NCBI RefSeq assembly: GCF_002210295.1
Contig: NZ_MWQH01000006.1
Location: 186,001-250,000, forward strand
DNA length: 64,000 bases
Source: Fibrobacter sp. UWB5
GTDB lineage: Bacteria; Fibrobacterota; Fibrobacteria; Fibrobacterales; Fibrobacteraceae
Reading direction: 5' to 3'
This document shows positions 1 through 64,000 of the stretch, piece after piece. Each line of letters opens with the position of its first letter. The first letter of the stretch is position 1. Both the position numbers and the translations under genes were made by a program. A model generated the notes under the pieces. It worked only from the letters and a program-made list of their open reading frames with translations. It was not told where the DNA came from and ran no database searches.

Positions 1-440
1 GTCGTCACAGCACCGCCCTGGATGTACTTGTTCATCGGGAGAACGACCTGGGTCTTCTTGCCGTCAGAAACTTCTTCATCCAAAAGGCCGACCTTAACGG
101 CTTCGCCACCCTTCTTACCCTTGATCATGAATTCGAGCTTGGAGTCGAGCATGAACTTGTTGAGGTCGAAGGTTTCGTTGTACAAGCAAACAGAAGCGCC
201 CGAATATTCGCTCGGGTCGAGCTTGATGTTCAAGGCAGCCTTAGACTTGTAGCCGCCGTCTTTAGTGATGGTGATACCTTTGCTCTTGCCGCCGTAAGCG
301 TAGTCAAAGCCCCCCGGACGATACTGTTCGTCGAAGAACTTGTAAGGAACTACACGCGGTGCTTTCGGCTGAGCCATTGTAGCCGTTACGCCGAAGCCGA
401 GGAGGGCGACGGTAGCGGCAGTCAATGTTCGCTTCATCAT
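1..440 (-). CDS. Secreted protein, 3' part cut off by the window edge
   Basis: Reading from the ATG pair at the right end gives a typical signal peptide (basic MMKR, a hydrophobic stretch, then a likely cut near TMAQ), followed by a soluble, beta-rich stretch of about 120 residues with many Gly, Lys and Asp. A purine-rich AAAGGA lies about 10 bases upstream of the start, so this gene has a normal ribosome binding site. The visible part, with phrases such as GGYKSKAAL and ASVCLYNETFDLNKF, resembles the N-terminal jelly-roll carbohydrate-binding-like region of Fibrobacter envelope proteins, but this is an inference from texture and not a firm family assignment. The reading frame is open to base 1, so the C-terminal part is missing from the window. 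Function unknown. Confidence 0.75.
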   Translation of the reverse strand, partial: MMKRTLTAATVALLGFGVTATMAQPKAPRVVPYKFFDEQYRPGGFDYAYGGKSKGITITKDGGYKSKAALNIKLDPSEYSGASVCLYNETFDLNKFMLDSKLEFMIKGKKGGEAVKVGLLDEEVSDGKKTQVVLPMNKYIQGGAVT

Positions 441-510
441 ATGATCGTGTCCTTTTGGTTGTGTTTTAGTTTGATTTTGAAATTAAAATTTTCGCGTTCA
501 AAAAGGGAGC

Positions 511-529
511 ACGCGACGCGAAGTCGCGT
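511..529. terminator. GC hairpin after the DsbA-like gene
   Basis: ACGCGAC and GTCGCGT form a 7-bp stem around a GCGAA loop. On the minus strand the stem is followed by CTCCCTTTTT, a weak U-tract, so it could end the transcript of the DsbA-like gene. It stands 25 bases past that stop codon. Confidence 0.5.
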
Positions 530-553
530 TTACAGATTGAACCGCTTAAAAGA

Positions 554-1288
554 TTACTTGGCTTCCTTGAGGAGCTTTTCAACCAGTTCGGGGCTGAAAC
601 GGTCCTGACGCTTGCCGTTGATGTAGAAGTTCGGAGTACCCTGCACGCCGACTTCGGTACCGAGCTGGAAGTCCTTGTCGATACGGGCGTTCATGGCAGA
701 GTCGAGCACCATGTCCTTCTTGAACTGATCCACGTTCAAACCGATCTGCTTTGCAACTTCCACATAGATGGAGTCGCCGAGTTCGCGGCTATGCGGAGCG
801 AGAGCGTAGCGGTATTCCCAGAACTTGCCCTGCTTGTGAGCAGCGATAGAAGAAGCGGCAGCGGCGCGAGCGTTGGAGTGGAAGCTGAGCGGGAAGTGCT
901 TGTAAACGAACTTGATCTTGTCCGGATACTTTTCGTTGAGTTCCTTCATGACCGGAGCGATGCGGGAGCAGTACGGGCACTGGAATTCGGTAAATTCAAC
1001 AATCGTGAGCTTCGGGTTCTTGGTGTTGCCAAAGACCGGGCTATCTTCGTCGGGAATGTCCCAAACCTTGTTATCCGCTTCCATTTCGGCGCGGGCCTGT
1101 TCCAAGGAAATGCCGCGCTTGTCGAGGGCATACTTGATGATTTCGAATTCTTCCTTGACCTGCTTGAAATCCTTTTCGAGGTTATCAAGCCTGGCCTGCT
1201 GGTTGAACGAACCGCCGGCGGAAGCCTGATTGCAGGCAACGAGACCAGCGAAACATACTGCGAGAGCAACAATGGGGAGACGTTTCAT
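554..1288 (-). CDS. DsbA-family thioredoxin-fold lipoprotein
   Basis: The 244-residue product starts with a lipoprotein signal peptide (lipobox LVAC, Cys19). A short coiled-coil stretch follows (about residues 30-70), then a DsbA/DsbG-like thioredoxin fold. The active-site CPYC is at residues 104-107 in the context FTEFQCPYCSR, and the cis-proline loop reads GTPNFYING near residue 210. Proteins of this type oxidise or isomerise disulfides in exported proteins; with a CPYC centre an oxidase or a peroxide-linked reductase are both possible. The lipid anchor puts it in the envelope, where the many cysteine-bearing lipoproteins of this genome would be candidate substrates (inference). A purine-rich AAAAGGAAAA sits just before the ATG. 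Confidence 0.9.
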   Translation of the reverse strand: MKRLPIVALAVCFAGLVACNQASAGGSFNQQARLDNLEKDFKQVKEEFEIIKYALDKRGISLEQARAEMEADNKVWDIPDEDSPVFGNTKNPKLTIVEFTEFQCPYCSRIAPVMKELNEKYPDKIKFVYKHFPLSFHSNARAAAASSIAAHKQGKFWEYRYALAPHSRELGDSIYVEVAKQIGLNVDQFKKDMVLDSAMNARIDKDFQLGTEVGVQGTPNFYINGKRQDRFSPELVEKLLKEAK

Positions 1289-1317
1289 GTTTTTCCTTTT
1301 GATGTTAAAAAATCCTG

Positions 1318-1353
1318 GGTAAGCGCAATGCTTACCTGTGTAGAGGAAATATA
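1318..1353 (-). promoter_or_regulatory. Promoter box and leader hairpin of the DsbA-like gene
   Basis: On the minus strand TATATT (1353-1348) is a good -10 box. The leader of roughly 50 bases that follows contains a perfect 7-bp inverted repeat, GGTAAGC with GCTTACC, around a 5-base loop (1318-1336). The hairpin lies well before the ribosome binding site. Whether it regulates the gene or only stabilises the transcript cannot be told. Confidence 0.45.
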
Positions 1354-1372
1354 AAAAAAGTAGGGAGTAGGC

Positions 1373-1400
1373 CGTAATGACGAATGTGCAATGTGAGATG
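1373..1400. repeat. Heptamer repeat array, four N4ATG units
   Basis: Four consecutive 7-base units each end in ATG (CGTAATG, ACGAATG and two more). Read on the other strand they are CATN4 units. The same period-7 pattern occurs at 7848, 17417 and 36562, so this is a dispersed short tandem repeat and not chance AT-rich spacer. It lies between the DsbA-like promoter and the hairpin-rich spacer to its right. Confidence 0.75.
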
Positions 1401-1592
1401 AAAGATTCAATATTACGAATCTTCCTAGAACAACAATAAAGGGGGAAGTCTCCCCCTGTATCGCACTTCGTTGCTCCCCACCCCCTCGCCTAGGGGGACA
1501 CCCCTAAAACCCCGATGGAAGGAGCCATGAAGCTCCACGAATTTGAAAACTTTTCGTTACAAATTAGTGCGACGGAAGCAAGCGAGTAGAGC
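1401..1592. other. Gene-free spacer with three hairpins
   Basis: No coding signal is seen. It holds GGGGGA/TCCCCC around AGTC (1441-1456), a CCCCCT/AGGGGG stem just downstream, and GGAGC/GCTCC around CATGAA near 1526-1541. None has a convincing U-tract. The spacer lies just past the stop of the FISUMP lipoprotein gene, so these stems may end its transcript or protect its 3' end. Confidence 0.4.
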
Positions 1593-2618
1593 CTATGGGT
1601 CGTCCTTTAGACAACGAACTGAAAAGGCGTAATTTTTTTCAAAACTGAACAGTTTCGGACTCTTGTAAAAGTAATCCAAGTCCATGTCGTGGGCTTGGAG
1701 GCTATCATACTCAGAGGCACACCAGAAATAGGCATACTGACTATCAATGAAGTGACCATTGTTGTATCTGAAGCCAGCAGGGATTGCAGAAAAGCCCACA
1801 TCATCCGTACCGCTGCCATTAGAATACCAACCTGTTAGCGATTTCAAAATATCGCTAGCCATCGATTGTCCGCCCACCTCAGTAAACAAAGTTTCCCATT
1901 CTGCTTGTGTCGGCAGATGCCAGCCATCGGGGCAAATGCCCTGAACTGTTGTCGGAAGCGTGCATGTCTTGCCGTAACCGCAATCCTGGGGATTATCGGC
2001 ATCGGTAGCAAATTTTACCGAGTCAATGGCTGCCGCCCAAGTGTAAAGGCGTCCTCCCACGGCACAGTTTTCGGGCTTCTTGTTATAACACCAACTGCGT
2101 TCCAACAAGCTCGGAGTGTTCGTACTATCAGCATAGTTCAGATTTTCTGCCATCCATGTCTGATTGCCAATCTTTATGATTTTGTAGGTTTGACCGTCAC
2201 GAGAGTCAGTCATCGTGCCATAGGTAATATCCGGGTTAAATCGACATTCTTTAGGAACATCCCAACTCCAGCCAGACTTTCCCTTTAAAATTGCCGAGCA
2301 GTTCTGTTCAACTGACGAGCTGCTAGTGGCCCCCTCGGCAGGCTCAGGGACCTTGGAACTGCTGGATTCTTCGCTAATGCTGGAGGATGAATTCAACGAG
2401 TCAATGTTACTGCTGGACCCTTCATTATCGCTCTGGATGACAGAGGAAGAAGATTCCTCTCCATCAGGAGTCTCGACCGCAATTGACGAACTTGACGGAT
2501 CATCGACAGGCTCAGCAACCTTAGTGGAACTGCTGTCATCACCGCAGGCTGCGAAAAGGAACATGGACCCTATCGCCACAGCGTAGCTCCAGGGTGACTT
2601 AAAATTTTTCAAAGCCAT
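1593..2618 (-). CDS. FISUMP-domain lipoprotein
   Basis: The 341-residue product has a lipoprotein signal (FLFAAC, Cys25) and a low-complexity Ser/Glu/Asp linker with repeated SSSS blocks to about residue 110. A single Fibrobacter succinogenes major paralogous domain (TIGR02145 type) fills the rest. Family hallmarks visible in order are DGQTYK, TWMAENLNY, the Cys-rich CYNKKPENC, GRLYTWAAA, CPDGWHLPT, GFSAIPAGFR, YFWCASE and the terminal VRCLKD. The domain is a C-type-lectin-like surface module of unknown ligand, and the linker would hold it away from the membrane. A paralogue lies at 32994-34031. The gene stands alone, preceded by a GGGGGTTGT ribosome binding site. Confidence 0.9.
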   Translation of the reverse strand: MALKNFKSPWSYAVAIGSMFLFAACGDDSSSTKVAEPVDDPSSSSIAVETPDGEESSSSVIQSDNEGSSSNIDSLNSSSSISEESSSSKVPEPAEGATSSSSVEQNCSAILKGKSGWSWDVPKECRFNPDITYGTMTDSRDGQTYKIIKIGNQTWMAENLNYADSTNTPSLLERSWCYNKKPENCAVGGRLYTWAAAIDSVKFATDADNPQDCGYGKTCTLPTTVQGICPDGWHLPTQAEWETLFTEVGGQSMASDILKSLTGWYSNGSGTDDVGFSAIPAGFRYNNGHFIDSQYAYFWCASEYDSLQAHDMDLDYFYKSPKLFSFEKNYAFSVRCLKDDP

Positions 2619-2672
2619 AATACAACCCCCATTGTAAGGAACTTTTACTTAATTTAGAATTTATTAAAAAAA

Positions 2673-4238
2673 TTACCCTTGCGAGGTGGCGGCGAAGGTC
2701 AGGTTCTCGTAGTTCTTGATAGCAAGGTTCAAGCGGTATTCGTTCGGGAACAGGCAAACGAGGTTACGTTCCTTGTCCATCATGCAGTCCATGGCGTATT
2801 CTTCGGCGAACTTGGCCACATCCTTTTCGGGGCCAGAAACCCAGCGGATTCCGTGAGCGGGCACGCGGTCCAGCGACACATCGGCACCATATTCGCTCTG
2901 CAGGCGGAACTTGAGCACGTCGAACTGCAACTCACCCACCACACCAATCACGGGGATAGCGGACTTGAGCGGTTCGTACAGCTGAGTTGCGCCTTCTTCA
3001 CTCAGTTCGGCAAGGCCCTTCGCCATCTGCTTAGACTTAAGCGGGTTTAGGAGCGTTACGCGGGCAAAGTGTTCCGGAGCAAAGTCCGGGATGCCGGTAA
3101 AGTTGATTTTTTCGCCGTCAGTCAGCGTATCGCCAATGCGGAACAGACCCGGGTCATTGATACCCACGATATCGCCAGCCCAGGCGTGGTCGATGACTTC
3201 CTTATCCTTCGCGAGGAAGGCGGTCGGGGCGGCCAAGCGGATTTCGCGGCCCGTGCGCACATGATAAACCTTTTCTCCACGGGTAAAGCTGCCCGAGCAA
3301 ATGCGCAGGAATGCCGTACGGTCGCGGTGCTTGGGGTCCATATTGGCCTGAATCTTGAACACGAAGGCGCTGAAGGCGTTTTCGTCGGGGCTCACCGGGC
3401 GCTTGTCGGTTTCGCGCACCATCGGAGGCGGCGCAAGCTTTGCAAAGGCGTTCAACAGCTGGCGCACACCGAAGTTGTTCACCGCAGAACCGAAGAACAC
3501 GGGGCACATTTCGCCCTTCAGGAATTTTTCGTGGTCGAACGGGTCCATGGCACCGGTCACCATCTCGTATTCTTCCTTGAACTGGGCGACCCAGTTTTCG
3601 CCGCACATTTCCACGAGGCGCGGATCATCCGGGCCTTCCATCTGGATGATTTCCTGATGGCCTTCTTCTTTATTGAAGGTGTGGAAGGTATTTTCGGCAA
3701 TAGAATACACGCCCTTAAACAGCTTACCCACGCCAATGGGGAGCGTAAAGGGGGCGACCTTGATTTTCAAAATGCTTTCGATTTCATCGAGCAGGTCGAG
3801 CACGTGGCGGCCATCCAAGTCCATCTTGTTGATAAACGTGATGATGGGTGTATGGCGCATGCGGCACACATCCATGAGCTTGATGGTCTGTTTTTCTACA
3901 CCGTTCACGCTATCAATAAGCACGAGGGCGGCATCCACAGCGGTCAAGGCGCGGTAGGTGTCTTCGCAGAAGTCCTGGTGCCCCGGGGTATCGACCAGGT
4001 TGAACATGCAACCTTCGAACGGAAAATTCAGCACGGAACTCGAAACCGAAATACCACGCTGCTGTTCGATCTTCATCCAGTCACTCACCGTGTAGCTACG
4101 GTTTGCCTTGGCGCGCACGTGGCCCGCTTCGCGAATCACGTTTCCGTACCACAGGAACTTTTCGGTGATGGTGGTCTTACCCGCGTCAGGGTGGCTGACA
4201 ATAGCAAAAGTGCGGCGTTTTTCGATTTCGGAATTCAT
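2673..4238 (-). CDS. prfC: Peptide chain release factor 3
   Basis: This 521-residue translational GTPase (E. coli RF3 has 529) recycles RF1 and RF2 from the ribosome after termination. The G1 loop SHPDAGKTT is at residues 15-23, the switch region contains QQRGISVSSSVL, G3 is DTPGHQDF (about 85-92) and G4 is NKMD (about 141). The later region with ELQFDVLKFRLQSEYG matches the RF3 domain II/III boundary and separates it from EF-G. The start is set by the -10-like box ending 7 bases upstream; there is no Shine-Dalgarno sequence, so the message is probably leaderless. It is a single-gene unit between a FISUMP gene and tRNA-Lys. Confidence 0.97.
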   Translation of the reverse strand: MNSEIEKRRTFAIVSHPDAGKTTITEKFLWYGNVIREAGHVRAKANRSYTVSDWMKIEQQRGISVSSSVLNFPFEGCMFNLVDTPGHQDFCEDTYRALTAVDAALVLIDSVNGVEKQTIKLMDVCRMRHTPIITFINKMDLDGRHVLDLLDEIESILKIKVAPFTLPIGVGKLFKGVYSIAENTFHTFNKEEGHQEIIQMEGPDDPRLVEMCGENWVAQFKEEYEMVTGAMDPFDHEKFLKGEMCPVFFGSAVNNFGVRQLLNAFAKLAPPPMVRETDKRPVSPDENAFSAFVFKIQANMDPKHRDRTAFLRICSGSFTRGEKVYHVRTGREIRLAAPTAFLAKDKEVIDHAWAGDIVGINDPGLFRIGDTLTDGEKINFTGIPDFAPEHFARVTLLNPLKSKQMAKGLAELSEEGATQLYEPLKSAIPVIGVVGELQFDVLKFRLQSEYGADVSLDRVPAHGIRWVSGPEKDVAKFAEEYAMDCMMDKERNLVCLFPNEYRLNLAIKNYENLTFAATSQG

Positions 4239-4245
4239 GGCGCCA

Positions 4246-4275
4246 AATATAGAATAATGTTATTCAAGTAAACAA
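4246..4275 (-). promoter_or_regulatory. Promoter of prfC, start codon at the expected +1
   Basis: On the minus strand TTGTTT (4275-4270) and TATATT (4251-4246) are 18 bp apart. Only 7 bases separate the -10 box from the ATG, so transcription should begin at or next to the start codon. Confidence 0.6.
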
Positions 4276-4312
4276 TGCCGATTCCAGCCAAAGCCCGGAA
4301 TGACCTTGCTCG

Positions 4313-4347
4313 GAAAAAAAGAAAACCGCCTCGGGGTGAGACGGTTT
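4313..4347 (-). terminator. Rho-independent terminator of tRNA-Lys(CTT)
   Basis: Read on the minus strand, AAAACCGTCTC pairs with GAGGCGGTTTT (one G-U pair) and is followed by a C and then a run of seven T. It lies five bases past the tRNA 3' end. Confidence 0.85.
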
Positions 4348-4351
4348 TAAG

Positions 4352-4424
<73 letters not shown>

Positions 4425-4525
4425 ATAGTCGCTTAGGACGCGCACAATAATAGAATTAAAAAGGTCCGCTGTCAAGGGGTGAAAACGCAATTTTTCAAAA
4501 AAAACAAAAAAAATGAGCCGAGCGG

Positions 4526-4987
4526 TCATCTATGATGATAGGGGTGGTTTTGCATCACCATCTGAACGCGGTAAAGCTGTTCGGCGAAAAGCACGCGGGC
4601 ATGGTCATGGGTAAAGGTCAACGGCGAAAGCGAAAGGAGCAAGTCGGCAGTCTTTTTCAGGTTCTCGTCGATGCCGTAGGCCGACCCGATCAAGAACACG
4701 ATATTTCCCGGAAAACGGTCCCGGAGCGTATCCGAAAGCTTGACCGTATCCATCAACTTGCCCTCTTCGGACAAAATGACGCGCTTGTATTCGGACTTCG
4801 GGAATTTCTTGTCAAAAAGTGTCGCTTCTTGCGCCAACGCCTGCACACGGTCGTCTATCTTGGACTCCTTGAGTTCCACGACTTCGAGCGGGAACATTCC
4901 CCCACGCAAACGTTTGACGTACTTGTCGACCTCGTCGGCAATGAACGGCGAACCTGCCTTACCAAAAACAGCCAAGACCCATTTCAT
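4526..4987 (-). CDS. rlmH: 23S rRNA (pseudouridine1915-N3)-methyltransferase RlmH
   Basis: At 153 residues this is close to the usual 155-160 of the SPOUT-fold RlmH family, which methylates pseudouridine 1915 in helix 69 of 23S rRNA using S-adenosylmethionine. The cofactor-binding knot is visible as VFLIGSAYGID (about residue 100), and the family signature HDHARVLFAEQLYRVQMVMQ is near the C-terminus, ending in the typical NHPYHH. The start lies only four bases after the stop of the metallophosphoesterase gene upstream, so the two are co-transcribed. Confidence 0.97.
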   Translation of the reverse strand: MKWVLAVFGKAGSPFIADEVDKYVKRLRGGMFPLEVVELKESKIDDRVQALAQEATLFDKKFPKSEYKRVILSEEGKLMDTVKLSDTLRDRFPGNIVFLIGSAYGIDENLKKTADLLLSLSPLTFTHDHARVLFAEQLYRVQMVMQNHPYHHR

Positions 4988-4991
4988 GGGA

Positions 4992-5720
4992 CTAGCGGCC
5001 TACACTCAGACGGTCAATCAAGAAACTCGGCATGCCGGCCTTTTTCATGCGTTCCTGCGTTTCGAACACATCGTAATCGACACGAATCAAGCGCACACAC
5101 ATGGTCTCGGTATCCAGCAGACACCAGCAAGAGCGCGGATCGCGATCACGCGGCTGGCCCACGCTGCCCACGTTCACCAACAGGCGTTCCGTGTCTTCGA
5201 TCCTGTATTCGTATTCGTCCAGAATCTTGGGGATGGCGTTCGGGCGACTCGCCACAATCACCGGGCTGTGCGTATGGCCCACAAAGCAGTAGCGGCCCTT
5301 GAAATGTTCAAAGGCGTCGAGGGCGTCTTCGAGCTCGGTCACGTACACCCAGTCCGCGGGCGAAAGCGGAGAGGCATGCACAAAGCAAATGTCGTTTTCT
5401 TCGCAAACATACGGCAGCGAACGCAGGTACGAAATCGAATCATCCGACAAGTGGTTCTGCGTCCATTCGATGGCCTGCTTGGCATAGGGGTTGAACCCGG
5501 CGCTGGACTCGTGCTTGATCGCCACGCTGTCGTGGTTACCGATAATGCAAATGTCCATATTTTCGCGAGCCAGACGAACGCTTTCGTCAGGATCCGCACC
5601 ATAACCCACTAAATCACCCAGACAAACCCTCCGTTCTACCCCGTTGTCTTTCATAGAGGCAAGAACCGCCTCGAAAGCCACCGCGTTAGAATGGATATCA
5701 GAACAAATACCGTATAGCAT
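4992..5720 (-). CDS. Calcineurin-like metallophosphoesterase
   Basis: The 242-residue cytosolic protein carries the full two-metal phosphoesterase signature: SDIHSN (residues 7-12), GDLVGYG (about 35-41), GNHD (about 61), a single His in CFVHASP and GHTHSP (about 150). It is closest in layout to the YfcE/diadenosine-tetraphosphatase-like group, whose members split phosphodiesters or nucleotide substrates; the true substrate cannot be read from sequence. It is the first gene of a two-gene unit with rlmH. Its ATG is 6 bases from a TACATT box and has no Shine-Dalgarno sequence, so it belongs to the probable leaderless set. Confidence 0.88.
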   Translation of the reverse strand: MLYGICSDIHSNAVAFEAVLASMKDNGVERRVCLGDLVGYGADPDESVRLARENMDICIIGNHDSVAIKHESSAGFNPYAKQAIEWTQNHLSDDSISYLRSLPYVCEENDICFVHASPLSPADWVYVTELEDALDAFEHFKGRYCFVGHTHSPVIVASRPNAIPKILDEYEYRIEDTERLLVNVGSVGQPRDRDPRSCWCLLDTETMCVRLIRVDYDVFETQERMKKAGMPSFLIDRLSVGR

Positions 5721-5726
5721 GGCCGT

Positions 5727-5732
5727 AATGTA
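5727..5732 (-). promoter_or_regulatory. -10-like box of the metallophosphoesterase gene
   Basis: TACATT on the minus strand, 6 bases from the ATG and preceded by a T-rich run. It fits the leaderless start pattern seen at eleven other genes here. Confidence 0.5.
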
Positions 5733-5773
5733 GTAAAAAATGAGGGACGAATGTCTTACACAGGCTCAAAGGG

Positions 5774-5802
5774 TTGCGTTATTGCCAACGAAAGACTATA
5801 TT
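5774..5802 (+). promoter_or_regulatory. Promoter of the toxin-antitoxin operon
   Basis: TTGCGT (5774-5779) and TATATT (5797-5802) are separated by 17 bp. Transcription should start near 5809, leaving a leader of about 25 bases with CGAGGT as ribosome binding site. Phd-type antitoxins usually repress their own promoter, but no strong palindrome stands out here. Confidence 0.65.
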
Positions 5803-5833
5803 TAATACCGAATTCAGTCATATTCGAGGTTTT

Positions 5834-6109
5834 ATGCCAACCTATAAAAATATCAAGCCGATTTCTTACATTAAGGCAAACGCTGCAAAAGTGCTAGACC
5901 ATGTAAATGACACTCGTGCACCCTACATCGTCACGCAAAACGGTGAAGCTCGCGGCGTAATCCTCGATACCGAGACATTCCAAATGATGCAGGACGGCTT
6001 AAAGTTGTTTAAGCTTTTCGCTCAAAGCGAAGCCGAATTTTCAAAAGGAAAAACAATCAATCAAAAAGACCTCTTTGATTCCTTGGAGAAAGAACTAAAT
6101 GCCCTCTAA
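5834..6109 (+). CDS. Phd/YefM-family antitoxin
   Basis: The 91-residue protein has the classic antitoxin layout. The N-terminal Phd/YefM DNA-binding part contains ISYIKANAAKVLDHVNDTR and PYIVTQNGEARGVI, and it leads into a longer helical C-terminal toxin-binding arm ending KDLFDSLEKELNAL. The internal ATG at 5834 is preferred over an in-frame upstream codon at 5774 because it has a CGAGGT ribosome binding site and because family members begin just before the conserved I-x-Y/F motif. The upstream codon would also lie inside the -35 element. Its 3' end overlaps the toxin gene by 11 bases, which couples their translation. Confidence 0.88.
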   Translation: MPTYKNIKPISYIKANAAKVLDHVNDTRAPYIVTQNGEARGVILDTETFQMMQDGLKLFKLFAQSEAEFSKGKTINQKDLFDSLEKELNAL

Positions 6110-6437
6110 GAAAATCATTGTAGAATGGTCTGAATCGGCATCTCTCGACTTGAAGTCCATCATCTTGCATATTGCAACGAGTAGCCCCAAAAACGCCAAA
6201 GACTCGCTTGCTAGAATAAAAAAGGAATGCCAAGTCCTTGAAAAGTTTCCAGATTTGGGCAAAATTCCTGCGGAATTAGAATATTTGCAAATCAACGGAT
6301 TCCGGGAAATCGTTGTAAGCCCCTGGAGAATTTTTTATCGCAAAGAAGAATACCGCGTAAAGGTTTTAGCAGTTGTCGATTCCAGACGCGATCTAGATGA
6401 CGCGCTTTGGACACGTATGATGTTCCCGATTATATAG
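6099..6437 (+). CDS. ParE/RelE-superfamily toxin
   Basis: The 112-residue product fits the ParE branch of the RelE fold: IIVEWSESASLDLKSIILHI at the start, KEFP-like VLEKFPDLG in the middle, and the paired strands FREIVVSPWRIFYRKEEYRVKVLAVVDSRRDLDD at the end. ParE toxins poison DNA gyrase, while RelE relatives cut mRNA on the ribosome. The lack of an obvious RelE catalytic Lys/Arg/Tyr set makes the ParE reading more likely, but this was not tested. It overlaps the antitoxin gene. The slyD promoter follows about 70 bases later. Confidence 0.87.
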   Translation: MPSKKIIVEWSESASLDLKSIILHIATSSPKNAKDSLARIKKECQVLEKFPDLGKIPAELEYLQINGFREIVVSPWRIFYRKEEYRVKVLAVVDSRRDLDDALWTRMMFPII

Positions 6438-6508
6438 TAAAAAGGGGTAAAAATTTCTATCTTGGCACTCCTTCGATGAGCAACGTTTTCGCATCACTCG
6501 CCTTTTGC

Positions 6509-6514
6509 TATATT
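6509..6514 (+). promoter_or_regulatory. -10 box of slyD-rpiA
   Basis: TATATT preceded by CCTTTTGC and 9 bases from the ATG at 6524. Transcription would start one or two bases before the start codon, leaving almost no leader. Confidence 0.5.
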
Positions 6515-6523
6515 TGCGCGCGT

Positions 6524-7153
6524 ATGGAAATGATTCAAGACAAGCTGAAGGTCAGCATTGCCTATTCCTTAAAGGAACGCACCGGAAAGATTCTCGAAGA
6601 AGTGCCCGCGAACTACCCGTTCGTGTACATTCACGGGTTCAACAATATTATTCCGGGGCTTGAAGACGCGCTGGAAGGCCGTCACTTGAATGAAAGTTTT
6701 ACTGTCGATATTCCGTTTGAACAGGGCTACGGCCCCTACCGCCCCGACTTGGTGATGGAAGTTCCGAAGGACGAACTCCGCGAAGTGGGCGAAATTTGGC
6801 TCGGCATGGAGCTCGAGATGTACATGGACGAAGACGTGCGCGAATTCCAGCTGCCCGAGACGGCAGACGAGTTCGTGGACGGGCTGAATCTGGACGATGA
6901 CGACGAATCCGACGGAATTTACACGATCAAGGAAATCAAGAAGGACACCGTGGTCGTGGACGGGAACCACCCCTTTGCAGGCAAGGACCTGACTTTCGAC
7001 GTGACGGTGGTCGCCATCGAGCAGCCGAGTTTTACCGAGCTCGAAAGCGGCTACCCCGACCGCGAAGAAGATTTTGACCATTTTGACGACGGCTTCGACG
7101 GGGCCGACGGCGAAGATTTTGACGACAACAACCACAACAGGAGATGGCGCTAA
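6524..7153 (+). CDS. slyD: SlyD-like FKBP-type peptidyl-prolyl isomerase
   Basis: The 209-residue protein matches SlyD: an N-terminal FKBP half with VSIAYSLKERTGKILEE and FVYIHGFNNIIPGLEDALEG, an insert-in-flap region (about residues 75-150), then the returning strands VVVDGNHPFAGKDLTFDVTVVAIE. SlyD catalyses prolyl isomerisation and acts as a chaperone for nascent chains. The usual His/Cys-rich metal-binding tail is replaced by a long Asp/Glu-rich tail (EEDFDHFDDGFDGADGE), so a nickel-handling role is less likely. The start at 6524 is chosen over an in-frame codon at 6407 because homology begins here and the -10 box sits just upstream. The stop overlaps the rpiA start (TAATG). Confidence 0.9.
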   Translation: MEMIQDKLKVSIAYSLKERTGKILEEVPANYPFVYIHGFNNIIPGLEDALEGRHLNESFTVDIPFEQGYGPYRPDLVMEVPKDELREVGEIWLGMELEMYMDEDVREFQLPETADEFVDGLNLDDDDESDGIYTIKEIKKDTVVVDGNHPFAGKDLTFDVTVVAIEQPSFTELESGYPDREEDFDHFDDGFDGADGEDFDDNNHNRRWR

Positions 7154-7842
7154 TGGCATCGATGGACGAACTCAAGAAGGCTGCAGGCGTTCGCGCGGCA
7201 GATATGATCAAGGACGGCATGACCGTGGGTCTTGGAACGGGTAGCACCGCCGCCCACATGGTGAACCGCCTTGCCGAGCGCATCAAGACGGAAGGCCTGC
7301 ATGTTGTGGGCGTGAGCACGAGCTGGAGCACCACGCTGCAGTGCCGTAGCCTCGGCATTCCGCTGAAGGAAATGGGCGAAGTTTCTCACCTGGACATGGT
7401 GATTGACGGTGCCGACGAAATCGACGACCAGCGCAATTTGATCAAGGGCCGTGGCGCTGCCCACCTGCTCGAAAAGATTGTCGCCTCGATGACGGACAAC
7501 TACGTGATTATCGCAGACAGCGGCAAGAAGGTGAACAAGCTCGGCGAAAAGTTCGCCGTACCGCTGGAAATCATTCCGGGTGCCATCGCCGTGGTGACCG
7601 AACGCGTAAAGAAGCTCGGCGGCGACCTCAAGGTGCGTATGGGCGCTCCGGGCAAGGACGGCCCGGTCATCAGTGATAGCGGCAACCTGATTGCAGACGC
7701 CAAGTTCGGCATTATCGAAGACGCCGACAAGCTCGCCCGCGACCTGGAACACATCGTGGGTATCGTGGGTCATGGCCTGTTCGTGGGCATGGCCACCAAG
7801 GTGATTCTCGCCGACGCCGACAAGGGCCTGGTAGAGTTCTAG
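7153..7842 (+). CDS. rpiA: Ribose-5-phosphate isomerase A
   Basis: The 229-residue enzyme interconverts ribose-5-phosphate and ribulose-5-phosphate in the pentose phosphate pathway. Family motifs are present: GLGTGSTA near the N-terminus, DGADEID with the catalytic Asp (about residues 80-86), KGRGAAHLLEK with the catalytic Lys, and GPGAIAVV-like EIIPGAIAVV. The length is close to E. coli RpiA (219). The ATG at 7153 is preferred to the one at 7144. It overlaps the slyD stop as TAATG and stands 9 bases from AGGAG, whereas the earlier ATG would touch the ribosome binding site. Confidence 0.96.
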   Translation: MASMDELKKAAGVRAADMIKDGMTVGLGTGSTAAHMVNRLAERIKTEGLHVVGVSTSWSTTLQCRSLGIPLKEMGEVSHLDMVIDGADEIDDQRNLIKGRGAAHLLEKIVASMTDNYVIIADSGKKVNKLGEKFAVPLEIIPGAIAVVTERVKKLGGDLKVRMGAPGKDGPVISDSGNLIADAKFGIIEDADKLARDLEHIVGIVGHGLFVGMATKVILADADKGLVEF

Positions 7843-7847
7843 AAGAC

Positions 7848-7920
7848 AGGGATGTGAGATGTGAAATGTGTGATTATTCATTTCACATTATTCACTTCAC
7901 ATTAGTCATTTCACATAAAC
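7848..7920. repeat. Inverted heptamer array (N4ATG units then CATN4 units)
   Basis: Three 7-base units ending in ATG (AGGGATG, TGAGATG, TGAAATG) are followed by a degenerate centre and then six 7-base units beginning with CA (CATTTCA, CATTATT and so on). The two halves are inverted relative to each other, so TGTGAAATG and CATTTCACA can pair. The array begins five bases after the rpiA stop and ends just before the terminator. Confidence 0.85.
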
Positions 7921-7921
7921 T

Positions 7922-7955
7922 AAAAAACCCCCCGGTAAGAACCGAGGGATTTTTT
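7922..7955. terminator. Bidirectional terminator between rpiA and the convergent gene
   Basis: An A6 run, a CCCCCCGGT/ACCGAGGGA stem with an AAGA loop, and a T6 run allow termination in both directions. This suits the convergent genes on either side. Confidence 0.9.
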
Positions 7956-7977
7956 AGCGTTATAAACGCGTGCTCAA

Positions 7978-8619
7978 TTAGTCTTCGTCGGCGAGTTCCG
8001 GAGCCTTCTTGATCACGTTGCGACGGCCATAGCGGACCTTGGACGGATCGAAGGTGGTTTCGACGGCTTCGACTGCGGGTTCAGCGGCAGGTGCTGCAGG
8101 GGCAGCGACCGGGGCTTCAACGGCAGGAGCGGCCGGAGTTTCAACCGGAATACGCGGAGCGAGCGGGCGGCGAGCTTCAGGAGCTGCGGCCGGAGCGGCT
8201 TCGACGGCAGGAGCTGCAGCTGCGGGAGCCTGGGCTTCGGCAGCTACGTTCTGAGCTTCAACGTTCTGTTCGCGGCGGCCTTCGCGGCGGTCGCGACGAT
8301 CGCGGCGGTTGCCACGGTCACGTTGTTCATTGCGGTCGCGAGCGGGCTGCTGCTGTTTGTCGGCAGAGCGATTGTCGCGATTTTCCTTAGCAGGACGGTC
8401 CTTGCCATTGTTGTTCTGGCGATTTTCCTTGCGTTCACCGCGCTGAGCCATTTCCTGTGCGCTGATCGGGCGACGGGAAGCCGGCTTCAAGTTCATGTCC
8501 GGGGTGAGCTTCTTGAAAATCGGGGTACGAAGCATGGTAAGGAGCTTGTTAACCTTCGAGAGGATAACGATGCACAGAATCACTGCAACGAGTGAAAGTG
8601 CGAGTGCGATGTATTCCAT
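7978..8619 (-). CDS. Membrane-anchored protein with Arg/Asp-rich and Ala/Pro-rich disordered tail
   Basis: I do not recognise a family. The 213-residue product has one N-terminal membrane helix (about residues 3-25, LALSLVAVILCIVILSKV) and a conserved-looking short segment LLTMLRTPIFKKLTPDM. A strongly charged region follows (about 60-110) with repeats of RDR, DRRDRREGRRE and Asn-rich blocks, then an Ala/Pro/Val/Glu linker (about 115-190) and a final motif FDPSKVRYGRRNVIKK. The charged stretch looks like the disordered RNA-binding arms of RNase E-type scaffolds, but that is only an analogy. The ATG is preferred to an upstream GTG because GAGG lies 8 bases before it. Confidence 0.75.
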   Translation of the reverse strand: MEYIALALSLVAVILCIVILSKVNKLLTMLRTPIFKKLTPDMNLKPASRRPISAQEMAQRGERKENRQNNNGKDRPAKENRDNRSADKQQQPARDRNEQRDRGNRRDRRDRREGRREQNVEAQNVAAEAQAPAAAAPAVEAAPAAAPEARRPLAPRIPVETPAAPAVEAPVAAPAAPAAEPAVEAVETTFDPSKVRYGRRNVIKKAPELADED

Positions 8620-8906
8620 TCGGGGCACCTCATAAGTAAGGGTTGACCGCAGGTGCAGGCTGGAAATAAACCCGCAGGCGGTGTGGCTGGTTCGTGTTTG
8701 TGTGTGCTTAAAGCCATCTTACTAGCGCCTCCTGAGAGGCTTGACGGCGATAAGGTTTCGGGCAAATTGGGCCAGCGAAACTATAAAGGGGCCACTGCCG
8801 CAGCAGAAGGCCATTGTGAGCCACGGGCGCAAATATAACAAAAGTGTTAAATGATTGGGGATTAACGGTTAAGAAATTTCCCCGAAACCGCTCTGCCGGT
8901 GGCGGT
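8620..8906. other. Spacer without a recognisable gene
   Basis: The only sites I can name are the GAGGTG ribosome binding site of the gene to the left and short GC-rich stretches around 8640-8690 that could fold. Short open frames on both strands lack ribosome binding sites and coding texture. Confidence 0.4.
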
Positions 8907-9131
8907 TTAAGGATGCATATCGAGCTTTTCCAGCGATTTTTTGACAGAATCGCCATAAGCGGTCAGAGAATCGAGATTTTTCTGCAACGAATCCACCTGC
9001 CCCTGGAGCACCGCATTTTCGCCTTTCAGGCGGTTCATCTCGGCCTCGGCCGCTTCGTCGGTACAAGCAGAAAGCGAAAAAACAGCCAAAAGGGCAAACA
9101 GGATTGCAGACAAAGTAATCTTTCGGTTCAT
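8907..9131 (-). CDS. Small coiled-coil lipoprotein (Lpp-like)
   Basis: The 74-residue product has a lipoprotein signal peptide ending FSLSAC. A single amphipathic helix follows, with heptads such as MNRLKGENAVLQGQVDSLQKNLDSL, and a short C-terminal tail. The size and layout resemble Braun lipoprotein and other small outer-membrane coiled-coil lipoproteins that brace the envelope. There is no terminal lysine for peptidoglycan attachment (it ends LDMHP), so a covalent Lpp role is not supported. The ATG chosen is the one 6 bases from a TATATT box; an in-frame upstream codon would place the promoter inside the gene. Confidence 0.8.
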   Translation of the reverse strand: MNRKITLSAILFALLAVFSLSACTDEAAEAEMNRLKGENAVLQGQVDSLQKNLDSLTAYGDSVKKSLEKLDMHP

Positions 9132-9137
9132 GCGTAG

Positions 9138-9180
9138 AATATAGAAAATAAAAAAGAGCAAAGCCAATATTTTCTATCTT
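9138..9180. promoter_or_regulatory. Divergent promoters of the mini-lipoprotein and the U32 peptidase
   Basis: TATATT on the minus strand (9143-9138) lies 6 bases from the lipoprotein ATG. TATCTT on the plus strand (9175-9180) lies 7 bases from the U32 ATG. Both fit leaderless starts, and the two start codons are only 56 bases apart. Confidence 0.6.
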
Positions 9181-9187
9181 TCGCCAC

Positions 9188-11752
9188 ATGAATTCAAGCG
9201 CACAGACATCGCCAGAACTCCTGCTGCCCGTAGGCACGCGCGAAATGCTCGAAGCCGCCGTCAACAACGGAGCCGACGCCGTGTATTTCGGAGTCCCCCA
9301 CTGGAACGCCCGAGGCCGCACCGAAGACTTTACCTTTGACGATGTCCGCGACATGATACGCTACGCCCGTATTCACGGGGTACGCACCTTCTTGGCCATG
9401 AATGTGCTCGTTTTTGAGCGCGAACTGCAAGAATTGCCTGAATTCCTCGAAAAAATCATTTCGCTTGAACCCGACGCCTTTATTATCCAAGATATCGGTC
9501 TTGCCCGCTTGATTCGCGCCATTTGTCCGAACCAGGAAATCCACGCCAGCACCCAGATGACGCTTGCCAGCGCCGAGGGAGTGAACCTGGTGAAATCCAT
9601 CGGATTCAACCGCGCCGTACTCGCCCGCGAACTTTCGGTCAAGGAAATTGCCGCCATCAAGGCCGCCACCGACCTCGAACTCGAAGTATTCATTCACGGG
9701 GCGCTTTGCGTGAGTTACTCGGGCCAGTGCCTGACCAGCGAAAACTTTGGCGGTCGCAGCGCAAACCGCGGCCAGTGTGCCCAAAGTTGCCGACTCCCCT
9801 ACCGCATCTTTGTAGACGGCAAGGAATACCGCGACACCGACGCCCAATACCTCTTTAGCACCCGCGACCTTTGCGCCCTCCCGAAACTCCCCGAACTTGA
9901 AGAAATCGGCGTAAATTCGCTCAAGGTGGAAGGCCGCCTCAAGAGCCCCGAATACGTAGCCGCCGTATCCCGCGCTTACCGCAAGGCATTGAACCGGATT
10001 CCGCTTGACGCCAAGGACATGGAGCCGCTCGAAGTGCTGTTCAGCCGCGGCCTCAACACCGGCTGGCTCGATGGCGATAACCACCAGGAGCTGGTGAACG
10101 GCACGTTCAGCAATCACCATGGTATGGTCCTCGGGCAAGTCGTGAAGGCAGACCGCGGGCAAGTCATTGTCGGTCTCGACAGCGCAATCTCCGACGCCGG
10201 CGAAAAAGCCTGCTACCCACAGCCAGGCGACGGCATTCTGTTTGAAAATGCGGCTCTCGGCGTGAGCATCGGCAGCCGCCTCTACGCCGCGCATGTCACG
10301 CATTTACCGCACGCAAAGCGCGGCGATCCCAAGCTCTTGAAGCTTGAATTCGGGCGAGAATTCGACACCCGCCAGATTGCGGTGGGCATGCAAGTTTATC
10401 GCAACGACTCGCCCGCACTTGAACGCGAGCTGCGCAAGACTTTTACGGACCGCGAACAACTCGTGCGCTTGCCGGTTCACATGACGCTTTCAGGAAAAAT
10501 CGGCGGCCCGCTCAAGCTTTCCGTTTACGACACGCCGAAAAACGCCGTCGAAGTCGAGGCCGATTTTACCCTCGAAGAAGCCCGAAACAAGGGCAACGAT
10601 GCCGACAAGGCTCTCCGAGAACTTGCCCAAAAGGAACTTTCGGCCTTAAGTTCGACCGCCTACCAGTTAAAGCACCTCGACATTCAGGTGGACCGCGGCG
10701 CGTTCATTCCCGGAAAGATTCTCCGCACGCTCCGTCAGGCCGCCATCGAAAAGCTCGACGAAAAGCGCACCGAATGGAAGGTTTTGAACCCGAGTGCAGA
10801 AGCCGGCAAAACCTTCTTGAACGAGACCCGCGTCAAGTTCAAGTCCGGCGCAGCGAGCAGCGGTACACCTGCCGCCAACGGCACCACGCACCCGATTATC
10901 AGTGTCCTTGTCCGCAATCCGGACCAAATCGCCGCCCTCGAAGGCCTCGCCATCGAAAACGTCATCATGGATTTCGACTGGGGCGTCAAATACGACACCC
11001 CGCTGGAACAAATCCGCGAGCTCGGCTTCAAGGCGGGCATGGCGACGCTTCGCATCCACAAGCCGGGCGAAAACCATTACCTCAAGAATATCCTGCGGCT
11101 TTGCCCGGACTTTGCCCTGGTGCGAAATCTGGGAGCGCTCTCGATTCTTAAAGAAAGCGGAATCCCGCTCACCGGCGACTACAGCCTGAACGCCGCCAAC
11201 AGCGCAAGCTACGACTGGCTCCTCTCGCAGGGGCTAACCACGCTCCACCCCTCCTGGGATTTAAACAGCACACAACTTTTCGACCTTCTCGAAAACATCG
11301 ACGGAGATCGCCTGGAACTCACACTGCACCAGTACATGCCCGCCTTCCATTCGGAATACTGCGCCTTCGCCCGCGCGCTTACCACGGGCCGCCGCTTCCC
11401 CGAATGCGACAAGATTTGCACCAAGCACAAGGTGGAAATCCTAGACCACAAGGGCGAACGCCATTTCTTGCAGAGCGACGCCGAATGCCGCAACACGCTC
11501 TTTGTGGGCAAGCCGCAGTCGGCCCTCAAACTGCTCCCCCGCCTACGCACCGCAGGCGTGAACCATTTCCGCCTCGAAATGCTCACCGAAGACGCCGAAA
11601 CCGTGCGCCGCAAGGTGCTCATTTACACGCAAGCCATCCAGGGCAAAATCTCTATCGAAGATGCCATCCGCGAAGCGGGCATTCAAGAAAAGTACGGCCT
11701 TTCCGAAGGCCAGCTCTTTAACGAAAGCACCTGGCAAGACCGCAAGAAATAA
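9188..11752 (+). CDS. U32-family peptidase, RlhA-like with long C-terminal extension
   Basis: The 854-residue protein opens with the U32 domain: ELLLPVGTREMLEAAVNNGADAVYFG, then IQDIGLARLI and HASTQMTL. It continues with the Cys-containing signature GALCVSYSGQCLTSENFGGRSANRGQCAQSCRLPY shared by this family (about residues 170-205). A middle beta-barrel part (about 300-450) and a C-terminal region with CDKICTKHK follow. E. coli RlhA (YdcP), which hydroxylates C2501 of 23S rRNA, is the best-studied relative of this layout, and TrhP (YegQ) modifies tRNA wobble uridine. The protein is longer than RlhA (653), so an rRNA or tRNA modification role is likely but the target is open. The cysteines could bind an Fe-S cluster. 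Confidence 0.88.
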   Translation: MNSSAQTSPELLLPVGTREMLEAAVNNGADAVYFGVPHWNARGRTEDFTFDDVRDMIRYARIHGVRTFLAMNVLVFERELQELPEFLEKIISLEPDAFIIQDIGLARLIRAICPNQEIHASTQMTLASAEGVNLVKSIGFNRAVLARELSVKEIAAIKAATDLELEVFIHGALCVSYSGQCLTSENFGGRSANRGQCAQSCRLPYRIFVDGKEYRDTDAQYLFSTRDLCALPKLPELEEIGVNSLKVEGRLKSPEYVAAVSRAYRKALNRIPLDAKDMEPLEVLFSRGLNTGWLDGDNHQELVNGTFSNHHGMVLGQVVKADRGQVIVGLDSAISDAGEKACYPQPGDGILFENAALGVSIGSRLYAAHVTHLPHAKRGDPKLLKLEFGREFDTRQIAVGMQVYRNDSPALERELRKTFTDREQLVRLPVHMTLSGKIGGPLKLSVYDTPKNAVEVEADFTLEEARNKGNDADKALRELAQKELSALSSTAYQLKHLDIQVDRGAFIPGKILRTLRQAAIEKLDEKRTEWKVLNPSAEAGKTFLNETRVKFKSGAASSGTPAANGTTHPIISVLVRNPDQIAALEGLAIENVIMDFDWGVKYDTPLEQIRELGFKAGMATLRIHKPGENHYLKNILRLCPDFALVRNLGALSILKESGIPLTGDYSLNAANSASYDWLLSQGLTTLHPSWDLNSTQLFDLLENIDGDRLELTLHQYMPAFHSEYCAFARALTTGRRFPECDKICTKHKVEILDHKGERHFLQSDAECRNTLFVGKPQSALKLLPRLRTAGVNHFRLEMLTEDAETVRRKVLIYTQAIQGKISIEDAIREAGIQEKYGLSEGQLFNESTWQDRKK

Positions 11753-11907
11753 CGCTCTTGCGCTTTTGAAAGAAGCCCCGCCGCACCTAGAATTGGCGGA
11801 GCTTCCCAACTGAAAATTCGCCATCGGGTGGATAGCAAATCGCCGACATTCGCCGGCGAATCAAAAATAGTCTTCAAAACTTTAAAAAAGGAACTTTGTA
11901 CCGAATC

Positions 11908-11927
11908 TTGCAAACAACTGTTTGCAA
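11908..11927. repeat. Perfect 9-bp palindrome in the U32-rnhA spacer
   Basis: TTGCAAACA and TGTTTGCAA flank AC. A T7 run lies 9 bases further on the plus strand, so this may be a weak terminator for the U32 gene or a protein-binding site. The rest of the 11753-11973 spacer has small GC hairpins (CGCC/GGCG near 11780-11806) and no gene. Confidence 0.5.
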
Positions 11928-11973
11928 AATGCCTCTTTTTTTACAATCAGGAAACATTTAAAGCGGCGGATGC

Positions 11974-12558
11974 CTACTTTTTCTTGGCGCGGGCAATCGC
12001 TTCTTTGGCAAGCTTATCAACCAATTCGTTCCACTTGACGCCGGTATGGGCTTCTACCTTTTCGAAACTCACGCGATGCAAGTATGGCTGGGCTGCCGCC
12101 ACATAACGCTTGGCGATATTGCTCTTTGCCTGCCATTCACCTTTAGCCCAGCGGGCAATGCCTTCGTAATCATGGCAAATCGTACCCGTCTTGTCGTTGG
12201 AATCAAGCCAGCGCATGGCCTGGAAAGACGCCATGACTTCGCCGTCAATATTCCGGCTTTCCGCGTCAAAAGCGGTAATGCCAGAACCACGGGCGATTTC
12301 GACATCGTTTTCCGTTACCACGAATGCCCAGCCCGATTTCGGAAAATCCGGCGAAAAAGAACCATCTACAAACACGCGGATTCCATCGGGTACAGGAGCC
12401 TCCATTCCAGCGATCCAAGCCTCTGCTTCGGCACGCGAACCGAACGATTTAAAAAGCACGCCCTTCACACCATGGGTCAGTTTTTCGCACTCAGCCCACG
12501 TCATGACGATTTTGTTTTCGTTCGGGGACTTTATCGCATAGAATTTCTGTTTAGGCAT
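11974..12558 (-). CDS. rnhA: Ribonuclease HI with N-terminal viroplasmin domain
   Basis: The 194-residue enzyme joins a caulimovirus-viroplasmin-type RNA:DNA hybrid-binding domain (residues 1-50: KFYAIK, then GVKGVLFKSFGSRAEAEAWI) to an RNase H catalytic domain (about 58-190). The acidic catalytic residues are visible in VFVDGSFS, NIDGEVMAS, ICHDYEG and the C-terminal WNELVDKLAKEA. It removes RNA from RNA:DNA hybrids during replication and R-loop repair. It ends in a lysine-rich tail. The start codon is 6 bases from a TAATTT box without a ribosome binding site, and the gene diverges from the unknown gene at 12604. Confidence 0.93.
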   Translation of the reverse strand: MPKQKFYAIKSPNENKIVMTWAECEKLTHGVKGVLFKSFGSRAEAEAWIAGMEAPVPDGIRVFVDGSFSPDFPKSGWAFVVTENDVEIARGSGITAFDAESRNIDGEVMASFQAMRWLDSNDKTGTICHDYEGIARWAKGEWQAKSNIAKRYVAAAQPYLHRVSFEKVEAHTGVKWNELVDKLAKEAIARAKKK

Positions 12559-12564
12559 GGCCCA

Positions 12565-12584
12565 AAATTAGTATATTATACTAA
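12565..12584. promoter_or_regulatory. Palindromic divergent promoter region
   Basis: TTAGTATA and TATACTAA flank a single T at 12568-12584, a perfect 17-base palindrome exactly between rnhA and the 12604 gene. It contains -10-like boxes for both directions (TAATTT on the minus strand, TATATT on the plus strand). A dimeric regulator could control both genes from here, or the symmetry may simply come from two face-to-face -10 boxes. Confidence 0.5.
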
Positions 12585-12603
12585 AAAGTGTATTGGAGTT
12601 TAA

Positions 12604-13152
12604 GTGAAACCGTCACCGTATTTTGCAGATCGTTTACGTTATTTTTTCAAGCGTTTTTACAGCCCGGAAAAGCTGTACCGCTGGTTTTTGGAAGTAGCCG
12701 GAGATGACTCCGGAGAGTTCAATTTCCCGGCCGCGCTTCAAGGGAACCCCAAGACCGTCGTGTTCCTTACACGTGACATCGACAAATCGACTGCATTTAT
12801 AAAGGGAATGCCCGAAGCATTCTTCAAGAACGCACTCCTTTGCGCTCCCGATACAATGCAGGTCATGATTTCGGCCAAGCACGCCAAAGCGATCTACTAT
12901 ACCGAGCTTGAATGCCGTTACGGTGAGCCGGCCTTTGAAGAACTGCAATACAAAATCAAGGATTTTGGCCCGCAGGTTTGCATTTACCTGGGCGAAGCCT
13001 TCTGGCCCACGCTTTACCTTGCCAAAAAGTGCGGAGCAAACTGCCGCATCGGGTTTACGGACGAACATTGCTATCCGTTCCTGAACATATGCTTGAAACC
13101 CAACAAAATGAGCGAAGCTGCCCTGATTAGCCAGTACTACGGGGTCAAGTAA
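12604..13152 (+). CDS. Conserved-looking protein of unknown function, possibly a glycosyltransferase-9 fragment fold
   Basis: I do not recognise the family. The start is GTG, with TTGGAG seven bases upstream. The 182-residue product has a basic, aromatic N-terminus (YFADRLRYFFKRFYSPEKLYRWFLE) and then alternating strand-helix units (KTVVFLTRDIDKSTAFI, ALLCAPDTMQVMI, VCIYLGEAFWPTLYLAKKCGANCRIGF). That alternation is the texture of the N-terminal Rossmann half of heptosyltransferases, but the catalytic half is absent. The stop overlaps the next start (TAATG), so its function is probably tied to that PHP enzyme. Confidence 0.7.
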   Translation: MKPSPYFADRLRYFFKRFYSPEKLYRWFLEVAGDDSGEFNFPAALQGNPKTVVFLTRDIDKSTAFIKGMPEAFFKNALLCAPDTMQVMISAKHAKAIYYTELECRYGEPAFEELQYKIKDFGPQVCIYLGEAFWPTLYLAKKCGANCRIGFTDEHCYPFLNICLKPNKMSEAALISQYYGVK

Positions 13153-14024
13153 TGCAAAAGGGGTATCCCACAATCATCACAGAGAATGGCGGGTATGCGG
13201 ACCTCCACATGCACACCAAGCTTTCGGATGGTAACCTTTCGGTCGAAGAACTGCTCGTGCTCTGCAAACGCAAGGGCCTCCGTTGCATTTCGATTACCGA
13301 CCACGACAACCTGGATAGCTACAACCTCGCCGCCGAACCCGCCAAGGAAATCGGGCTTGAACTCATTCCCGGCATCGAAATTTCGGCCGTGTGGCAAGGC
13401 AAGGACATCCACATCCTGGGATATTTCTGCGACCCTACGAACCTCGCCCTGAACATGGAACTGCAGGATTTCGCAAAGCAGCGAGTCACCCGCGCAAAAG
13501 CCATCATCAAAAAGCTGAACGCGCTGGGCATCGACATCACCTACGAAAAGGTTGCCACCTACTGCAAGGGCAAGGTTATCGGCCGCCCGCATATCGCCAT
13601 GTCCATGGTCGACGAAGAATACATTTCGAACTTCTCCGAAGCATTCACCAAATATTTAGGTGACGGCTGCGTAGCCTTTGTCGAAAAGAAGGGCCTGAAC
13701 CCGCAGCAGACCATCAAGCTTATCGAAAATGCCGGCGGAATCGCCGTCCTCGCCCACCCCTACAAGTCGGGGCTTTCCGACGAGTTCATCGAGAACATGG
13801 TGGAATGGGGCGTACAAGGGATCGAAGTCTACAGCCCCGCCCAGAAGGGAGCTGTCGGCCGCAAGTACAAGGAAATGGCCCAAAAGTTCGGCCTCGTGGG
13901 CACCGGCGGTTCGGACTTCCATACCGAAGCGGGCGCCTACCCGCCCAACTGCATGAAAATGCCCTACTCCGTCGTGAACGCCCTGCGCGAACGCCGTGAA
14001 AAACTGAGAGCGGAATGGTACTAA
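13152..14024 (+). CDS. PHP-domain phosphoesterase, TrpH/RNase AM-like
   Basis: The 290-residue enzyme has the polymerase-and-histidinol-phosphatase metal site: DLHMHTKLSDG (about residues 17-27), ITDHDN (about 48-53), PGIEIS and GKDIHILGY, then IGRPHIAM, LAHPYK and the C-terminal GGSDFH. This pattern matches E. coli YciV/TrpH (RNase AM), which degrades RNA and short oligonucleotides 5' to 3' and trims rRNA 5' ends. Substrate assignment by homology is reasonable but not certain, because related PHP proteins hydrolyse 3',5'-bisphosphates. It is translationally coupled to the preceding gene. Confidence 0.88.
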   Translation: MQKGYPTIITENGGYADLHMHTKLSDGNLSVEELLVLCKRKGLRCISITDHDNLDSYNLAAEPAKEIGLELIPGIEISAVWQGKDIHILGYFCDPTNLALNMELQDFAKQRVTRAKAIIKKLNALGIDITYEKVATYCKGKVIGRPHIAMSMVDEEYISNFSEAFTKYLGDGCVAFVEKKGLNPQQTIKLIENAGGIAVLAHPYKSGLSDEFIENMVEWGVQGIEVYSPAQKGAVGRKYKEMAQKFGLVGTGGSDFHTEAGAYPPNCMKMPYSVVNALRERREKLRAEWY

Positions 14025-14043
14025 CTTGCCTAGTTTGAATTTT

Positions 14044-16047
14044 ATGAGAATCTTAGCCCTACTGCTTGTTTGCATAAGCGTATTGTTCGCTGAACCGCTA
14101 AAGCCAGACCAGTACGTAAAGCCATCTGCTCAAGATTCAATCTACAAGACCCCCTGGGGCATTGACCCCGCCCCCCGCGAAACCGACGCCGGCCGTTGGG
14201 TACTCCCGCTGCGCGGACTTATGCAGCGCACCTACGACATCTCTGGCCAGAAATCCGAATGGCTCCTAGGAACCTCGATTCTTGGCGCTCCGGAACTTGA
14301 TGCCGACTTTTTGGGCATGGGCTCGATCCAGACTCGCTACCCGAGCAAGCTCGCCGGCCTATTTACCACACGGCTAGGTTACGATGCTACGACTCTCGGG
14401 CTGAACGGTGAAAACGGAATTCTGACCGAAGAACGCAAGGGAGTCCCGGTCGACACACCCGTGACCGACCTCAACTGGGAACGCCCCGCCTTCGGCGGCA
14501 ACGCGCTGCGCCTCGACTTCCGCAGGCTCGTGACCGATTCCGTTTCGCTCGAATTCGGACTCGCCAGCCATTCCGATGTCGACTCCAAGGAATACAGCTA
14601 CCAGAACGTGACCCACTCGCCCTATTTTTCCATGGGCCGCGACTCCTCGCAGATTCCTTTTGGCGGGCGAAACATCGCCATGAACAGTATGCACATCCAG
14701 CCGATTCTCACCTGGAGATTCGGATTCGGTAAGGCATACGCCAAGTTGAACTACATAAACCTTCGTAACGCCGACAACACGAACCACAAGGTTCTGCTGG
14801 ATACTCTCGACAAGTCTATTCGAACCTTCCAGACCGACCCCTATGTCATCGAGACACATACCTTCGGTTACGGCGGAGGCGTTGAATTCTACCCCACCCG
14901 GAAGCTAACTCTTTCGACCGACTTCCAATACACCGAACACGATATCGAACTGGATTCGCTCGGACACATTTTCAAGAAAACGCACGAATACACAGACACC
15001 TTGGGCAGGCAACTCGTTGACTCGATCTTCTACGACACCGTGCGAACCATGAATTACCAATCGATGCTCGGAAACTTCGGCATCGCCTACCACACCATCT
15101 TCAATCCGGCTATCAAGTTCAAGTACGAATTCCTGAACACCGACAATACGGGTGCAAACGACACGACGCACACTTACTACCAAGACCGCGAAGTCGGCTA
15201 CCTGGAACTCAAGGACACCCTCTGGAACAAGCTCCTGTTCCGCACGCAAACAGGCTTACAGCGCAACAGCTCCGTACGCGATTCCGTCGATATAGCTCCG
15301 GCCTACTCCGCCGACGTACTCGCTTTTTTGCCGTACCACCTGCGTGCAAGCGCCGGCTGGCGACACGACAACAAATTCCCCGATGTAGGCCAGCTCAAGA
15401 TTGACGAAACAGGCCGTCTGGCATTCCACCGCAAGGACCTCAAGTACGAAGAACGCGACCGCTACACCTTGAATTTAGGCTACCAGCAGCGCGAAGTCTT
15501 TTACGGGCTCGGCCTCCGCTACGAAAACGTCGATAACCTCATTAAACCCCGCTGGGTCAAGCGCGGCTACGCCGACAGCACGAACTCGATTGACGAGGTT
15601 TACACCTGGACCAACATCGACAACGTGAACAGCCTCGACTGGATTTTACAGGTGGGCTTCAGACTCGGCAACTGGAAGTTCTACCTGGAACGCGGCGAAA
15701 CGCTCGACCGCAGCTTCAAGCTGATTGACACGCCGGAACTCTACTACAAGGGCTCCATTCACTGGCAGAACCGGTTCGTTTCGGATCGCCTGGGCGTGAG
15801 CGTACGCGTGGACTGGCAGTGGTTCGGCGAACGCTACGACTGTACGATTGGTGAACACGGCGGGCCCGAACTGGAACTCATGAAGAAGTACCTGGCGCTC
15901 GATTTTGAAGCCCGCATGCAGATTCTGACCTTCGAGCTCTACACCCGAATCGAAAACTTCAACCACAGCATTTACATGCCTGCTAGCGGCTACACGCCCG
16001 AGGGCCTCCGCTTCGCCTACGGCATCGTCTGGACATTCCGGAACTAG
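14044..16047 (+). CDS. Secreted outer-membrane beta-barrel-like protein
   Basis: The 667-residue product has a signal peptide (MRILALLLVCISVLFAEP) and no recognised enzymatic domain. The body is dominated by alternating polar/hydrophobic strands with many aromatic residues (LYNLGYQQREVFYGLGLRY-like stretches, FRLGNWKFYLERGETL) and frequent Asp/Asn-Thr turns. It ends with an aromatic-rich strand, FAYGIVWTFRN. These are the marks of an outer-membrane barrel with roughly 20 or more strands, though I cannot assign a family such as porin or TonB receptor and see no plug domain. The ATG at 14044 is used because the signal peptide begins there. It follows the PHP gene by 19 bases and may be co-transcribed. 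Confidence 0.75.
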   Translation: MRILALLLVCISVLFAEPLKPDQYVKPSAQDSIYKTPWGIDPAPRETDAGRWVLPLRGLMQRTYDISGQKSEWLLGTSILGAPELDADFLGMGSIQTRYPSKLAGLFTTRLGYDATTLGLNGENGILTEERKGVPVDTPVTDLNWERPAFGGNALRLDFRRLVTDSVSLEFGLASHSDVDSKEYSYQNVTHSPYFSMGRDSSQIPFGGRNIAMNSMHIQPILTWRFGFGKAYAKLNYINLRNADNTNHKVLLDTLDKSIRTFQTDPYVIETHTFGYGGGVEFYPTRKLTLSTDFQYTEHDIELDSLGHIFKKTHEYTDTLGRQLVDSIFYDTVRTMNYQSMLGNFGIAYHTIFNPAIKFKYEFLNTDNTGANDTTHTYYQDREVGYLELKDTLWNKLLFRTQTGLQRNSSVRDSVDIAPAYSADVLAFLPYHLRASAGWRHDNKFPDVGQLKIDETGRLAFHRKDLKYEERDRYTLNLGYQQREVFYGLGLRYENVDNLIKPRWVKRGYADSTNSIDEVYTWTNIDNVNSLDWILQVGFRLGNWKFYLERGETLDRSFKLIDTPELYYKGSIHWQNRFVSDRLGVSVRVDWQWFGERYDCTIGEHGGPELELMKKYLALDFEARMQILTFELYTRIENFNHSIYMPASGYTPEGLRFAYGIVWTFRN

Positions 16048-16051
16048 TCAT

Positions 16052-16068
16052 GCTGAGCTCGGCTCAGC
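16052..16068 (+). terminator. Hairpin after the barrel-like gene
   Basis: GCTGAGC and GCTCAGC form a perfect 7-bp stem with a TCG loop four bases past the stop codon. The following ATCAGCTTTATT is only a weak U-tract. It could also serve the convergent cyclotransferase gene. Confidence 0.55.
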
Positions 16069-16079
16069 ATCAGCTTTAT

Positions 16080-16826
16080 TCATTTGAGCTTATAGATATA
16101 CGGCCAGTTCTTGCCGGTAATCCAAAGATTCTTGCCGTCGTAGGCGATGCCGTTCAGAACGTCTACGTCAGGGTGCTTGCGCTGGATTTCGGCGACCTTG
16201 CGGCTTAAATCCAGATAATACGATACGCGGCCACTCGGCAATTCAATAACCGCGATTGCACCGGTCTGCCAGATGTTGGCGTACAGGGTATCGCCCACGA
16301 TTTCAAGTTCATTCAAGAGCTTTACCGGGCGGCCGCCATCGGTCACCGAAATAACCCCCACCACATAGAATCCGCCCAAGGCAATCTGCAAGAGTTCACT
16401 AGAGCCATTGCTCATCAAAAGAGCGCTTTTCCAGTAAGTGAGCCCCCAGCCTTCGGTAGGGATGGCAAATTCGCCCTTTTTCGCAAACGGCTTGCGGCTG
16501 TAAATGAAGGCCTTCTTGGATTTCCAGGTCAAGTAGAAGATGTCATCGCCCACCGCAATGGAACCTTCGCCAAAATACTTGTCTTCGAGCCTGGCGGAAT
16601 CCAGAATCTTGCCATCGAGCGTACGGCGGTAAAGTCCCGATTTGCCATACAAACCCGTCGTTTCAATCAGTTCCTTGCCGTCAAAGAACAAGCCTTGCGT
16701 AAAATGGGTCTTTTCGTGAGGAATTGAATCCACAATTTCGGGAACCACGCGAGGAGCTTCAGCGAAAGCGAGAGAAGAAAGAACTAAGACAGAAGCGAAT
16801 GAGCAAAGACGGGCGAAAAAATTCAT
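16080..16826 (-). CDS. Glutaminyl-peptide cyclotransferase, secreted
   Basis: The 248-residue protein has a signal peptide (cut near SLAFAEAP) and the five-bladed propeller features of plant-type glutamine cyclotransferases: HEKTHFTQGLFFDG, ETTGLYGKSGLYR, YFGEGSIAVGDDIFYLTWK, TEGWGLTYW, LNELEIVGDTLYANIW and DVLNGIAYDGKNLWITGKNWPYIYKL. It should cyclise N-terminal Gln (or Glu) of exported proteins to pyroglutamate, which protects them from aminopeptidases. The first in-frame codon is TTG at 16832. The ATG six bases later is preferred because it lies 6 bases from a TAATTT box. Its start is 26 bases from that of the divergent DUF4416 gene. Confidence 0.92.
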   Translation of the reverse strand: MNFFARLCSFASVLVLSSLAFAEAPRVVPEIVDSIPHEKTHFTQGLFFDGKELIETTGLYGKSGLYRRTLDGKILDSARLEDKYFGEGSIAVGDDIFYLTWKSKKAFIYSRKPFAKKGEFAIPTEGWGLTYWKSALLMSNGSSELLQIALGGFYVVGVISVTDGGRPVKLLNELEIVGDTLYANIWQTGAIAVIELPSGRVSYYLDLSRKVAEIQRKHPDVDVLNGIAYDGKNLWITGKNWPYIYKLK

Positions 16827-16832
16827 GTCCAA

Positions 16833-16845
16833 AAATTACTAAATT
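16833..16845. promoter_or_regulatory. Overlapping back-to-back -10 boxes for two divergent genes
   Basis: In the 26 bases between the two ATG codons, TAATTT on the minus strand (16838-16833) is 6 bases from one start and TAAATT on the plus strand (16840-16845) is 7 bases from the other. There is no room for leaders, and each -35 region must lie inside the opposite gene. Confidence 0.6.
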
Positions 16846-16852
16846 GCACGCC

Positions 16853-17422
16853 ATGGGTGAATTAAGGATACCAGCCAAAGTCAAGATAATCGTAGGGATT
16901 CTCGCTAAAGATTCCCAAGCGGTAGAGGCCGTGCGCGACACGCTCCGCAACCGCTTTGGCGAAGAGGAGCTAGCGCTCCCGCCGTTCCCGTTCACCTTCA
17001 CGAACTACTACGTCGACGAAATCGGGAACGCCCCCGTGCGTGCCTTTTTCAGCTACGAGACTCTGGTCGACCGCGAAACCATTGTCGACATCAAGCTTTG
17101 GAGCAACGACGTCGAACTCGAAATTGCCAAGCAGAACGGCACGCCCGGGCTTCGCCCCGTGAATCTGGACCCCGGCTACATGACGCTCGGACAGTTTTTC
17201 TTGGCGACCACCAAGGACCAGCGCCAGCGCGTATACATGCAACGTGGCATTTTCGTAGAACCCACGCTGTATTTTCAGGACGGGCATTTCCACGCCTTCG
17301 ACTGGACCTACCGCGATTACCAAAGCGAAAAGTACATCCAGTACTTGGAACAAGTGCGCGCCCGCCTCGCCTACCAAATGAGCACCGGAAAACCATATCG
17401 CCTTAGGCGAGACTCCCATTAG
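16853..17422 (+). CDS. DUF4416-family protein
   Basis: The 189-residue cytosolic protein matches the DUF4416 family in layout: KVKIIVGILAKD near the start, FTFTNYYVDEIG, RAFFSYETLVDR, IVDIKLWSNDVE, RPVNLDPGYMTLGQFFLATTKD and the C-terminal FDWTYRDYQSEKYI. The family is conserved in several anaerobic lineages, but no biochemical function is known to me. The C-terminal His codon and stop lie inside the first unit of a heptamer repeat array that fills the gap to the next gene, so its last residue may be repeat-derived. Confidence 0.85.
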   Translation: MGELRIPAKVKIIVGILAKDSQAVEAVRDTLRNRFGEEELALPPFPFTFTNYYVDEIGNAPVRAFFSYETLVDRETIVDIKLWSNDVELEIAKQNGTPGLRPVNLDPGYMTLGQFFLATTKDQRQRVYMQRGIFVEPTLYFQDGHFHAFDWTYRDYQSEKYIQYLEQVRARLAYQMSTGKPYRLRRDSH

Positions 17423-17451
17423 TCATTCCACATTTCACATCACACATCATT
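17417..17451. repeat. Heptamer repeat array spanning stop to start
   Basis: Five consecutive CATN4 units, the first CATTAGT and the last CATCATT, run without slippage from the last sense codon of the DUF4416 gene to the base before the ATG of the DUF486 gene. The array supplies the stop codon of one gene and the whole spacer before the next. Confidence 0.88.
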
Positions 17452-17823
17452 ATGAAAGCCGGAATCTTTACAGTCATTCTCCTGATCATCAGTAACGTCT
17501 TTATGACCGCAGCCTGGTACGGCAACCTCAAGCTCAAAGAAATGCACATCAGCACCGACTGGCCGCTGATTCTGGTGATTCTCGCCTCCTGGGGTGTCGC
17601 CCTCATCGAATATTTCTTCATGATTCCCGCCAATACCATGGGTAGCCGCATTAACGGAGGGCCTTTCACCCTCATGCAGCTCAAGGTCATTCAAGAAGCC
17701 ATCTCCCTGACGGTATTCACCGTCATCGCAACGACCGTTTTCAACAACGAAGCCCTGCAATGGAACCATATTGTGGCCTTCGTTTTGATTGTGGCCGCCG
17801 TATTCTTCGCATTTTTAAAGTAA
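17452..17823 (+). CDS. DUF486/DMT-like small membrane protein
   Basis: The 123-residue product has four predicted membrane helices (IFTVILLIISNVFMTAAWY, WPLILVILASWGVALIEYFF, VIQEAISLTVFTVIATTVF, IVAFVLIVAAVFFAFL). It also shows the conserved IPANTMGSR and FTLMQLKVIQE loops of the DUF486 family, a branch related to small drug/metabolite transporters. It may work as a dimeric transporter, but the substrate is unknown. The start codon directly abuts a heptamer repeat array and lacks a Shine-Dalgarno sequence, which raises the question of how translation is started. Confidence 0.9.
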   Translation: MKAGIFTVILLIISNVFMTAAWYGNLKLKEMHISTDWPLILVILASWGVALIEYFFMIPANTMGSRINGGPFTLMQLKVIQEAISLTVFTVIATTVFNNEALQWNHIVAFVLIVAAVFFAFLK

Positions 17824-17855
17824 ATTTCACTCACTAGAATTTTTCTTTGGGTTAA

Positions 17856-18839
17856 ATGAGCTTTTTGGGACTTCACAAGTGGATGGGTTTATTTGTCGCG
17901 ATCATCGTGGCAATCTCCTTCACGAGTGCACCCGCTTACGCAAAAACCGCAACCGCCAAAAAATCCGAAAAAGAAACCTCGGCCCAAACGACTAAAAAAA
18001 AGTCCGACTCCAAAAAGTCCTCCAAAAAATCAAAAAAAGCCAAACCCAAGAAGTCAAAAAAAATAAAACTGAGCGAAGACGACCCGAAAGCCTTCACCAA
18101 GGCGTTGCTCTATGACAAGCAGGGCGTCGAATACGAAATCGTCGAATCCAAAAAGAAAAAGCGCGAAAGAGCTAAGCAGCAAAAGAAGGAAGAAGAAGCC
18201 GCACGAATGGTCGACGTCTTTGACTTTTCAACCATTCTCCCGCCTATCACGCATGAGGCTCTCATCGGCTCGCCCTACGGCATCCGCAGCCACCGCCTGC
18301 ACCGCGGCGTTGACGTGAACGTGATCAAGGACGAACCTGTCGTGGCCGCCTACCCCGGCGAAGTCACCATGTCGCGCTACAACAAAGGCGGTTACGGCCA
18401 TTACGTGCTCATCAAGCACCCGAACGGAATCGAGACTCTTTATGCCCACCTTTCCAAGCGTCTGCTCAGCGTCGGCGACAAGGTTTTCCCCGGCGATATC
18501 GTAGGCCTCGCAGGCAACTCCGGCAGGTCTTCGGCAGCGCACTTGCACTTTGAAATCCGATTCGGCGAAGTAAACATCGACCCGACCACCGTCATCGATT
18601 TCCCGCACTGGTCGCTAAAGCCGGGCGTCAATAATTTCTCGATGAAAAAGGCCCGCAACGATCACCGCAAAATTCAGGCTCAACTCCGCAACTACAACTT
18701 TTATGTTGTTCAAGCCGGCGATTCCCAAGGGGATGTCGCCAACTGGTTCAATATTTCAATCGAATCGCTCTGCCGCATTAACAAACTGACCCCAGGCGCT
18801 CCGCTCAAGGCAGGCCAGAAGCTCCGCGGCAGCAAATAG
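17856..18839 (+). CDS. Secreted M23 peptidase with C-terminal LysM domain
   Basis: The 327-residue protein has a signal peptide (cut near SAPAYAK), a very Lys/Ser-rich segment (about 30-70) that probably binds anionic wall polymers, and a charged helix. The LytM/M23 metallo-endopeptidase domain follows, with zinc ligands in HRLHRGVD (about 145-152) and HLHFE (about 229-233). A C-terminal LysM-like peptidoglycan-binding motif begins at FYVVQAGDSQGDVANWFNIS. All catalytic residues seem present, so it should cut peptide cross-links or act in daughter-cell separation. It abuts thiE end to end: its TAG is immediately followed by the reverse-strand stop of thiE. Confidence 0.93.
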   Translation: MSFLGLHKWMGLFVAIIVAISFTSAPAYAKTATAKKSEKETSAQTTKKKSDSKKSSKKSKKAKPKKSKKIKLSEDDPKAFTKALLYDKQGVEYEIVESKKKKRERAKQQKKEEEAARMVDVFDFSTILPPITHEALIGSPYGIRSHRLHRGVDVNVIKDEPVVAAYPGEVTMSRYNKGGYGHYVLIKHPNGIETLYAHLSKRLLSVGDKVFPGDIVGLAGNSGRSSAAHLHFEIRFGEVNIDPTTVIDFPHWSLKPGVNNFSMKKARNDHRKIQAQLRNYNFYVVQAGDSQGDVANWFNISIESLCRINKLTPGAPLKAGQKLRGSK

Positions 18840-19466
18840 CTACAGAGCCATAAAAGCGGCCTTCAGTTCGCGCGTAGCCTTTTCTGGATCAGCCGCTTTC
18901 ATAATCGCAGACACGGCGCAAATGCCCGCAATACCCGAGCCCTTCAGCACAAAGATATTGTCCTTGTTGAGCCCGCCAATGGCATTCACCGGAATCGGCA
19001 CCGCCTTCACCACGTCTTTCAAGGTTTCTACCGGTGTAATCACCGTTTTCACATGGGTCGTCGTCGGATAGATTGCGCCACAACCCAAATAGTCCGCACC
19101 CTGCTCATAAGCTTCAAGCGCCTGCGGCACCGTTTTGGCGGTAGCGCCTACAATCTTGCCCTCGCCCATGAGCTTGCGGGCCAAACGCACCGGCATATCG
19201 CTTTGCCCCACATGAACGCCCTCGGCACCAATCGCAAGCGCCACATCCACGCGGTCATCGATAATCAGAGGAATCCCGTAACGAGCCGTAATCTCATGCG
19301 TCGCCTTGGCAAGCTCCAAGTATTCGCGGGTAGACCGGTCCTTTTCGCGCAACTGGATAATGGTCGCGCCACCCTTGCAGGCAGCTTCCACCACAGGCAA
19401 AAAACGATCTTCCGGCACAGTCGTGCTGTCAGTAATAAAATAAAGCGTCGTATCGAGATTCTTCAT
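18840..19466 (-). CDS. thiE: Thiamine-phosphate synthase
   Basis: The 208-residue TIM barrel joins the pyrimidine (HMP-PP) and thiazole phosphate moieties of thiamine. Motifs are IIQLREKD (about 35-42), PLIIDDRVDVALAIGAEGVHVGQSD, VGATAKT, DYLGCGAIYPTTT and AIGGLNKDN. The gene stands alone, with no other thi genes and no room for a TPP riboswitch: its ATG is 7 bases from a TATATT box, so the transcript should be leaderless. The in-frame GTG at 19472 is rejected because it would fall inside that promoter spacing. The 3' ends of thiE and the M23 gene touch. Confidence 0.95.
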   Translation of the reverse strand: MKNLDTTLYFITDSTTVPEDRFLPVVEAACKGGATIIQLREKDRSTREYLELAKATHEITARYGIPLIIDDRVDVALAIGAEGVHVGQSDMPVRLARKLMGEGKIVGATAKTVPQALEAYEQGADYLGCGAIYPTTTHVKTVITPVETLKDVVKAVPIPVNAIGGLNKDNIFVLKGSGIAGICAVSAIMKAADPEKATRELKAAFMAL

Positions 19467-19473
19467 GCACACA

Positions 19474-19510
19474 AATATAAAAATCCGTTTCGTTCGAAGC
19501 GGACTTTTTA
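19474..19510 (-). promoter_or_regulatory. Fused terminator and thiE promoter
   Basis: The minus strand reads a TCCGCTTC/GAAACGGA stem with a GAAC loop, then TTTTTATATTT. The T-run that should end the upstream lipoprotein transcript runs straight into TATATT (19479-19474), the -10 box of thiE. Flanking A and T runs would let the stem work in both directions. Confidence 0.6.
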
Positions 19511-19532
19511 AAAGATAAGAGCTCTTCTAGAA

Positions 19533-20318
19533 TTATCCCAAAAAGAGATTCATGGTAAACGCTAGGCGGTTCGCCTTGTAGGTTACATCGTAGCTGTACC
19601 TGAACTCAAGCCCCAAGCCAAACACCGAGTTCATCTTGTACCTCACATAGGTACCTCCACCAAACTCGATAAAGCCGTAGTAATAGGGCTCGCCAAAGTC
19701 CGACTTCTCTTTTTTCCAGAAGCAATCCGTATCATCGTCCCAGCAACTATACGGTTCCGAATCGTCATTCTTATAGGGCACCCAGACATCGCCACCCCCC
19801 GCCATGTAGAGCGCCTCGGTGCGGGATGCAAACTGGAACAATCCCACAGACAGATTGGGAGTCGGCAAAATCTGTTCCATTACGCTAATACCGCCCCGAA
19901 ACGCTTCTGGTTTACCATCACAAACAGCAATAAGCCTCCAGTCTGTCCACCCCATGATGCCGAAATGGTCAAAGGCGACCCCTAAAGAGATGTAGGGATT
20001 AAAGAACTGGAAGCCAAAACCAAGGCCTAAATGATTCTTGAAATGAATAATCGACGTACCAAAATCAAACGACCATTCCTCTTCAACGACATCTTCCCAG
20101 ACACTGGTGCTGTGCTCTTTTTTCGGCGCCTTTATCGCCGAATCAGACGTGGATGCCGTATATTTCGTAAACGAAACATCGAAGATAAAGCCGCCCATAC
20201 TGTCGCGGTTCTGGTAGGCCGACATAAAGGCCCCCGCCGATGGCGGCCGCATCGAGCACCCCGCCAACAAAGCGAGAGAGACACCCAACAACAAAATTAT
20301 CAATCGATTAAACTTCAC
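19533..20318 (-). CDS. MRPP-motif outer-membrane lipoprotein
   Basis: The start is GTG, with AGGGG immediately upstream. The 261-residue product has lipobox LLAGC, followed at once by SMRPPSAGAFMSAYQ. The same block (SIMRPPPAAAYMASYK) opens the protein at 42102-43445, so the two are paralogues. The remainder is rich in Gly and aromatic residues arranged as beta strands (HLGLGFGFQFFNPYISLGVAFDHFG) and ends RLAFTMNLFLG, a barrel-like C-terminal strand. It is therefore probably a small outer-membrane barrel tethered by lipid. The acidic loop SCWDDDTDCFW has a Cys pair. Function unknown. Confidence 0.8.
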   Translation of the reverse strand: MKFNRLIILLLGVSLALLAGCSMRPPSAGAFMSAYQNRDSMGGFIFDVSFTKYTASTSDSAIKAPKKEHSTSVWEDVVEEEWSFDFGTSIIHFKNHLGLGFGFQFFNPYISLGVAFDHFGIMGWTDWRLIAVCDGKPEAFRGGISVMEQILPTPNLSVGLFQFASRTEALYMAGGGDVWVPYKNDDSEPYSCWDDDTDCFWKKEKSDFGEPYYYGFIEFGGGTYVRYKMNSVFGLGLEFRYSYDVTYKANRLAFTMNLFLG

Positions 20319-20337
20319 CCCCTAAATATAAATACAA

Positions 20338-20372
20338 ACAAAAGAAAAAGTCTGCTTCGTTTGAAGCAGACT
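20338..20372 (-). terminator. Terminator of the GH94 gene
   Basis: AGTCTGCTTC and GAAGCAGACT form a perfect 10-bp stem with a 4-base loop. The minus strand continues TTTTCTTTTGTTT. It lies 40 bases past the GH94 stop. Confidence 0.92.
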
Positions 20373-20383
20373 CAATTTCTCAA

Positions 20384-20413
20384 TTTGGATTAGAACTTAA
20401 ATTCTAATTCAAA
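20384..20413 (-). repeat. 12-bp inverted repeat directly after the GH94 stop codon
   Basis: TTTGGATTAGAA and TTCTAATTCAAA pair over 12 bases (one G-U) around CTTAAA. It has no U-tract; it sits between the stop codon and the true terminator, as a 3'-end stabiliser would. Confidence 0.7.
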
Positions 20414-22933
20414 TTAACCGAGGGTAACCACTACTTTATGAGTACCCTTGGTGAAAATGGGAGCGACGTCAGCGTCAATCTTCTTGCCATCGACGATCAT
20501 CTCGGCGACACCCTTGCACACGTGCTTCGGGTTCTTCACTTCGATTTCGTAGGTAGCGCCGCGGAACTTGCGGGTCACCTTGAAGCCATCCCAAGAGCTC
20601 GGGATGCAGGGATTCACGATGAGGCCCTTGAAGCTTGCACGGACACCGATGATGAACTGCGTTGCAGCCTGGTAGGTCCAGGAGCTGGTACCGGAGAGCC
20701 ATGCGTTACGGCCCATACCGAACTGCTTGTGTTCGTCACCGAGGATGTTCTGCGGATAGCAATACGGTTCAGATTCGAACTCGTCGAGCTTGGTGTTCTT
20801 GGCAGCCGGATTAATTTGGCTGTAATACTGGAAGGCCTTGTCGCCACGGCCGAGAATCGTTTCGGCAATCATCACCCACGGGTTGGTGTGGAGGAAGATA
20901 CCGCCGTTTTCCTTGGCTCCAGGAGGATAGGTGGAGATGCCACCCACGTTCGGGTCGAAGCCGCGGTAGCCCGGAGTAGAGCTTTTCACGCCGTTGGCGG
21001 TGTTGAGGAGCTTGTTCAGGCTGTCCATGCCCTGTACTGCGCGGTCACCAGTAGCAATGCCAGAAATCACAGACCAGGACTGGCTGTTGCAGTAAATCTT
21101 GCCGTACTTGGCCTTGTTGGTGCCGTAGGCGTTGCCCTGCTTGTCGAACCAGCGGACCCACCACTTGCCGTCCCAAGCGCTGTCATTGAAGGCCTTCTTC
21201 ACGTCTTCGTACCAGCCCTTGTACATTTCGACAGACTTCTTGTCGCCGAGAGCTTCACAGATGTCCATCATTTCAAGGAGAGCCTTAGCATACAGGCCCG
21301 TGTTGAAGGAGGATTCTGCACCGAGCGGGAGGTTCATGCAATCGTTCCAGTCGGCAAAGCCGAGGAGCGGCAAACCGTGCTTACCGAGGTGAGTACGGGT
21401 AAAGTTGAGGGAGCGCTTGAGGTGTTCGAGCACAGTGCCCTTTTCACGCTGAGCGCGCTTCTTGCCGGCTTCGTAGAACGGAACTTCCTTCTTGAGGAGG
21501 TCCATCTTGCCGGTTTCCTTGAGGTAGTTGGCAATAGTGAGAACGATCCACAGGTGGTCGTCACCATACCAGTCAGCGTAAGCCGGGTTGCCGTTTTCAT
21601 CGAGCACACCCTTCTTTTCGCGAGAGTCACCGGCGTTAGCTTCGTTGCCGTTGTCTTCGGCAAGGGCAAGCGGAGCGTACTGGTGCATGGCGTTACCTTC
21701 CGGACGCTGCACAGAGAGCAGGTTCAAGGCGAGTTCCAATGCTTCTTCCGGCATGTGGCTCATCACGCCCATCAAGTCCTGGCTGGAGTCACGGTAACCG
21801 ATACCGCGGCTGGTGCCGTAGCCCAGCTGATACAGGGACAGGTAGCGGCTCCAGTTCTTGGTAGTGTGGCACTGACGCGGGTTGTGCACGTTCACCATGG
21901 AGTTGAACGCTGCATCCGGAGTCTGCACCTGGATCGTAGAGAGGTACTTTTCCCAGAACTTGGCGAGTTCGTCGAAAGCCTTGTCGACGTTCTTCAAGTC
22001 GCGGTACTTGGCGATTGCCTTGGAGGCAACCTTCAGGCTCTGTTCCTGACCGAGCTGGGTGCAGGTGCGGAAGGTCTTGCCGGCGGCAATCTTGCCAGCG
22101 TGGATCATGAGAGCGGCAATGTTGTCGCCACGGTCGCATTCGCTGTTGGAAAGTTCTTTGTTGGCGAGGCTGAGCGGAGCGGCCCAGGAGCCCATTTCGT
22201 TTGCACCGAGGAACACGCGACGGTCGCCATCGAAGCTACCGACCTTGCAGTTAGCAGTCACGTAGTTCACGGCGAAGTCACGCTTCATGTAAGCGTACTG
22301 TTCGAGCACCACGTGGCCGTCCTTTTCCCAGTGACCCTTGAGGGTCATGGTCTGCGGAACCCAGTCGGCGTTGGTGAGCTGCTTTTCAGCTTCGAAGTGG
22401 CTGAATTCATAAACCGGGATAATGTCCACTTCCTTGGCGGCACCGGAGATGTTGGTCACCTGGATGTCCTGGAGGAGAGTGTTGGATCCGGTCGGAACGA
22501 AAATCGTCACCTGCGTGCGGAGGCCTTCGCATTCGGCAATCCAACGCATGTAGGACAGACCCACGTGGCATTCCCACTTCTTCATCTTGGTGAGAGTCGG
22601 AACCACGAACGGAGAGAACACGGTGTAACCCTTGGCGTTCTTCACGCGGATATAAATGGTGCTGGCCTTAAAGTCAGAGCAAGGCATCTGGGCGATGTAC
22701 TTGGTGATACGGTTCAGGGCCGGGTCGCCCTTGCAAACGAGGGTACCGCCAGTAGTATCGACGATACCACCAAAGTTCAAAGTACCAACGTAGTTGCACC
22801 ACTTGATCGGGGTTGCCGGCGTGGTAAGCACGTATTCTTTCTTGGCGTCATCAAAGTAGCCGTACTTTGCAGCAGTCTTAGCTGCAACCTTCTTGGCCTT
22901 CGGGGCGCTCTTCTTGGTCTGTTTTGTAGCCAT
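20414..22933 (-). CDS. GH94 phosphorylase, probably cellobiose phosphorylase
   Basis: The 839-residue protein has the four-part GH94 layout: an N-terminal beta-sandwich (GYFDDAKKEYVLTTPATP, NYVGTLNFGG), a linker helix and an (alpha/alpha)6 catalytic barrel. The general-acid Asp lies in GFADWNDCMN near residue 530, with conserved GYRDSSQD and YADWYGDDHLW upstream. GH94 enzymes split cellobiose, cellodextrins or chitobiose with phosphate to give a sugar 1-phosphate, saving ATP. Cellobiose is the likeliest substrate given the organism, though motif reading cannot exclude cellodextrin or diacetylchitobiose. There is no signal peptide, so it is cytosolic. It carries a Lys/Ala-rich N-terminal tail of about 22 residues that GH94 enzymes do not normally have. 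Confidence 0.9.
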   Translation of the reverse strand: MATKQTKKSAPKAKKVAAKTAAKYGYFDDAKKEYVLTTPATPIKWCNYVGTLNFGGIVDTTGGTLVCKGDPALNRITKYIAQMPCSDFKASTIYIRVKNAKGYTVFSPFVVPTLTKMKKWECHVGLSYMRWIAECEGLRTQVTIFVPTGSNTLLQDIQVTNISGAAKEVDIIPVYEFSHFEAEKQLTNADWVPQTMTLKGHWEKDGHVVLEQYAYMKRDFAVNYVTANCKVGSFDGDRRVFLGANEMGSWAAPLSLANKELSNSECDRGDNIAALMIHAGKIAAGKTFRTCTQLGQEQSLKVASKAIAKYRDLKNVDKAFDELAKFWEKYLSTIQVQTPDAAFNSMVNVHNPRQCHTTKNWSRYLSLYQLGYGTSRGIGYRDSSQDLMGVMSHMPEEALELALNLLSVQRPEGNAMHQYAPLALAEDNGNEANAGDSREKKGVLDENGNPAYADWYGDDHLWIVLTIANYLKETGKMDLLKKEVPFYEAGKKRAQREKGTVLEHLKRSLNFTRTHLGKHGLPLLGFADWNDCMNLPLGAESSFNTGLYAKALLEMMDICEALGDKKSVEMYKGWYEDVKKAFNDSAWDGKWWVRWFDKQGNAYGTNKAKYGKIYCNSQSWSVISGIATGDRAVQGMDSLNKLLNTANGVKSSTPGYRGFDPNVGGISTYPPGAKENGGIFLHTNPWVMIAETILGRGDKAFQYYSQINPAAKNTKLDEFESEPYCYPQNILGDEHKQFGMGRNAWLSGTSSWTYQAATQFIIGVRASFKGLIVNPCIPSSWDGFKVTRKFRGATYEIEVKNPKHVCKGVAEMIVDGKKIDADVAPIFTKGTHKVVVTLG

Positions 22934-22987
22934 TGTTTCTCCGTAAGAGGGGTTGTTAAAATTTAACGAGCGTAAATATAGAAAAAA

Positions 22988-23584
22988 CTAGTCCTTCTTA
23001 TTCACAAAATCGCGATTTCCAAAGTTGATGTAGAAATATCCATCCAGTTTCTTGTTGCGTACCGGATCGCGCAAGATTCCAATAGCGGCGCGCACGTACT
23101 TGAGTTCCACCAGAATGTGGTCACGGCTCATGCAATTGAGGAACGGGCCTTCGGCAAAAAGGGTCGGGCGCGGTTCATCGGCAATCATCTGTTCCAAGCG
23201 TTCAACCTCTTTCACCAGTCGGCGTTCATGCGCTTCAAGAGTACGAATCAATTCCTTTTGTTCGGCACCGAAAAGGAAGGCAAAACCGAGCGTTCTCGGA
23301 TCATCGTTAAAGCCGGTCAAATGCTTTAGCACTTCCTTGCGCAAAGTTTCTCGACCTTTTTCAGTAATCGAGAAAACCACGCGCTCAGGGCGGTTACCAT
23401 CGCGTTCGCTACGGCCAGCAATGTCACCATGCTTTTCGAGTGTCGCAAGCCTGTTGTAAACGGTCGACGTGCTGAGGTTTGCCCAGCGGTCCAGTTCGCG
23501 GTTGCGAACCTCGGTAATGATGTCGTAACCACTGCGTTCCTTTTCCAGGATCAGGCCCAGAAGTACCAAGTCATAACGATTCAT
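22988..23584 (-). CDS. PadR-family transcriptional regulator
   Basis: The 198-residue protein has an N-terminal winged helix typical of PadR (DLVLLGLILEKERSGYDIITEV, then LSTSTVYNRLATLEKHGDI and RVVFSITEKGRE, residues 4-85). A C-terminal helical part (PadR C-terminal, Vir-like; about 95-180) contains the coiled dimerisation helix HERRLVKEVERLEQMI. Such proteins are usually repressors released by small ligands. Overlapping palindromes in its own promoter suggest autoregulation. It lies between the GH94 gene and pckG, and both could be targets, but only its own promoter shows the sites. Confidence 0.9.
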   Translation of the reverse strand: MNRYDLVLLGLILEKERSGYDIITEVRNRELDRWANLSTSTVYNRLATLEKHGDIAGRSERDGNRPERVVFSITEKGRETLRKEVLKHLTGFNDDPRTLGFAFLFGAEQKELIRTLEAHERRLVKEVERLEQMIADEPRPTLFAEGPFLNCMSRDHILVELKYVRAAIGILRDPVRNKKLDGYFYINFGNRDFVNKKD

Positions 23585-23630
23585 ATATTACCCTTCTTCT
23601 AATTCCAGAAAAATCCATTAAGATTCACTT

Positions 23631-23656
23631 GTTGGACTATTCCAACTTGGAATATA
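23631..23656 (-). promoter_or_regulatory. Promoter with overlapping operator palindromes for the PadR gene
   Basis: The minus-strand -10 box TATATT (23656-23651) is followed by two overlapping dyads: TTCCAA-C-TTGGAA (23640-23652) and GTTGGA-CTAT-TCCAAC (23631-23646). Together they give three half-sites of TTGGA type placed over the transcription start, a good position for autorepression. Confidence 0.65.
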
Positions 23657-23697
23657 ACTAAAAATTGAAAGCTTGGGGCAATAATTTTTCAAATAAC

Positions 23698-23738
23698 GAA
23701 AAAAAAATCCCCGCCACCTTTTGAGTGACGGAGATTTT
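23698..23738 (-). terminator. Terminator of pckG
   Basis: On the minus strand AATCTCCGTCAC pairs imperfectly with GTGGCGGGGATT and is followed by a run of nine T (including stem-end bases). It lies about 100 bases past the stop. Confidence 0.75.
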
Positions 23739-23762
23739 CAAATCCTAAGGCGATTATGCGTT

Positions 23763-23819
23763 GCGCTCTACGAGCGCAGGCATATCGGCTCGGAAATGGG
23801 AACAAACGAGTTTGTTCCC
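23763..23819. repeat. Two perfect hairpins in the pckG 3' spacer
   Basis: GCGCTC/GAGCGC with a TAC loop (23763-23777) and GGGAACAAAC/GTTTGTTCCC around GA (23798-23819). Neither has a U-tract. With the distal terminator they make a three-hairpin 3' untranslated region. Confidence 0.65.
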
Positions 23820-23834
23820 GCTTCACTCGCCTTA

Positions 23835-25694
23835 TTATGCCTTGTTCAAACGATCCTGGATCATGTCGATGATGTCGGAGAGTTCCTTCGGGAGGTGCTT
23901 GCCGAACTTCGGATAGTGATTTTCCTTAACGTCAGCGAGTTCCTTCTTCCAGCCTTCCACATCAACCTTGAGGATTTCCGGGAGGGTTTCCTTGTAGTAG
24001 TCAGCGAGACCGTCGGTGTTGAGGGTCTTCGGCATGTAACCGATAGCGGTTTCAACAACGTTGGAGTTATCGCCGTTGCAACGGTCGAAGATCCAAGCGA
24101 GCACGCGGCTGTTGTCGCCGTAACCCGGCCACATGAAGCCACCCGGAAGCTTTTCGTTGTTGGCATCCTTACGGAACCAGTTCACGTAGAAGATCTTCGG
24201 GAGCTTGTCTTCGGTAGACTTCTTACCGATTTCGATCCAGTGCTTGAAGTAGTCACCCATGTTGTAGCCGCAGAACGGGAGGATTGCGAACGGGTCGCGA
24301 CGGATCTTACCGACCTGAGAGGCGTCAATCGTAGAGGCAGCCGTGATTTCGGAACCCACGATGGAGCCGAGGAACACGCCGTGGTTCCAGCTGAGGGACT
24401 GGTGAACCAGAGGAATGGTAGACGGACGACGACCACCGAAGAGGATAGCGTCGATAGGCACGCCAGCAGGATCTTCCCATTCCTTGGCGATGCAGGGGCA
24501 CTGCTTGGCCGGAGCGGTGAAGCGAGCGTTCGGGTGAGCCATTTCTTCGCCCTTAGGAGCCTTGTCCTTCGGGAGAGCGTCACGGGTCTTGCCCTTCCAG
24601 TCAACGAGCTTGCCCTTAGCCGGGTAGCCGATGCCTTCCCACCAGATGTCGCCGTCTTCAGTGAGGGCGCAGTTGGTGTAAATGGTGTTCTTTTCTGCAG
24701 AGATAAGAGCGTTCTTGTTGGATTCTGCAGAGGTGCCCGGAGCAACGCCGAAGAAGCCGGCTTCCGGGTTGATAGCGTAGAGACGGCCATCCTTACCAAA
24801 CTTCATCCATGCAATGTCGTCACCGATGGTTTCGACCTTCCAGCCCGGGATAGTCGGGATGAGCATGGCGAGGTTCGTCTTACCGCAAGCAGACGGGAAT
24901 GCGCCAGTCACGTACTTGACTTCGCCCTTCGGGTTGGTGAGCTTGAGGATGAGCATGTGTTCAGCGAGCCAGCCTTCGTCGCGAGCGAGAACGGTAGCGA
25001 TACGGAGAGCGAAGCACTTCTTACCGAGAAGAGCGTTTCCACCGTAGCCCGAACCGTAGGACCAAATGAGGCGTTCTTCGGGGAACTGAGTGATGTACTT
25101 GTATTCAACGTCAGCGCAGGGCCAGATGCCGTTGTCGCTTTCGCATTCGCGGAGCGGCTTACCAACGGAGTGGAGGCACGGAACGAATTCAGCGTTCACG
25201 TCTGCGTTGAAGATGTCGAGAACCTTCTTACCGGCGCGAGTCATGATGTCCATGTTGAGAACGACGTATTCGGAGTCAGTGACTTCGATACCGTTCTTGG
25301 AAATCGGAGAACCGAGCGGGCCCATGCAGAACGGGATCACGTACATGGTACGGCCGTGCATACAACCCTTATAGAGCTTACGCATCGTCTGCTTGAGTTC
25401 AGACGGGTCGATCCAGTGGTTGGTCGGACCTGCATCTTCTTCCTTCACAGAGGAAATGAAGGTACGGGATTCGACGCGGGCCACGTCAGACGGGAGAGAA
25501 CGGAACAGGTAGCAGTTTTCCTTCTTGGCAAGCTTCGTGGCGAGGCCAGCCTTGACGCACTTCTGCATAAGGGCATCGTATTCTTCCTTGGAGCCGTCAA
25601 CGACAACGACGTTGTCCGGTTCGCACATGGCAATCATTTCATTCACCCAAGTACTGATCTTCGGGTGCTTGATATCGTTAAGGGTAAGACTCAT
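23835..25694 (-). CDS. pckG: Phosphoenolpyruvate carboxykinase (GTP)
   Basis: The 619-residue enzyme is of the GTP type (about 600-620 residues), interconverting oxaloacetate + GTP with PEP + CO2 + GDP. Visible features are the R-loop VARVESRTF (about 75), the kinase-1 P-loop FPSACGKTN (about 267-275), the metal-binding [10 protein letters not shown], and the nucleotide-binding region [12 protein letters not shown]. In rumen-type succinate producers this enzyme runs in the carboxylating direction to feed malate, fumarate and succinate. The start has an AGGAGC ribosome binding site 7 bases upstream. It is a single-gene unit with a structured 3' end. Confidence 0.97.
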
Positions 25695-25890
25695 TATGAG
25701 CTCCTGTTTGGTTTAACGTTTAGTTTCGATAATTTCGAACGCGGTAAAATTTACAAAAAACAATGTCCAAATTGCAGGGGCATTGGCAATTTTTTGAACT
25801 AAATCACCCCATCCATCCGCCACACGCAGTCCGCCCTATACAGACAAGCGCAAAAAAATTTCGATTTTTTTTGTAAAAATCTTTTCATTT

Positions 25891-25954
25891 AGCCTAAAAT
25901 TACATAAATTAGGCTTGTATACACGAAAAGGGCGTTTTAGCCCTCATTATAAGG
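25891..25954 (+). promoter_or_regulatory. Structured upstream region of glgC
   Basis: AGCCTAA and TTAGGCT (25891-25915) form an inverted repeat in the likely promoter area. Further down, AGGGC/GCCCT with loop GTTTTA (25929-25944) makes a short leader hairpin, and AAGG about ten bases before the ATG serves as ribosome binding site. The longer leader contrasts with the leaderless genes nearby and may allow control of glycogen synthesis. Confidence 0.5.
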
Positions 25955-25964
25955 TTATTGCTAT

Positions 25965-27215
25965 ATGAGTTGGTCTTATTCTAGAGAACACCAGAAAAAC
26001 ATCCTTTGCATGATCATGGCAGGCGGTCAAGGCAGCCGTTTGCAGCCCCTCACCCGCGACCGCGCCAAGCCGGCAGTCCATTTTGGCGGAACCTACCGCA
26101 TTATCGACTTCGTGCTCAACAACTTCATCAACTCCGGCATCTTCAAAATCAAGGTTTTGACGCAGTTCAAGAGCGATTCCTTGAACAAGCACATTTCTGC
26201 AGCTTGGAACCTGAACGCAAGTCTTGACCAATACGTGGACCTGGTGCCTGCACAGATGCGCACTGGTGATGACTGGTACAAGGGTACCGCCGACGCCATT
26301 TTCCAGAATATCAACCTGATTACCGACGAACGCCCGGACCTCGTGGCCATTTTCGGTGGCGACCACATTTACAAGATGGATATCAACCAGATGATCGATT
26401 TCCATCTGAGCCGTGCCGCCTTGCTTACCATAGCCGCCATTCCGGTGCCGGTTTCCGAAGCCTCTGAATTCGGTATTATCGAAGTGGACGCCGACAACCG
26501 CATGATCGGTTTCGAAGAAAAGCCCAAGAATCCCAAGGAAATGCCCGGCAACCCCGGCTACTGCCTCGCCAGCATGGGCAACTACATCTTTACGAGCAAG
26601 TTCCTGGTGCGCGAACTTCTGAAGGGTGCCGAAAACGGTGCCACCGACTTCGGCAAGCACATTATTCCGAGCCTGTACAAGGACTACCCCGTTTACGTGT
26701 ACGACTTCAACACCAATATCGTGCGCGGCGAACAGGCTAGCACCAAGGGATACTGGCGCGATGTGGGAACGCTCGACGCCTTCTTCGAAGCGAACATGGA
26801 CCTTTGCTCCGAAAATCCGCCGTTTGACCTTTACAACAACTACTGGCCCATCCGCACGTTCAACTGGAACCAGCCGCCTGCAAGATTCTTCGCTGGCGAC
26901 GGCAACGCCCACCAGGGCGCAGCTATTGACTCCATCGTGTCTTCGGGCTGTATCATTGGCGGCGGTACGGTGGTCAAGAGCATTCTCTCCCCCGGCGTTT
27001 CTATCCAGAAGGATGCCCTGGTCGAAGAATCGATCCTCTTCCCGAACGTGACCATTGGCCCGGGTGCCAAGGTGCGCCGCGCCATCATCGAAAAGGGCCT
27101 GCACATTCCGGCAGGCTTCCAGATCGGCTACGACCTGGAACGCGACAAGAAGCTCTTCCACGTGACCGAATCCGGCATCGTCGTGCTCGCCAAGGATACA
27201 ATCATTAAGGCTTAA
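25965..27215 (+). CDS. glgC: Glucose-1-phosphate adenylyltransferase
   Basis: The 416-residue ADP-glucose pyrophosphorylase commits glucose-1-phosphate to glycogen. The N-terminal nucleotidyltransferase domain shows MAGGQGSRLQPLTRDRAKPAV (about 17-37), FGGTYRIIDF, the catalytic Asp in GGDHIYKMD and the sugar-binding FEEKP. The C-terminal left-handed beta-helix has the hexapeptide-like run SSGCIIGGGTVVKSILSPGV. The Arg-rich loop used for allosteric activation in the family is recognisable in RDRAKPAVHFGG. With the GH94 enzyme 3 kb away, this links cellobiose phosphorolysis to glycogen storage. Confidence 0.97.
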   Translation: MSWSYSREHQKNILCMIMAGGQGSRLQPLTRDRAKPAVHFGGTYRIIDFVLNNFINSGIFKIKVLTQFKSDSLNKHISAAWNLNASLDQYVDLVPAQMRTGDDWYKGTADAIFQNINLITDERPDLVAIFGGDHIYKMDINQMIDFHLSRAALLTIAAIPVPVSEASEFGIIEVDADNRMIGFEEKPKNPKEMPGNPGYCLASMGNYIFTSKFLVRELLKGAENGATDFGKHIIPSLYKDYPVYVYDFNTNIVRGEQASTKGYWRDVGTLDAFFEANMDLCSENPPFDLYNNYWPIRTFNWNQPPARFFAGDGNAHQGAAIDSIVSSGCIIGGGTVVKSILSPGVSIQKDALVEESILFPNVTIGPGAKVRRAIIEKGLHIPAGFQIGYDLERDKKLFHVTESGIVVLAKDTIIKA

Positions 27216-27239
27216 TCTATTAGCTTTTTGCGACTAAAA

Positions 27240-27263
27240 AACCCCGACAAAGTCGGGGTTTTT
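27240..27263. terminator. Bidirectional terminator after glgC
   Basis: AACCCCGAC/GTCGGGGTT with an AAA loop, preceded by A-rich and followed by T-rich sequence. It serves glgC and the convergent lipoprotein gene. Confidence 0.93.
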
Positions 27264-27286
27264 CCATATTCAAACGGATGGTTTAG

Positions 27287-28210
27287 TTAATCAACGATGA
27301 TTTCTTCATCACCCCAATCGCCGTAATCACCCCAGTCCATGGAATCTTCGTCAAGGTCCCATTGACCGTCTTTGCAAATCACGGGCAAGCCCATCACAAC
27401 GCTCTTAGCACCTTCCTGGTCGCACTTCAGCATTTCTTCTGCAGAGGCTTCATCCATGGTCCATTCGCCTTCATCACAAGTCAGCGTCATAGCAATGCCG
27501 GCAATGACTGTATCCTTCGTTGCGCCTTCAACACTGCACATCAGGTTTTGTTCCATGGCATCTTCATCAGCATCCCAAAAGCCATCTTTGCAAATCAAGG
27601 GTGCTTCCATGCCGAAGACAACGTCAATCTTTTTTTCACCTTCGACAGAACAAGGCTGATTGTAACTACCCATAGGGTTATTCACATCCGTTTTCGGATC
27701 AGGATCCGTTACAGGATCATCTATAGGATTATCTATAGGATTACTGTTGCCGCCATTGTCGTGGATATCATTCTTGCTCGGAGTGTAGTCATCTTCCTCT
27801 TCGTCATCCATATTAACGCCAGAAGAGATATCCTTACACATACCTTCAGCTAGGGATTTGAGTTTGGCAACAGTTACCCCCGCAGCCTCAACTTTAGTCG
27901 TTACCGTATTGCCTTCGCAAGTAACTTCGGCATTTATGTCGTACTTGGCTTCCTGGCATTCTTCTTCGACAGCCTCCTTCGGCATACCCTTGTAGGTCGA
28001 AGCGGTAATAAGATAATCGCCCTCAATAGTTTGCTTGACTTCAACGGTTTCACCGCCATAGCTCATGGATCTTGTTACGGAATTAGCGTCTGAACTCACG
28101 TTACAACTCGGCGTGCCGCCACTAGCGCTACTCGAAGAGTCTCCGCAAGCCATGAGGCCAAATGCAGCAGTCAAAGAAAGGGCTAATCCAAGCTTTTTCA
28201 TATTCATCAT
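27287..28210 (-). CDS. Lipoprotein with three Cys-pair modules
   Basis: The 307-residue product has lipobox LMAC followed by an SSSSAS run. A first folded part with cysteine-containing segments (about 50-135) is followed by an acidic and Asp/Pro-rich spacer containing IDNPIDDPVTDPDP. Three consecutive modules of about 25-40 residues then read C-S/D-x-E-G ... C-x-D/E-G-x-W (CSVEGEKK...CKDGFW, CSVEGATK...CDEGEW, CDQEGAKS...CKDGQW). The tail is strongly acidic (DWGDYGDWGDEE). I do not know a named family; each module probably closes one disulfide. A paralogue with two modules is the next gene upstream. AGGAG precedes two adjacent ATG codons, the second of which is better spaced. Confidence 0.82.
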   Translation of the reverse strand: MMNMKKLGLALSLTAAFGLMACGDSSSSASGGTPSCNVSSDANSVTRSMSYGGETVEVKQTIEGDYLITASTYKGMPKEAVEEECQEAKYDINAEVTCEGNTVTTKVEAAGVTVAKLKSLAEGMCKDISSGVNMDDEEEDDYTPSKNDIHDNGGNSNPIDNPIDDPVTDPDPKTDVNNPMGSYNQPCSVEGEKKIDVVFGMEAPLICKDGFWDADEDAMEQNLMCSVEGATKDTVIAGIAMTLTCDEGEWTMDEASAEEMLKCDQEGAKSVVMGLPVICKDGQWDLDEDSMDWGDYGDWGDEEIIVD

Positions 28211-28312
28211 CGTCTCCTTGTATGTTTTGCAAGAAAGATATCTTTTTATTACAAAAAAACAACAGTTTTTTCAAAAAAAATTTACCCAAGCATAAAATAT
28301 GTGTTTATTCAC

Positions 28313-28341
28313 AAAAAAAGCCCCGACATAGTCGAGGCTTT
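28313..28341 (-). terminator. Terminator of the two-module lipoprotein gene
   Basis: AAAGCCCCGAC/GTCGAGGCTTT (one mismatch) with an ATA loop. The minus strand continues with a T-run into TTTTTTTGTG. Confidence 0.9.
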
Positions 28342-28363
28342 TTAGGTATTTTGGGAGAGAAAA

Positions 28364-29077
28364 CTACTTTAAGCCAGGAGTTTCTTCAGGAATTTGGCCT
28401 GCACCACCAAAGTTCATGCCGCCCGGGAATCCACCGGTGCTGTCGCCACCGAACATTCCACCGAAGTCGGGCATCTGCATTTCCCACTGACCATCCTTGC
28501 AGATATAGGTCATGTCCATGCTAAAGGCGTCACCCATTCCCATGGATTCAGTCTTCGTGGCACCTTCTTCGTCGCACTTGTTGGCTGCAGCAGTCGCTGT
28601 GGAATCATATACCCACTGACCGTCCGTGCAAACTAACACGGCAGCACCCATCATATTCTGGGTAGCGCCTTCTTCGTCACACTTCATCATGTCGGCGAAA
28701 GCCGTGGAATCAAAAGTAAAGCCCGTAGTATCGAAATCAAACGAACCTGGGCCAACATTGGCAGATGTATCTACCGGGGCGTCCGTATTGGGTTCTTCGT
28801 TTGCGGGTTCCTCGCTTGCAGAACTTGCTGCCGGAGGTTCATCTGTCTTGCTTTCAGAGCCTTCTTTTGCAGGGTCTGTCGATTCTTTTGTAGAACTCTC
28901 TACACTTGAAGAACTTGCAGGGGCTTCATCTCCACCGGCATTAGATTCACTCGAAAGAGACGGCTGATCTTCACCGCCTGCAGGTGTTTCGGAATTAGCC
29001 GATGAGGAATCGTCGCAAGCCATGAAAGTGAACATGGATGCAGCAACTATTGCAAAGCCCAACATTTTTAGATTCAT
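28364..29077 (-). CDS. Lipoprotein with two Cys-pair modules
   Basis: The 237-residue product has lipobox TFMAC and a long Ser/Glu/Pro/Ala linker (about 20-110). Two modules like those of the neighbouring gene follow (CDEEGATQ...CTDGQW, CDEEGATK...CKDGQW), then a Gly/Met/Phe-rich tail containing GGMFGG and GGFPGGMNFGG. The tail looks flexible and might mediate surface contacts. The ATG at 29077 is chosen for its AAGGAG ribosome binding site and signal peptide; an in-frame upstream codon would add a hydrophilic stretch before the signal. With the 27287 gene it forms a tandem paralogue pair. Confidence 0.82.
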   Translation of the reverse strand: MNLKMLGFAIVAASMFTFMACDDSSSANSETPAGGEDQPSLSSESNAGGDEAPASSSSVESSTKESTDPAKEGSESKTDEPPAASSASEEPANEEPNTDAPVDTSANVGPGSFDFDTTGFTFDSTAFADMMKCDEEGATQNMMGAAVLVCTDGQWVYDSTATAAANKCDEEGATKTESMGMGDAFSMDMTYICKDGQWEMQMPDFGGMFGGDSTGGFPGGMNFGGAGQIPEETPGLK

Positions 29078-29242
29078 ATTGTCACTCCTTGAAAAAGATA
29101 TCTTCAATATAAGCATTTCTTACTCGTAAACACGTTATTTAAACAATTTTAAACAATATTTTAAGCAGGTTGAAAATAATTTTTACACGCTTATAAAAAC
29201 ATTGCATTCTTCGCTTTTTCGCACAAAACAGCCCAATATTTC

Positions 29243-29248
29243 TAAATT
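29243..29248 (+). promoter_or_regulatory. -10-like box of the NifU-like gene
   Basis: TAAATT placed 7 bases before the ATG at 29256, without a Shine-Dalgarno sequence. It fits the leaderless pattern. Confidence 0.5.
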
Positions 29249-29255
29249 TGTGCCC

Positions 29256-30110
29256 ATGAGTGAAGAAAACCTGAGTCAAGCACCCTGTAACGAAATGTCC
29301 CAAAAATTGCAAGAAATTGCCAAGGCTCCCAAATACCGTGGCGCCATTTTCCAGATTGAAGCCGACGAAAAAGGCCTTGCCCTGGTCGACGTAAAAGAAG
29401 CTAGTCTTAAAGTCTATTTGATGATCGATCCGGAATGCGACAAGATTCTGGAAACCAGGTTCTTTACCTACGGCGGCCCGATTTTTACCGCTCTTGCAGA
29501 CACCTTCTGCAAAAAGATTCAGATGGCGACCATCGACGAAGCCTGCGCCATTACCGCCGAAAGCTTGGAACTCGAACTCCGCGACACGCCGGACGTGCCT
29601 GCCATTGCTGCAACCGCGCCCGAGATCAAGCAGATGAATACGCTGATCAAGCGCGTTTACGATGTGTACCCCGAAAAGAAGGCGACAGCCATTCTAGTTC
29701 GCGAAAAGATGGAACGCATCAAGTACCGCACGCAAACCGCCGAAGGCCGCGCCGAAGCGGACGCCGAATGGAATGCCCTCACCAAGGTTCAGAAGATTGA
29801 AAAAATCGAGGCCTGGCTGCACCAGTCCGTACGCGGCATGCTCCAGGGCGACGGCGGCGACGTTGAAATTCTCGACTTGACCGAAGATAACCGCCTGAAA
29901 ATCCGCTACCAGGGCGCATGTGCCGGTTGCGGTTCTGCCATGGGCGGAACGCTCTTCTACATTGAAGACGAACTGAAGAACAATGTTTATTACAACCTGA
30001 TTGTGGAACCCGAGGACCCGCTCGACAACATCCAGCAGAACGAAATGTCCGATGCGGACCGAAATTTGGCCGGTTTAGACGATAACAATCCGCCCCCCAG
30101 CCTTTTCTAA
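29256..30110 (+). CDS. nifU: NifU-like iron-sulfur assembly protein with altered N-terminal scaffold
   Basis: The 284-residue protein combines an N-terminal IscU/NifU-N-like region (about 15-110, LETRFFTYGGPIFTALADTF, ATIDEACAI) with a C-terminal NifU domain (about 185-270, GMLQGDGGDVEILDL, then the CxxC of GACAGCGSAMGGTLFYIEDEL). The C-terminal domain can carry a transferable 4Fe-4S cluster. In the N-terminal part the scaffold Cys that normally follows the conserved TYG is replaced (TYGGP), and no HCS-type Cys is visible, so cluster building there is doubtful. The protein may act mainly as a carrier. The start at 29256 agrees with the -10-like box 7 bases upstream. Confidence 0.85.
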   Translation: MSEENLSQAPCNEMSQKLQEIAKAPKYRGAIFQIEADEKGLALVDVKEASLKVYLMIDPECDKILETRFFTYGGPIFTALADTFCKKIQMATIDEACAITAESLELELRDTPDVPAIAATAPEIKQMNTLIKRVYDVYPEKKATAILVREKMERIKYRTQTAEGRAEADAEWNALTKVQKIEKIEAWLHQSVRGMLQGDGGDVEILDLTEDNRLKIRYQGACAGCGSAMGGTLFYIEDELKNNVYYNLIVEPEDPLDNIQQNEMSDADRNLAGLDDNNPPPSLF

Positions 30111-30148
30111 ATTTTATATTAAAGTTTGAAAACAACAAAGGAAACCTT

Positions 30149-31201
30149 ATGTCCGAAGAACTCGTTTTGAAATTCGTAGACCCGAAGCCGATGCGCTACG
30201 GTGAAAATTCCCACCAGTCCGCTGTATTCTACCGCGACCCGACTTGCACCGAAGCAAGCCTCGCCACCGCAAAGCAGCTCTGGGGTAAGGAACTTTCTTA
30301 CAACAACATCGTAGACGCCGACGCCGCCCTCGAAATGGCCCGCGAATTTAGCGAAACCAACGCCGTCGTGATCGTGAAGCACATGAACCCGTGCGGACTT
30401 GCTACCGGTGAAAGCCTCCGTGAAGCCATGGAAGCCGCTTGGGCAGGTGACCCGGTGTCGGCCTTCGGTTCCGTGATTGCCGTGACCCGCAAGGTGGACC
30501 TCAAGACCGCAGAATTCTTGAAGGGCCGCTTCGTGGAAATCTTGCTCGCTCCGGCATTTGACGACGACGCTCTCGAATTCCTGAAGAACAAGTCCAAGGA
30601 CATTCGCCTCCTCGAAGTGGGCGAAATCAAGAAGGCAACCCACTGCAAGGTGTACAAGCACGTGATCGGCGGCATGCTGGTGCAGGACCGCGACGTGGAC
30701 ACCTACGAAAAGTTTGAATGCGTGACGAAGGCCCAGTTCCCGAAGAACAAGGAAGACCTCGCCCGCTTTACCTGGCTCGTGACCAAGCACACCAAGAGTA
30801 ACGCCATCGTGATGGGCTACGAATACAAGCCCGGCTACTTCCAGGTGATGGGTCTTGGCCCCGGCCAGCCGAACCGCATCGACTCTAACCTCCGTCTTTG
30901 CCAGCCGCGCGTGCGCGACAACGTCGCCCGCATGGAAGAAGCCAAGGCATTCTTTGACGAAAATGGCAAGCTCATCAACGAAGCCGGCCTCAAGGCCCTC
31001 GAAAAGAAGGTCTTCGGCGAAGTCGTGATGGGTTCCGACGCCTTCTTCCCGTTCCCGGACAACGTGGAAGCCGCCCATGACGCCGGCGTGCGCTACATTG
31101 TGCAGCCGGGTGGTTCCAAGAAGGACGACCTCTCTATCGAGAAGTGCGACGAATTCGGCATTGCCATGGTGTTCACCGGCATGAGGCACTTCCGCCACTA
31201 A
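30149..31201 (+). CDS. purH: Stand-alone AICAR transformylase domain
   Basis: The 350-residue product covers only the AICAR formyltransferase half of PurH, which transfers the formyl group of 10-formyl-THF to AICAR. Characteristic pieces are MRYGENSHQSAVFY, KELSYNNIVDADAAL, VIVKHMNPCGLA, SNAIVMG, GLGPGQPNRIDS, GSDAFFPFPDN and the C-terminal IVQPGGSKKDD with TGMRHFRH. The N-terminal IMP cyclohydrolase (MGS-like) half of usual PurH (about 520 residues in total) is absent and no second domain lies nearby. IMP cyclisation must be encoded elsewhere. A purine-rich AAAGGAAACC lies before the ATG. It is followed closely by the unknown gene and trmFO. Confidence 0.93.
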   Translation: MSEELVLKFVDPKPMRYGENSHQSAVFYRDPTCTEASLATAKQLWGKELSYNNIVDADAALEMAREFSETNAVVIVKHMNPCGLATGESLREAMEAAWAGDPVSAFGSVIAVTRKVDLKTAEFLKGRFVEILLAPAFDDDALEFLKNKSKDIRLLEVGEIKKATHCKVYKHVIGGMLVQDRDVDTYEKFECVTKAQFPKNKEDLARFTWLVTKHTKSNAIVMGYEYKPGYFQVMGLGPGQPNRIDSNLRLCQPRVRDNVARMEEAKAFFDENGKLINEAGLKALEKKVFGEVVMGSDAFFPFPDNVEAAHDAGVRYIVQPGGSKKDDLSIEKCDEFGIAMVFTGMRHFRH

Positions 31202-31210
31202 GGGTCGCCT

Positions 31211-31666
31211 ATGGTTCCGACTTCTCAGAAGGAAATCAATCAGCGGGAAAAGGACCTGTACTACACGGTCCTTTCCTTCCTGAAAAAGATTCGCAAGGCA
31301 GGCAAGACTACCGCGAAGGAGTGGGACGAATACCGTTCCGCTATCAAGAGTGTTGCCATGACCGCCGATATGGGTAAGGCCGCTGACCTGTGGACCATGG
31401 ACAACTTGGACCAGTTCAGCCCCGACAAGAGCCAGCTTCCGCCGCTCAACGACATGGAATACGTGGCACGCGTATCGCCCGAGTTCCTTTCGCAGCTCAT
31501 GGAAGCCCTGTATTACGGTATGCTGAACCCGACCCAGGCGAACATGATTTCCGACGAGATCCAGGACGCCGATCCGGAATACGTGACTTCGGCCTCGCTC
31601 GAGGAACTGCTCGTAAAACTCTGGATTGGGAACGCTAAAAGCTACCGCAAGATGATAGCGAACTAA
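31211..31666 (+). CDS. Unknown helical protein coupled to trmFO
   Basis: I do not recognise a family. The 151-residue product appears all-helical: an N-terminal amphipathic helix (KEINQREKDLYYTVLSFLKKIRK), a central loop region with Pro and Asp (LDQFSPDKSQLPPLNDMEYV) and C-terminal helices (LSQLMEALYYGMLNPTQANMISDEI, LEELLVKLWIG). It contains no cysteine, signal or membrane segment. It starts 9 bases after the AICAR transformylase stop and its own stop overlaps the trmFO start (TAATG), so the three genes form one unit. The coupling suggests a link to folate-dependent chemistry or tRNA, but there is no direct evidence. Confidence 0.8.
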   Translation: MVPTSQKEINQREKDLYYTVLSFLKKIRKAGKTTAKEWDEYRSAIKSVAMTADMGKAADLWTMDNLDQFSPDKSQLPPLNDMEYVARVSPEFLSQLMEALYYGMLNPTQANMISDEIQDADPEYVTSASLEELLVKLWIGNAKSYRKMIAN

Positions 31667-32997
31667 TGAACGAACGCGTACGTGTAATTGGTGGCGGCCT
31701 TGCTGGCTGCGAAGCGGCTTTGCAACTGGCGAGCCGCGGTTTTAAGGTTGACCTATATGAAATGCGCCCGGTAAGGCAGACCCCTGCCCACAAGGACGGT
31801 CATTTGGCACAATTAGTTTGTTCCAACAGCTTTAAGGCATTGGGCATTACAAGCGCCCACGGACTTTTAAAGCAGGAACTCACGATGCTCGGAAGCTTTC
31901 TGCTGGATTCGGCCCGCGAAGCGGCCGTGCCCGCAGGCGACTCACTCACTGTAAACCGCGATATTTTCAGCGAATCGGTCGAAAAGAAGATTGCTGAGTC
32001 GCCCAACATCACGTTACACCGCGAAGAAGTCACAAGCCTCGAAGGCGACTGTCCGACTCTTGTAGCCGCGGGTCCCTTGGCCAGTGATGCGCTCGCCGAC
32101 GACATTTTCAAGCGCCTCGGCAGCAACCGTCTGCATTTCTTTGACGCAATCGCTCCGGTTGTCGAGACCGACAGTATCGACTTTGACCACGCCTTTTACC
32201 GCAACCGTTGGGAAAAGGGCGAAACAGCCGACTTTATCAACTGCCCGCTGGACAAGGAAACCTACACCGAATTTGTGCGCAAGCTCTGCGAAGCCGAAAG
32301 CACGGAACCGCGCCCGTTCGAAAAGAACGAACTGTTCGAAGGCTGCTTGCCGGTGGAAGAAATGGCCCGCCGCGGTTTTGAAACGCTCCGTCACGGCCCC
32401 ATGCGCCCGATTGGCCTTGGCCTCGGCAACAACGGAAAACTGTGGTACGCCGTCATCCAGCTCCGCGCCGAAAACAAGCAGAAAACCTTGTTCAACATGG
32501 TCGGTTTCCAGACTCGCCTCAAATGGGGAACGCAAAAGGAAATCTTCACCATGGTGCCGGCTCTCAAGAACGCGAAATTCGCGCGCCTCGGCTGCATGCA
32601 CCGCAACACCTTCATTGAATCGCCCAAGTTCCTGGACAAAACGCTCCGTCTGCGTCCAGATCTTGAATGCGCCAAGGGCATTCCGCCTACCTGGTTTGCA
32701 GGACAAATTACCGGCAGCGAAGGCTACACCGAAGCGGTGGCCACCGGCTGGTACGCCGCCTGGAATATGGCGCAGACGATTCTACACGGTCATGCCGACC
32801 CGCTACCCGACGAGAGTTGCATCGGTTCGCTCATGAACCGCCTGGTGGAAGAAAACGAAGACTTCCAGCCCATGAATTTCAACTTCGGGCTGCTCCCCCA
32901 CCACGAAGGCCTCAAGAAAAAGAATAAAAAAGAGATTCTTGCGGCTCGCGCCGAAGAATCTGTTCGAAAGTGGATTGCCGATAGGAAATTGGCCTAA
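31666..32997 (+). CDS. trmFO: Folate/FAD-dependent tRNA (uracil-54-C5)-methyltransferase TrmFO
   Basis: The 443-residue flavoprotein makes ribothymidine at position 54 of tRNA using methylene-THF. The FAD-binding GGGLAGCEAA lies at residues 9-18. It is followed by the family blocks YEMRP, HLAQLVCSNSFKA (with the conserved Cys), VPAGDSLTVNRDIFS, PLASDALADDI, FFDAIAPVVETDSIDF, KETYTEFV, FEGCLPVEEMARRG, GPMRPIG and WFAGQITGSEGYTEAVATG. The length matches the family (about 435-445). Together with the AICAR transformylase gene upstream it makes a small folate-using operon. It overlaps the convergent FISUMP gene by four bases. Confidence 0.97.
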   Translation: MNERVRVIGGGLAGCEAALQLASRGFKVDLYEMRPVRQTPAHKDGHLAQLVCSNSFKALGITSAHGLLKQELTMLGSFLLDSAREAAVPAGDSLTVNRDIFSESVEKKIAESPNITLHREEVTSLEGDCPTLVAAGPLASDALADDIFKRLGSNRLHFFDAIAPVVETDSIDFDHAFYRNRWEKGETADFINCPLDKETYTEFVRKLCEAESTEPRPFEKNELFEGCLPVEEMARRGFETLRHGPMRPIGLGLGNNGKLWYAVIQLRAENKQKTLFNMVGFQTRLKWGTQKEIFTMVPALKNAKFARLGCMHRNTFIESPKFLDKTLRLRPDLECAKGIPPTWFAGQITGSEGYTEAVATGWYAAWNMAQTILHGHADPLPDESCIGSLMNRLVEENEDFQPMNFNFGLLPHHEGLKKKNKKEILAARAEESVRKWIADRKLA

Positions 32998-34031
32998 TCT
33001 TTTACGCAACGAACCGAATTGGCAAAACGCCTTGCAGTAAAACCAATACCTTCATCAGCAAAACCGTCATCATCCCATTCTTCGGACGTGAAGTTCACTT
33101 CAAACTGCAAATCGCTTTTGGCAATTTCGTTATCATCATAGGGTCCCGAAGACACCCAAAAACGAGCGACATCTTTTAAGCCAGAAAAACCAGCCGTTTT
33201 ATTCGCAAACGGAGACGAATCATTCGCATTTTGTGTGTCCCTATAACCCGCCGGTTTCATCGAAAAGCCTGTGGAATCCGTTCCATTGCGGCCATTACTC
33301 CAGCCACTTGTCGACTTAAGCGCTAAATAGCCTTCTGCGGTTTTTCCGACAAAGGTCAACAAGGTATCCCATTCCAAAGTACTCGGCAGGTGCCAGCCTT
33401 CCGGACAAACCCCTCTCACGCGTTCAGGCAAAGAACAAGCCGCATCATTGCCACAACCCTTGCCGTCTTCGCTAAATACAGCTGCGCTATCCATGGCCGC
33501 GGCCCAAGTATAGAGACGACCATACAAATAGCAATTGGAACCTTGGTTTAGGTAGCAGTACGAACCATAGCTTGCGCCATCCACCTGGTAATCGTAATTC
33601 AGGTTTTGAGCCATCCAGACCTGCGAGCCGATTTCCACCATTTTGTAAACCTGGCCGTCACGAGCATCCGTGAAGGTATTTTCGGTATCTTCCGGTTCTT
33701 CTTCGGGATCAGTCACATCAGTAGAATCCGTTTTTTCAGGATCCTTCGAATTGCCATTTTTTTCGGAATAACGGACTTCGCTTGCGGGGTCATCGGCCCT
33801 GAACCATCCGTCACCATTACACACGTAATCGATTTCTGCCGATTTTACGTGTACGGAAACACCCTCGAGTTCTTCATCGCATTCGTAATGGGATAAATCG
33901 ACAAATGTCGAAACTTCAGATGGCAAGCCCTTCTTTTCGTTGTTTTTTGAGTTAGATGAAGCGCTATCGTCGCCGCAGGCGACAAGAGACAAAATGCTAG
34001 CACCAACAAGTGATTTGTAGAATAAATTCAT
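32994..34031 (-). CDS. FISUMP-domain lipoprotein with a Cys-pair module
   Basis: The 345-residue product has lipobox LVAC (about residue 19), a short Asn/Ser linker and a single Cys-pair module (YECDEELEGVSVHVK...CNGDGWF) like those of the 27-29 kb lipoproteins. An acidic spacer and a complete FISUMP domain follow, with DGQVYKMVEIG, VWMAQNLNYD, YCYLNQGSNCYLYGRLYTWAAAMDS, GVCPEGWHLPS, GFSMKPAGYRD and a terminal VRCVKD. It is thus a hybrid of the two lipoprotein types seen in the window. It ends inside trmFO by 4 bases and is probably terminated by running into the convergent unit. Surface display is inferred. Confidence 0.9.
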   Translation of the reverse strand: MNLFYKSLVGASILSLVACGDDSASSNSKNNEKKGLPSEVSTFVDLSHYECDEELEGVSVHVKSAEIDYVCNGDGWFRADDPASEVRYSEKNGNSKDPEKTDSTDVTDPEEEPEDTENTFTDARDGQVYKMVEIGSQVWMAQNLNYDYQVDGASYGSYCYLNQGSNCYLYGRLYTWAAAMDSAAVFSEDGKGCGNDAACSLPERVRGVCPEGWHLPSTLEWDTLLTFVGKTAEGYLALKSTSGWSNGRNGTDSTGFSMKPAGYRDTQNANDSSPFANKTAGFSGLKDVARFWVSSGPYDDNEIAKSDLQFEVNFTSEEWDDDGFADEGIGFTARRFANSVRCVKD

Positions 34032-34080
34032 AAATCCTCCCTTTTGAAAGGAAATTTATAAAAAAATTTAAAAATGAGAG

Positions 34081-34105
34081 AAAAAGGCTTCACCTTCGGT
34101 GAAGC
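34081..34105 (-). terminator. UUCG-type terminator left of the hairpin array
   Basis: GCTTCACC/GGTGAAGC with a TTC loop. On the minus strand it is followed by CTTTTTCTCTC. It lies upstream of the FISUMP gene and could end leftward transcription from the tRNA genes. Confidence 0.75.
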
Positions 34106-34106
34106 T

Positions 34107-34175
34107 AATCTGGCTACCTAAGATATAGAAAAAGCACCCACAAGGGGGCTTATCTTGTATCGGGGTAACCAGATT
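34107..34175. repeat. Imperfect inverted repeat built from tRNA-Pro 3' sequence
   Basis: AATCTGGCTACC (34107-34118) pairs with GGTAACCAGATT (34164-34175), 11 of 12. Inside it AAGATA pairs with TATCTT, and AAGC-CCC pairs with GGG-GCTT. Both arms match the 3' part of the tRNA-Pro gene at 34470. Confidence 0.7.
34156..34175 (-). repeat. Direct-repeat copy of the tRNA-Pro 3' end
   Basis: Nineteen of 20 bases match 34467-34486, which covers the last bases of the tRNA-Pro gene and its immediate 3' flank. The two direct copies bracket about 290 bp, the arrangement left by integration into a tRNA 3' end. Confidence 0.7.
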
Positions 34176-34440
34176 GTTCTTGCCGCTATTCGGCTTCGCC
34201 GAGCGGCGCGAACCCTACGGGCTATGCCTTAACGGCATAGCGCAAAATTCGCCTTACGCACTCTCGTTGTTCGTGCATAGGCAAATTTTGTGCCACAAAG
34301 CTCACTTCGTTTCGTATTTTGCCCTTCGGGCTTACTTGAACTTCGTTCAAGTTAAGGCCTAAAACCATCTGAGTTCGCTTCGCTCTCGATGGTTTTAGTC
34401 GAACTGGTCAGTTCGATCTGGCGTTAGCACGATACAAAAA
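34176..34440. other. Dense array of consecutive hairpins, no gene
   Basis: Successive perfect or near-perfect stems fill this stretch: GCCGCT...AGCGGC containing CGGC-TTC-GCCG (34182-34207), GCTATGCC/GGCATAGC (34221-34241), CAAAATT/AATTTTG with GCAC/GTGC inside (about 34243-34291), GCCC-TTC-GGGC (34321-34331), ACTTGAAC-TTC-GTTCAAGT (34334-34352), CTAAAACCATC/GATGGTTTTAG (34359-34398) and CGAACTG-GT-CAGTTCG (34400-34415). Several close on a C(TTC)G loop, which is stable in RNA. The last stretch, 34398-34439, is a degenerate inverted copy of the tRNA-Pro 3' half. A 62-residue open frame here looks non-coding. Confidence 0.7.
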
Positions 34441-34469
34441 GCGACCCCCTGAAGGGATCGCGTTTTGTA
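34430..34469 (-). terminator. Terminator of tRNA-Pro(TGG)
   Basis: CGATACAAAA-AGCGA and TCGCG-TTTTGTATCG make a long stem that on the minus strand ends in TTTTTGTATC. It begins at the tRNA 3' end itself, so the CGATACAAAA copy may be a duplicated tRNA end. Confidence 0.7.
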
Positions 34470-34543
34470 TCGGGGTAGCCAGATTCGAACTGACGACATT
34501 CTGCTCCCAAAGCAGACGCTCTACCAGGCTGAGCTACACCCCG
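34470..34543 (-). tRNA. tRNA-Pro(TGG)
   Basis: The 74-base cloverleaf has acceptor CGGGGTG/TACCCCG (one G-U pair), D arm GCTC/GAGC with AGCCTGGTA, anticodon stem TCTGC/GCAGA with loop TTTGGGA (anticodon TGG) and T loop TTCGAAT. The discriminator is A, and CCA is not encoded. Confidence 0.95.
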
Positions 34544-34590
34544 AGTGCGACAAATATAATAAAATAAGATTCGTTTGAGTAGCGTTTTTG

Positions 34591-34628
34591 AAAAGAAAAA
34601 CCGATTCTAGAAAATCTAGAACCGGTTT
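34591..34628 (-). terminator. Terminator of tRNA-Lys(TTT)
   Basis: AAACCGGTTCTAGA pairs with TCTAGAATCGGTTT on the minus strand (one mismatch), followed by TTTCTTTTC. Confidence 0.88.
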
Positions 34629-34630
34629 CC

Positions 34631-34703
34631 TGAGCTACGAAGGGCTCGAACCTTCGACCCACGCCTTAAAAGGGCGTTGCTCTACCAACTGAGCTAGTAG
34701 CCC
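34631..34703 (-). tRNA. tRNA-Lys(TTT)
   Basis: The 73-base cloverleaf has acceptor GGGCTAC/GTAGCTC (one G-U pair), D arm GCTC/GAGC, anticodon stem ACGCC/GGCGT with loop CTTTTAA (anticodon TTT) and T arm GAAGG/CCTTC with TTCGAGC. The discriminator is A, without an encoded CCA. Confidence 0.95.
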
Positions 34704-34817
34704 GAACGCACCCAAATATATTAAACGTTTCGTCATTTGTAAAGGCAGGATTCCCATTTATTCGTAAAATTTAACGCTTTTTTGGCGATTTATGCACTCA
34801 CGCGGCAACAATATTTG

Positions 34818-34823
34818 TAAATT
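34818..34823 (+). promoter_or_regulatory. -10-like box of the PorV-like gene
   Basis: TAAATT preceded by AATATTTG and 6 bases from the ATG at 34830, with no Shine-Dalgarno sequence. It fits the leaderless set. Confidence 0.5.
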
Positions 34824-34829
34824 TCAATC

Positions 34830-35840
34830 ATGAATTTCAAGCACTTTTTGACAGCGGTCTCGGCACTACTCGCAATCCCCGTAGCAAGCCATGCCTACTT
34901 TACTCAAGGCGATGCCGGACAAGAAGTGTTTTCGTTTATCAATACCTTTGATAGCCCGCGTAACGCAGCTCTCGAAAAGTCGGCCGGTGCAAGCAATTCG
35001 ACCGACCCGACGATTGTACAGCTGAACCCGGCAGCAGTCATTTTGCCCGAAGGCAAGAACCACATTGCATCGGTTCACTGGCAGACGGGCGACATGGCCG
35101 ACAACCAGGGTAGCATCAGCTACACCGGGCATTACAACAAGTACATTTTCCAGGTTTCGTACAACTGGCTTTCTTACGGCACCATCGAAGGCTACAACGA
35201 ATATGGCGATGCCACGGGCAACGACTACGAACCGTTCAGCCAGCTGGCCACGGCATCAGTCGCCTTCCCCATGAAGCATATCCGCTTCGGTGCGACTCTG
35301 AAATTCGCTGCCGACAAGCTCACGGACGATGCCGGAGACCGCACGGCCCTGGGTGCCGCATTCGATTGGGGTCTCACCTGGCAGTCCGAAAGCAAGCGCT
35401 TTGGTTTGGCCGTCATGGCTCGCGACTTCGGTTGCCTGTTGCGCGACTATGTGGACGACGGCGAGAACGATTATTTTCCGATGTCGCAGACGTTTGCCAT
35501 AGCCGGCTACTTTAGGCCCAAGGTTCTCCCCCGTCTCACGGTTTACATGGACAACGATTTTCCGCGTTACCAGGAAGCCTTTTTGAGCTTGGGTGGCGAA
35601 TACGCACTCGGCCAGCATCTTTTTGTTCGCGCCGGTTTTCAGCGCACGTGGCTTGACTTGATCCGCGACGCCAAGGAGCTCATGGCTTCCGAAGACCGCC
35701 CGGATGAAACGAACAACGCCCACATGTTGAGCGCGGGCCTGGGCTATGCGATGGACTTGCTCGCCATCGATTACAGTTTCTCGTACCTTGCCCAAGGTAT
35801 GGGTCACGAGCACAGGCTTGGCGTGCGAGTGAATTTCTAA
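34830..35840 (+). CDS. PorV/PorQ-like outer-membrane protein
   Basis: The 336-residue protein has a signal peptide (cut near SHAYFTQ) and begins its mature part with GDAGQEVFSFINTFDSPRNAALEKSAGASNS...LNPAAV. This is the conserved opening of PorV/PorQ-family barrels, in which early conserved Asn-Pro-Ala (NPA) follows a family-specific Gly-Ala segment. The remainder alternates strands with aromatic girdles (YIFQVSYNWLSYGTIEGYNEYG, HLFVRAGFQRTW) and ends in a barrel-closing strand, HRLGVRVNF. PorV carries T9SS cargo from the translocon to the surface, and PorQ belongs to the attachment complex; the length fits PorQ slightly better. Two T9SS-like cargo proteins are encoded elsewhere in the window. 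Confidence 0.75.
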   Translation: MNFKHFLTAVSALLAIPVASHAYFTQGDAGQEVFSFINTFDSPRNAALEKSAGASNSTDPTIVQLNPAAVILPEGKNHIASVHWQTGDMADNQGSISYTGHYNKYIFQVSYNWLSYGTIEGYNEYGDATGNDYEPFSQLATASVAFPMKHIRFGATLKFAADKLTDDAGDRTALGAAFDWGLTWQSESKRFGLAVMARDFGCLLRDYVDDGENDYFPMSQTFAIAGYFRPKVLPRLTVYMDNDFPRYQEAFLSLGGEYALGQHLFVRAGFQRTWLDLIRDAKELMASEDRPDETNNAHMLSAGLGYAMDLLAIDYSFSYLAQGMGHEHRLGVRVNF

Positions 35841-35852
35841 TTCAGGCTTGCA

Positions 35853-36587
35853 ATGCGGCAGTTTGACGTTATTGTTCTCGAAGAAAACTCCCCGCAATTC
35901 GATAACTGGACACCCCCTTTTGAAGACCCGGCCCTCGGCTGGTTGCACGACTATGACTGGAACCGCCCGTTGCAAAGTATCGATGCGGAATGGGTCGTCA
36001 TTACGCAGCCCGCGGTGAAGATTGACCGCGAATTTTTGAATAACTTGGCCGAAGTCACCGAAGGATTCCCGATGGTGGACGCCTTTGCACCGCGCCTAAA
36101 GTGTGACGGAAAATTCCATGGCGGGCTGTTGCTTGCCGGAAGCAAAGGGTTCTCCCCTATTTCTGAAAACGAGAAGATGCGGTATGTTGCAGCCCCGAAC
36201 CCGATGATTGCGGTGTTTTCGAGCCGCATTATCCAACGCACCGGGTTGTTCGATTTGGACCTGCCGCCCGAATTCAGACTGCTGGATTACGCCCTCCGTA
36301 TGGCTCACGCCGGCGGAAAGATGTTCAGCGTGCCATATCTTGTGGCAAGAACTTCGCAACTTACCGACGCTGGCCGCCTAAATCAAGTCGCTCCGCTGTG
36401 GGAAATCTATTACAAGACACTCCCCGTTGGTCTGCTATCTGCCTTCACGTTCCGCCATCTGACCATGGCCCCCAAATTCTTGGGGTTCGACAAAGGCAAG
36501 AAACGTCGCCTGTTCAAGCGCGACAAGGCAACAGCTTTATCAAAACTTACGGCAGATTATTTGAAATGTGTAATGTGTGATGATTAA
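35853..36587 (+). CDS. Glycosyltransferase-like protein with a repeat-encoded C-terminus
   Basis: The 244-residue product has a GT-A-like texture: FDVIVLEENSP, WVVITQPAVKIDREFLNNLAEV, FAPRLKCDGKFHGG, MIAVFSSRIIQRTGLFDLDLPPEFRLLDYALRMAHAGGKMFSVPYL. The end of that run is the usual acceptor-side helix of family 2 glycosyltransferases. No clear DxD is visible, so activity is uncertain. The last eight residues (LKCVMCDD) and the stop codon are encoded by the first units of a heptamer repeat array, so the natural C-terminus has been replaced or extended by repeat DNA. It follows the PorV-like gene by 12 bases and is probably co-transcribed. Confidence 0.7.
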   Translation: MRQFDVIVLEENSPQFDNWTPPFEDPALGWLHDYDWNRPLQSIDAEWVVITQPAVKIDREFLNNLAEVTEGFPMVDAFAPRLKCDGKFHGGLLLAGSKGFSPISENEKMRYVAAPNPMIAVFSSRIIQRTGLFDLDLPPEFRLLDYALRMAHAGGKMFSVPYLVARTSQLTDAGRLNQVAPLWEIYYKTLPVGLLSAFTFRHLTMAPKFLGFDKGKKRRLFKRDKATALSKLTADYLKCVMCDD

Positions 36588-36641
36588 TGAACAATGAATA
36601 ATTAATCATTTTTCATTCCACATCGCACACTTCACATCCTA
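36562..36641. repeat. Inverted heptamer array overlapping a gene end
   Basis: Five in-phase N4ATG units (TGAAATG, TGTAATG and so on) lead through an AATAATT-AAT centre to five CATN4 units (CATTTTT, CATTCCA and so on). ATGATTAAT and ATTAATCAT near the centre form a 9-bp dyad. The left half codes the last residues of the glycosyltransferase-like protein, and the right half reaches the stop of the convergent membrane-protein gene. Confidence 0.88.
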
Positions 36642-37085
36642 AAAAAACACCCAGACGGCGAGCCAGAAGACCATCAGGCAAAATTCCATTTCCTTTGAAA
36701 TTTTAGAAAGGAACGTGCTGCATAGCGTCATGCAAAGCAGGGCTGCGATGCGAGTCCAGGCAATGTCAATGCCACGATAATAAAGGGCAATGCCGCCAAA
36801 GAGTTCAATCCAGCACCAGAGCGATTGCGCCAGCACCAGGTAACGCCTGCGGTAAAGCGTCAGCGAGGTAGTCGAAAGGCAGAGGCACAGAGCGAGCATG
36901 CGGAACGGGTAATGTTCCAAAGTCGGGTCAATGGTTTCGCCGGCAAAATAAGTGAACACGCTGAACAGAACCAGGAAGCCGGCAAGCAGGCCGCCATTGC
37001 GGTACGGCGACGAACCCTTGCGCCACAGGAACGAGGCGCAACCGAGGGCAATCAAGCAAGAAAGCGAATTGGCAAGAGGAGTCAT
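36639..37085 (-). CDS. Small membrane protein, last gene of the cytochrome/NrfD operon
   Basis: The 148-residue product has about five membrane helices (LSCLIALGCASFLW, LLAGFLVLFSVFTYFAGE, FRMLALCLCLSTTSL, LVLAQSLWCWIELFGGIALYY, RIAALLCMTLCSTF) and short basic loops (RRRY). I do not recognise the family. Its start overlaps the NrfD-cytochrome stop (TAATG), so it is translated with that complex and may be an accessory membrane subunit standing where ActF/ActG-type proteins stand in alternative complex III (inference from position). The stop lies at the edge of a heptamer repeat array. Confidence 0.75.
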   Translation of the reverse strand: MTPLANSLSCLIALGCASFLWRKGSSPYRNGGLLAGFLVLFSVFTYFAGETIDPTLEHYPFRMLALCLCLSTTSLTLYRRRYLVLAQSLWCWIELFGGIALYYRGIDIAWTRIAALLCMTLCSTFLSKISKEMEFCLMVFWLAVWVFF

Positions 37086-38869
37086 TATTCAGCCTCCTTT
37101 GCCGATTCGGGAGCGGATTTTTCGGCTAGCGTCCGCATGTAATTCACGAGGCCCAAAGCTTCACTCGGAGTCAAGCGACCCACGTAGGGGTTCATGTTGC
37201 CGCGGCCGTTCAAAATAACTTTGACCAAGGAATCTGCGCCAAGGCTATCGAGACGCAGGATATCCAGCTTTTGCGGCACCGGGTAGAATTCGCGGACGAA
37301 TTTTTCATTGAAGCGACCATCGGTCCCGTGGCATGTGGCACAGCGTGCATTCCAAAGCAAGCGAGCTTGATTTTGAGAATCCGGAGTGTCGACACCTATC
37401 GGCTGCGAATCAAGCGTATTCGTCGACATTTGAGAAGCACCGCCGGCAAAGAAGGTCCCAAGGCAAGCTGCCGCCAGAACGAACAAAATCACGCACAGCG
37501 TTTTTTCGCGGCGAGTCAAAACGAAAGTCTGTTCAACGAGATAAGCACGAACGCACAGGGTAACAGCCGTCACGACGGCTATAATCGGGTACAAGAGCGG
37601 AATCACATTGGCAATTGAAAGGTCAACATTTGCAAACACGCTTTGGCCCCACACCCACACAGAGAAGAGAATGGCCGCAGCAAAGCCCACCAGCAAGGGG
37701 AAACGCAGAATGTGGTATTCTTCAGAAGACCAAGGCTGCATGTAAAAGCCTTTTTTGAGTTTTTCGATACCGCGCACGCCCGTGAAGTTTTCTTTTTCAA
37801 ATTCCTCTTGTTCGGCTTCGGCCAAATCGGAGCCGTCCACTTCGCCAAAATAGGAACCCGCGCCTTCCATATTGCGGTTCAGGTAACGGCGGATGCCGAA
37901 GAACAACAGCATGAAACCGCCTACCGAGAAGGCGACAAGCCCCAAGTCTATCCGGCCAAAGGTTGCCGGAGCCTGCCCTGCCGAGGGCGAAACAAGGTAA
38001 TAACGTTCCAGGAACAAGCCGACGAGAATCGAGACCGAGAAGAAGATTCGGCCCACACGGTGTTCACGAATCACCGACACCATTCGAAGTTGCGGAAGGA
38101 CTCCGGCAAAGATAAATGCCGATGTGCAGAAATACCCCTTGATGATGAGGTCCCAAATCCAGATGGCGCAAAGGATCCAGGTGCATATAAGCTGCAGGCG
38201 TTCCAAGAGGCGCACGCGGTAGCCTTCGGCGCAAATCAGGAGGTTCATGAGGGCAAGCCCCGAAAGGATCGCCCCCGCGATAAAGTAAACCGGGAAGAAC
38301 GCACCGCGCCACTCCGGCACGAACGTGGTTGCAAAATCCAGGCTCACCACCGTATGCACCCAGAGCACCAGCGGGAACAGGAGCCACGCCATAGGCTTGC
38401 GGTAACGTTCCAGCAGCGGGTTCTCGCGGGATTTTAAATGCACGCCAAAGAACAAGAGCGACAGGAGCGCATACACGGCAATGCAGCAGAAATCCCAAAC
38501 CAGGGGCGAACGCACATTGGCAAAGTTGCCGCGGGCATCGAGGAAGGGGGCCACCATGTAAAAGTTATCAATGACACCCAAGTGCATCAGCGGGAAAATA
38601 GCCGCAAACACGAGGCTCACGAGCGTCGAAAGTTCCGCAATCAAGGCCGTACGACGGTCCAGCTTGATATCGAGCGCTAGGAAAATCGCCGACAGGAGCG
38701 TGCCGGCATGGGCAAGCCCAATCCAAAAAACGAACAGGCAGATAGGCGTGCCCCAGAAGGTGCGAGAATCCACCATCCAGGCAGAAGGGCCTTCGAAAAT
38801 CGAATAACCCAGCGCATAAAGCCCCGGCAAGAACAGCGCAAGGCCAGCAAGCATCAAGTACTTGAACAT
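37085..38869 (-). CDS. NrfD/ActC-type quinol-interacting membrane subunit fused to cytochrome c
   Basis: The 594-residue protein begins with an NrfD/PsrC-like helix bundle (about residues 1-330) with FWIGLAHAGTLLSAIFLALD and LPLM-type FPLMHLGVIDNFYM, the region that binds menaquinol in the family. A polar segment (about 345-375) and a second group of helices follow. The C-terminal class I cytochrome c domain has heme motif CATCHG at about 509-514 and a probable Met ligand in GRGNMNPYVG. Such a fusion places the quinol site and the electron acceptor in one chain, while in alternative complex III the mono-heme protein (ActE) is separate. It is translationally coupled on both sides. Confidence 0.88.
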   Translation of the reverse strand: MFKYLMLAGLALFLPGLYALGYSIFEGPSAWMVDSRTFWGTPICLFVFWIGLAHAGTLLSAIFLALDIKLDRRTALIAELSTLVSLVFAAIFPLMHLGVIDNFYMVAPFLDARGNFANVRSPLVWDFCCIAVYALLSLLFFGVHLKSRENPLLERYRKPMAWLLFPLVLWVHTVVSLDFATTFVPEWRGAFFPVYFIAGAILSGLALMNLLICAEGYRVRLLERLQLICTWILCAIWIWDLIIKGYFCTSAFIFAGVLPQLRMVSVIREHRVGRIFFSVSILVGLFLERYYLVSPSAGQAPATFGRIDLGLVAFSVGGFMLLFFGIRRYLNRNMEGAGSYFGEVDGSDLAEAEQEEFEKENFTGVRGIEKLKKGFYMQPWSSEEYHILRFPLLVGFAAAILFSVWVWGQSVFANVDLSIANVIPLLYPIIAVVTAVTLCVRAYLVEQTFVLTRREKTLCVILFVLAAACLGTFFAGGASQMSTNTLDSQPIGVDTPDSQNQARLLWNARCATCHGTDGRFNEKFVREFYPVPQKLDILRLDSLGADSLVKVILNGRGNMNPYVGRLTPSEALGLVNYMRTLAEKSAPESAKEAE

Positions 38870-39756
38870 TAGCGCCTCCCCCGCATAAATACCACGGAAG
38901 GATCAAGGTCGACCAGTTCTCTCGGCGCATACAGCTCTCGATTCTTGGAGAGCTTTACCAGCGGCGACTTATCGTCGAGCCAGTTGCCAAAGATAATCGC
39001 GTTCTTGGGGCAGGCTTCGGCGCAAGCGGTTTTGACGCCGCGACCGCGCCATTCTTCTGCCGTTACGCCAACGGTAAGCGACGTCTTGAATTTGAGGCGG
39101 TCGTTCTGCAGGCGGTGCAGGCAAAGGCTACATTTTTCCATGACGCCCTTGTCGCGGAGCGGGACTTCGCGATTGAACTGTCGGGCAAGCCCGAGTTTCT
39201 GGGCATCGTTAAAATTGAACTTTCGGGCCTGAACGGGGCAATTTGCGCCACAGAAACGGCTACCCGTACAACGCTTGTACATCATGGCGCTCAGGCCATC
39301 GGGCGTGTGATTCGCAGCCCCCGTCGGGCATACACGTTCGCACGGGGCATTCCCACAGTGCGCGCACATGAAGGGGGCGCTGCCGCGCATGTCGACCCAG
39401 TGCATAAAACGCCCGCGGGCAGCATCTTCGTCGGGAACCAGCGGCACGTTGTTTTCGAGGTTGCAAGCTAAAATGCACTTGCCGCAACCATCGCAAGCAT
39501 CCAAGTCAATGGCCATGCCGAAACGGTTGAGGGTCGAGGCTCCCGGAATCTTGAGTGCACCCGGAGTCGGGATTTTCACGAGGTCAAGAGATTTTTTTGC
39601 CTGCGACAGAGCCAGTTTGACTTCGTCTTCAAAACGCTTGAGGCTAGGCAAATCGCCGGCGAGTTCTTCGAGCGGAATCTTGCGACAGCCAAACAGCAGC
39701 CCCATTACCGCTACCAGAGAACAACTCTTGATGAATTCGCGACGATCCATACTCAT
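38869..39756 (-). CDS. Four-cluster ferredoxin-like subunit with Tat/lipoprotein-like signal
   Basis: The 295-residue protein opens with RREFIKSCSLVAVMGLLFGC, a twin-arginine motif leading into a lipobox-like LLFGC, so it is exported folded and probably lipid-anchored. Four cluster motifs follow: CDGCGKCILAC, CAHCGNAPCERVC, CTGSRFCGANC and the split CSLC...CAEAC. The order is that of NrfC/PsrB/ActB2. In the third motif the second Cys is Ser (CTGS, codon AGC), which would favour a 3Fe-4S centre; ActB of alternative complex III is known to hold one 3Fe-4S beside three 4Fe-4S. No molybdopterin subunit lies next to it. The stop overlaps the NrfD start (TAATG). Confidence 0.9.
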   Translation of the reverse strand: MSMDRREFIKSCSLVAVMGLLFGCRKIPLEELAGDLPSLKRFEDEVKLALSQAKKSLDLVKIPTPGALKIPGASTLNRFGMAIDLDACDGCGKCILACNLENNVPLVPDEDAARGRFMHWVDMRGSAPFMCAHCGNAPCERVCPTGAANHTPDGLSAMMYKRCTGSRFCGANCPVQARKFNFNDAQKLGLARQFNREVPLRDKGVMEKCSLCLHRLQNDRLKFKTSLTVGVTAEEWRGRGVKTACAEACPKNAIIFGNWLDDKSPLVKLSKNRELYAPRELVDLDPSVVFMRGRR

Positions 39757-39772
39757 AAGATACCTTCACGAA

Positions 39773-40291
39773 TCAGCGGTGGCAAGCGGCGCAGTACGTG
39801 GCCGCCGGCTTAAAGCCTTTTTCGTTGAAAGTTTCGCCCCTGTGGCACTTGAGGCAACTTTGCATATTGAACAATTCTGCGCCGTAGCGGTTCTGCATGT
39901 AGCCCCTACCGTGACAATCGGCGCAAGCGACGCCTGCGGCGGCATGCACGCCATGGTGAAACACCACATGGTCCGGCAAATGGCGCTTGTGGGACCACGG
40001 GCGGTCATCAGCTTTTGCAAGCACGGAATCCAGCGTCTCGATTCCCGGATTTTCGGTCAGCGGGAGCCTGTGACAGTCCATGCAGTCCGCCTTCGAGGGC
40101 ATAAAGGCGTTCGCCGAGGCGCGCGAGCCCGTATGGCAGGCGGCACAGTCCAAACCGATTGAATCGCCGTGCAGCGCATGGTCAAAAGGAATCGAGCCCA
40201 TGGCACGTTCAGGAACGCGCGGCTCCCCCATCAAGAAATCCGCCAAGAAAAAAGAGAATACGACAACAAAACAAAGTGCAACCCACTTCAT
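39773..40291 (-). CDS. Membrane-anchored pentaheme cytochrome c (ActA-like)
   Basis: The 172-residue protein has one N-terminal membrane helix (VALCFVVVFSFFLADFL, kept or cleaved) and five CxxCH heme-binding motifs: CAACHT, CMDCHR, CADCHG, CLKCHR and CAACHR. Additional histidines (FDHALHGD, WSHKRHLPDHVVFHHGVHA) can serve as sixth ligands, as in class III cytochromes. Five hemes plus an anchor is the layout of ActA in alternative complex III, and of NrfB/QrcA-type relays more broadly. It overlaps the preceding gene by ATGA and is 16 bases from the Fe-S gene. It probably passes electrons between the membrane complex and periplasmic partners. Confidence 0.9.
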   Translation of the reverse strand: MKWVALCFVVVFSFFLADFLMGEPRVPERAMGSIPFDHALHGDSIGLDCAACHTGSRASANAFMPSKADCMDCHRLPLTENPGIETLDSVLAKADDRPWSHKRHLPDHVVFHHGVHAAAGVACADCHGRGYMQNRYGAELFNMQSCLKCHRGETFNEKGFKPAATYCAACHR

Positions 40292-40653
40292 TTTGGCCTT
40301 CCTGGGTCATCGGGATTCTTGAGAATGTACAAAAGCCACGCCGTCATCATTTTCGCCTGCTCTTCGGTAAGCGGAGTGATTTCCATGGCAGGCCATTCTT
40401 CGGGGTGCTGCGGAGTTGGATGCATCAGATAGCGCACCAAGCCTTCCGGATTTTCGGCATAATTTGCCACATTGTCGCGCATCGGCGGTGCTGCAAACTT
40501 GCGTGCCCAGCGGTGGCATCCGCGACATTCGTTTTCAAAATATTCGTGAGCTTGTGTTTTGAGTTCGGGCGTAACCGGCGGAAGCACAAATGCCTCTACC
40601 GCAAATAAAGCACATACTGCCACAAAAACGAAGACTACCACCCGGAGTTTCAA
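40288..40653 (-). CDS. Periplasmic monoheme cytochrome c, first gene of the operon
   Basis: The 121-residue product has a signal peptide (VVVFVFVAVCALFAVEA), one heme motif (CRGCH at about residue 43) and a probable Met ligand in PAMEITPLTEEQAKMMTAWL, the usual C-terminal helix of class I cytochromes. The only plausible start is TTG, with AAGGA seven bases before it; no in-frame ATG or GTG fits between the promoter and the signal peptide. A possible -10 (TATATT) lies about 40 bases upstream. The stop overlaps the pentaheme gene start (ATGA). It may be the mobile electron carrier, or an ActE-type subunit. Confidence 0.85.
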   Translation of the reverse strand: MKLRVVVFVFVAVCALFAVEAFVLPPVTPELKTQAHEYFENECRGCHRWARKFAAPPMRDNVANYAENPEGLVRYLMHPTPQHPEEWPAMEITPLTEEQAKMMTAWLLYILKNPDDPGRPK

Positions 40654-40740
40654 AACACCATCCTTTTGAATACAAGATTCGTCTTAAATATAAACATTTT
40701 TTTTCAAATATATTCCTATTTTTGGGTTCAGGAGACACAA

Positions 40741-41544
40741 ATGAAAAAAATCTTATTCTGCCTAATGCTTTTGGCGGGTTTTGCCGCAGCGAATACGTGT
40801 ACGCAGGCGTGGTTCAATGCCCAAACACATTTTTTGTCAACCCCACAAAATACTCCATACCTTGATTCTGTATATTCTGCATACTTGAATAGATCTTTGG
40901 ACTCTATAAGAGAAGAACGATATGTCAAACTTTCTTACAACAATGGCTACCTTGAAAAAATAATCAACGGCTATGTTGGGGACATCGAAAATATCTATAC
41001 TGATGTTGATTACATCCATGTATCCAAAGATGAAAGTGTCCTTTCTAAAAAAGGCTTGGAAGGGCTAATTTCTGATTCAACTGTTGGAGACACCACTTTT
41101 TGGGTTCGAAAGCACTATATCAATGGCAAACTTGACCAAGCTATGTTTTATAAAGAAACAGAATTCTTCTCCTCCTGCATGGATTCAACCTTCGATTACT
41201 ATTACGAATATCTTTCTAGAAATGATTCCCTTATTTATATCTACATAGATAACTACAGTTCCGAAGCAGATCGAGAAATAGAATATGCCTACATTATAGA
41301 AGATCCAGCTGATGACCTAAAATGCTATGAATATAGTAACGACTCTTTAGACCATGTAATGGTCTATAATAAGAATGAAAAGGGATTTTCTGTAAAGGTC
41401 TTTAAAAACGATATAGTCGTTCAAGAACTCTTTTTCGTTGATCCAAACAGCACTACTGCCATCCGCAAGCAGCGCCCGGCGGCAAAGATTTCACCGAAAG
41501 CTAGGTATTTTGACCTGTTGGGCCGCTACAAGTTTACGAAGTAA
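40741..41544 (+). CDS. Secreted protein of unknown function with a short sorting-like C-terminus
   Basis: The 267-residue product has a signal peptide (FCLMLLAGFAAANTC). The body is rich in Tyr, Asp and Asn, noticeably AT-rich in codon choice compared with its neighbours, and without a recognised domain. It ends ISPKARYFDLLGRYKFTK. The YFDLLGR block resembles the central strand of T9SS-type C-terminal domains (compare VFDMRGKKL in GH74 at 60264), but the two flanking strands are missing, so it looks like a truncated sorting domain. GGAG lies nine bases before the ATG. The mntP gene begins two bases after its stop. Confidence 0.75.
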   Translation: MKKILFCLMLLAGFAAANTCTQAWFNAQTHFLSTPQNTPYLDSVYSAYLNRSLDSIREERYVKLSYNNGYLEKIINGYVGDIENIYTDVDYIHVSKDESVLSKKGLEGLISDSTVGDTTFWVRKHYINGKLDQAMFYKETEFFSSCMDSTFDYYYEYLSRNDSLIYIYIDNYSSEADREIEYAYIIEDPADDLKCYEYSNDSLDHVMVYNKNEKGFSVKVFKNDIVVQELFFVDPNSTTAIRKQRPAAKISPKARYFDLLGRYKFTK

Positions 41545-41546
41545 TT

Positions 41547-42110
41547 ATGGGCATTATTGAAATTATCATTATCGCGATTGTAGAGGCGATGGACTGCTTC
41601 GCCGTCTCGATTGCCACAGGCCTTTCAAAAAAAGGAATCAAGTACAGCCGCGCCATGCTCCAGGCTGTAAGTTTCGGTGTGTTTCAGGGTGGCATGACGT
41701 TGCTCGGGTATTTCCTCGGGAGCTTTGCTGAACGCTGGTTCAATTCCGTAGGCACGCCCATCGCCTGCACCATCCTTTGCATTCTGGGCGGACGCATGAT
41801 CTGGGGCGCCGTCCGCGGTGACTCCGGCGAACAGGAAGGCGAACAGATTGCTGCGAAGAACTTGACCATTGCAAACATCTTGCTGCTTTCGGTTGCGACA
41901 AGTATTGACGCATTCGCTGTCGGAATTTCGTTTGCATTCTTGAACGCGAACATGATTCTTGCCACCAGCGCCATTGCGCTTGCAAGCTTTATCATGGGCG
42001 TTCTCGGGTATGAAATCGGCCGTCACGCCGCTCAGCGGTTCAAAACAAAAATTCCTGAAATCATCGCAGGCATCATCTTGATCGGCATCGGCGTGAAAAT
42101 GCTATTCTAG
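41547..42110 (+). CDS. mntP: Putative manganese efflux pump MntP
   Basis: The 187-residue membrane protein has six helices in two inverted repeats. Each repeat has the family's acidic signature: AIVEAMDCFAVSIATGL near the N-terminus and SVATSIDAFAVGISFAF in the middle, with the conserved Asp residues that bind the metal. It should export Mn2+ from the cytosol. No MntR or yybP-ykoY leader is visible; the gene directly follows an unrelated secreted protein gene by two bases and lacks its own promoter space. The 3' end overlaps the convergent lipoprotein gene by 9 bases. Confidence 0.95.
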   Translation: MGIIEIIIIAIVEAMDCFAVSIATGLSKKGIKYSRAMLQAVSFGVFQGGMTLLGYFLGSFAERWFNSVGTPIACTILCILGGRMIWGAVRGDSGEQEGEQIAAKNLTIANILLLSVATSIDAFAVGISFAFLNANMILATSAIALASFIMGVLGYEIGRHAAQRFKTKIPEIIAGIILIGIGVKMLF

Positions 42111-43445
42111 TCCGCAAGGATACTGCTTAAGCCACTTGATAATATCTTCCCTGGAATGTTGCTCTGAACAGATTTCAGGGTAAACTTTCGGGGCGAGTTC
42201 TTCGGGATCGAATCCGTATTTGAACACGACCCACACCGTGGTTCCAAAGCCCGCGCCAATGGCAAGGCTTACAGGCACGCTACCCGTGGTAAGCATACCG
42301 CCCAGGAATCCAAGGGAACCTTCAAGGACAGAGGTCCAGAAAATGCTTTTGGGTTCCATTTGCTGGCAATAATCCAAGGAATCCACGGGCACTTGGTAAA
42401 TCAATTTTCCATAATCCTGCCGCAGCCAGACCGCATTCGCGCTTTCGTCGTAGCAAATTCCCTTGCTAGTGACGGCGACAACCGATTCGGTCGGATGGTA
42501 AATAATGGACATCGTCTGAGAGCTGTCGGCAAGGCGGAACCAGTTCCGTTTAATCGTATGGAGCGAATCGATGTTTTCATTTTTCGTTTCCACGGTATCG
42601 GCAGGCTTCGTTTTCATGCTATCGACAGAGACGGTCTTCACTTTTTTCATCTTTTCGATATTGTTATCGGCAGCCCCTCTCATTATATCGTTTCCGCCGA
42701 TACTCATGACCGAAGACAATCCCCAGAAATCCAAGGTAACTGCAAAACGGTTCCGGTTTTCGGTCCAATCGCGGCCATAACGGAATTCTAGAGCCAAATT
42801 GCCCATGCGTTTAAAGCTATGCGAAACATAAAATCCGCCACCGACTTCGGTATAGAACTTGGAGCGGGGCGAAGGCACCCCCTTCCCAAAACAAACGCCT
42901 TCACAAGGTTCGTCATCTACGTAAAAATATTCACGTCCGTTTCTGGACAAGTGTTCCGTAAAGCCGATTTTCCAACGGTCATTTAACGGAATCTGTTCAA
43001 TCAGCATTCCGCCGCCGGAGTAAGAAGCAAAAGACGACTCATCGTCTTCGGGCTCATCGGTAGAAACCACCGCCAAACCAAAAATGTTGCTCCAGCCCGT
43101 CAGACCAAAATACGGAGAGACAAAGCCGCCCTGCAAAAAAGGAGTCAAAGACTGAACGCCCCAACCAAAGGTAAAGTACCCCCCATTGATATAGCTCAAC
43201 AAGGTCAAATCACCCCACCATTCTGCATGGCTCCAATGGCCGAGTTCCGTACTTTCGTGGTAGCCATTATCCAGGTTACCGAAATACTGCGAATAAGAAA
43301 TATTTCGAACGGCCTTATCTTGCTTATAGCTTGCCATATAGGCGGCAGCCGGAGGCGGGCGCATAATGGAACTGCAACCGCCAAGAATCGCGGCCATTGT
43401 CACGAGCATGACAAGAATCACCCTATGTTTCATAGTATTCATCAT
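42102..43445 (-). CDS. MRPP-motif lipoprotein, long paralogue
   Basis: The 447-residue product has lipobox ILGGC followed by SSIMRPPPAAAYMASYK, the same opening as the lipoprotein at 19533-20318. The first part (about 40-240) is Gly/aromatic-rich and barrel-like, with YFTFGWGVQSLTPFLQGGFVSPYFG and ALEFRYGRDWTENRNRFAVTLDFWG. The paralogue ends there, whereas this protein continues about 200 residues with a Lys/Thr linker, a region containing NWFRLADSSQTMSIIYHP and a hydrophobic Gly-rich segment (LGGMLTTGSVPVSLAIGAGFGTTVW) that could insert in a membrane. Function unknown. It is coupled to the 43442 gene by ATGA. Confidence 0.8.
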   Translation of the reverse strand: MMNTMKHRVILVMLVTMAAILGGCSSIMRPPPAAAYMASYKQDKAVRNISYSQYFGNLDNGYHESTELGHWSHAEWWGDLTLLSYINGGYFTFGWGVQSLTPFLQGGFVSPYFGLTGWSNIFGLAVVSTDEPEDDESSFASYSGGGMLIEQIPLNDRWKIGFTEHLSRNGREYFYVDDEPCEGVCFGKGVPSPRSKFYTEVGGGFYVSHSFKRMGNLALEFRYGRDWTENRNRFAVTLDFWGLSSVMSIGGNDIMRGAADNNIEKMKKVKTVSVDSMKTKPADTVETKNENIDSLHTIKRNWFRLADSSQTMSIIYHPTESVVAVTSKGICYDESANAVWLRQDYGKLIYQVPVDSLDYCQQMEPKSIFWTSVLEGSLGFLGGMLTTGSVPVSLAIGAGFGTTVWVVFKYGFDPEELAPKVYPEICSEQHSREDIIKWLKQYPCGLE

Positions 43446-44305
43446 ATCATAAAGCTCATCACAAAGGACCAGAACGTTGCCGGATTGTCGCCGGATTTAA
43501 TGCCGACTTCAAAAGACATCAAAACAGCGGTGTGCGACTTGAAATCGGCCTCCGCCAACAAAGGCAAATTCGTATAGCTAACAAAGTCTACGCCGTAGTA
43601 AAACACCCACTTATCAAGTTGGTATCCGTTTCGGAATTGAGGTGAAGACGGACGACCAGCAGAATAGTCATAAGAAGTGTAATAGTCTTTGCCGGGATTA
43701 AGGATATGGCAATCGCGAATTCCACCATGTGCTCCAAAAGCCAAGCCATGATTGTTCATGAAAGCCATCGCGCCGCCGCCTAAATTCACAGAACCAAAGA
43801 ACTTATTTTCGTTGATATCGGAATCTACCTCGTCATCCGCATCGTGACCATAATACCGTCCGAAACTGAATTGATAAGCGGCCGCCAAATAGATTGGCCC
43901 AAACCACTGCACAATCATGGGCGAAAGGCCTCCCTCAAGCCACATCCCATAATGCAAATTCAAGAATATTCCGCCACCGAAATTGTGACCGTTCCAATCA
44001 TTGGCCCCTTCAATATTTTTCGTTTTGGGCCAAGTCAAATCCCAAAGGCTCACTTCGGCACGAAAAGCGGAGGCTTCTACATCTTTTTTTTCAGAACCGT
44101 TTTCTTCAACTGTGGCATCTCGCTTTATTTCGCAGGAATCGCAAAAAGCAAACGTGGTTGCCAAAGAAAATATGCGCGATGTCCCCGGAGCAATCTGCTT
44201 TGCCACAACTGCATGGGGAACAAAATGGGGCGCCATTACCACGTAATCGTCGGCAAAGGCATACGCCATCAAGAAAAGCAATAAAAAACGGGTCCACAGA
44301 CGCAT
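43442..44305 (-). CDS. Secreted barrel-like protein upstream of the MRPP lipoprotein
   Basis: The 287-residue product has a signal peptide (FLLLFLMAYAFADD) and no lipobox. Strands rich in Gly and aromatics (GGGIFLNLHYGMWLEGGLSPM, YLAAAYQFSFGRYYG, VLMSFEVGIKSG) end in FWSFVMSFMI, an outer-membrane barrel-type end. A Cys pair FCDSC lies near residue 55. Although it has no MRPP motif, its overall style matches the lipoprotein it is coupled to (stop TGA overlapping ATG), so the two may form one envelope unit. I cannot name the family. Confidence 0.72.
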   Translation of the reverse strand: MRLWTRFLLLFLMAYAFADDYVVMAPHFVPHAVVAKQIAPGTSRIFSLATTFAFCDSCEIKRDATVEENGSEKKDVEASAFRAEVSLWDLTWPKTKNIEGANDWNGHNFGGGIFLNLHYGMWLEGGLSPMIVQWFGPIYLAAAYQFSFGRYYGHDADDEVDSDINENKFFGSVNLGGGAMAFMNNHGLAFGAHGGIRDCHILNPGKDYYTSYDYSAGRPSSPQFRNGYQLDKWVFYYGVDFVSYTNLPLLAEADFKSHTAVLMSFEVGIKSGDNPATFWSFVMSFMI

Positions 44306-46572
<2,267 letters not shown>

Positions 46573-46618
46573 CCACATTTTCTATATATATGGCGTAAAA
46601 TTCAATTAGGTTACCCTT

Positions 46619-47389
46619 ATGGAAATCAACAAGGACATTGCCGACATCCGCGCCGCCGAAGCTATTCTTCATAAAAAGAAGAAGTACCTGCTGTGCTATC
46701 ATAATTTTAACGTGAAGAACTGCAAGAAATCTGCCGAAGAAATCCGAAAGATTGCCGCAGCCGCAGGTTCGCCCATCTCGATTGCCGTCGTACCCTCTAT
46801 CGGGGGCGTCCCTGAATCCGAAGCAGACGCTTTCCGTGAAGAAATCGGAAAATTCGTGCAGGAAGGCTACGAAATCTTGCTCCACGGTGTGCGCCACAAC
46901 GCAGACCTGTTCATCAAGCGTAATCCCATCGGCAAGCTCGCCCTCGCCATTTCGCACAATGGTGCCGAATTTGCGGGCCTGAATAAGAAAGTTTCCCAGA
47001 TGCTTTTAAACCGTAGCATCGCCCTCTGGAAGGCCCACGGTTTTGGCCGCCCCTCCGGATTTATCGCGCCAGTCTGGCTCGACAACAAGCACCTCAAAAA
47101 ACAGGTGCTCGAAGAATTCAATTTCTACGAAGACATGCTCTACATTTACCGCAAGGTCGGTAAAAAAGTCAAGCCGTCGTTCTCGCAGATTTTGACCTTC
47201 TCTATTTTCCCGCAGGCACTCCTCGGTGCCATGCAGGTATTTTCTCGCATTGCACTACTCCTCTACCGCGGAACCCCCCGCCTGGTAATTCACGCCGGTG
47301 ACATGAAGGCCATGGGCGAACAAAATCTTCTCTCGCTCGTAAAATTTGCCTCGAATCACCGCGAAAAGATCATGTACCAGGATCTATAA
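46619..47389 (+). CDS. DUF2334-type polysaccharide-deacetylase-like protein
   Basis: The 256-residue protein matches the NodB-related DUF2334 layout: KKKYLLCYHNFNVKN, ISIAVVPSIGG, EGYEILLHGVRHN (the metal-binding His-x-x-x-His-like position), GFGRPSGFIAPVWLDN and RLVIHAGDM. A distal hydrophobic segment (LLGAMQVFSRIALLLY) may associate it with the membrane. Members are thought to deacetylate or otherwise modify polysaccharides, but the catalytic Asp pair of NodB is only partly recognisable. It follows ligA by 46 bases and precedes the acyl-CoA synthetase by 18, with which it is probably co-transcribed. Confidence 0.82.
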   Translation: MEINKDIADIRAAEAILHKKKKYLLCYHNFNVKNCKKSAEEIRKIAAAAGSPISIAVVPSIGGVPESEADAFREEIGKFVQEGYEILLHGVRHNADLFIKRNPIGKLALAISHNGAEFAGLNKKVSQMLLNRSIALWKAHGFGRPSGFIAPVWLDNKHLKKQVLEEFNFYEDMLYIYRKVGKKVKPSFSQILTFSIFPQALLGAMQVFSRIALLLYRGTPRLVIHAGDMKAMGEQNLLSLVKFASNHREKIMYQDL

Positions 47390-47407
47390 GAGACCGGAGA
47401 GACACAA

Positions 47408-49129
47408 ATGATACTCAATAGATTCCTAGCACGAACCGAGTATTCCTCTTACGAGGACCTCTACGAAAACTTTAAGCTCAACATTCCCGAAGACTTTAAC
47501 TTCGCTTACGACGTGGTCGACGAATACGCGAAGACCGAACCCAAGCGCGAAGCATTAGTCTGGTGCGACGATAACGACGAAAGCCATATCTTTACCTTCA
47601 AGGACCTTTCAATCGCCTCGCAGCGTACCGCGAACTTTTTGGTAGAAAAGGGAATCAAGAAAGGCGACCGCGTGATGCTGATTTTGCGCCGCCGCTACGA
47701 ATTCTGGTTCTTCCTCTTGGCACTCCACCGCATTGGTGCAATTGCCATTCCGGCAACCAACATGCTCGCCGCCGAAGACCTGGAATACCGCTTTAAGGCA
47801 GCCGACATCAAGATGGTCGTCTCTTACGACGATCCGGCGCTCCAAAAGGAAATCGACACCGCCTGCGAACACACGCACATTGTCGAAACGCTCGTGACCA
47901 TCGGACAGTCCCGTCAGAACTGGATCAACTTCTACGACGACTACGAAATCTGCCCGCCAAGTTTCCCACGCCCCACAGGCGATGCCGCCACGCACAACGA
48001 CGACATCATGATCGTGTACTTTACTAGTGGCACCAGCAGCAACCCGAAAATGGTCGCCCACACCTTCAGCTACCCGCTTGGCCACATCGTGACCGCCAAG
48101 TACTGGCAGAACGTGATTGACGGAGGCCGCCACCTGACCGTTGCCGAAACCGGCTGGGCCAAGGCGCTCTGGGGCAAAATTTACGGCCAGTGGATTGCAG
48201 GTTCTGCCGTATTCACCTACGACATGAACGTGTTCATTCCGGGCAAGTTGCTCGAAAAGATGCAGGAATACAAGGTGACCACCTTCTGTGCGCCGCCGAC
48301 CGTTTACCGCTACATTCTGCAGCACGGCGTTGAAAAGTACGACCTTTCCAGCCTCAAGTACTGCACCACCGCAGGCGAGGCATTGAACCTGGACATTTAC
48401 AAGAAATTCTTCGAAAAGACGGGACTCCGCCTGCACGAAGGCTACGGCCAGACCGAACTGACGCTCACTACGGGCAACTTCGAATGGATGGAACCGCGCC
48501 CGGGTTCTATGGGCAAGCCCTCCCCCGGCTACCGCATGGATATCGTGGATGCCGACGGCAAGAGCTGCGGCCCCGACGAAGTCGGCGAAATCATCATCAA
48601 GATTGACGAAGGCAAGCCCTTCGGCATGTTCGGTGGCTACTACCGCGACGAAGAACGCACCCAGAAAGTATTCGAGGGCGGGGTCTACCACACCGGCGAC
48701 ACCGCTACCCGCGACAAGGACGGTTTCTTCTGGTTCGTAGGCCGTACCGATGACCTGATCAAGAGCTCCGGCTACCGCATCAGCCCCTTCGAAGTCGAAG
48801 AAGTGCTCCACAAGCACCCCGCCGTCTTGGAAGTTGCAGTGACTGGTGTCGAGGACAAGTCCCGCGGACAAGCCGTGAAGGCAACCGTCGTACTCCAGAA
48901 GGGCTATGAAGCCTCGAAGGACTTGGCCAAAGAAATCCAGCTGTTCGCAAAGAACGTGGCTGCCTCTTACAAGAGCCCGCGTATCATCGACTTTGTGTCT
49001 GAACTGCCGAAGACCATCAGCGGAAAAATCCGCCGCGCCTCTATCCGCGACAAGGACAAGGAAGACGCTAACGCCGCAGCAGAAACCGCAGCGAAGGAAG
49101 CCGAAAGCGCCCCGGAAAATAAAGAATAG
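47408..49129 (+). CDS. AMP-forming acyl-CoA synthetase
   Basis: The 573-residue enzyme activates a carboxylic acid with ATP and CoA. Key motifs are the phosphate loop VYFTSGTSSNPK (about 203-214), EGYGQTELT (about 345), the TGDTATRDKDGFFWFVGRTDDLIKSSGYR hinge region and the C-terminal catalytic Lys in PKTISGKIRR (about 537). The N-terminal NRFLARTEYSSYEDLYENFKLN and overall pattern fit the medium-chain/acetyl-type ACS group. The last 25 residues are Ala/Glu/Lys-rich. The substrate may be a short or branched fatty acid taken up by the cell. GGAGAG lies ahead of the ATG. Confidence 0.93.
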   Translation: MILNRFLARTEYSSYEDLYENFKLNIPEDFNFAYDVVDEYAKTEPKREALVWCDDNDESHIFTFKDLSIASQRTANFLVEKGIKKGDRVMLILRRRYEFWFFLLALHRIGAIAIPATNMLAAEDLEYRFKAADIKMVVSYDDPALQKEIDTACEHTHIVETLVTIGQSRQNWINFYDDYEICPPSFPRPTGDAATHNDDIMIVYFTSGTSSNPKMVAHTFSYPLGHIVTAKYWQNVIDGGRHLTVAETGWAKALWGKIYGQWIAGSAVFTYDMNVFIPGKLLEKMQEYKVTTFCAPPTVYRYILQHGVEKYDLSSLKYCTTAGEALNLDIYKKFFEKTGLRLHEGYGQTELTLTTGNFEWMEPRPGSMGKPSPGYRMDIVDADGKSCGPDEVGEIIIKIDEGKPFGMFGGYYRDEERTQKVFEGGVYHTGDTATRDKDGFFWFVGRTDDLIKSSGYRISPFEVEEVLHKHPAVLEVAVTGVEDKSRGQAVKATVVLQKGYEASKDLAKEIQLFAKNVAASYKSPRIIDFVSELPKTISGKIRRASIRDKDKEDANAAAETAAKEAESAPENKE

Positions 49130-49150
49130 TTGCGGAACAGCAAAGAATCT

Positions 49151-49178
49151 AAAAAGCCCGCCTCCAAGGCGGGCTTTT
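49151..49178 (+). terminator. Terminator after the acyl-CoA synthetase gene
   Basis: AAAAAGCCCGCC/GGCGGGCTTTT with a TCCAA loop; A and T runs on both sides also let it serve the convergent gene. Confidence 0.93.
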
Positions 49179-49195
49179 GCTATTTAACGATGCAT

Positions 49196-52100
49196 TTACT
49201 TAACCGCAATTCGTTGGATTTGTCTATCGACGCGAATCAAAAAATTTCCTGAATGCGGCAAAACTACAGAAAAACCACTCCCGCCTACACGACCCGTGGC
49301 TAGCACCTGTCCCTGTATATCCAACACTGCATACGAGCTACCATTCCGTGCCCCTGACACCAGCACATTTCTGTCGGCAACAATCACCTGGAAGCGCGGA
49401 GCCTCCCATTTTTCCAATACGGCATCGTTGCATTCCTTGCCATCGCAATAGAGCACTAATTTTTTGCGGCTAGAAGAGGATTTTGCAGACCTACTCGAGC
49501 TAGACTTCGCTTTAACGCTGGAGCTCGATTTCGCCTTGGAGCTCGAACTAGACTTCGCCTCGCTTGAAGAAGACTTTATAGCACTGCTTGAACTTGATGA
49601 CGCCTCACTCGAGGACGATTCCTCAAGATAGTTCTTGATTACTCCACAGAAATTAGGCAACGGCTCCAAGCCCACATTTTGCCCCCATATAGAACCGTTC
49701 TCCCCTTGATGCAAGGCGTATGCCACATCCCCATTTTCAAACTCTTCCAATTTGGCAGACCTTCCATAAGAAGCTTTAACACCGGCAACTTCCAGGTAAT
49801 AGCAATTCGTTACTTTGATATCCGACTTTACCTCTCCCACCAAGGCATCATTGTCCAACTGCGTGCCGTAAGACACGACAAACCCCACATTGTAAGAATT
49901 CGCAATATTCACATTAGCGTCATACTTGATAGAACCGACCAAGCCGCCGGCATTGTTATGTTTGCCTTCAATTAAACCGGTGTTGTAACAATTTTCAATA
50001 ACCGTATTGCTGTATGAATTAATCACGCCTACGATTCCACCCGGATAGCTAACCGCATTGACCGTAGATCTATTATAACAATTCGAGATTTCGATATCCG
50101 AATACGCCGTCCGAGCATTTCCATTGACAACACCGACCAAAGCCCCCACCTTATCAAAGTCACCCTTGACCTCAAAGTACGAAGCATCGATACCAATATT
50201 TTTGACGATAATAGTGTTTTTATTCGAACCAACAACACCGAGCGACCCGAAAAAGCCGTAACCGCGATACCCATCATAGGAATCCCGTACCGAATCGCAC
50301 TTTACATAAAGCCCAAATACCGAATGCCCTCTTCCGTCAAACACGCCGTTGAACCCATTGATGGGAACCCAGTGCGCAAAGCCCGCAGAATCGGCGACAT
50401 TGAGAGAACCATCCAACTTCAGTACATTCTTGTTCACCACGATGTCATCTTCCAAGTAAGCACAGGGAGAAGTATTCTTCGAAAAGCCGTCTGTACCGTT
50501 CACAATCGCAGCAAAACCATACAGGTCGGATTCATCCTTGATGACATAGCAACCATCTTCATCTTTTGACGGTTCCTTTTTCTCGAGCCATTTTGCATAA
50601 AGAACGACATCCCCAGATTCTTCAGGGCCTATTTCATACAGGCGATCCCCTTTAAAATTTTTGTCCTTGTACCACCCTCTAAAAATGGCCCCGCTGCGAG
50701 TCACATTTTTAGGCAACACGACCCCTACTCCCTCCACATAAGTCGGGACTTCCTCATCAAAGGGGACCGTTCCGCTGCCGGTCTGGTAAGAAATTTTATA
50801 AACCGGAGTGTACCTTGCCCAGAACTCCTGTTCACCGTTAGCCGTTGCCGGAATAAATTTCACCGAATTTCCCTTGAATTCGGCATTGTCATACCAACCA
50901 GAAAACACATAGCCTTCACGGGGGACAGATGGAAGGTCATATCTGTAACCGGGAACATATTTTTCCGGCAGGACCGAGGCATCCCCCTCGTAGGTATGCA
51001 GAATCAATTTTTCAAAGACCTGGGGCATATCCCCCGTTATTTTTTTCGAAAAATCGGGTGCCGGATCTTCACCAACATCCTGCCCCCAAATGGAGGCATC
51101 CAGCCCTTCGTAATAGTAATCGTGCAACAGGTAGGCAACCGTTCCATCGGTCATCATTTTTTCAGGAACCTCGATTCCGTGAATGTCACTAATTCCATCT
51201 TTCTGATAATAGACGTTGGCATAGGTGAAATTTTCTGCCTTGTCCTTGCCCGCATAAAGTCCTAAAATCGAGCCGACATTTTCGTATTCTTCTATTAACG
51301 GCGAAATGATTCCCGCATTATAAGCGTTCACCAGCAACACGGAACTTCCGCTCAAGGATCCCGCAATTCCACCCATAACGTTGGAACCAACGACCGATCC
51401 AATGTTAAAGACGTTCTTCAATTCCAAAGCACCGCTTACCTGGCCAACTATACCGCCAGCTATAGAATTGCCTTCATCTTTATTGAAGGCTGTCACAGTT
51501 CCCAAATTATAGACATTGGTTATCGACGCCGTAACTCCTGTCAGAATCCCTACAATACCACCCACGACATGCCTTGCCGTAACATCCCCACCGTTGAAGC
51601 TTTTTTCTATTTGAACATTTCCATAGGTCAGACCAACCATTCCACCCGCTATAACCGATTTTGCGTAAACATGAGCATAACTGCGCGTGTTATAAATAAC
51701 GACAGGCTTATTTCCACGAGAGTCCACTTCACCGGCAATAGAACCTACATAGGAATTTCCTTTGAAATAAGAATCGTAGATTAGCAAATTTCTGACAAAA
51801 ACATCCCTGTCATCTTCATAGGATTCAATTCTACCAAACAAACCGACGTCACTACTCGTAGAATCATTAAAATACAGACCGAATATCGTATATCCTTGAC
51901 CTTCGAAGGTTCCTCGGAAATTCCTGATAGGCGTCCACGGAATAAAATCTGCAGTATCCGCTACATTAAGTTCTCCATCGCCGATCAAGACTTTATTATT
52001 CACAACAAAACTTTTTCCAAGCCTTGCGCAAGCAGTCGGATACGGCTCCTTATCTTCAGTACCGTTTACGATAGCCGCAAAGCCGTAAAGTTCTTCCTTG

Positions 52101-52219
52101 CTCGTAATAAAGTAGCATCCTTCCAACGTAACCGGAGTTTTGGGGGTAATCGTTCCTGCGGCTTCCGCAAGTACGGCAAGCAATGCCACAATCCCCCAAA
52201 ACGTCTTTATTCTAGACAT
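49196..52219 (-). CDS. Large surface protein: duplicated GLUG modules, InlB repeats, Ser linker, T9SS-like C-terminus
   Basis: The 1007-residue product has a signal peptide (TFWGIVALLAVLAEAAG). Two copies of a module of about 340 residues follow, each opening C-Y-x-I...LYGFAAIVNGT (at about 30 and 545) and containing GLUG-type repeats (GGIVGxxxG). Between them lie two InlB/Listeria-Bacteroides repeats (GYVFSGWYDNAEFKGNSV, RSGAIFRGWYKDKNFKGDRL). A Ser-rich linker with alternating KSSSS/AKSSSS (about 880-930) precedes a C-terminal domain with VLDIQGQVLATGRVG and FLIRVDRQIQRIAVK, resembling a T9SS sorting domain. It is probably an adhesin. The start at 52219 has GAGG nine bases upstream. Confidence 0.88.
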   Translation of the reverse strand: MSRIKTFWGIVALLAVLAEAAGTITPKTPVTLEGCYFITSKEELYGFAAIVNGTEDKEPYPTACARLGKSFVVNNKVLIGDGELNVADTADFIPWTPIRNFRGTFEGQGYTIFGLYFNDSTSSDVGLFGRIESYEDDRDVFVRNLLIYDSYFKGNSYVGSIAGEVDSRGNKPVVIYNTRSYAHVYAKSVIAGGMVGLTYGNVQIEKSFNGGDVTARHVVGGIVGILTGVTASITNVYNLGTVTAFNKDEGNSIAGGIVGQVSGALELKNVFNIGSVVGSNVMGGIAGSLSGSSVLLVNAYNAGIISPLIEEYENVGSILGLYAGKDKAENFTYANVYYQKDGISDIHGIEVPEKMMTDGTVAYLLHDYYYEGLDASIWGQDVGEDPAPDFSKKITGDMPQVFEKLILHTYEGDASVLPEKYVPGYRYDLPSVPREGYVFSGWYDNAEFKGNSVKFIPATANGEQEFWARYTPVYKISYQTGSGTVPFDEEVPTYVEGVGVVLPKNVTRSGAIFRGWYKDKNFKGDRLYEIGPEESGDVVLYAKWLEKKEPSKDEDGCYVIKDESDLYGFAAIVNGTDGFSKNTSPCAYLEDDIVVNKNVLKLDGSLNVADSAGFAHWVPINGFNGVFDGRGHSVFGLYVKCDSVRDSYDGYRGYGFFGSLGVVGSNKNTIIVKNIGIDASYFEVKGDFDKVGALVGVVNGNARTAYSDIEISNCYNRSTVNAVSYPGGIVGVINSYSNTVIENCYNTGLIEGKHNNAGGLVGSIKYDANVNIANSYNVGFVVSYGTQLDNDALVGEVKSDIKVTNCYYLEVAGVKASYGRSAKLEEFENGDVAYALHQGENGSIWGQNVGLEPLPNFCGVIKNYLEESSSSEASSSSSSAIKSSSSEAKSSSSSKAKSSSSVKAKSSSSRSAKSSSSRKKLVLYCDGKECNDAVLEKWEAPRFQVIVADRNVLVSGARNGSSYAVLDIQGQVLATGRVGGSGFSVVLPHSGNFLIRVDRQIQRIAVK

Positions 52220-52278
52220 CTCTCTTAACCTCAAGTAAATCTTGTCGATAAGTATAGATAAAAAATGAGAAATCATCT

Positions 52279-52307
52279 TTGGAGCGACCAAGAATATTTT
52301 CTATATT
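52279..52307 (+). promoter_or_regulatory. Promoter of fabF
   Basis: TTGGAG (52279-52284), 17 bp spacer, TATATT (52302-52307), then 7 bases to the ATG. It is the best-formed promoter of the leaderless set. Confidence 0.7.
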
Positions 52308-52314
52308 CCCCGCC

Positions 52315-53562
52315 ATGACTAAAAGACGCGTAGTAATCACTGGTATGGGAGCGGTGACTCCCGTTGGCAAGAACATTAACGATTTTTGGGCAGCTATTCG
52401 CGCAGGCAAGTGCGGTGTCGGCCCCATCACCCTTTTTGACGCAAGCAACTGCCCGGTAAAGATTGCTGCCGAAGTCAAGGATTTTAAGCCCGAAGAACAC
52501 GACATTGACCCGAAGGAAGCCCGCCGCATGGCCCGCTTCACGCAGTTCCTGCTCGCCGCCTCCAAGGAAGCGGTTGCAGACGCAAGCCTTACGCCCGAAG
52601 ACCTGGCTGCTGACACCACCGGCATTGTCGCAGGTACCGGCCTCGGCGGCCTTGACATTGTCGATTCTACCTATACGCAGTACATGAACGGTGGCAAGCG
52701 CAAGGTTTCGCCGCTGGCCATGCCCCAGCTGATTCCGAACGAAGCGGGCGCAAACGTTTCTATCGCCCTCGGCATCACGGGCCAGGCCCACACGGTCTGC
52801 ACCGCCTGCGCCTCGGGCACCGACGCCATCGGTGTCGCCCTTGACGCGATCCGCTCGGGTCGTCTGGACATCTGCCTTGCCGGCGGTTCTGAAAGCGGCA
52901 TTACCGATTACAGCATCAAGAGCTTCGCCGGCATGCACGCCCTTACAGACAAATTCAACGACTGTCCAGAAAAGGCTTCTCGCCCGTTCGACTTGAACCG
53001 CTCCGGATTCGTGATGGGTGAAGGCGGTGCCGTGATGATTCTCGAAGAATTGGAACACGCCAAGGCCCGCGGCGCCAAGATTTACGCCGAACTCGCCGGC
53101 TACGGCGCTTCTGCCGACGCTTACCACATCACCAGCCCGCGCCCGGGTGGAGAAACCTGCGCGAAGGCTCTTACCCGCGCCATCAAGGACGCAGGCATTG
53201 CCCCGACGGACATTGACTACTACAACGCTCACGGAACCTCGACGCACTTGAACGATGCGACCGAAACCGCTATGCTCAAGGTTGCCCTCGGCGAACACGC
53301 CTACAAGATCAAGGTGTCCAGCACCAAGAGCATGACGGGCCACTGCGTGGGTGCCGCCGGCGTGTGCGAAGCCATTGTCTCGACTCTTGCGATTCGCGAT
53401 TCGTTCTACCCCGCCACCATCAACTACGAGACTCCGGATCCGGAATGCGACCTGGATTACGTCCCGAACAAGGGTGTCGAAGGGAACATCGATGTCGCCG
53501 CCTCCGCCTCTCTCGGCTTCGGCGGTCACAATGGTGTCGTGATTATCAAGAAGTACAAATAG
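52315..53562 (+). CDS. fabF: 3-oxoacyl-ACP synthase II
   Basis: The 415-residue condensing enzyme extends acyl-ACP with malonyl-ACP in fatty acid synthesis. The catalytic triad is visible: Cys165 in CTACASGTDAIG, His in NAHGTSTHLND (about 305) and His in KSMTGHCVGAAG (about 340). The N-terminal KRRVVITGMGAVTPVGKN and C-terminal NSLGFGGHN-like ASLGFGGHNGVV are family marks. The length matches FabF (about 412). The earlier in-frame codon at 52279 lies within the -35 element and is rejected. It is not beside other fab genes. Confidence 0.97.
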   Translation: MTKRRVVITGMGAVTPVGKNINDFWAAIRAGKCGVGPITLFDASNCPVKIAAEVKDFKPEEHDIDPKEARRMARFTQFLLAASKEAVADASLTPEDLAADTTGIVAGTGLGGLDIVDSTYTQYMNGGKRKVSPLAMPQLIPNEAGANVSIALGITGQAHTVCTACASGTDAIGVALDAIRSGRLDICLAGGSESGITDYSIKSFAGMHALTDKFNDCPEKASRPFDLNRSGFVMGEGGAVMILEELEHAKARGAKIYAELAGYGASADAYHITSPRPGGETCAKALTRAIKDAGIAPTDIDYYNAHGTSTHLNDATETAMLKVALGEHAYKIKVSSTKSMTGHCVGAAGVCEAIVSTLAIRDSFYPATINYETPDPECDLDYVPNKGVEGNIDVAASASLGFGGHNGVVIIKKYK

Positions 53563-53604
53563 AACTTAGTTGGAAGAACTTAGAGCTTAGAGAAATCTCT
53601 AAGC
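53563..53604. repeat. Second-type heptamer array after fabF (N4TAG-like units)
   Basis: The first unit begins on the base after the fabF TAG: AACTTAG, TTGGAAG, AACTTAG, AGCTTAG. The last unit forms a 9-bp dyad with the following CTCTAAGCT, which carries the reverse-strand stop codon of ruvX. The array therefore joins two convergent genes stop to stop. A close relative lies at 60176. Confidence 0.8.
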
Positions 53605-54012
53605 TTGTTCATCAAGCCATCGTTGTAAAATAATCGCAGCGGCCAACTGGTCAATGACCGCCTTATTCTTTTGCTTTTTCTTCTTGCTAAAGTAAGAAGT
53701 CTTTTCTTGCGCCTGCACGCTGGAATACGATTCATCCTGCGTGTACACAGGCATGCCCGGGAATCGCGTTTTCAAGTCCTCAATGAACTTTTCCACCACC
53801 ACATTCTTGCCATCCTTGCGGCCATCAGGGTGATACGGCATTCCCACCACAAAGGCGTCTACCTTGTTGATTTTCACCAGTTCATCAAGGCGAACAAACA
53901 GGTTTGTGGTCTTCTGGTCAATGGTTTCACGCGAAAATGCCATCCGGAATTCGGAATCGGCAAATGCGACTCCGACGCGGTGCTCACCGTAATCAAGTGC
54001 AAGGTAGTTCAT
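53599..54012 (-). CDS. ruvX: Holliday-junction resolvase-like protein YqgF/RuvX
   Basis: The 137-residue RNase H-fold protein has the YqgF family marks: LALDYGEHRVGVAFAD with the first catalytic Asp (residues 3-18), VVGMPYHPDGRKDG, MPVYTQDESYSSVQAQ with the catalytic Glu, and DQLAAAIILQRWLDE with the last Asp. It acts in 16S rRNA 5'-end maturation, and possibly in recombination. An insert SKKKKQKNK replaces the usual loop. The ATG at 54012, 7 bases from a TATATT box, is preferred to an upstream TTG. Confidence 0.94.
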   Translation of the reverse strand: MNYLALDYGEHRVGVAFADSEFRMAFSRETIDQKTTNLFVRLDELVKINKVDAFVVGMPYHPDGRKDGKNVVVEKFIEDLKTRFPGMPVYTQDESYSSVQAQEKTSYFSKKKKQKNKAVIDQLAAAIILQRWLDEQA

Positions 54013-54019
54013 AGGCAGC

Positions 54020-54025
54020 AATATA
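54020..54025 (-). promoter_or_regulatory. -10-like box of ruvX
   Basis: TATATT in TTTTTTCTATATT, exactly 7 bases from the ATG. On the other strand, TATCTT at 54116-54121 lies 10 bases before the divergent activase gene. Confidence 0.55.
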
Positions 54026-54131
54026 GAAAAAAGGGGTGGAGTCTTTTCGGAGCCAATTTTACACTTCTTGTCGCTTTTCTGCGCTTCAATATCTAGGGCT
54101 TTTGTAGCATTTTTCTATCTTTGTGCCCACT

Positions 54132-57100
54132 ATGAGCAATATGAAGAACGATTTATGGGTCGGCGTGGACGTTGGTTCCACCACCGTGAAGATCGCGGTT
54201 GTCGATCCAGAGACCAACAAGCTTTTGCACTATACTTACCAGCGCCACAATGCCATGCAGGCACAGAAGGTTTTCGAGGTGCTGCGTGAGGCCCACGGAC
54301 TTTTCCCCGATAAGAATTTTAGAGTCGCCTTCTGCGGAAGTGGCGGTCAGCCCTTCGCCGAAGCTACCCACGCCTTCTTTGTGCAAGAAGTGGTGGCAAA
54401 CGCACTCGCGGTGCGCGCCACCTACCCAGAATCTAGGGTAGCCATTGAACTCGGCGGTCAGGACGCCAAGGTCGTCTTCTTCGAAAAAGACAAGACTACC
54501 GGCAAGCTCATTGCCTCTGACATGCGTATGAACGGCGTGTGCGCCGGCGGTACCGGTGCATTCATTGACCAGGTGGCCGAACTTCTGCGCATCAAGACCG
54601 AAGCCTTCGAAGGCTTTGCCAAGCGTGGCCAGAAGGTCTACGAAATTTCGGGCCGTTGCGGCGTGTTCGCCAAGACCGACATCCAGCCGATGCTGAACAA
54701 CGGTATCGCCAAGGAAGACATCGCCCTTTCCAGCTTCCATGCCATTGCCAAGCAGACCATCGGTGGCCTTGCCCAGGGTATGGAAATCAAGCCGCCCGTG
54801 ATTTTCGAAGGTGGCCCGCTCACGTTTAACCCGACCCTCGTTCGCGCCTTCAAGGAACGCCTTGGAATTTCTGACGAACAGGCCATTGTGCCGGAACACT
54901 CCGAAGTGCTCGTGGCCATGGGTGCCGCCCTCTCCTTGGGCTCCATGTTTGCCGACCAGGAATGCTACTACCGCAAGGACGGTTCCCTGGACGCACTCAT
55001 CCACTTTAACGAAACCCGCCAGGCCGAAAACAAGGCCAAAGCCGCTGCCGACTTGTTCTTCAAGAACGACGCTGAATACCAGATGTTCCTCGAAGAGCAC
55101 AAGATGGCCGGAAACCACTACCCGCAGCCCGTTTCGGGCTCCACACTCAACGTGTACCTGGGTATCGACGCGGGCTCTACCACCACCAAGTTCGTGCTCA
55201 TGGACGAAAACGAAAACGTGGTGGACGGATTCTACGCAAGCAACAACGGCGAACCGCTCGCCGTGCTCAAGAACGCCCTCAACGAACTTTCGGACCGCTA
55301 CGAAGAATACGGCTGCAAGCTCAACATCTTAGGCGTAGGTACAACCGGCTACGGCGAACAGCTGTTTGCAAAGGCCGTGCATGCCGACTTCCACACGGTG
55401 GAAACGGTCGCTCACGCCAACGCCGCCCAGAAGATTTGCCCCGACGTAAGTTTCATCCTCGACATCGGCGGGCAGGACATGAAGGCCATCTCCGTGCAAG
55501 ACGGCGTGGTCACGGGTATCATTCTGAACGAAGCCTGCTCCTCGGGTTGCGGATCCTTTATCGAAACCTATGCCCGCAGCCTCGGCATCCCGATGGAAAA
55601 GATTGCTGAACTCGCCTTCAACGCAAAGAGCCCCTCTCAGTTGGGGTCGCGTTGCACGGTGTTCATGAACAGCTCCATCATTACGGAACAGCGCGACGGC
55701 AAGCAGCCCGAAGACATTATCGCGGGTATCTGCCGCTCCATTATCAACAACGTGTTTACGAAGGTGATTCGTATCCGCAACCTCAACACCCTCGGCAAGA
55801 AGGTCGTGGTGCAGGGCGGTACGTTCAAGAACAACGCCGTTCTCCGCGCCTTCGAACAGTACACTGGCCTCAAGCCCATCCGTCCGGAACGTCCGGGTGA
55901 AATGGGCGCTATCGGTATTGCCCTCCTTACCAAGAAGTTCATGGAAGAAAAACGCAAGACCGAACCGGAACTCAAGACCAAGTTCATCGGCCTTGATGCC
56001 ATGAAGACCTTCAGCTGGCACAACCAGCCGGGTCAGCTCTGCCAGTACTGCACCAACCATTGCTCCCGCACCATCGTAACCTTTAGCGATGGCCAGAGCT
56101 TCGTGACCGGCAACCGTTGCGAACGCGGCGAAGTTACCGCCGACCCGAACGATCCGAAGACCAAGGCACTCATCGCCGAAATCAACAAGAAGATGCAGTC
56201 CGTGCCCGACATGATCAAGCGCACGAACCAGCTCCTGGTCAAGGACTACGCTCCGGCAAAGCTCGTCGAAAATAACGGCAAGACCATCGGTATTCCGCGC
56301 GTGCTCGAATTCTGGGCATCGCTCCCGTTCTGGAAGGCCTTCTTTACGAGCCTCGGCTACACCGTCGTGATTAGCCGCCAGAGCGACTACAAGATGTTTG
56401 AAGCCGGCCTTCACAGCGTGCCCTCTGACACGGTGTGCTTCCCGGCAAAGCTTGTGCATGGCCACGTGCTCAGCCTCATTGAAAAGAAAGTCGACCGCAT
56501 CTTCTTCCCGATGATGGTTGCAGTCCCCAGTGACCACACCAAGTTCACGGCAACGTCCGTTTGCCCGGTGGTGCAAGCCTACCCCAACGTTTGTAAGAAC
56601 ACCGACGAGCCCGAAAAGAATTACAATGTCCCGATGGACCAGCCGATTTTCCACTGGTTCAACGCCAAGCTCCGTCGCAGCCAGACTATTGACTGGTTCC
56701 ACGAAAACTGGAAGCTCGACAAGAAGCTTTTGGACAAGGCTGTTACCGAAGGCGAAAAGGCACTCAACAACTACCGTACCACGCTTTTGGAAGAAGGCCA
56801 GAAGATCCTCGACGACGTACGCGCGAAGAACTCCTTTGCCGTGGTGATTGCAGGCCGCCCCTACCATGCGGACACGCTCATCAACCACAACATCGCAAGC
56901 CACTTTACCGCCATGGGCATTCCGGTGCTCACCACCGAATCGCTCCCCGGCGTGTACGACCAGGATGTGCCGAGCCACACCCGTATCGAAATCAAGAACA
57001 CCTTCCACCTGCGCATGATTGGTGCCACCATGATTGCCGCGAAGGACCCCAACATCGAACTTGCTCAGATCGTAAGCTTCGGTTGCGGACACGACTCGAT

Positions 57101-58565
57101 TTTGACCGACGAAATGATGCGCATGCTGCACCTTGATTCCAACAAGGAAATGCTCATGCTCAAGCTCGACGAAGGCGACGCCCGCGGCCCGGTTGGCATC
57201 CGCATCAAGAGCTTTATCGAAACGGTGAAGGCCCGTCGCGCAGCAAACCTGCCCGACAAGCCCGAAAGCCACGAACCGCTGTTCCACACGCCGTTCGTCG
57301 CCGAAGACAAGAAGCGCCGTCGCATTCTGACGCCGAACCTCTCCCCCGCCTTCTCTGTGCTCGCCAGCGAATACATGAAGCGCGAAGGATTCATCGCCGA
57401 ATACCTGCCGGTCGCCGACAAGAAGGCTATCGAACTGGGCAAGAAGTACGTGCACAACGACATTTGCTTCCCCTGCCAGGTGAACATCGGCGAAGCGCTC
57501 CACTGGCTCGTCGACCACCCCGAAGTTCCGCAGAACCAAGTTTCCATGTGCCTTGCCAAGAACTGCGAAAACTGCCGCGCCGTGCAGTACGCTGTACTCG
57601 CCCGTAAGGCTTTGGACGAAGCGGGATTCAAGGATGTGACCATCATTACGACCGGTGTAGACTACAAGGGCATGCACCCGGGCTTCCAGCTGGGTCTCGA
57701 CTTCCGTCTCCACATGCTGTGGGGCCTTGTCACCATGGACGCCATCGAAACCATGTACCGCGCCGTTCGCCCGTACGAAGTGAACGCCGGCGACACCCAA
57801 AAGGTTTACGACGAATGGATGCCGAAAGTGATTGGCGTTGCCGGCCACCTCTCCACCGTTCAGCTGGTGCGCCCCTCCAAGCTTATCGAAGTCTTTGAAC
57901 AGTGCATCGAAGCATTCAACGGTATCGAAATCACCGAAGAACGCAAGAAGGGCATCCGCAAGCCGCGCGTTGCCGTGCTTGGCGAAATCTTGATGAACTA
58001 CCACCCGAGTGCAAACGGATTTGTGGAAAACTACCTGATGAACAACGGCATGGAAGTCTACCTGCCGGGCATGACGGACTTCTTCCGCGTCGACGAAGTG
58101 GTGCGCGAAGAAAAGCTGAAACGCGGATTCTCGGCAAACCCGGTAATGGACAGACTCGAAGGCGGCGTGACCTCCAAAGTCTACACGCACGCTGTAGAAA
58201 CCGCCCGCAAGTCCATGCACAAGTTCAAGCTGTACGAACACCACGCCGACTGCGTGGAACTCAAGGACTACGTCTCCGATATCATCGACCCCACCTACAA
58301 CACGGGTGAAGGCTGGATGATTCCGGGCGAAATCCTGTACAACTCGAAGCACGGAATCAACAGCTACATCATTCTGCAGCCGTTCGCATGCCTTGCCAAC
58401 CACATCTCTGGTCGTGGCCTTACCAAGGCCGTGAAGGAACGTTGCCCGCACATCCAGGTGCTGAGCCTCGACTACGACCCGGATACGAGTTTCGCGAACA
58501 TCGAAAACCGCCTGCAGATGCTCATTATCAACGCACGTGAACTAGAAAAAGCAAATCAAGCCTAA
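54132..58565 (+). CDS. Giant BadF/HgdC-type activase with fused dehydratase-like subunit
   Basis: The 1477-residue protein carries two ASKHA ATPase domains in tandem. The first has GVDVGSTTVKIAVVD at about 12, with cluster Cys in GVCAGGTGAF and SGRCGVF. The second has GIDAGSTTTKFVLMD at about 345, with Cys in NEACSSGCGSF and GSRCTVF. A Cys-rich linker CQYCTNHCSRT follows, then DUF2229-like and 2-hydroxyglutaryl-CoA dehydratase D-like regions (about 690-1470; KYVHNDICFPCQVN, CLAKNCENCRAVQYAV). In known systems a homodimeric activase holds one 4Fe-4S cluster between subunits and injects electrons at ATP cost. Here both half-sites are in one chain. The exact substrate is unknown. Confidence 0.88.
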   Translation: MSNMKNDLWVGVDVGSTTVKIAVVDPETNKLLHYTYQRHNAMQAQKVFEVLREAHGLFPDKNFRVAFCGSGGQPFAEATHAFFVQEVVANALAVRATYPESRVAIELGGQDAKVVFFEKDKTTGKLIASDMRMNGVCAGGTGAFIDQVAELLRIKTEAFEGFAKRGQKVYEISGRCGVFAKTDIQPMLNNGIAKEDIALSSFHAIAKQTIGGLAQGMEIKPPVIFEGGPLTFNPTLVRAFKERLGISDEQAIVPEHSEVLVAMGAALSLGSMFADQECYYRKDGSLDALIHFNETRQAENKAKAAADLFFKNDAEYQMFLEEHKMAGNHYPQPVSGSTLNVYLGIDAGSTTTKFVLMDENENVVDGFYASNNGEPLAVLKNALNELSDRYEEYGCKLNILGVGTTGYGEQLFAKAVHADFHTVETVAHANAAQKICPDVSFILDIGGQDMKAISVQDGVVTGIILNEACSSGCGSFIETYARSLGIPMEKIAELAFNAKSPSQLGSRCTVFMNSSIITEQRDGKQPEDIIAGICRSIINNVFTKVIRIRNLNTLGKKVVVQGGTFKNNAVLRAFEQYTGLKPIRPERPGEMGAIGIALLTKKFMEEKRKTEPELKTKFIGLDAMKTFSWHNQPGQLCQYCTNHCSRTIVTFSDGQSFVTGNRCERGEVTADPNDPKTKALIAEINKKMQSVPDMIKRTNQLLVKDYAPAKLVENNGKTIGIPRVLEFWASLPFWKAFFTSLGYTVVISRQSDYKMFEAGLHSVPSDTVCFPAKLVHGHVLSLIEKKVDRIFFPMMVAVPSDHTKFTATSVCPVVQAYPNVCKNTDEPEKNYNVPMDQPIFHWFNAKLRRSQTIDWFHENWKLDKKLLDKAVTEGEKALNNYRTTLLEEGQKILDDVRAKNSFAVVIAGRPYHADTLINHNIASHFTAMGIPVLTTESLPGVYDQDVPSHTRIEIKNTFHLRMIGATMIAAKDPNIELAQIVSFGCGHDSILTDEMMRMLHLDSNKEMLMLKLDEGDARGPVGIRIKSFIETVKARRAANLPDKPESHEPLFHTPFVAEDKKRRRILTPNLSPAFSVLASEYMKREGFIAEYLPVADKKAIELGKKYVHNDICFPCQVNIGEALHWLVDHPEVPQNQVSMCLAKNCENCRAVQYAVLARKALDEAGFKDVTIITTGVDYKGMHPGFQLGLDFRLHMLWGLVTMDAIETMYRAVRPYEVNAGDTQKVYDEWMPKVIGVAGHLSTVQLVRPSKLIEVFEQCIEAFNGIEITEERKKGIRKPRVAVLGEILMNYHPSANGFVENYLMNNGMEVYLPGMTDFFRVDEVVREEKLKRGFSANPVMDRLEGGVTSKVYTHAVETARKSMHKFKLYEHHADCVELKDYVSDIIDPTYNTGEGWMIPGEILYNSKHGINSYIILQPFACLANHISGRGLTKAVKERCPHIQVLSLDYDPDTSFANIENRLQMLIINARELEKANQA

Positions 58566-58582
58566 CCCCAATTAAGTAATAC

Positions 58583-60175
58583 ATGCTCAACGTCTCTAAT
58601 GTCAGTCTTCAATACGGTAGCCGCGTCCTCTTCAAGGAAGTGAACCTTTCCTTCAAGCGCGGCAACTGCTACGGAGTCATCGGTGCCAACGGCGCCGGAA
58701 AATCTACGTTCCTGAAAATCCTTTCGGGCGAACTCGAACCCAACACCGGTGAAGTCACCAAGGACCCGGGCGAACGTATCGCCGTCCTGAAGCAGGACCA
58801 CTTTGCCTACGAACAGAATACGGTTCTTGAAACCGTGATGATGGGCTACCCCGAACTCTACGAACTCGGCAAGAAGCGCGACGAACTCTACGCGCTCCCC
58901 GAAATGACCGAAGAACAGGGCATGCAGGCCATGGAAATCGAAACCCGTTTCGGCGAAATCGGCGGCTACGAAGCTGATTCCAACGCCGCGGTGCTTTTGA
59001 AGGGCCTCGGCATTCCCGAAGAATTCCACTACAGCCTCATGGCAGACTTGGACGGCGGCCAGAAAATCCGCGTGCTCCTAGCCCAGGCTCTGTTCGGCAA
59101 CCCGGACATTCTTCTGCTTGACGAACCGACGAACCACTTGGATCTGGAAACCGTCGGCTGGCTTGAAGACTACCTCGAACGCTTTGAAAACATCGTGATC
59201 GTGGTGAGCCATGACCGTCACTTCCTCAATGCGGTCTGCACCCACACTTGCGATATCGACTACGGCAAGATCAACATCTATGGCGGTAACTACGAATTCT
59301 GGTATGCAGCTAGCCAGCTCGCCCAGAAGCAGCGCAAGGACCAGAACCGCCGCGCCGAAGAAAAGATCGAAGAATTGAAGGCGTTCATCCGCCGCTTCGC
59401 CTCTAACGCAGCCAAGGCCAAGCAGGCCACCAGCCGTAAGAAGCTCCTCGACAAGATGACCGTTGAAGAAATGCCGGCTTCCAGCCGTAAATTCCCGTGG
59501 GTCAACTTCAAGATGGACCGCGAACCGGGCAAAATCGTGCTCGAAGTCAAGAACGCCACCATCGATGGCGGCGACGGCATTATCTGCAAGAACCTGAACT
59601 TCAGCCTCAATAGCGGCGATAAGGTCGCTCTCGTTGGCGAATACGACACGCTTAAGACGGCTTTCTTCCAGCTCATCGCCGAAGAAACCAAGGCCGACGA
59701 AGGCGTACTCAAGTGGGGCAACACCATTAGCTACAGCTACTTCCCGAAGAACAACGACGCCTACTTCGGCACGGACCTCTCCCTCGTGGATTGGCTGCGC
59801 CAGTATAGCAAGGAACAGGATGAAACCTTCATCCGCGGATTCCTCGGCCGTATGCTCTTTACCGGCGAAGAAGCCCTCAAGAGCGCCAACGTGCTTAGCG
59901 GTGGCGAAAAGGTGCGCTGCATGCTCTCCAAGATGATGCTTGCAAACGCCAACTGCCTGCTCCTCGATGAACCGACCGCCCACCTCGACTTGGAAGCCAT
60001 CACGGCCCTCAACAACGGCCTCACCGCATTCCAGGGCCCGATTATCTTCTGCTCTCAGGACCACGAATTCGTGCAGACGATTGCAAACCGCGTACTCGAA
60101 CTGACTCCGAACGGCGTCATCGACCGCAGCATCACCTTCGACGAATGGCTTGAAACCAAGAAGAAAAAGAAATAG
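58583..60175 (+). CDS. ABC-F ATPase, YbiT-like, with degenerate second P-loop
   Basis: The 530-residue soluble protein has two ABC domains. The first has Walker A GANGAGKST (about 34-42), a signature changed to DLDGGQK (YbiT also deviates here) and Walker B LLLDEPTNHLD with SHDRHF. The arm helix and interdomain linker (KQATSRKKLLDKM, MPASSRKFPWVNF) match YbiT closely. In the second domain Walker A reads GEYDTLKT instead of GxNGxGKST and the switch is SQDHEF, while the signature LSGGEK and LLLDEPTAHLD remain. ABC-F proteins act on the ribosomal E site in translation. Only the first site looks able to bind ATP normally. Confidence 0.93.
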   Translation: MLNVSNVSLQYGSRVLFKEVNLSFKRGNCYGVIGANGAGKSTFLKILSGELEPNTGEVTKDPGERIAVLKQDHFAYEQNTVLETVMMGYPELYELGKKRDELYALPEMTEEQGMQAMEIETRFGEIGGYEADSNAAVLLKGLGIPEEFHYSLMADLDGGQKIRVLLAQALFGNPDILLLDEPTNHLDLETVGWLEDYLERFENIVIVVSHDRHFLNAVCTHTCDIDYGKINIYGGNYEFWYAASQLAQKQRKDQNRRAEEKIEELKAFIRRFASNAAKAKQATSRKKLLDKMTVEEMPASSRKFPWVNFKMDREPGKIVLEVKNATIDGGDGIICKNLNFSLNSGDKVALVGEYDTLKTAFFQLIAEETKADEGVLKWGNTISYSYFPKNNDAYFGTDLSLVDWLRQYSKEQDETFIRGFLGRMLFTGEEALKSANVLSGGEKVRCMLSKMMLANANCLLLDEPTAHLDLEAITALNNGLTAFQGPIIFCSQDHEFVQTIANRVLELTPNGVIDRSITFDEWLETKKKKK

Positions 60176-60196
60176 TTGGTAGAGCTTAGAACTTAG
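60176..60196 (+). repeat. Second-type heptamer array after the ABC-F gene
   Basis: Three 7-base units (TTGGTAG, AGCTTAG, AACTTAG) begin on the base after the TAG stop codon. The units are the same as at 53563 but in another order. Confidence 0.8.
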
Positions 60197-60206
60197 ACAA
60201 CAAAAC

Positions 60207-60239
60207 GTCCCGCTCGGTTAAACCCAGCGGGACTTTTTT
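60207..60239 (+). terminator. Terminator of the ABC-F gene
   Basis: GTCCCGCT/AGCGGGAC, with an inner GG/CC pair and a short loop, followed by six T. The convergent GH74 gene ends 25 bases later. Confidence 0.93.
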
Positions 60240-60263
60240 CAGACAACCAATTATCTATTTCCA

Positions 60264-63125
60264 CTATCGCGTCACGATCACACGGTTTGCAAACAGGACC
60301 TTTTTACCGTTATCGACGCGCACGAAGTAGCTACCCTTCGCCTTCACCAGATCCTTGACCGGAATTGTCGTAGAACTGCTGTAATAGCGGCTATAAAGCT
60401 TCTTGCCGCGCATGTCGAACACGCTCACGCGGGCAGCGCTTGCATTCAGGCGGAGTTCCAGATTCCCGTGGCTATAGCCGACAGAAGCGTCTGCCACCGT
60501 TTTTGCAGCCGGAGCAACCTTTGTCGTGCCGTCGGAATTGGACGTACCCATTTCCCAATTGCTCGGCACACGGGCAGCAATACCACGACCCGCCGTACTC
60601 ATGTACACCACGCCGTAGGTATTCATGTCGCCCATGACGAACTCGCCATTTGCAAGGCCGCCGTATTCGTGTCCGTCGTCATTCACGCGAGTCCAGGTTT
60701 TACCCTTGTCATCGGAGCCGAATACGCCCGTCACTTTACCGACTGTTGCGAAAACGTAAATCGCCGGATAGCCGCCCTTTTCCTTGGGTGCGCCATAACC
60801 CACCGCTTCGCAGTAACCGACACCTTCAACCGCAGCCCAAGTGGCACCGCCATCGGTTGAATGCAACAGCTTTCCACTAGCGGGCGTACCATTCGACGGA
60901 TCCTGAATAGCGACAGGCAGCCACAAGTCGCCCTCGTAGCCCGGAATGGCACGGAATTTCTTGAACGCGCTTTCGCCAGGTGTACCCACCGCCTTGAAGC
61001 TTGCGCCCGCATCGGAACTCTTATAGAACTTGCCGTCCGCCTTGGTATAGGCGTAGAACACGTCGTCGTTTTCAGGGTCGCCCACCACAAAAGCAGAGTT
61101 GTCGATACCCGTTACCTTTTCCCAAGTCGTGCCGTTGTAATTGCGATAGACATCGGTCGTTCCTTCCATCGGAACCCAGATGGTGTAAGTACCTTTTGCC
61201 GAAAGAGCTACCGTGCCCTTAGCGGCCTTTTCGTCAGGTCCTGTATAAGTTTCCACCGTCCAAGTCTTACCCGAGTCAAGCGAATACTGCACCGGGGCAA
61301 TGGGAATTGCATTGTACAGGCCTTCATAGGCACGCTTGTCAGCCACCTTTGCAAGCTTACCGCTCTTGGGAGCGTAAGCGAGGCCCTGCGTCGTACCCAA
61401 CGATACATAATCGCCGCCAACATTCGTCTTGTGCCTGAATGCCGGATATTTTGCGATGTCATCGTGACGGAATCCGTCGTAGTCACCGATAATCGAAACC
61501 ATCGGGCCGCCCGGAATGCTCACCACTTCAAAGGGCACCGTTTCTTCAACACCATGCGCCGAAAAATGCCACACCTGATTCATAGTGAGTTGCGGTTCTT
61601 CCCAAGAATTCTCCGCTTCCTTGTACACATAATCGCTCAGGTTGTCGCAGCGGAAAATGCCGTTACCCGAAGTCACAAAGACGCGGTTGTTGTCGAACGG
61701 ATCCATGGCAACGCTACCGGACCAGTGAATAGAACCGTTATGCATCCAGCCAATTCCGTTGGCATCCATTTGCTTGGTCGTCGGATACACACCGCCTTCC
61801 ATCCAGTAATACTTGAAGCTTGCAATCCAGGTTTTGCCGCCATCGGTCGTGTGGTAAATGTTAGTACCCCACTGGTCGCTCCATTTGCCGCTGGTATCGC
61901 TCGTGGCCGTGTACCAGAACTGCGGGCCTCGATAGCCTTCGGTGGTCACCACCATTTCGTTTGCATTTTTCGGATTGATGGCTATGCCACCATAAGGGGC
62001 AATGTAGGGGTAATATTCTTCGCAAGTCTTGCCGGTGCCGCCAGCGGCTTCGCAGTCGACCATGCCTTTCACGTCTACCTTGTCATACTTGGCATCGCCG
62101 CCCTCGTCCAAGAAGTTTTCAGGAGAAACGTCGGACCAAGTCGCCGACGCCACATCAAGCTGCAGCACCGCACCGCGACCAAAGCCGTCGTAAATCATGC
62201 CCCAGCCTTCGTCCCACATCATGGAATGCGGGCCTGCGCCGTCGGCAAAGGTCACCGTCATCGTTTTTCCGTCGCCCGAAATCACCGCACGCTGCGGCAT
62301 CAGGCGCACCATGCTTCCGCCGGCCGTGCTGCGCAATGAATCCGGAATCGGGAGCGCCTGCCAGCTTGCACCGCCGTCGGTTGAGGTGAAGACGTTTTCG
62401 AACGTGCCCTTGGCCGTCGTCCCTTCGCGCAAGAATCCGGCGTAAAGCACCTTGGAACTGCCCGGAGCGTACTGCACAAAGCTGAACCCCGAACCATTCC
62501 AAGTCGTATCGCTCCCGGCAGCCTTGGTCCAGGCATCCACATGGCTCCAGCTAGAACCGTTGTCCGTTGATTTCCACAGGCCCTTATTCTTGGAGCCGTA
62601 GAACATAATCTTGGAATCGTTCGGGTCGACCGCCAAGGCCTCGCCATTACCGCGGCCCATACCGTTGCCGTGTGCACCAAAGCGCGCCACCTTGGTGCCC
62701 TTGGTCCCGTCTTCGTCCCAGGTGTAAATCACTTCCCAGGATTCGCCCTTGTCCTTACTACGCAAGAATGCGGTGCGGCCGCTATTCCAGTAACTGGTTC
62801 CCGCCACCATATAAACGACGCCCGATTCCTGCGGGTCAACGGCAATGGCCTCGATTCCCAAAAGGCCGCGCTCGGAAACATCGACCCAGTCCATCATCGA
62901 TTCCCAGCGGGCAGTCGATTCGTTCCAGCGGTACGCGCCGCCCACATCGGTGCGGGCGTAGAAAAGTCCCTTGTCGACCGGAGAAGCTATCACGGCGGAG
63001 ACGAATCCGCCCCCGCCCATGCTCACGTTGCTCCAATTGAATTCCGCCGTAGCCGCCTGCGAAAATGCTGCAGCGGCCATTATTGTCAAAACAGTTTGTT
63101 TTGCGCCAAATTTTTTCATAATCAT
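60264..63125 (-). CDS. Secreted GH74 xyloglucanase with T9SS-like C-terminal domain
   Basis: The 953-residue protein has a signal peptide (cut near QAATAEF) and the tandem seven-bladed propellers of GH74. The likely catalytic base is Asp60 in ARTDVGGAYRW, and the acid is in GDYDGF near 545-550. At least seven Asp-box (BNR) repeats are visible, such as STDNGSSW, STDGGASW, TTDGGKTW and SDDKGKTW. After about residue 860, a domain with LELRLNASAARVSVFDMRGKKLYSRYY, GSYFVRVDNG and FANRVIVTR looks like a T9SS sorting signal. It should cut the beta-1,4-glucan backbone of xyloglucan outside the cell. Start ATG 63119 may be used instead, as GGGA precedes it. Confidence 0.94.
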   Translation of the reverse strand: MIMKKFGAKQTVLTIMAAAAFSQAATAEFNWSNVSMGGGGFVSAVIASPVDKGLFYARTDVGGAYRWNESTARWESMMDWVDVSERGLLGIEAIAVDPQESGVVYMVAGTSYWNSGRTAFLRSKDKGESWEVIYTWDEDGTKGTKVARFGAHGNGMGRGNGEALAVDPNDSKIMFYGSKNKGLWKSTDNGSSWSHVDAWTKAAGSDTTWNGSGFSFVQYAPGSSKVLYAGFLREGTTAKGTFENVFTSTDGGASWQALPIPDSLRSTAGGSMVRLMPQRAVISGDGKTMTVTFADGAGPHSMMWDEGWGMIYDGFGRGAVLQLDVASATWSDVSPENFLDEGGDAKYDKVDVKGMVDCEAAGGTGKTCEEYYPYIAPYGGIAINPKNANEMVVTTEGYRGPQFWYTATSDTSGKWSDQWGTNIYHTTDGGKTWIASFKYYWMEGGVYPTTKQMDANGIGWMHNGSIHWSGSVAMDPFDNNRVFVTSGNGIFRCDNLSDYVYKEAENSWEEPQLTMNQVWHFSAHGVEETVPFEVVSIPGGPMVSIIGDYDGFRHDDIAKYPAFRHKTNVGGDYVSLGTTQGLAYAPKSGKLAKVADKRAYEGLYNAIPIAPVQYSLDSGKTWTVETYTGPDEKAAKGTVALSAKGTYTIWVPMEGTTDVYRNYNGTTWEKVTGIDNSAFVVGDPENDDVFYAYTKADGKFYKSSDAGASFKAVGTPGESAFKKFRAIPGYEGDLWLPVAIQDPSNGTPASGKLLHSTDGGATWAAVEGVGYCEAVGYGAPKEKGGYPAIYVFATVGKVTGVFGSDDKGKTWTRVNDDGHEYGGLANGEFVMGDMNTYGVVYMSTAGRGIAARVPSNWEMGTSNSDGTTKVAPAAKTVADASVGYSHGNLELRLNASAARVSVFDMRGKKLYSRYYSSSTTIPVKDLVKAKGSYFVRVDNGKKVLFANRVIVTR

Positions 63126-63368
63126 CCCAAAACACTATTGGGCACCACGCCCAAATAACCAAGCTATAAAATACCTTCAGCAGCCCCGAAACACGCAAAT
63201 TTTTCGCACACACCCCAAATATCCGTTTTGAACTTTTCAACACCCCGATTTTGAAACAAAAAATCCCGCTCAACGAGCGGGATTCTTGAAATTCAGATTT
63301 TCAAATTTGAAGGAAGCGAGCAGAGCGAGGCCGCAGGACCGAAGCTATGCGCCGCTTACCTCAAAATC
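63126..63368. other. Spacer between GH74 and the right-edge gene
   Basis: It contains the terminator at 63257-63283 and, beyond it, AT-rich then GC-rich 3' flanking sequence of the right-edge gene. There is no gene, and I see no clear promoter for GH74. Confidence 0.5.
63257..63283 (-). terminator. Terminator of the right-edge gene
   Basis: ATCCCGCTC/GAGCGGGAT with an AAC loop. On the minus strand it is followed by TTTTTTGTTT. It lies about 85 bases past the stop. Confidence 0.92.
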
Positions 63369-64000
63369 TTACTTTCTCTTGCGGCGCTTCTTGGCCTTAC
63401 CCTTAGCCGGGGAATCTTCCTTCGGTTCTTCAGCCTTCGGTTCTTCCTTCGGTTCGGCCTTCTTCTTGGTGTCACCACCGCGGAGGTCCTTCATCTTGAA
63501 GGAAACGTTCACTTCGGCAGTCGTCACCTTGGAGGCGAGGCCGGCCGGGTCACGTACCTTGAAGCTGAATTCGTCGAGGCCAGAGAAGCCCTTGTTCGGC
63601 ATGTAGGTGAAGGAACCGTCACGTTCGTTCAGGTTGATCTTACCGTTGCGCGGCTTCTGGACGAGCTGCACAGACACCGGCTTTTCGCCATCGGCGTCCG
63701 TCACGCCAGACATCAGACCTTCGGAGGCGCTCACCTTGAGTTCTTCGCCTTCCTGAGTCATGTAAGTCTGCGGGTTAGCTTCCGGAGCATCGTTCACGGC
63801 GATCACAGTGAAGAGAGCGGACTTAGAAGCCTTGGCGCCATCCGGGTCGGTCACCGTGAAGGTGATCTTTTCCGGCTTGCCGTTCCAGTTCGGGTGCGGC
63901 TGGGCAACTGTTGCAGTCTTCTTGTTCTTGTCGTACTTCACGGTCAGGAACTTGTTGCCGGTGAAGGTCCACTTGAGTTCGTCGAAGCGGTTGTCCTTAT
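63369..64000 (-). CDS. Protein with tandem Ig/cadherin-like repeats and Lys/Glu tail, 5' part outside the window
   Basis: About 210 C-terminal residues are present. They show repeats of the tandem-95/cadherin-like type: KITFTVTDPDGAKASKSALFTVIAVNDAPEA, then VSASEGLMSGVTDADGEKPVSVQLVQKPRNGKINLNERDGSFTYMPNKGFSGLDEFSFKVRDPAG. These folds bind calcium and serve as spacers in large surface proteins. The end is a basic/acidic tail (EEPKAEEPKEDSPAKGKAKKRRKRK) with no sorting domain visible. The frame remains open to the window edge, so the N-terminal signal and any catalytic or binding domain are not visible here. Confidence 0.8.
   Translation of the reverse strand, partial: KDNRFDELKWTFTGNKFLTVKYDKNKKTATVAQPHPNWNGKPEKITFTVTDPDGAKASKSALFTVIAVNDAPEANPQTYMTQEGEELKVSASEGLMSGVTDADGEKPVSVQLVQKPRNGKINLNERDGSFTYMPNKGFSGLDEFSFKVRDPAGLASKVTTAEVNVSFKMKDLRGGDTKKKAEPKEEPKAEEPKEDSPAKGKAKKRRKRK

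Follow-up and report, generated by a model that had tools for sequence, protein, structure and literature searches.

The genome of Fibrobacter sp. UWB5 harbors arrays of a degenerate 7-bp unit, CATYNCW, dispersed over about 48 loci, most of them palindromes that stand in one fixed orientation close behind stop codons. The arrays turn over between species, and ordinary terminators are depleted in the spacers that hold the palindromic ones, in a genus that carries Rho. We tentatively interpret the arrays, with rather less than even confidence, as a degenerate, palindromic variant of the heptamer repeats of other bacteria (STRR/TAACTGA) that may act like REP hairpins at transcript 3' ends. Judged from sequence, a REP-like role would be the single most likely function, the serious rivals being that the arrays bind a protein or that they are a neutral by-product.

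The genome studied (3.36 Mb in 17 contigs, rated 100% complete) was analyzed through stretches of its sequence and pattern searches, with genes called by a simple codon-usage script rather than a standard gene finder. The window, as used below, is the whole 64,000-nt stretch at positions 186001-250000 of contig 6.

The heptamer unit and its arrays

An earlier note on the window described four loci with 7-base units that begin with CAT or, on the other strand, end with ATG. All four are present, with runs of four ATG, three ATG and three CAT, five CAT, and five ATG and three CAT units, respectively. The first (1361..1400) is a single-arm, mixed-family array in which the heptads TAGGGAG and TAGGCCG (1361-1374) stand just upstream of the four ATG units (1377-1400). 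The second follows by 5 nt the stop of the gene at 7144..7842 (plus strand), which served to fetch the equivalent site in 29 genomes. It comprises a left arm of consensus ATGWGNR (7852..7868, plus strand, with the three ATG units), a 10-nt centre TGTGATTATT (7869..7878) and a right CATYNCW arm (7879..7916, plus strand) with one broken unit (CAC for CAT) and the three CAT units at 7900-7916. An ordinary bidirectional intrinsic terminator adjoins this array (7925..7957) and is kept in sister genomes that lack the ATG/CAT array. At the third locus, a single arm of five CATYNCW units (17417..17447, plus strand) runs across the stop of the gene at 16853-17422, its 3' edge just before the start of the gene at 17452-17823. 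At the fourth, a left arm of five ATG units (36566..36596, plus strand) overlaps the last codons and the stop (36587) of the gene at 35853-36587, followed by a 10-nt centre, AATAATTAAT (36597..36606), and a right arm (36607..36637, plus strand, three CAT units at 36607-36623) that comes to within 1 nt of the convergent gene's stop (gene at 36639-37085). The placement at gene ends that the note reported is thus borne out, with the array from 7848 following the stop at 7842 and those from 17417 and 36562 overlapping gene ends. Its statement that the phase is kept for up to 11 units is correct only if the strand switch within a dyad is allowed.

The note had proposed to count such runs throughout the genome and to compare spacers with shuffled ones, and the arrays withstood the latter comparison. 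A genome-wide pattern search for four CATN4 units gave 83 matches versus 8 with the reversed control, and a stricter pattern, CATYNCWCATYNCWCAT, gave 114 versus none, with matches to the array pattern falling at approximately 48 loci. Spacers in the window contain six period-7 CAT/ATG runs of at least three units, where 1000 dinucleotide shuffles gave a mean of 0.06 and a maximum of 2; no such run lies inside the window genes. The consensus CATYNCW (C-A-T-(T/C)-N-C-(A/T)) was derived from 233 units for which CAT itself was the criterion of choice. Position 4 is a pyrimidine in 228 of these, position 6 is C in 206 and position 7 is A or T in 227, so the four bases that follow CAT in the proposed CATN4 unit are not free. 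The most frequent unit, CATTTCA, makes up just 52 of the 233, leaving most arrays without a single invariant heptamer. Arms are three to seven tandem 7-bp units long.

The periodicity is also seen when no motif is assumed. We searched 463 kb from eight Fibrobacter genomes for 28-nt windows that match themselves at a given lag. The 54 kb of spacer contained 42 self-matching segments at lag 7, five at lag 6 and one at lag 12, with the remaining lags between 4 and 13 empty; the 408 kb of genes contained five at lag 7. Period 7 is therefore dominant among the intergenic repeats across the genus. Adjacent units agree at N no more often than units from a random pool (0.333 versus 0.331), and recent tandem duplication was rejected as the source of each array since neighboring units are no likelier to be alike than random ones. 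The units are distributed as if each were drawn separately from a single motif.

Position, orientation and folding

None of 44 array loci lies inside genes. Thirty-five of the 44 arrays examined are dyads, all 35 with the ATG arm preceding the CAT arm, and the other nine are single-arm arrays without folding. The gap between the arms is most commonly 10 nt (23 of 35), and in 28 of 35 it is 3, 10 or 17 nt, a spacing that keeps the heptad phase. Immediately 5' of the CAT arm, the base composition is TAATTACT, and the centre of the dyads is AATT-like and palindromic. The 35 dyads lie between convergent (13), tandem (19) and divergent (3) genes. In the 18 tandem cases with usable gene calls, the mean gap from the upstream stop is 4.6 nt, where random placement in the free spacer would give 28 nt, and the upstream stop is nearer than the next start in 17 of the 18. 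Of 210 frames through the purine arms, 145 contain a stop codon, versus 12 of 210 in the opposite reading, so that dyads tend to terminate the frames of both neighboring genes at once.

Ordinary terminators are depleted in palindrome spacers. They occur in 3 of 13 convergent spacers with a dyad versus 26 of 40 without arrays (p=0.011), and in 1 of 19 tandem spacers with a dyad versus 35 of 92 without (p=0.006); the intrinsic terminators in just 4 of the 35 palindrome spacers stand beside the array. This depletion could reflect removal of terminators by insertion and not their replacement by arrays. Rho is found throughout the genus sample, including this genome. Its usual length is about 420 amino acids, and the open frame in the genus spans roughly 610-720 codons (G000 contig 5:247450-247674), which suggests a large extra domain.

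RNA folding of the dyads gives energies from -13 to -32 kcal/mol, with a mean z of -5 relative to plain shuffles. The earlier note had pointed out inverted arrays that can fold. The inversion is real, yet facing units across the dyad pair at degenerate positions no more often than at random (N 0.255 versus 0.330). Because the degenerate positions show no excess pairing or covariation between arms, base pairing as such is not under selection, the hairpin was rejected as the selected feature, and the low folding energy is a by-product of the inverted consensus. No T-run or U-tract was found 3' of the arrays. Like intrinsic terminators, they place a hairpin downstream of stops that is bidirectional at convergent genes, but they lack both the GC-rich stem and the U-tract that define such terminators, their stem being imperfect and AT-rich, and ordinary terminators exist in the genus as distinct elements.

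As described in previous studies, REP hairpins in Escherichia coli stabilize 3' ends without terminating transcription (PMC13289151), and ribosomes stall at such hairpins if the distance to a stop codon is 15 nt or less (PMC12306157). The arrays resemble REP/BIME elements as extragenic palindromes a few nucleotides from stops, in convergent and tandem spacers, that offer a hairpin without a U-tract. Under the REP-like reading that we favor, arrays would arise repeatedly at gene junctions and then be reworked as whole heptads are gained, lost or exchanged for others. Each might provide a transcript 3'-end hairpin, directly after the stop and the same from both sides, that protects or marks the RNA end where the ordinary hairpin-plus-U terminator is absent, and transcription at these spacers would probably be ended by Rho. 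Speaking against this reading are the lack of covariation between arms and of a U-tract, the nine single-arm arrays and the three divergent dyads. In contrast to REP/BIME elements, the arrays have a period of 7, no fixed sequence or GTAG foot, and arms that are unmatched at degenerate positions. Actual descent from a REP or MITE family mobilized by a Y1 transposase (RAYT) would account for dispersed extragenic palindromes and is the least credible of the origins considered. The Y1 transposase family PF01797 has no match in this genome, in which CAT arrays are more numerous than in any other genome counted, and no conserved foot was seen and no two examined arrays are alike in the way that copies would be; the RAYT/REP origin was rejected for want of PF01797.

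Turnover among Fibrobacter genomes

Across the genus, genomes have between 0 and 114 CATYNCW matches, with this genome the highest of those counted. For a second family, TAGRMAG, the counts lie between 0 and 218 and rank the genomes differently, and an unbiased scan revealed further heptad families (TAGTTAY, GAATTCS, GAGAGAC, GAGGTWY, GAGCKRY, AGGGTRT and GAACAAY). The comparison with stop codons and other genomes that the earlier note had recommended confirms anchoring at stops, and it reveals empty and filled sites as well as other heptad words in sister genomes. At the stop of the gene at 7144-7842, the ATG/CAT dyad stands in this genome, TAGRMAG-type heptads in the related genomes G004, G009 and G019 (protein 99-100% identical), KAGTTAY in G035 and TAGTTAY in G001 and G018, and the other genomes have none. 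Between the genes at 16853-17422 and 17452-17823, CATYNCW here corresponds to CTACTKY in G009. The site at 36566-36637 is a diverged shared array in G004 and empty in G009. A dyad of about 75 bp follows the gene at 22988-23584 in G004, with nothing at this site in either this genome or G009, and TTAGATC-type heptads occur 3' of the gene at 31211-31666 only in G004. The latter gene overlaps the next (31666-32997) at stop and start (TAATGA, window 31660-31675); in the G004 counterpart, heptads lie between the two genes and the N-terminus of the downstream protein is altered. The different words that sister species carry at the same stops suggest a rapidly changing class of repeat at gene ends. 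In G009, one composite junction (L133:12184-12391, about 200 bp) carries three or more heptad families in succession, its units grading from word to word (AATCTCT, AATTCCT, CACACCT, CATACCT).

This genome and G004 have 18 orthologous arrays in common, with flanks 82-97% identical; several of them differ by 7-nt indels and several are almost wholly rearranged. The differences amount to 17% at Y, 23% at N and 17% at W, compared with 4, 4 and 5% at C-A-T and 11% at C, and a neutral simulation with the same locus selection gave, for this divergence, about 10% change at CAT and 17% at C. Ascertainment was therefore rejected as the sole cause of the apparent constraint, simulated change at CAT being about 0.10 against 0.04 observed, with the caveat that the loci of both sets were picked by motif, which makes the comparison with the simulation not a clean one. 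In a stricter set of shared arrays, changes numbered 4 of 289 at CAT, 1 of 75 at C and 10 of 75 at N. At N and W, the substitutions look more like an exchange of units than like point mutation: W changes were A/T in 13 of 18 versus 26% expected, and N changes were transitions in 8 of 25 versus 60% expected. Given this pattern and the whole-heptad indels, the arrays are reworked by units with the motif kept.

Such a unit-to-unit spectrum and the fast turnover would also be expected of a neutral by-product of replication slippage or error-prone break filling between genes, which would survive where harmless, that is, just after stops and in the orientation whose purine arms supply stop codons. 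Polymerase slippage has been proposed for heptanucleotide repeats, the commonest class in most repeat-rich bacteria according to Mrazek as cited in PMC4679880. We regard this explanation as possible but doubtful: one consensus at about 48 unlinked loci requires a trans-acting factor, slippage predicts alike neighboring units where none were seen, and neither the scarcity of changes that the stricter set shows at CAT and C nor the centre fixed at 10 nt agrees with it.

The apparent constraint on CAT and C relative to a simulation with matching ascertainment, together with independent draws both along and between arms, is what binding arrays would show. A candidate protein might read CATYNCW every 7 bp and spread from the dyad centre in an omega- or ParB-like manner, with the other families as sites of other proteins. 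The omega protein of plasmid pSM19035 binds WATCACW heptads and needs four or more contiguous repeats (PMC9499535); the ATCACW part of its heptad is contained in CATYNCW, and its parS shares with our arrays contiguous, degenerate 7-bp units, direct and inverted, in groups of four or more. We nevertheless consider this reading rather unlikely. Here the repeats occupy about 48 chromosomal loci at gene ends, not promoters, and several unrelated families occur in one genome and at the same stop codons. Omega (PF07764) was not found above the cut-off in 61 genomes including this one and RHH_1 (PF01402) has no match in this genome, negatives that cover these folds and that divergent families could escape; binding by omega or RHH proteins was rejected accordingly.

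Heptamer repeats beyond the genus and possible origins

Screening 85,000 species for runs of four CATYNCW units yielded at least 116 such stretches. The matches listed include Prevotella, Flavobacterium, Chryseobacterium, Cyanobacteria, Planctomycetes, Clostridia and Acidobacteria, as well as a Fibrobacter succinogenes MAG with a CATYNCW dyad like those of this genome around the centre AATTACTCAT. Many of the matches listed are near-exact repeats, and others are degenerate and flanked by more heptad families. Among the matches listed, those with both arms inside about 250 bp run ATG-then-CAT in 14 cases and the reverse in one.

This polarity bears on templated synthesis at DNA ends, in which a telomerase-like or other reverse transcriptase would extend both 3' ends of a break that are then joined at AATT. 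The strand that grows 5' to 3' toward the centre would then be the same in both arms, as it reads in all 35 dyads here and in 14 of the 15 two-armed cases listed from other phyla, and independent draws of units and a palindromic AATT centre would follow as well. Even so, we judge it very improbable, with no match to the reverse transcriptase family PF00078 in this genome, which divergent families could escape, and Ku (PF02735) not detected in the genus sample, this genome included. A reverse transcriptase or telomerase-like origin and Ku-dependent end joining were rejected on these two negatives, respectively.

Among the nearest known counterparts are the TAACTGA heptamers, which occur in Beggiatoaceae, Cyanobacteria and Bacteroidetes (PMC4679880), together with cyanobacterial STRR and the long simple sequence repeats of prokaryotes. 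Like these STRR-type repeats, the Fibrobacter arrays are dispersed, intergenic tandems of a 7-bp unit that overlap gene ends by a few codons, one orientation gives stops in all frames, some arrays are split by related heptamers, and no mechanism is known. In contrast to them, the Fibrobacter unit is degenerate at two or more positions in every array instead of an invariant heptamer, the arrays are anchored at stops rather than starts, several families occur in the genus, and most arrays are palindromic (35 of 44 inverted) rather than direct repeats; a Beggiatoaceae genome had one indirect repeat among 170 sets (PMC4679880). The likeness to cyanobacterial short tandem heptamers drawn in the earlier note is thus sound but incomplete, as the orientation and centre of the palindrome are fixed and the phenomenon is specific neither to this unit nor to this genus. 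The note knew of no such description for Fibrobacter, and the genome paper of F. succinogenes S85 indeed makes no mention of such arrays.

Heptamer repeats have been on record in bacteria for decades and, to our knowledge, still lack a mechanism. In Fibrobacter there are many families within one genus, empty and filled sites at the same stop codon in sister species, a fixed polarity and centre, and fixed and variable motif positions that can be separated. These features are absent in the earlier cases, and they make the origin of the arrays and their role, at RNA 3' ends or through a bound protein, testable. It is conceivable, though unlikely, that a trans-acting process writes degenerate heptads on gene ends in many phyla, with a species-specific 'word' and the same strand outward, and does so without reverse transcriptase, REP transposase or Ku; if true, it would explain the long-unexplained dispersal of STRR/TAACTGA-type repeats.

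The arrays also blur gene ends, as some stops, C-terminal codons and one apparent signal peptide are made of heptads. The last case is found in G004 (L130:3324-3370, minus strand), at the ortholog of the junction 3' of the gene at 13152-14024, where the start of the next gene contains CTCTCGT heptads that apparently encode part of its signal peptide; they are absent here. At one locus on contig 3 of this genome (L034, approximately 8100-8230), an array and its flanks are identical over about 130 bp to those of a second species (L149), in an unusually conserved spacer whose neighboring sequence differs by 6-8%.
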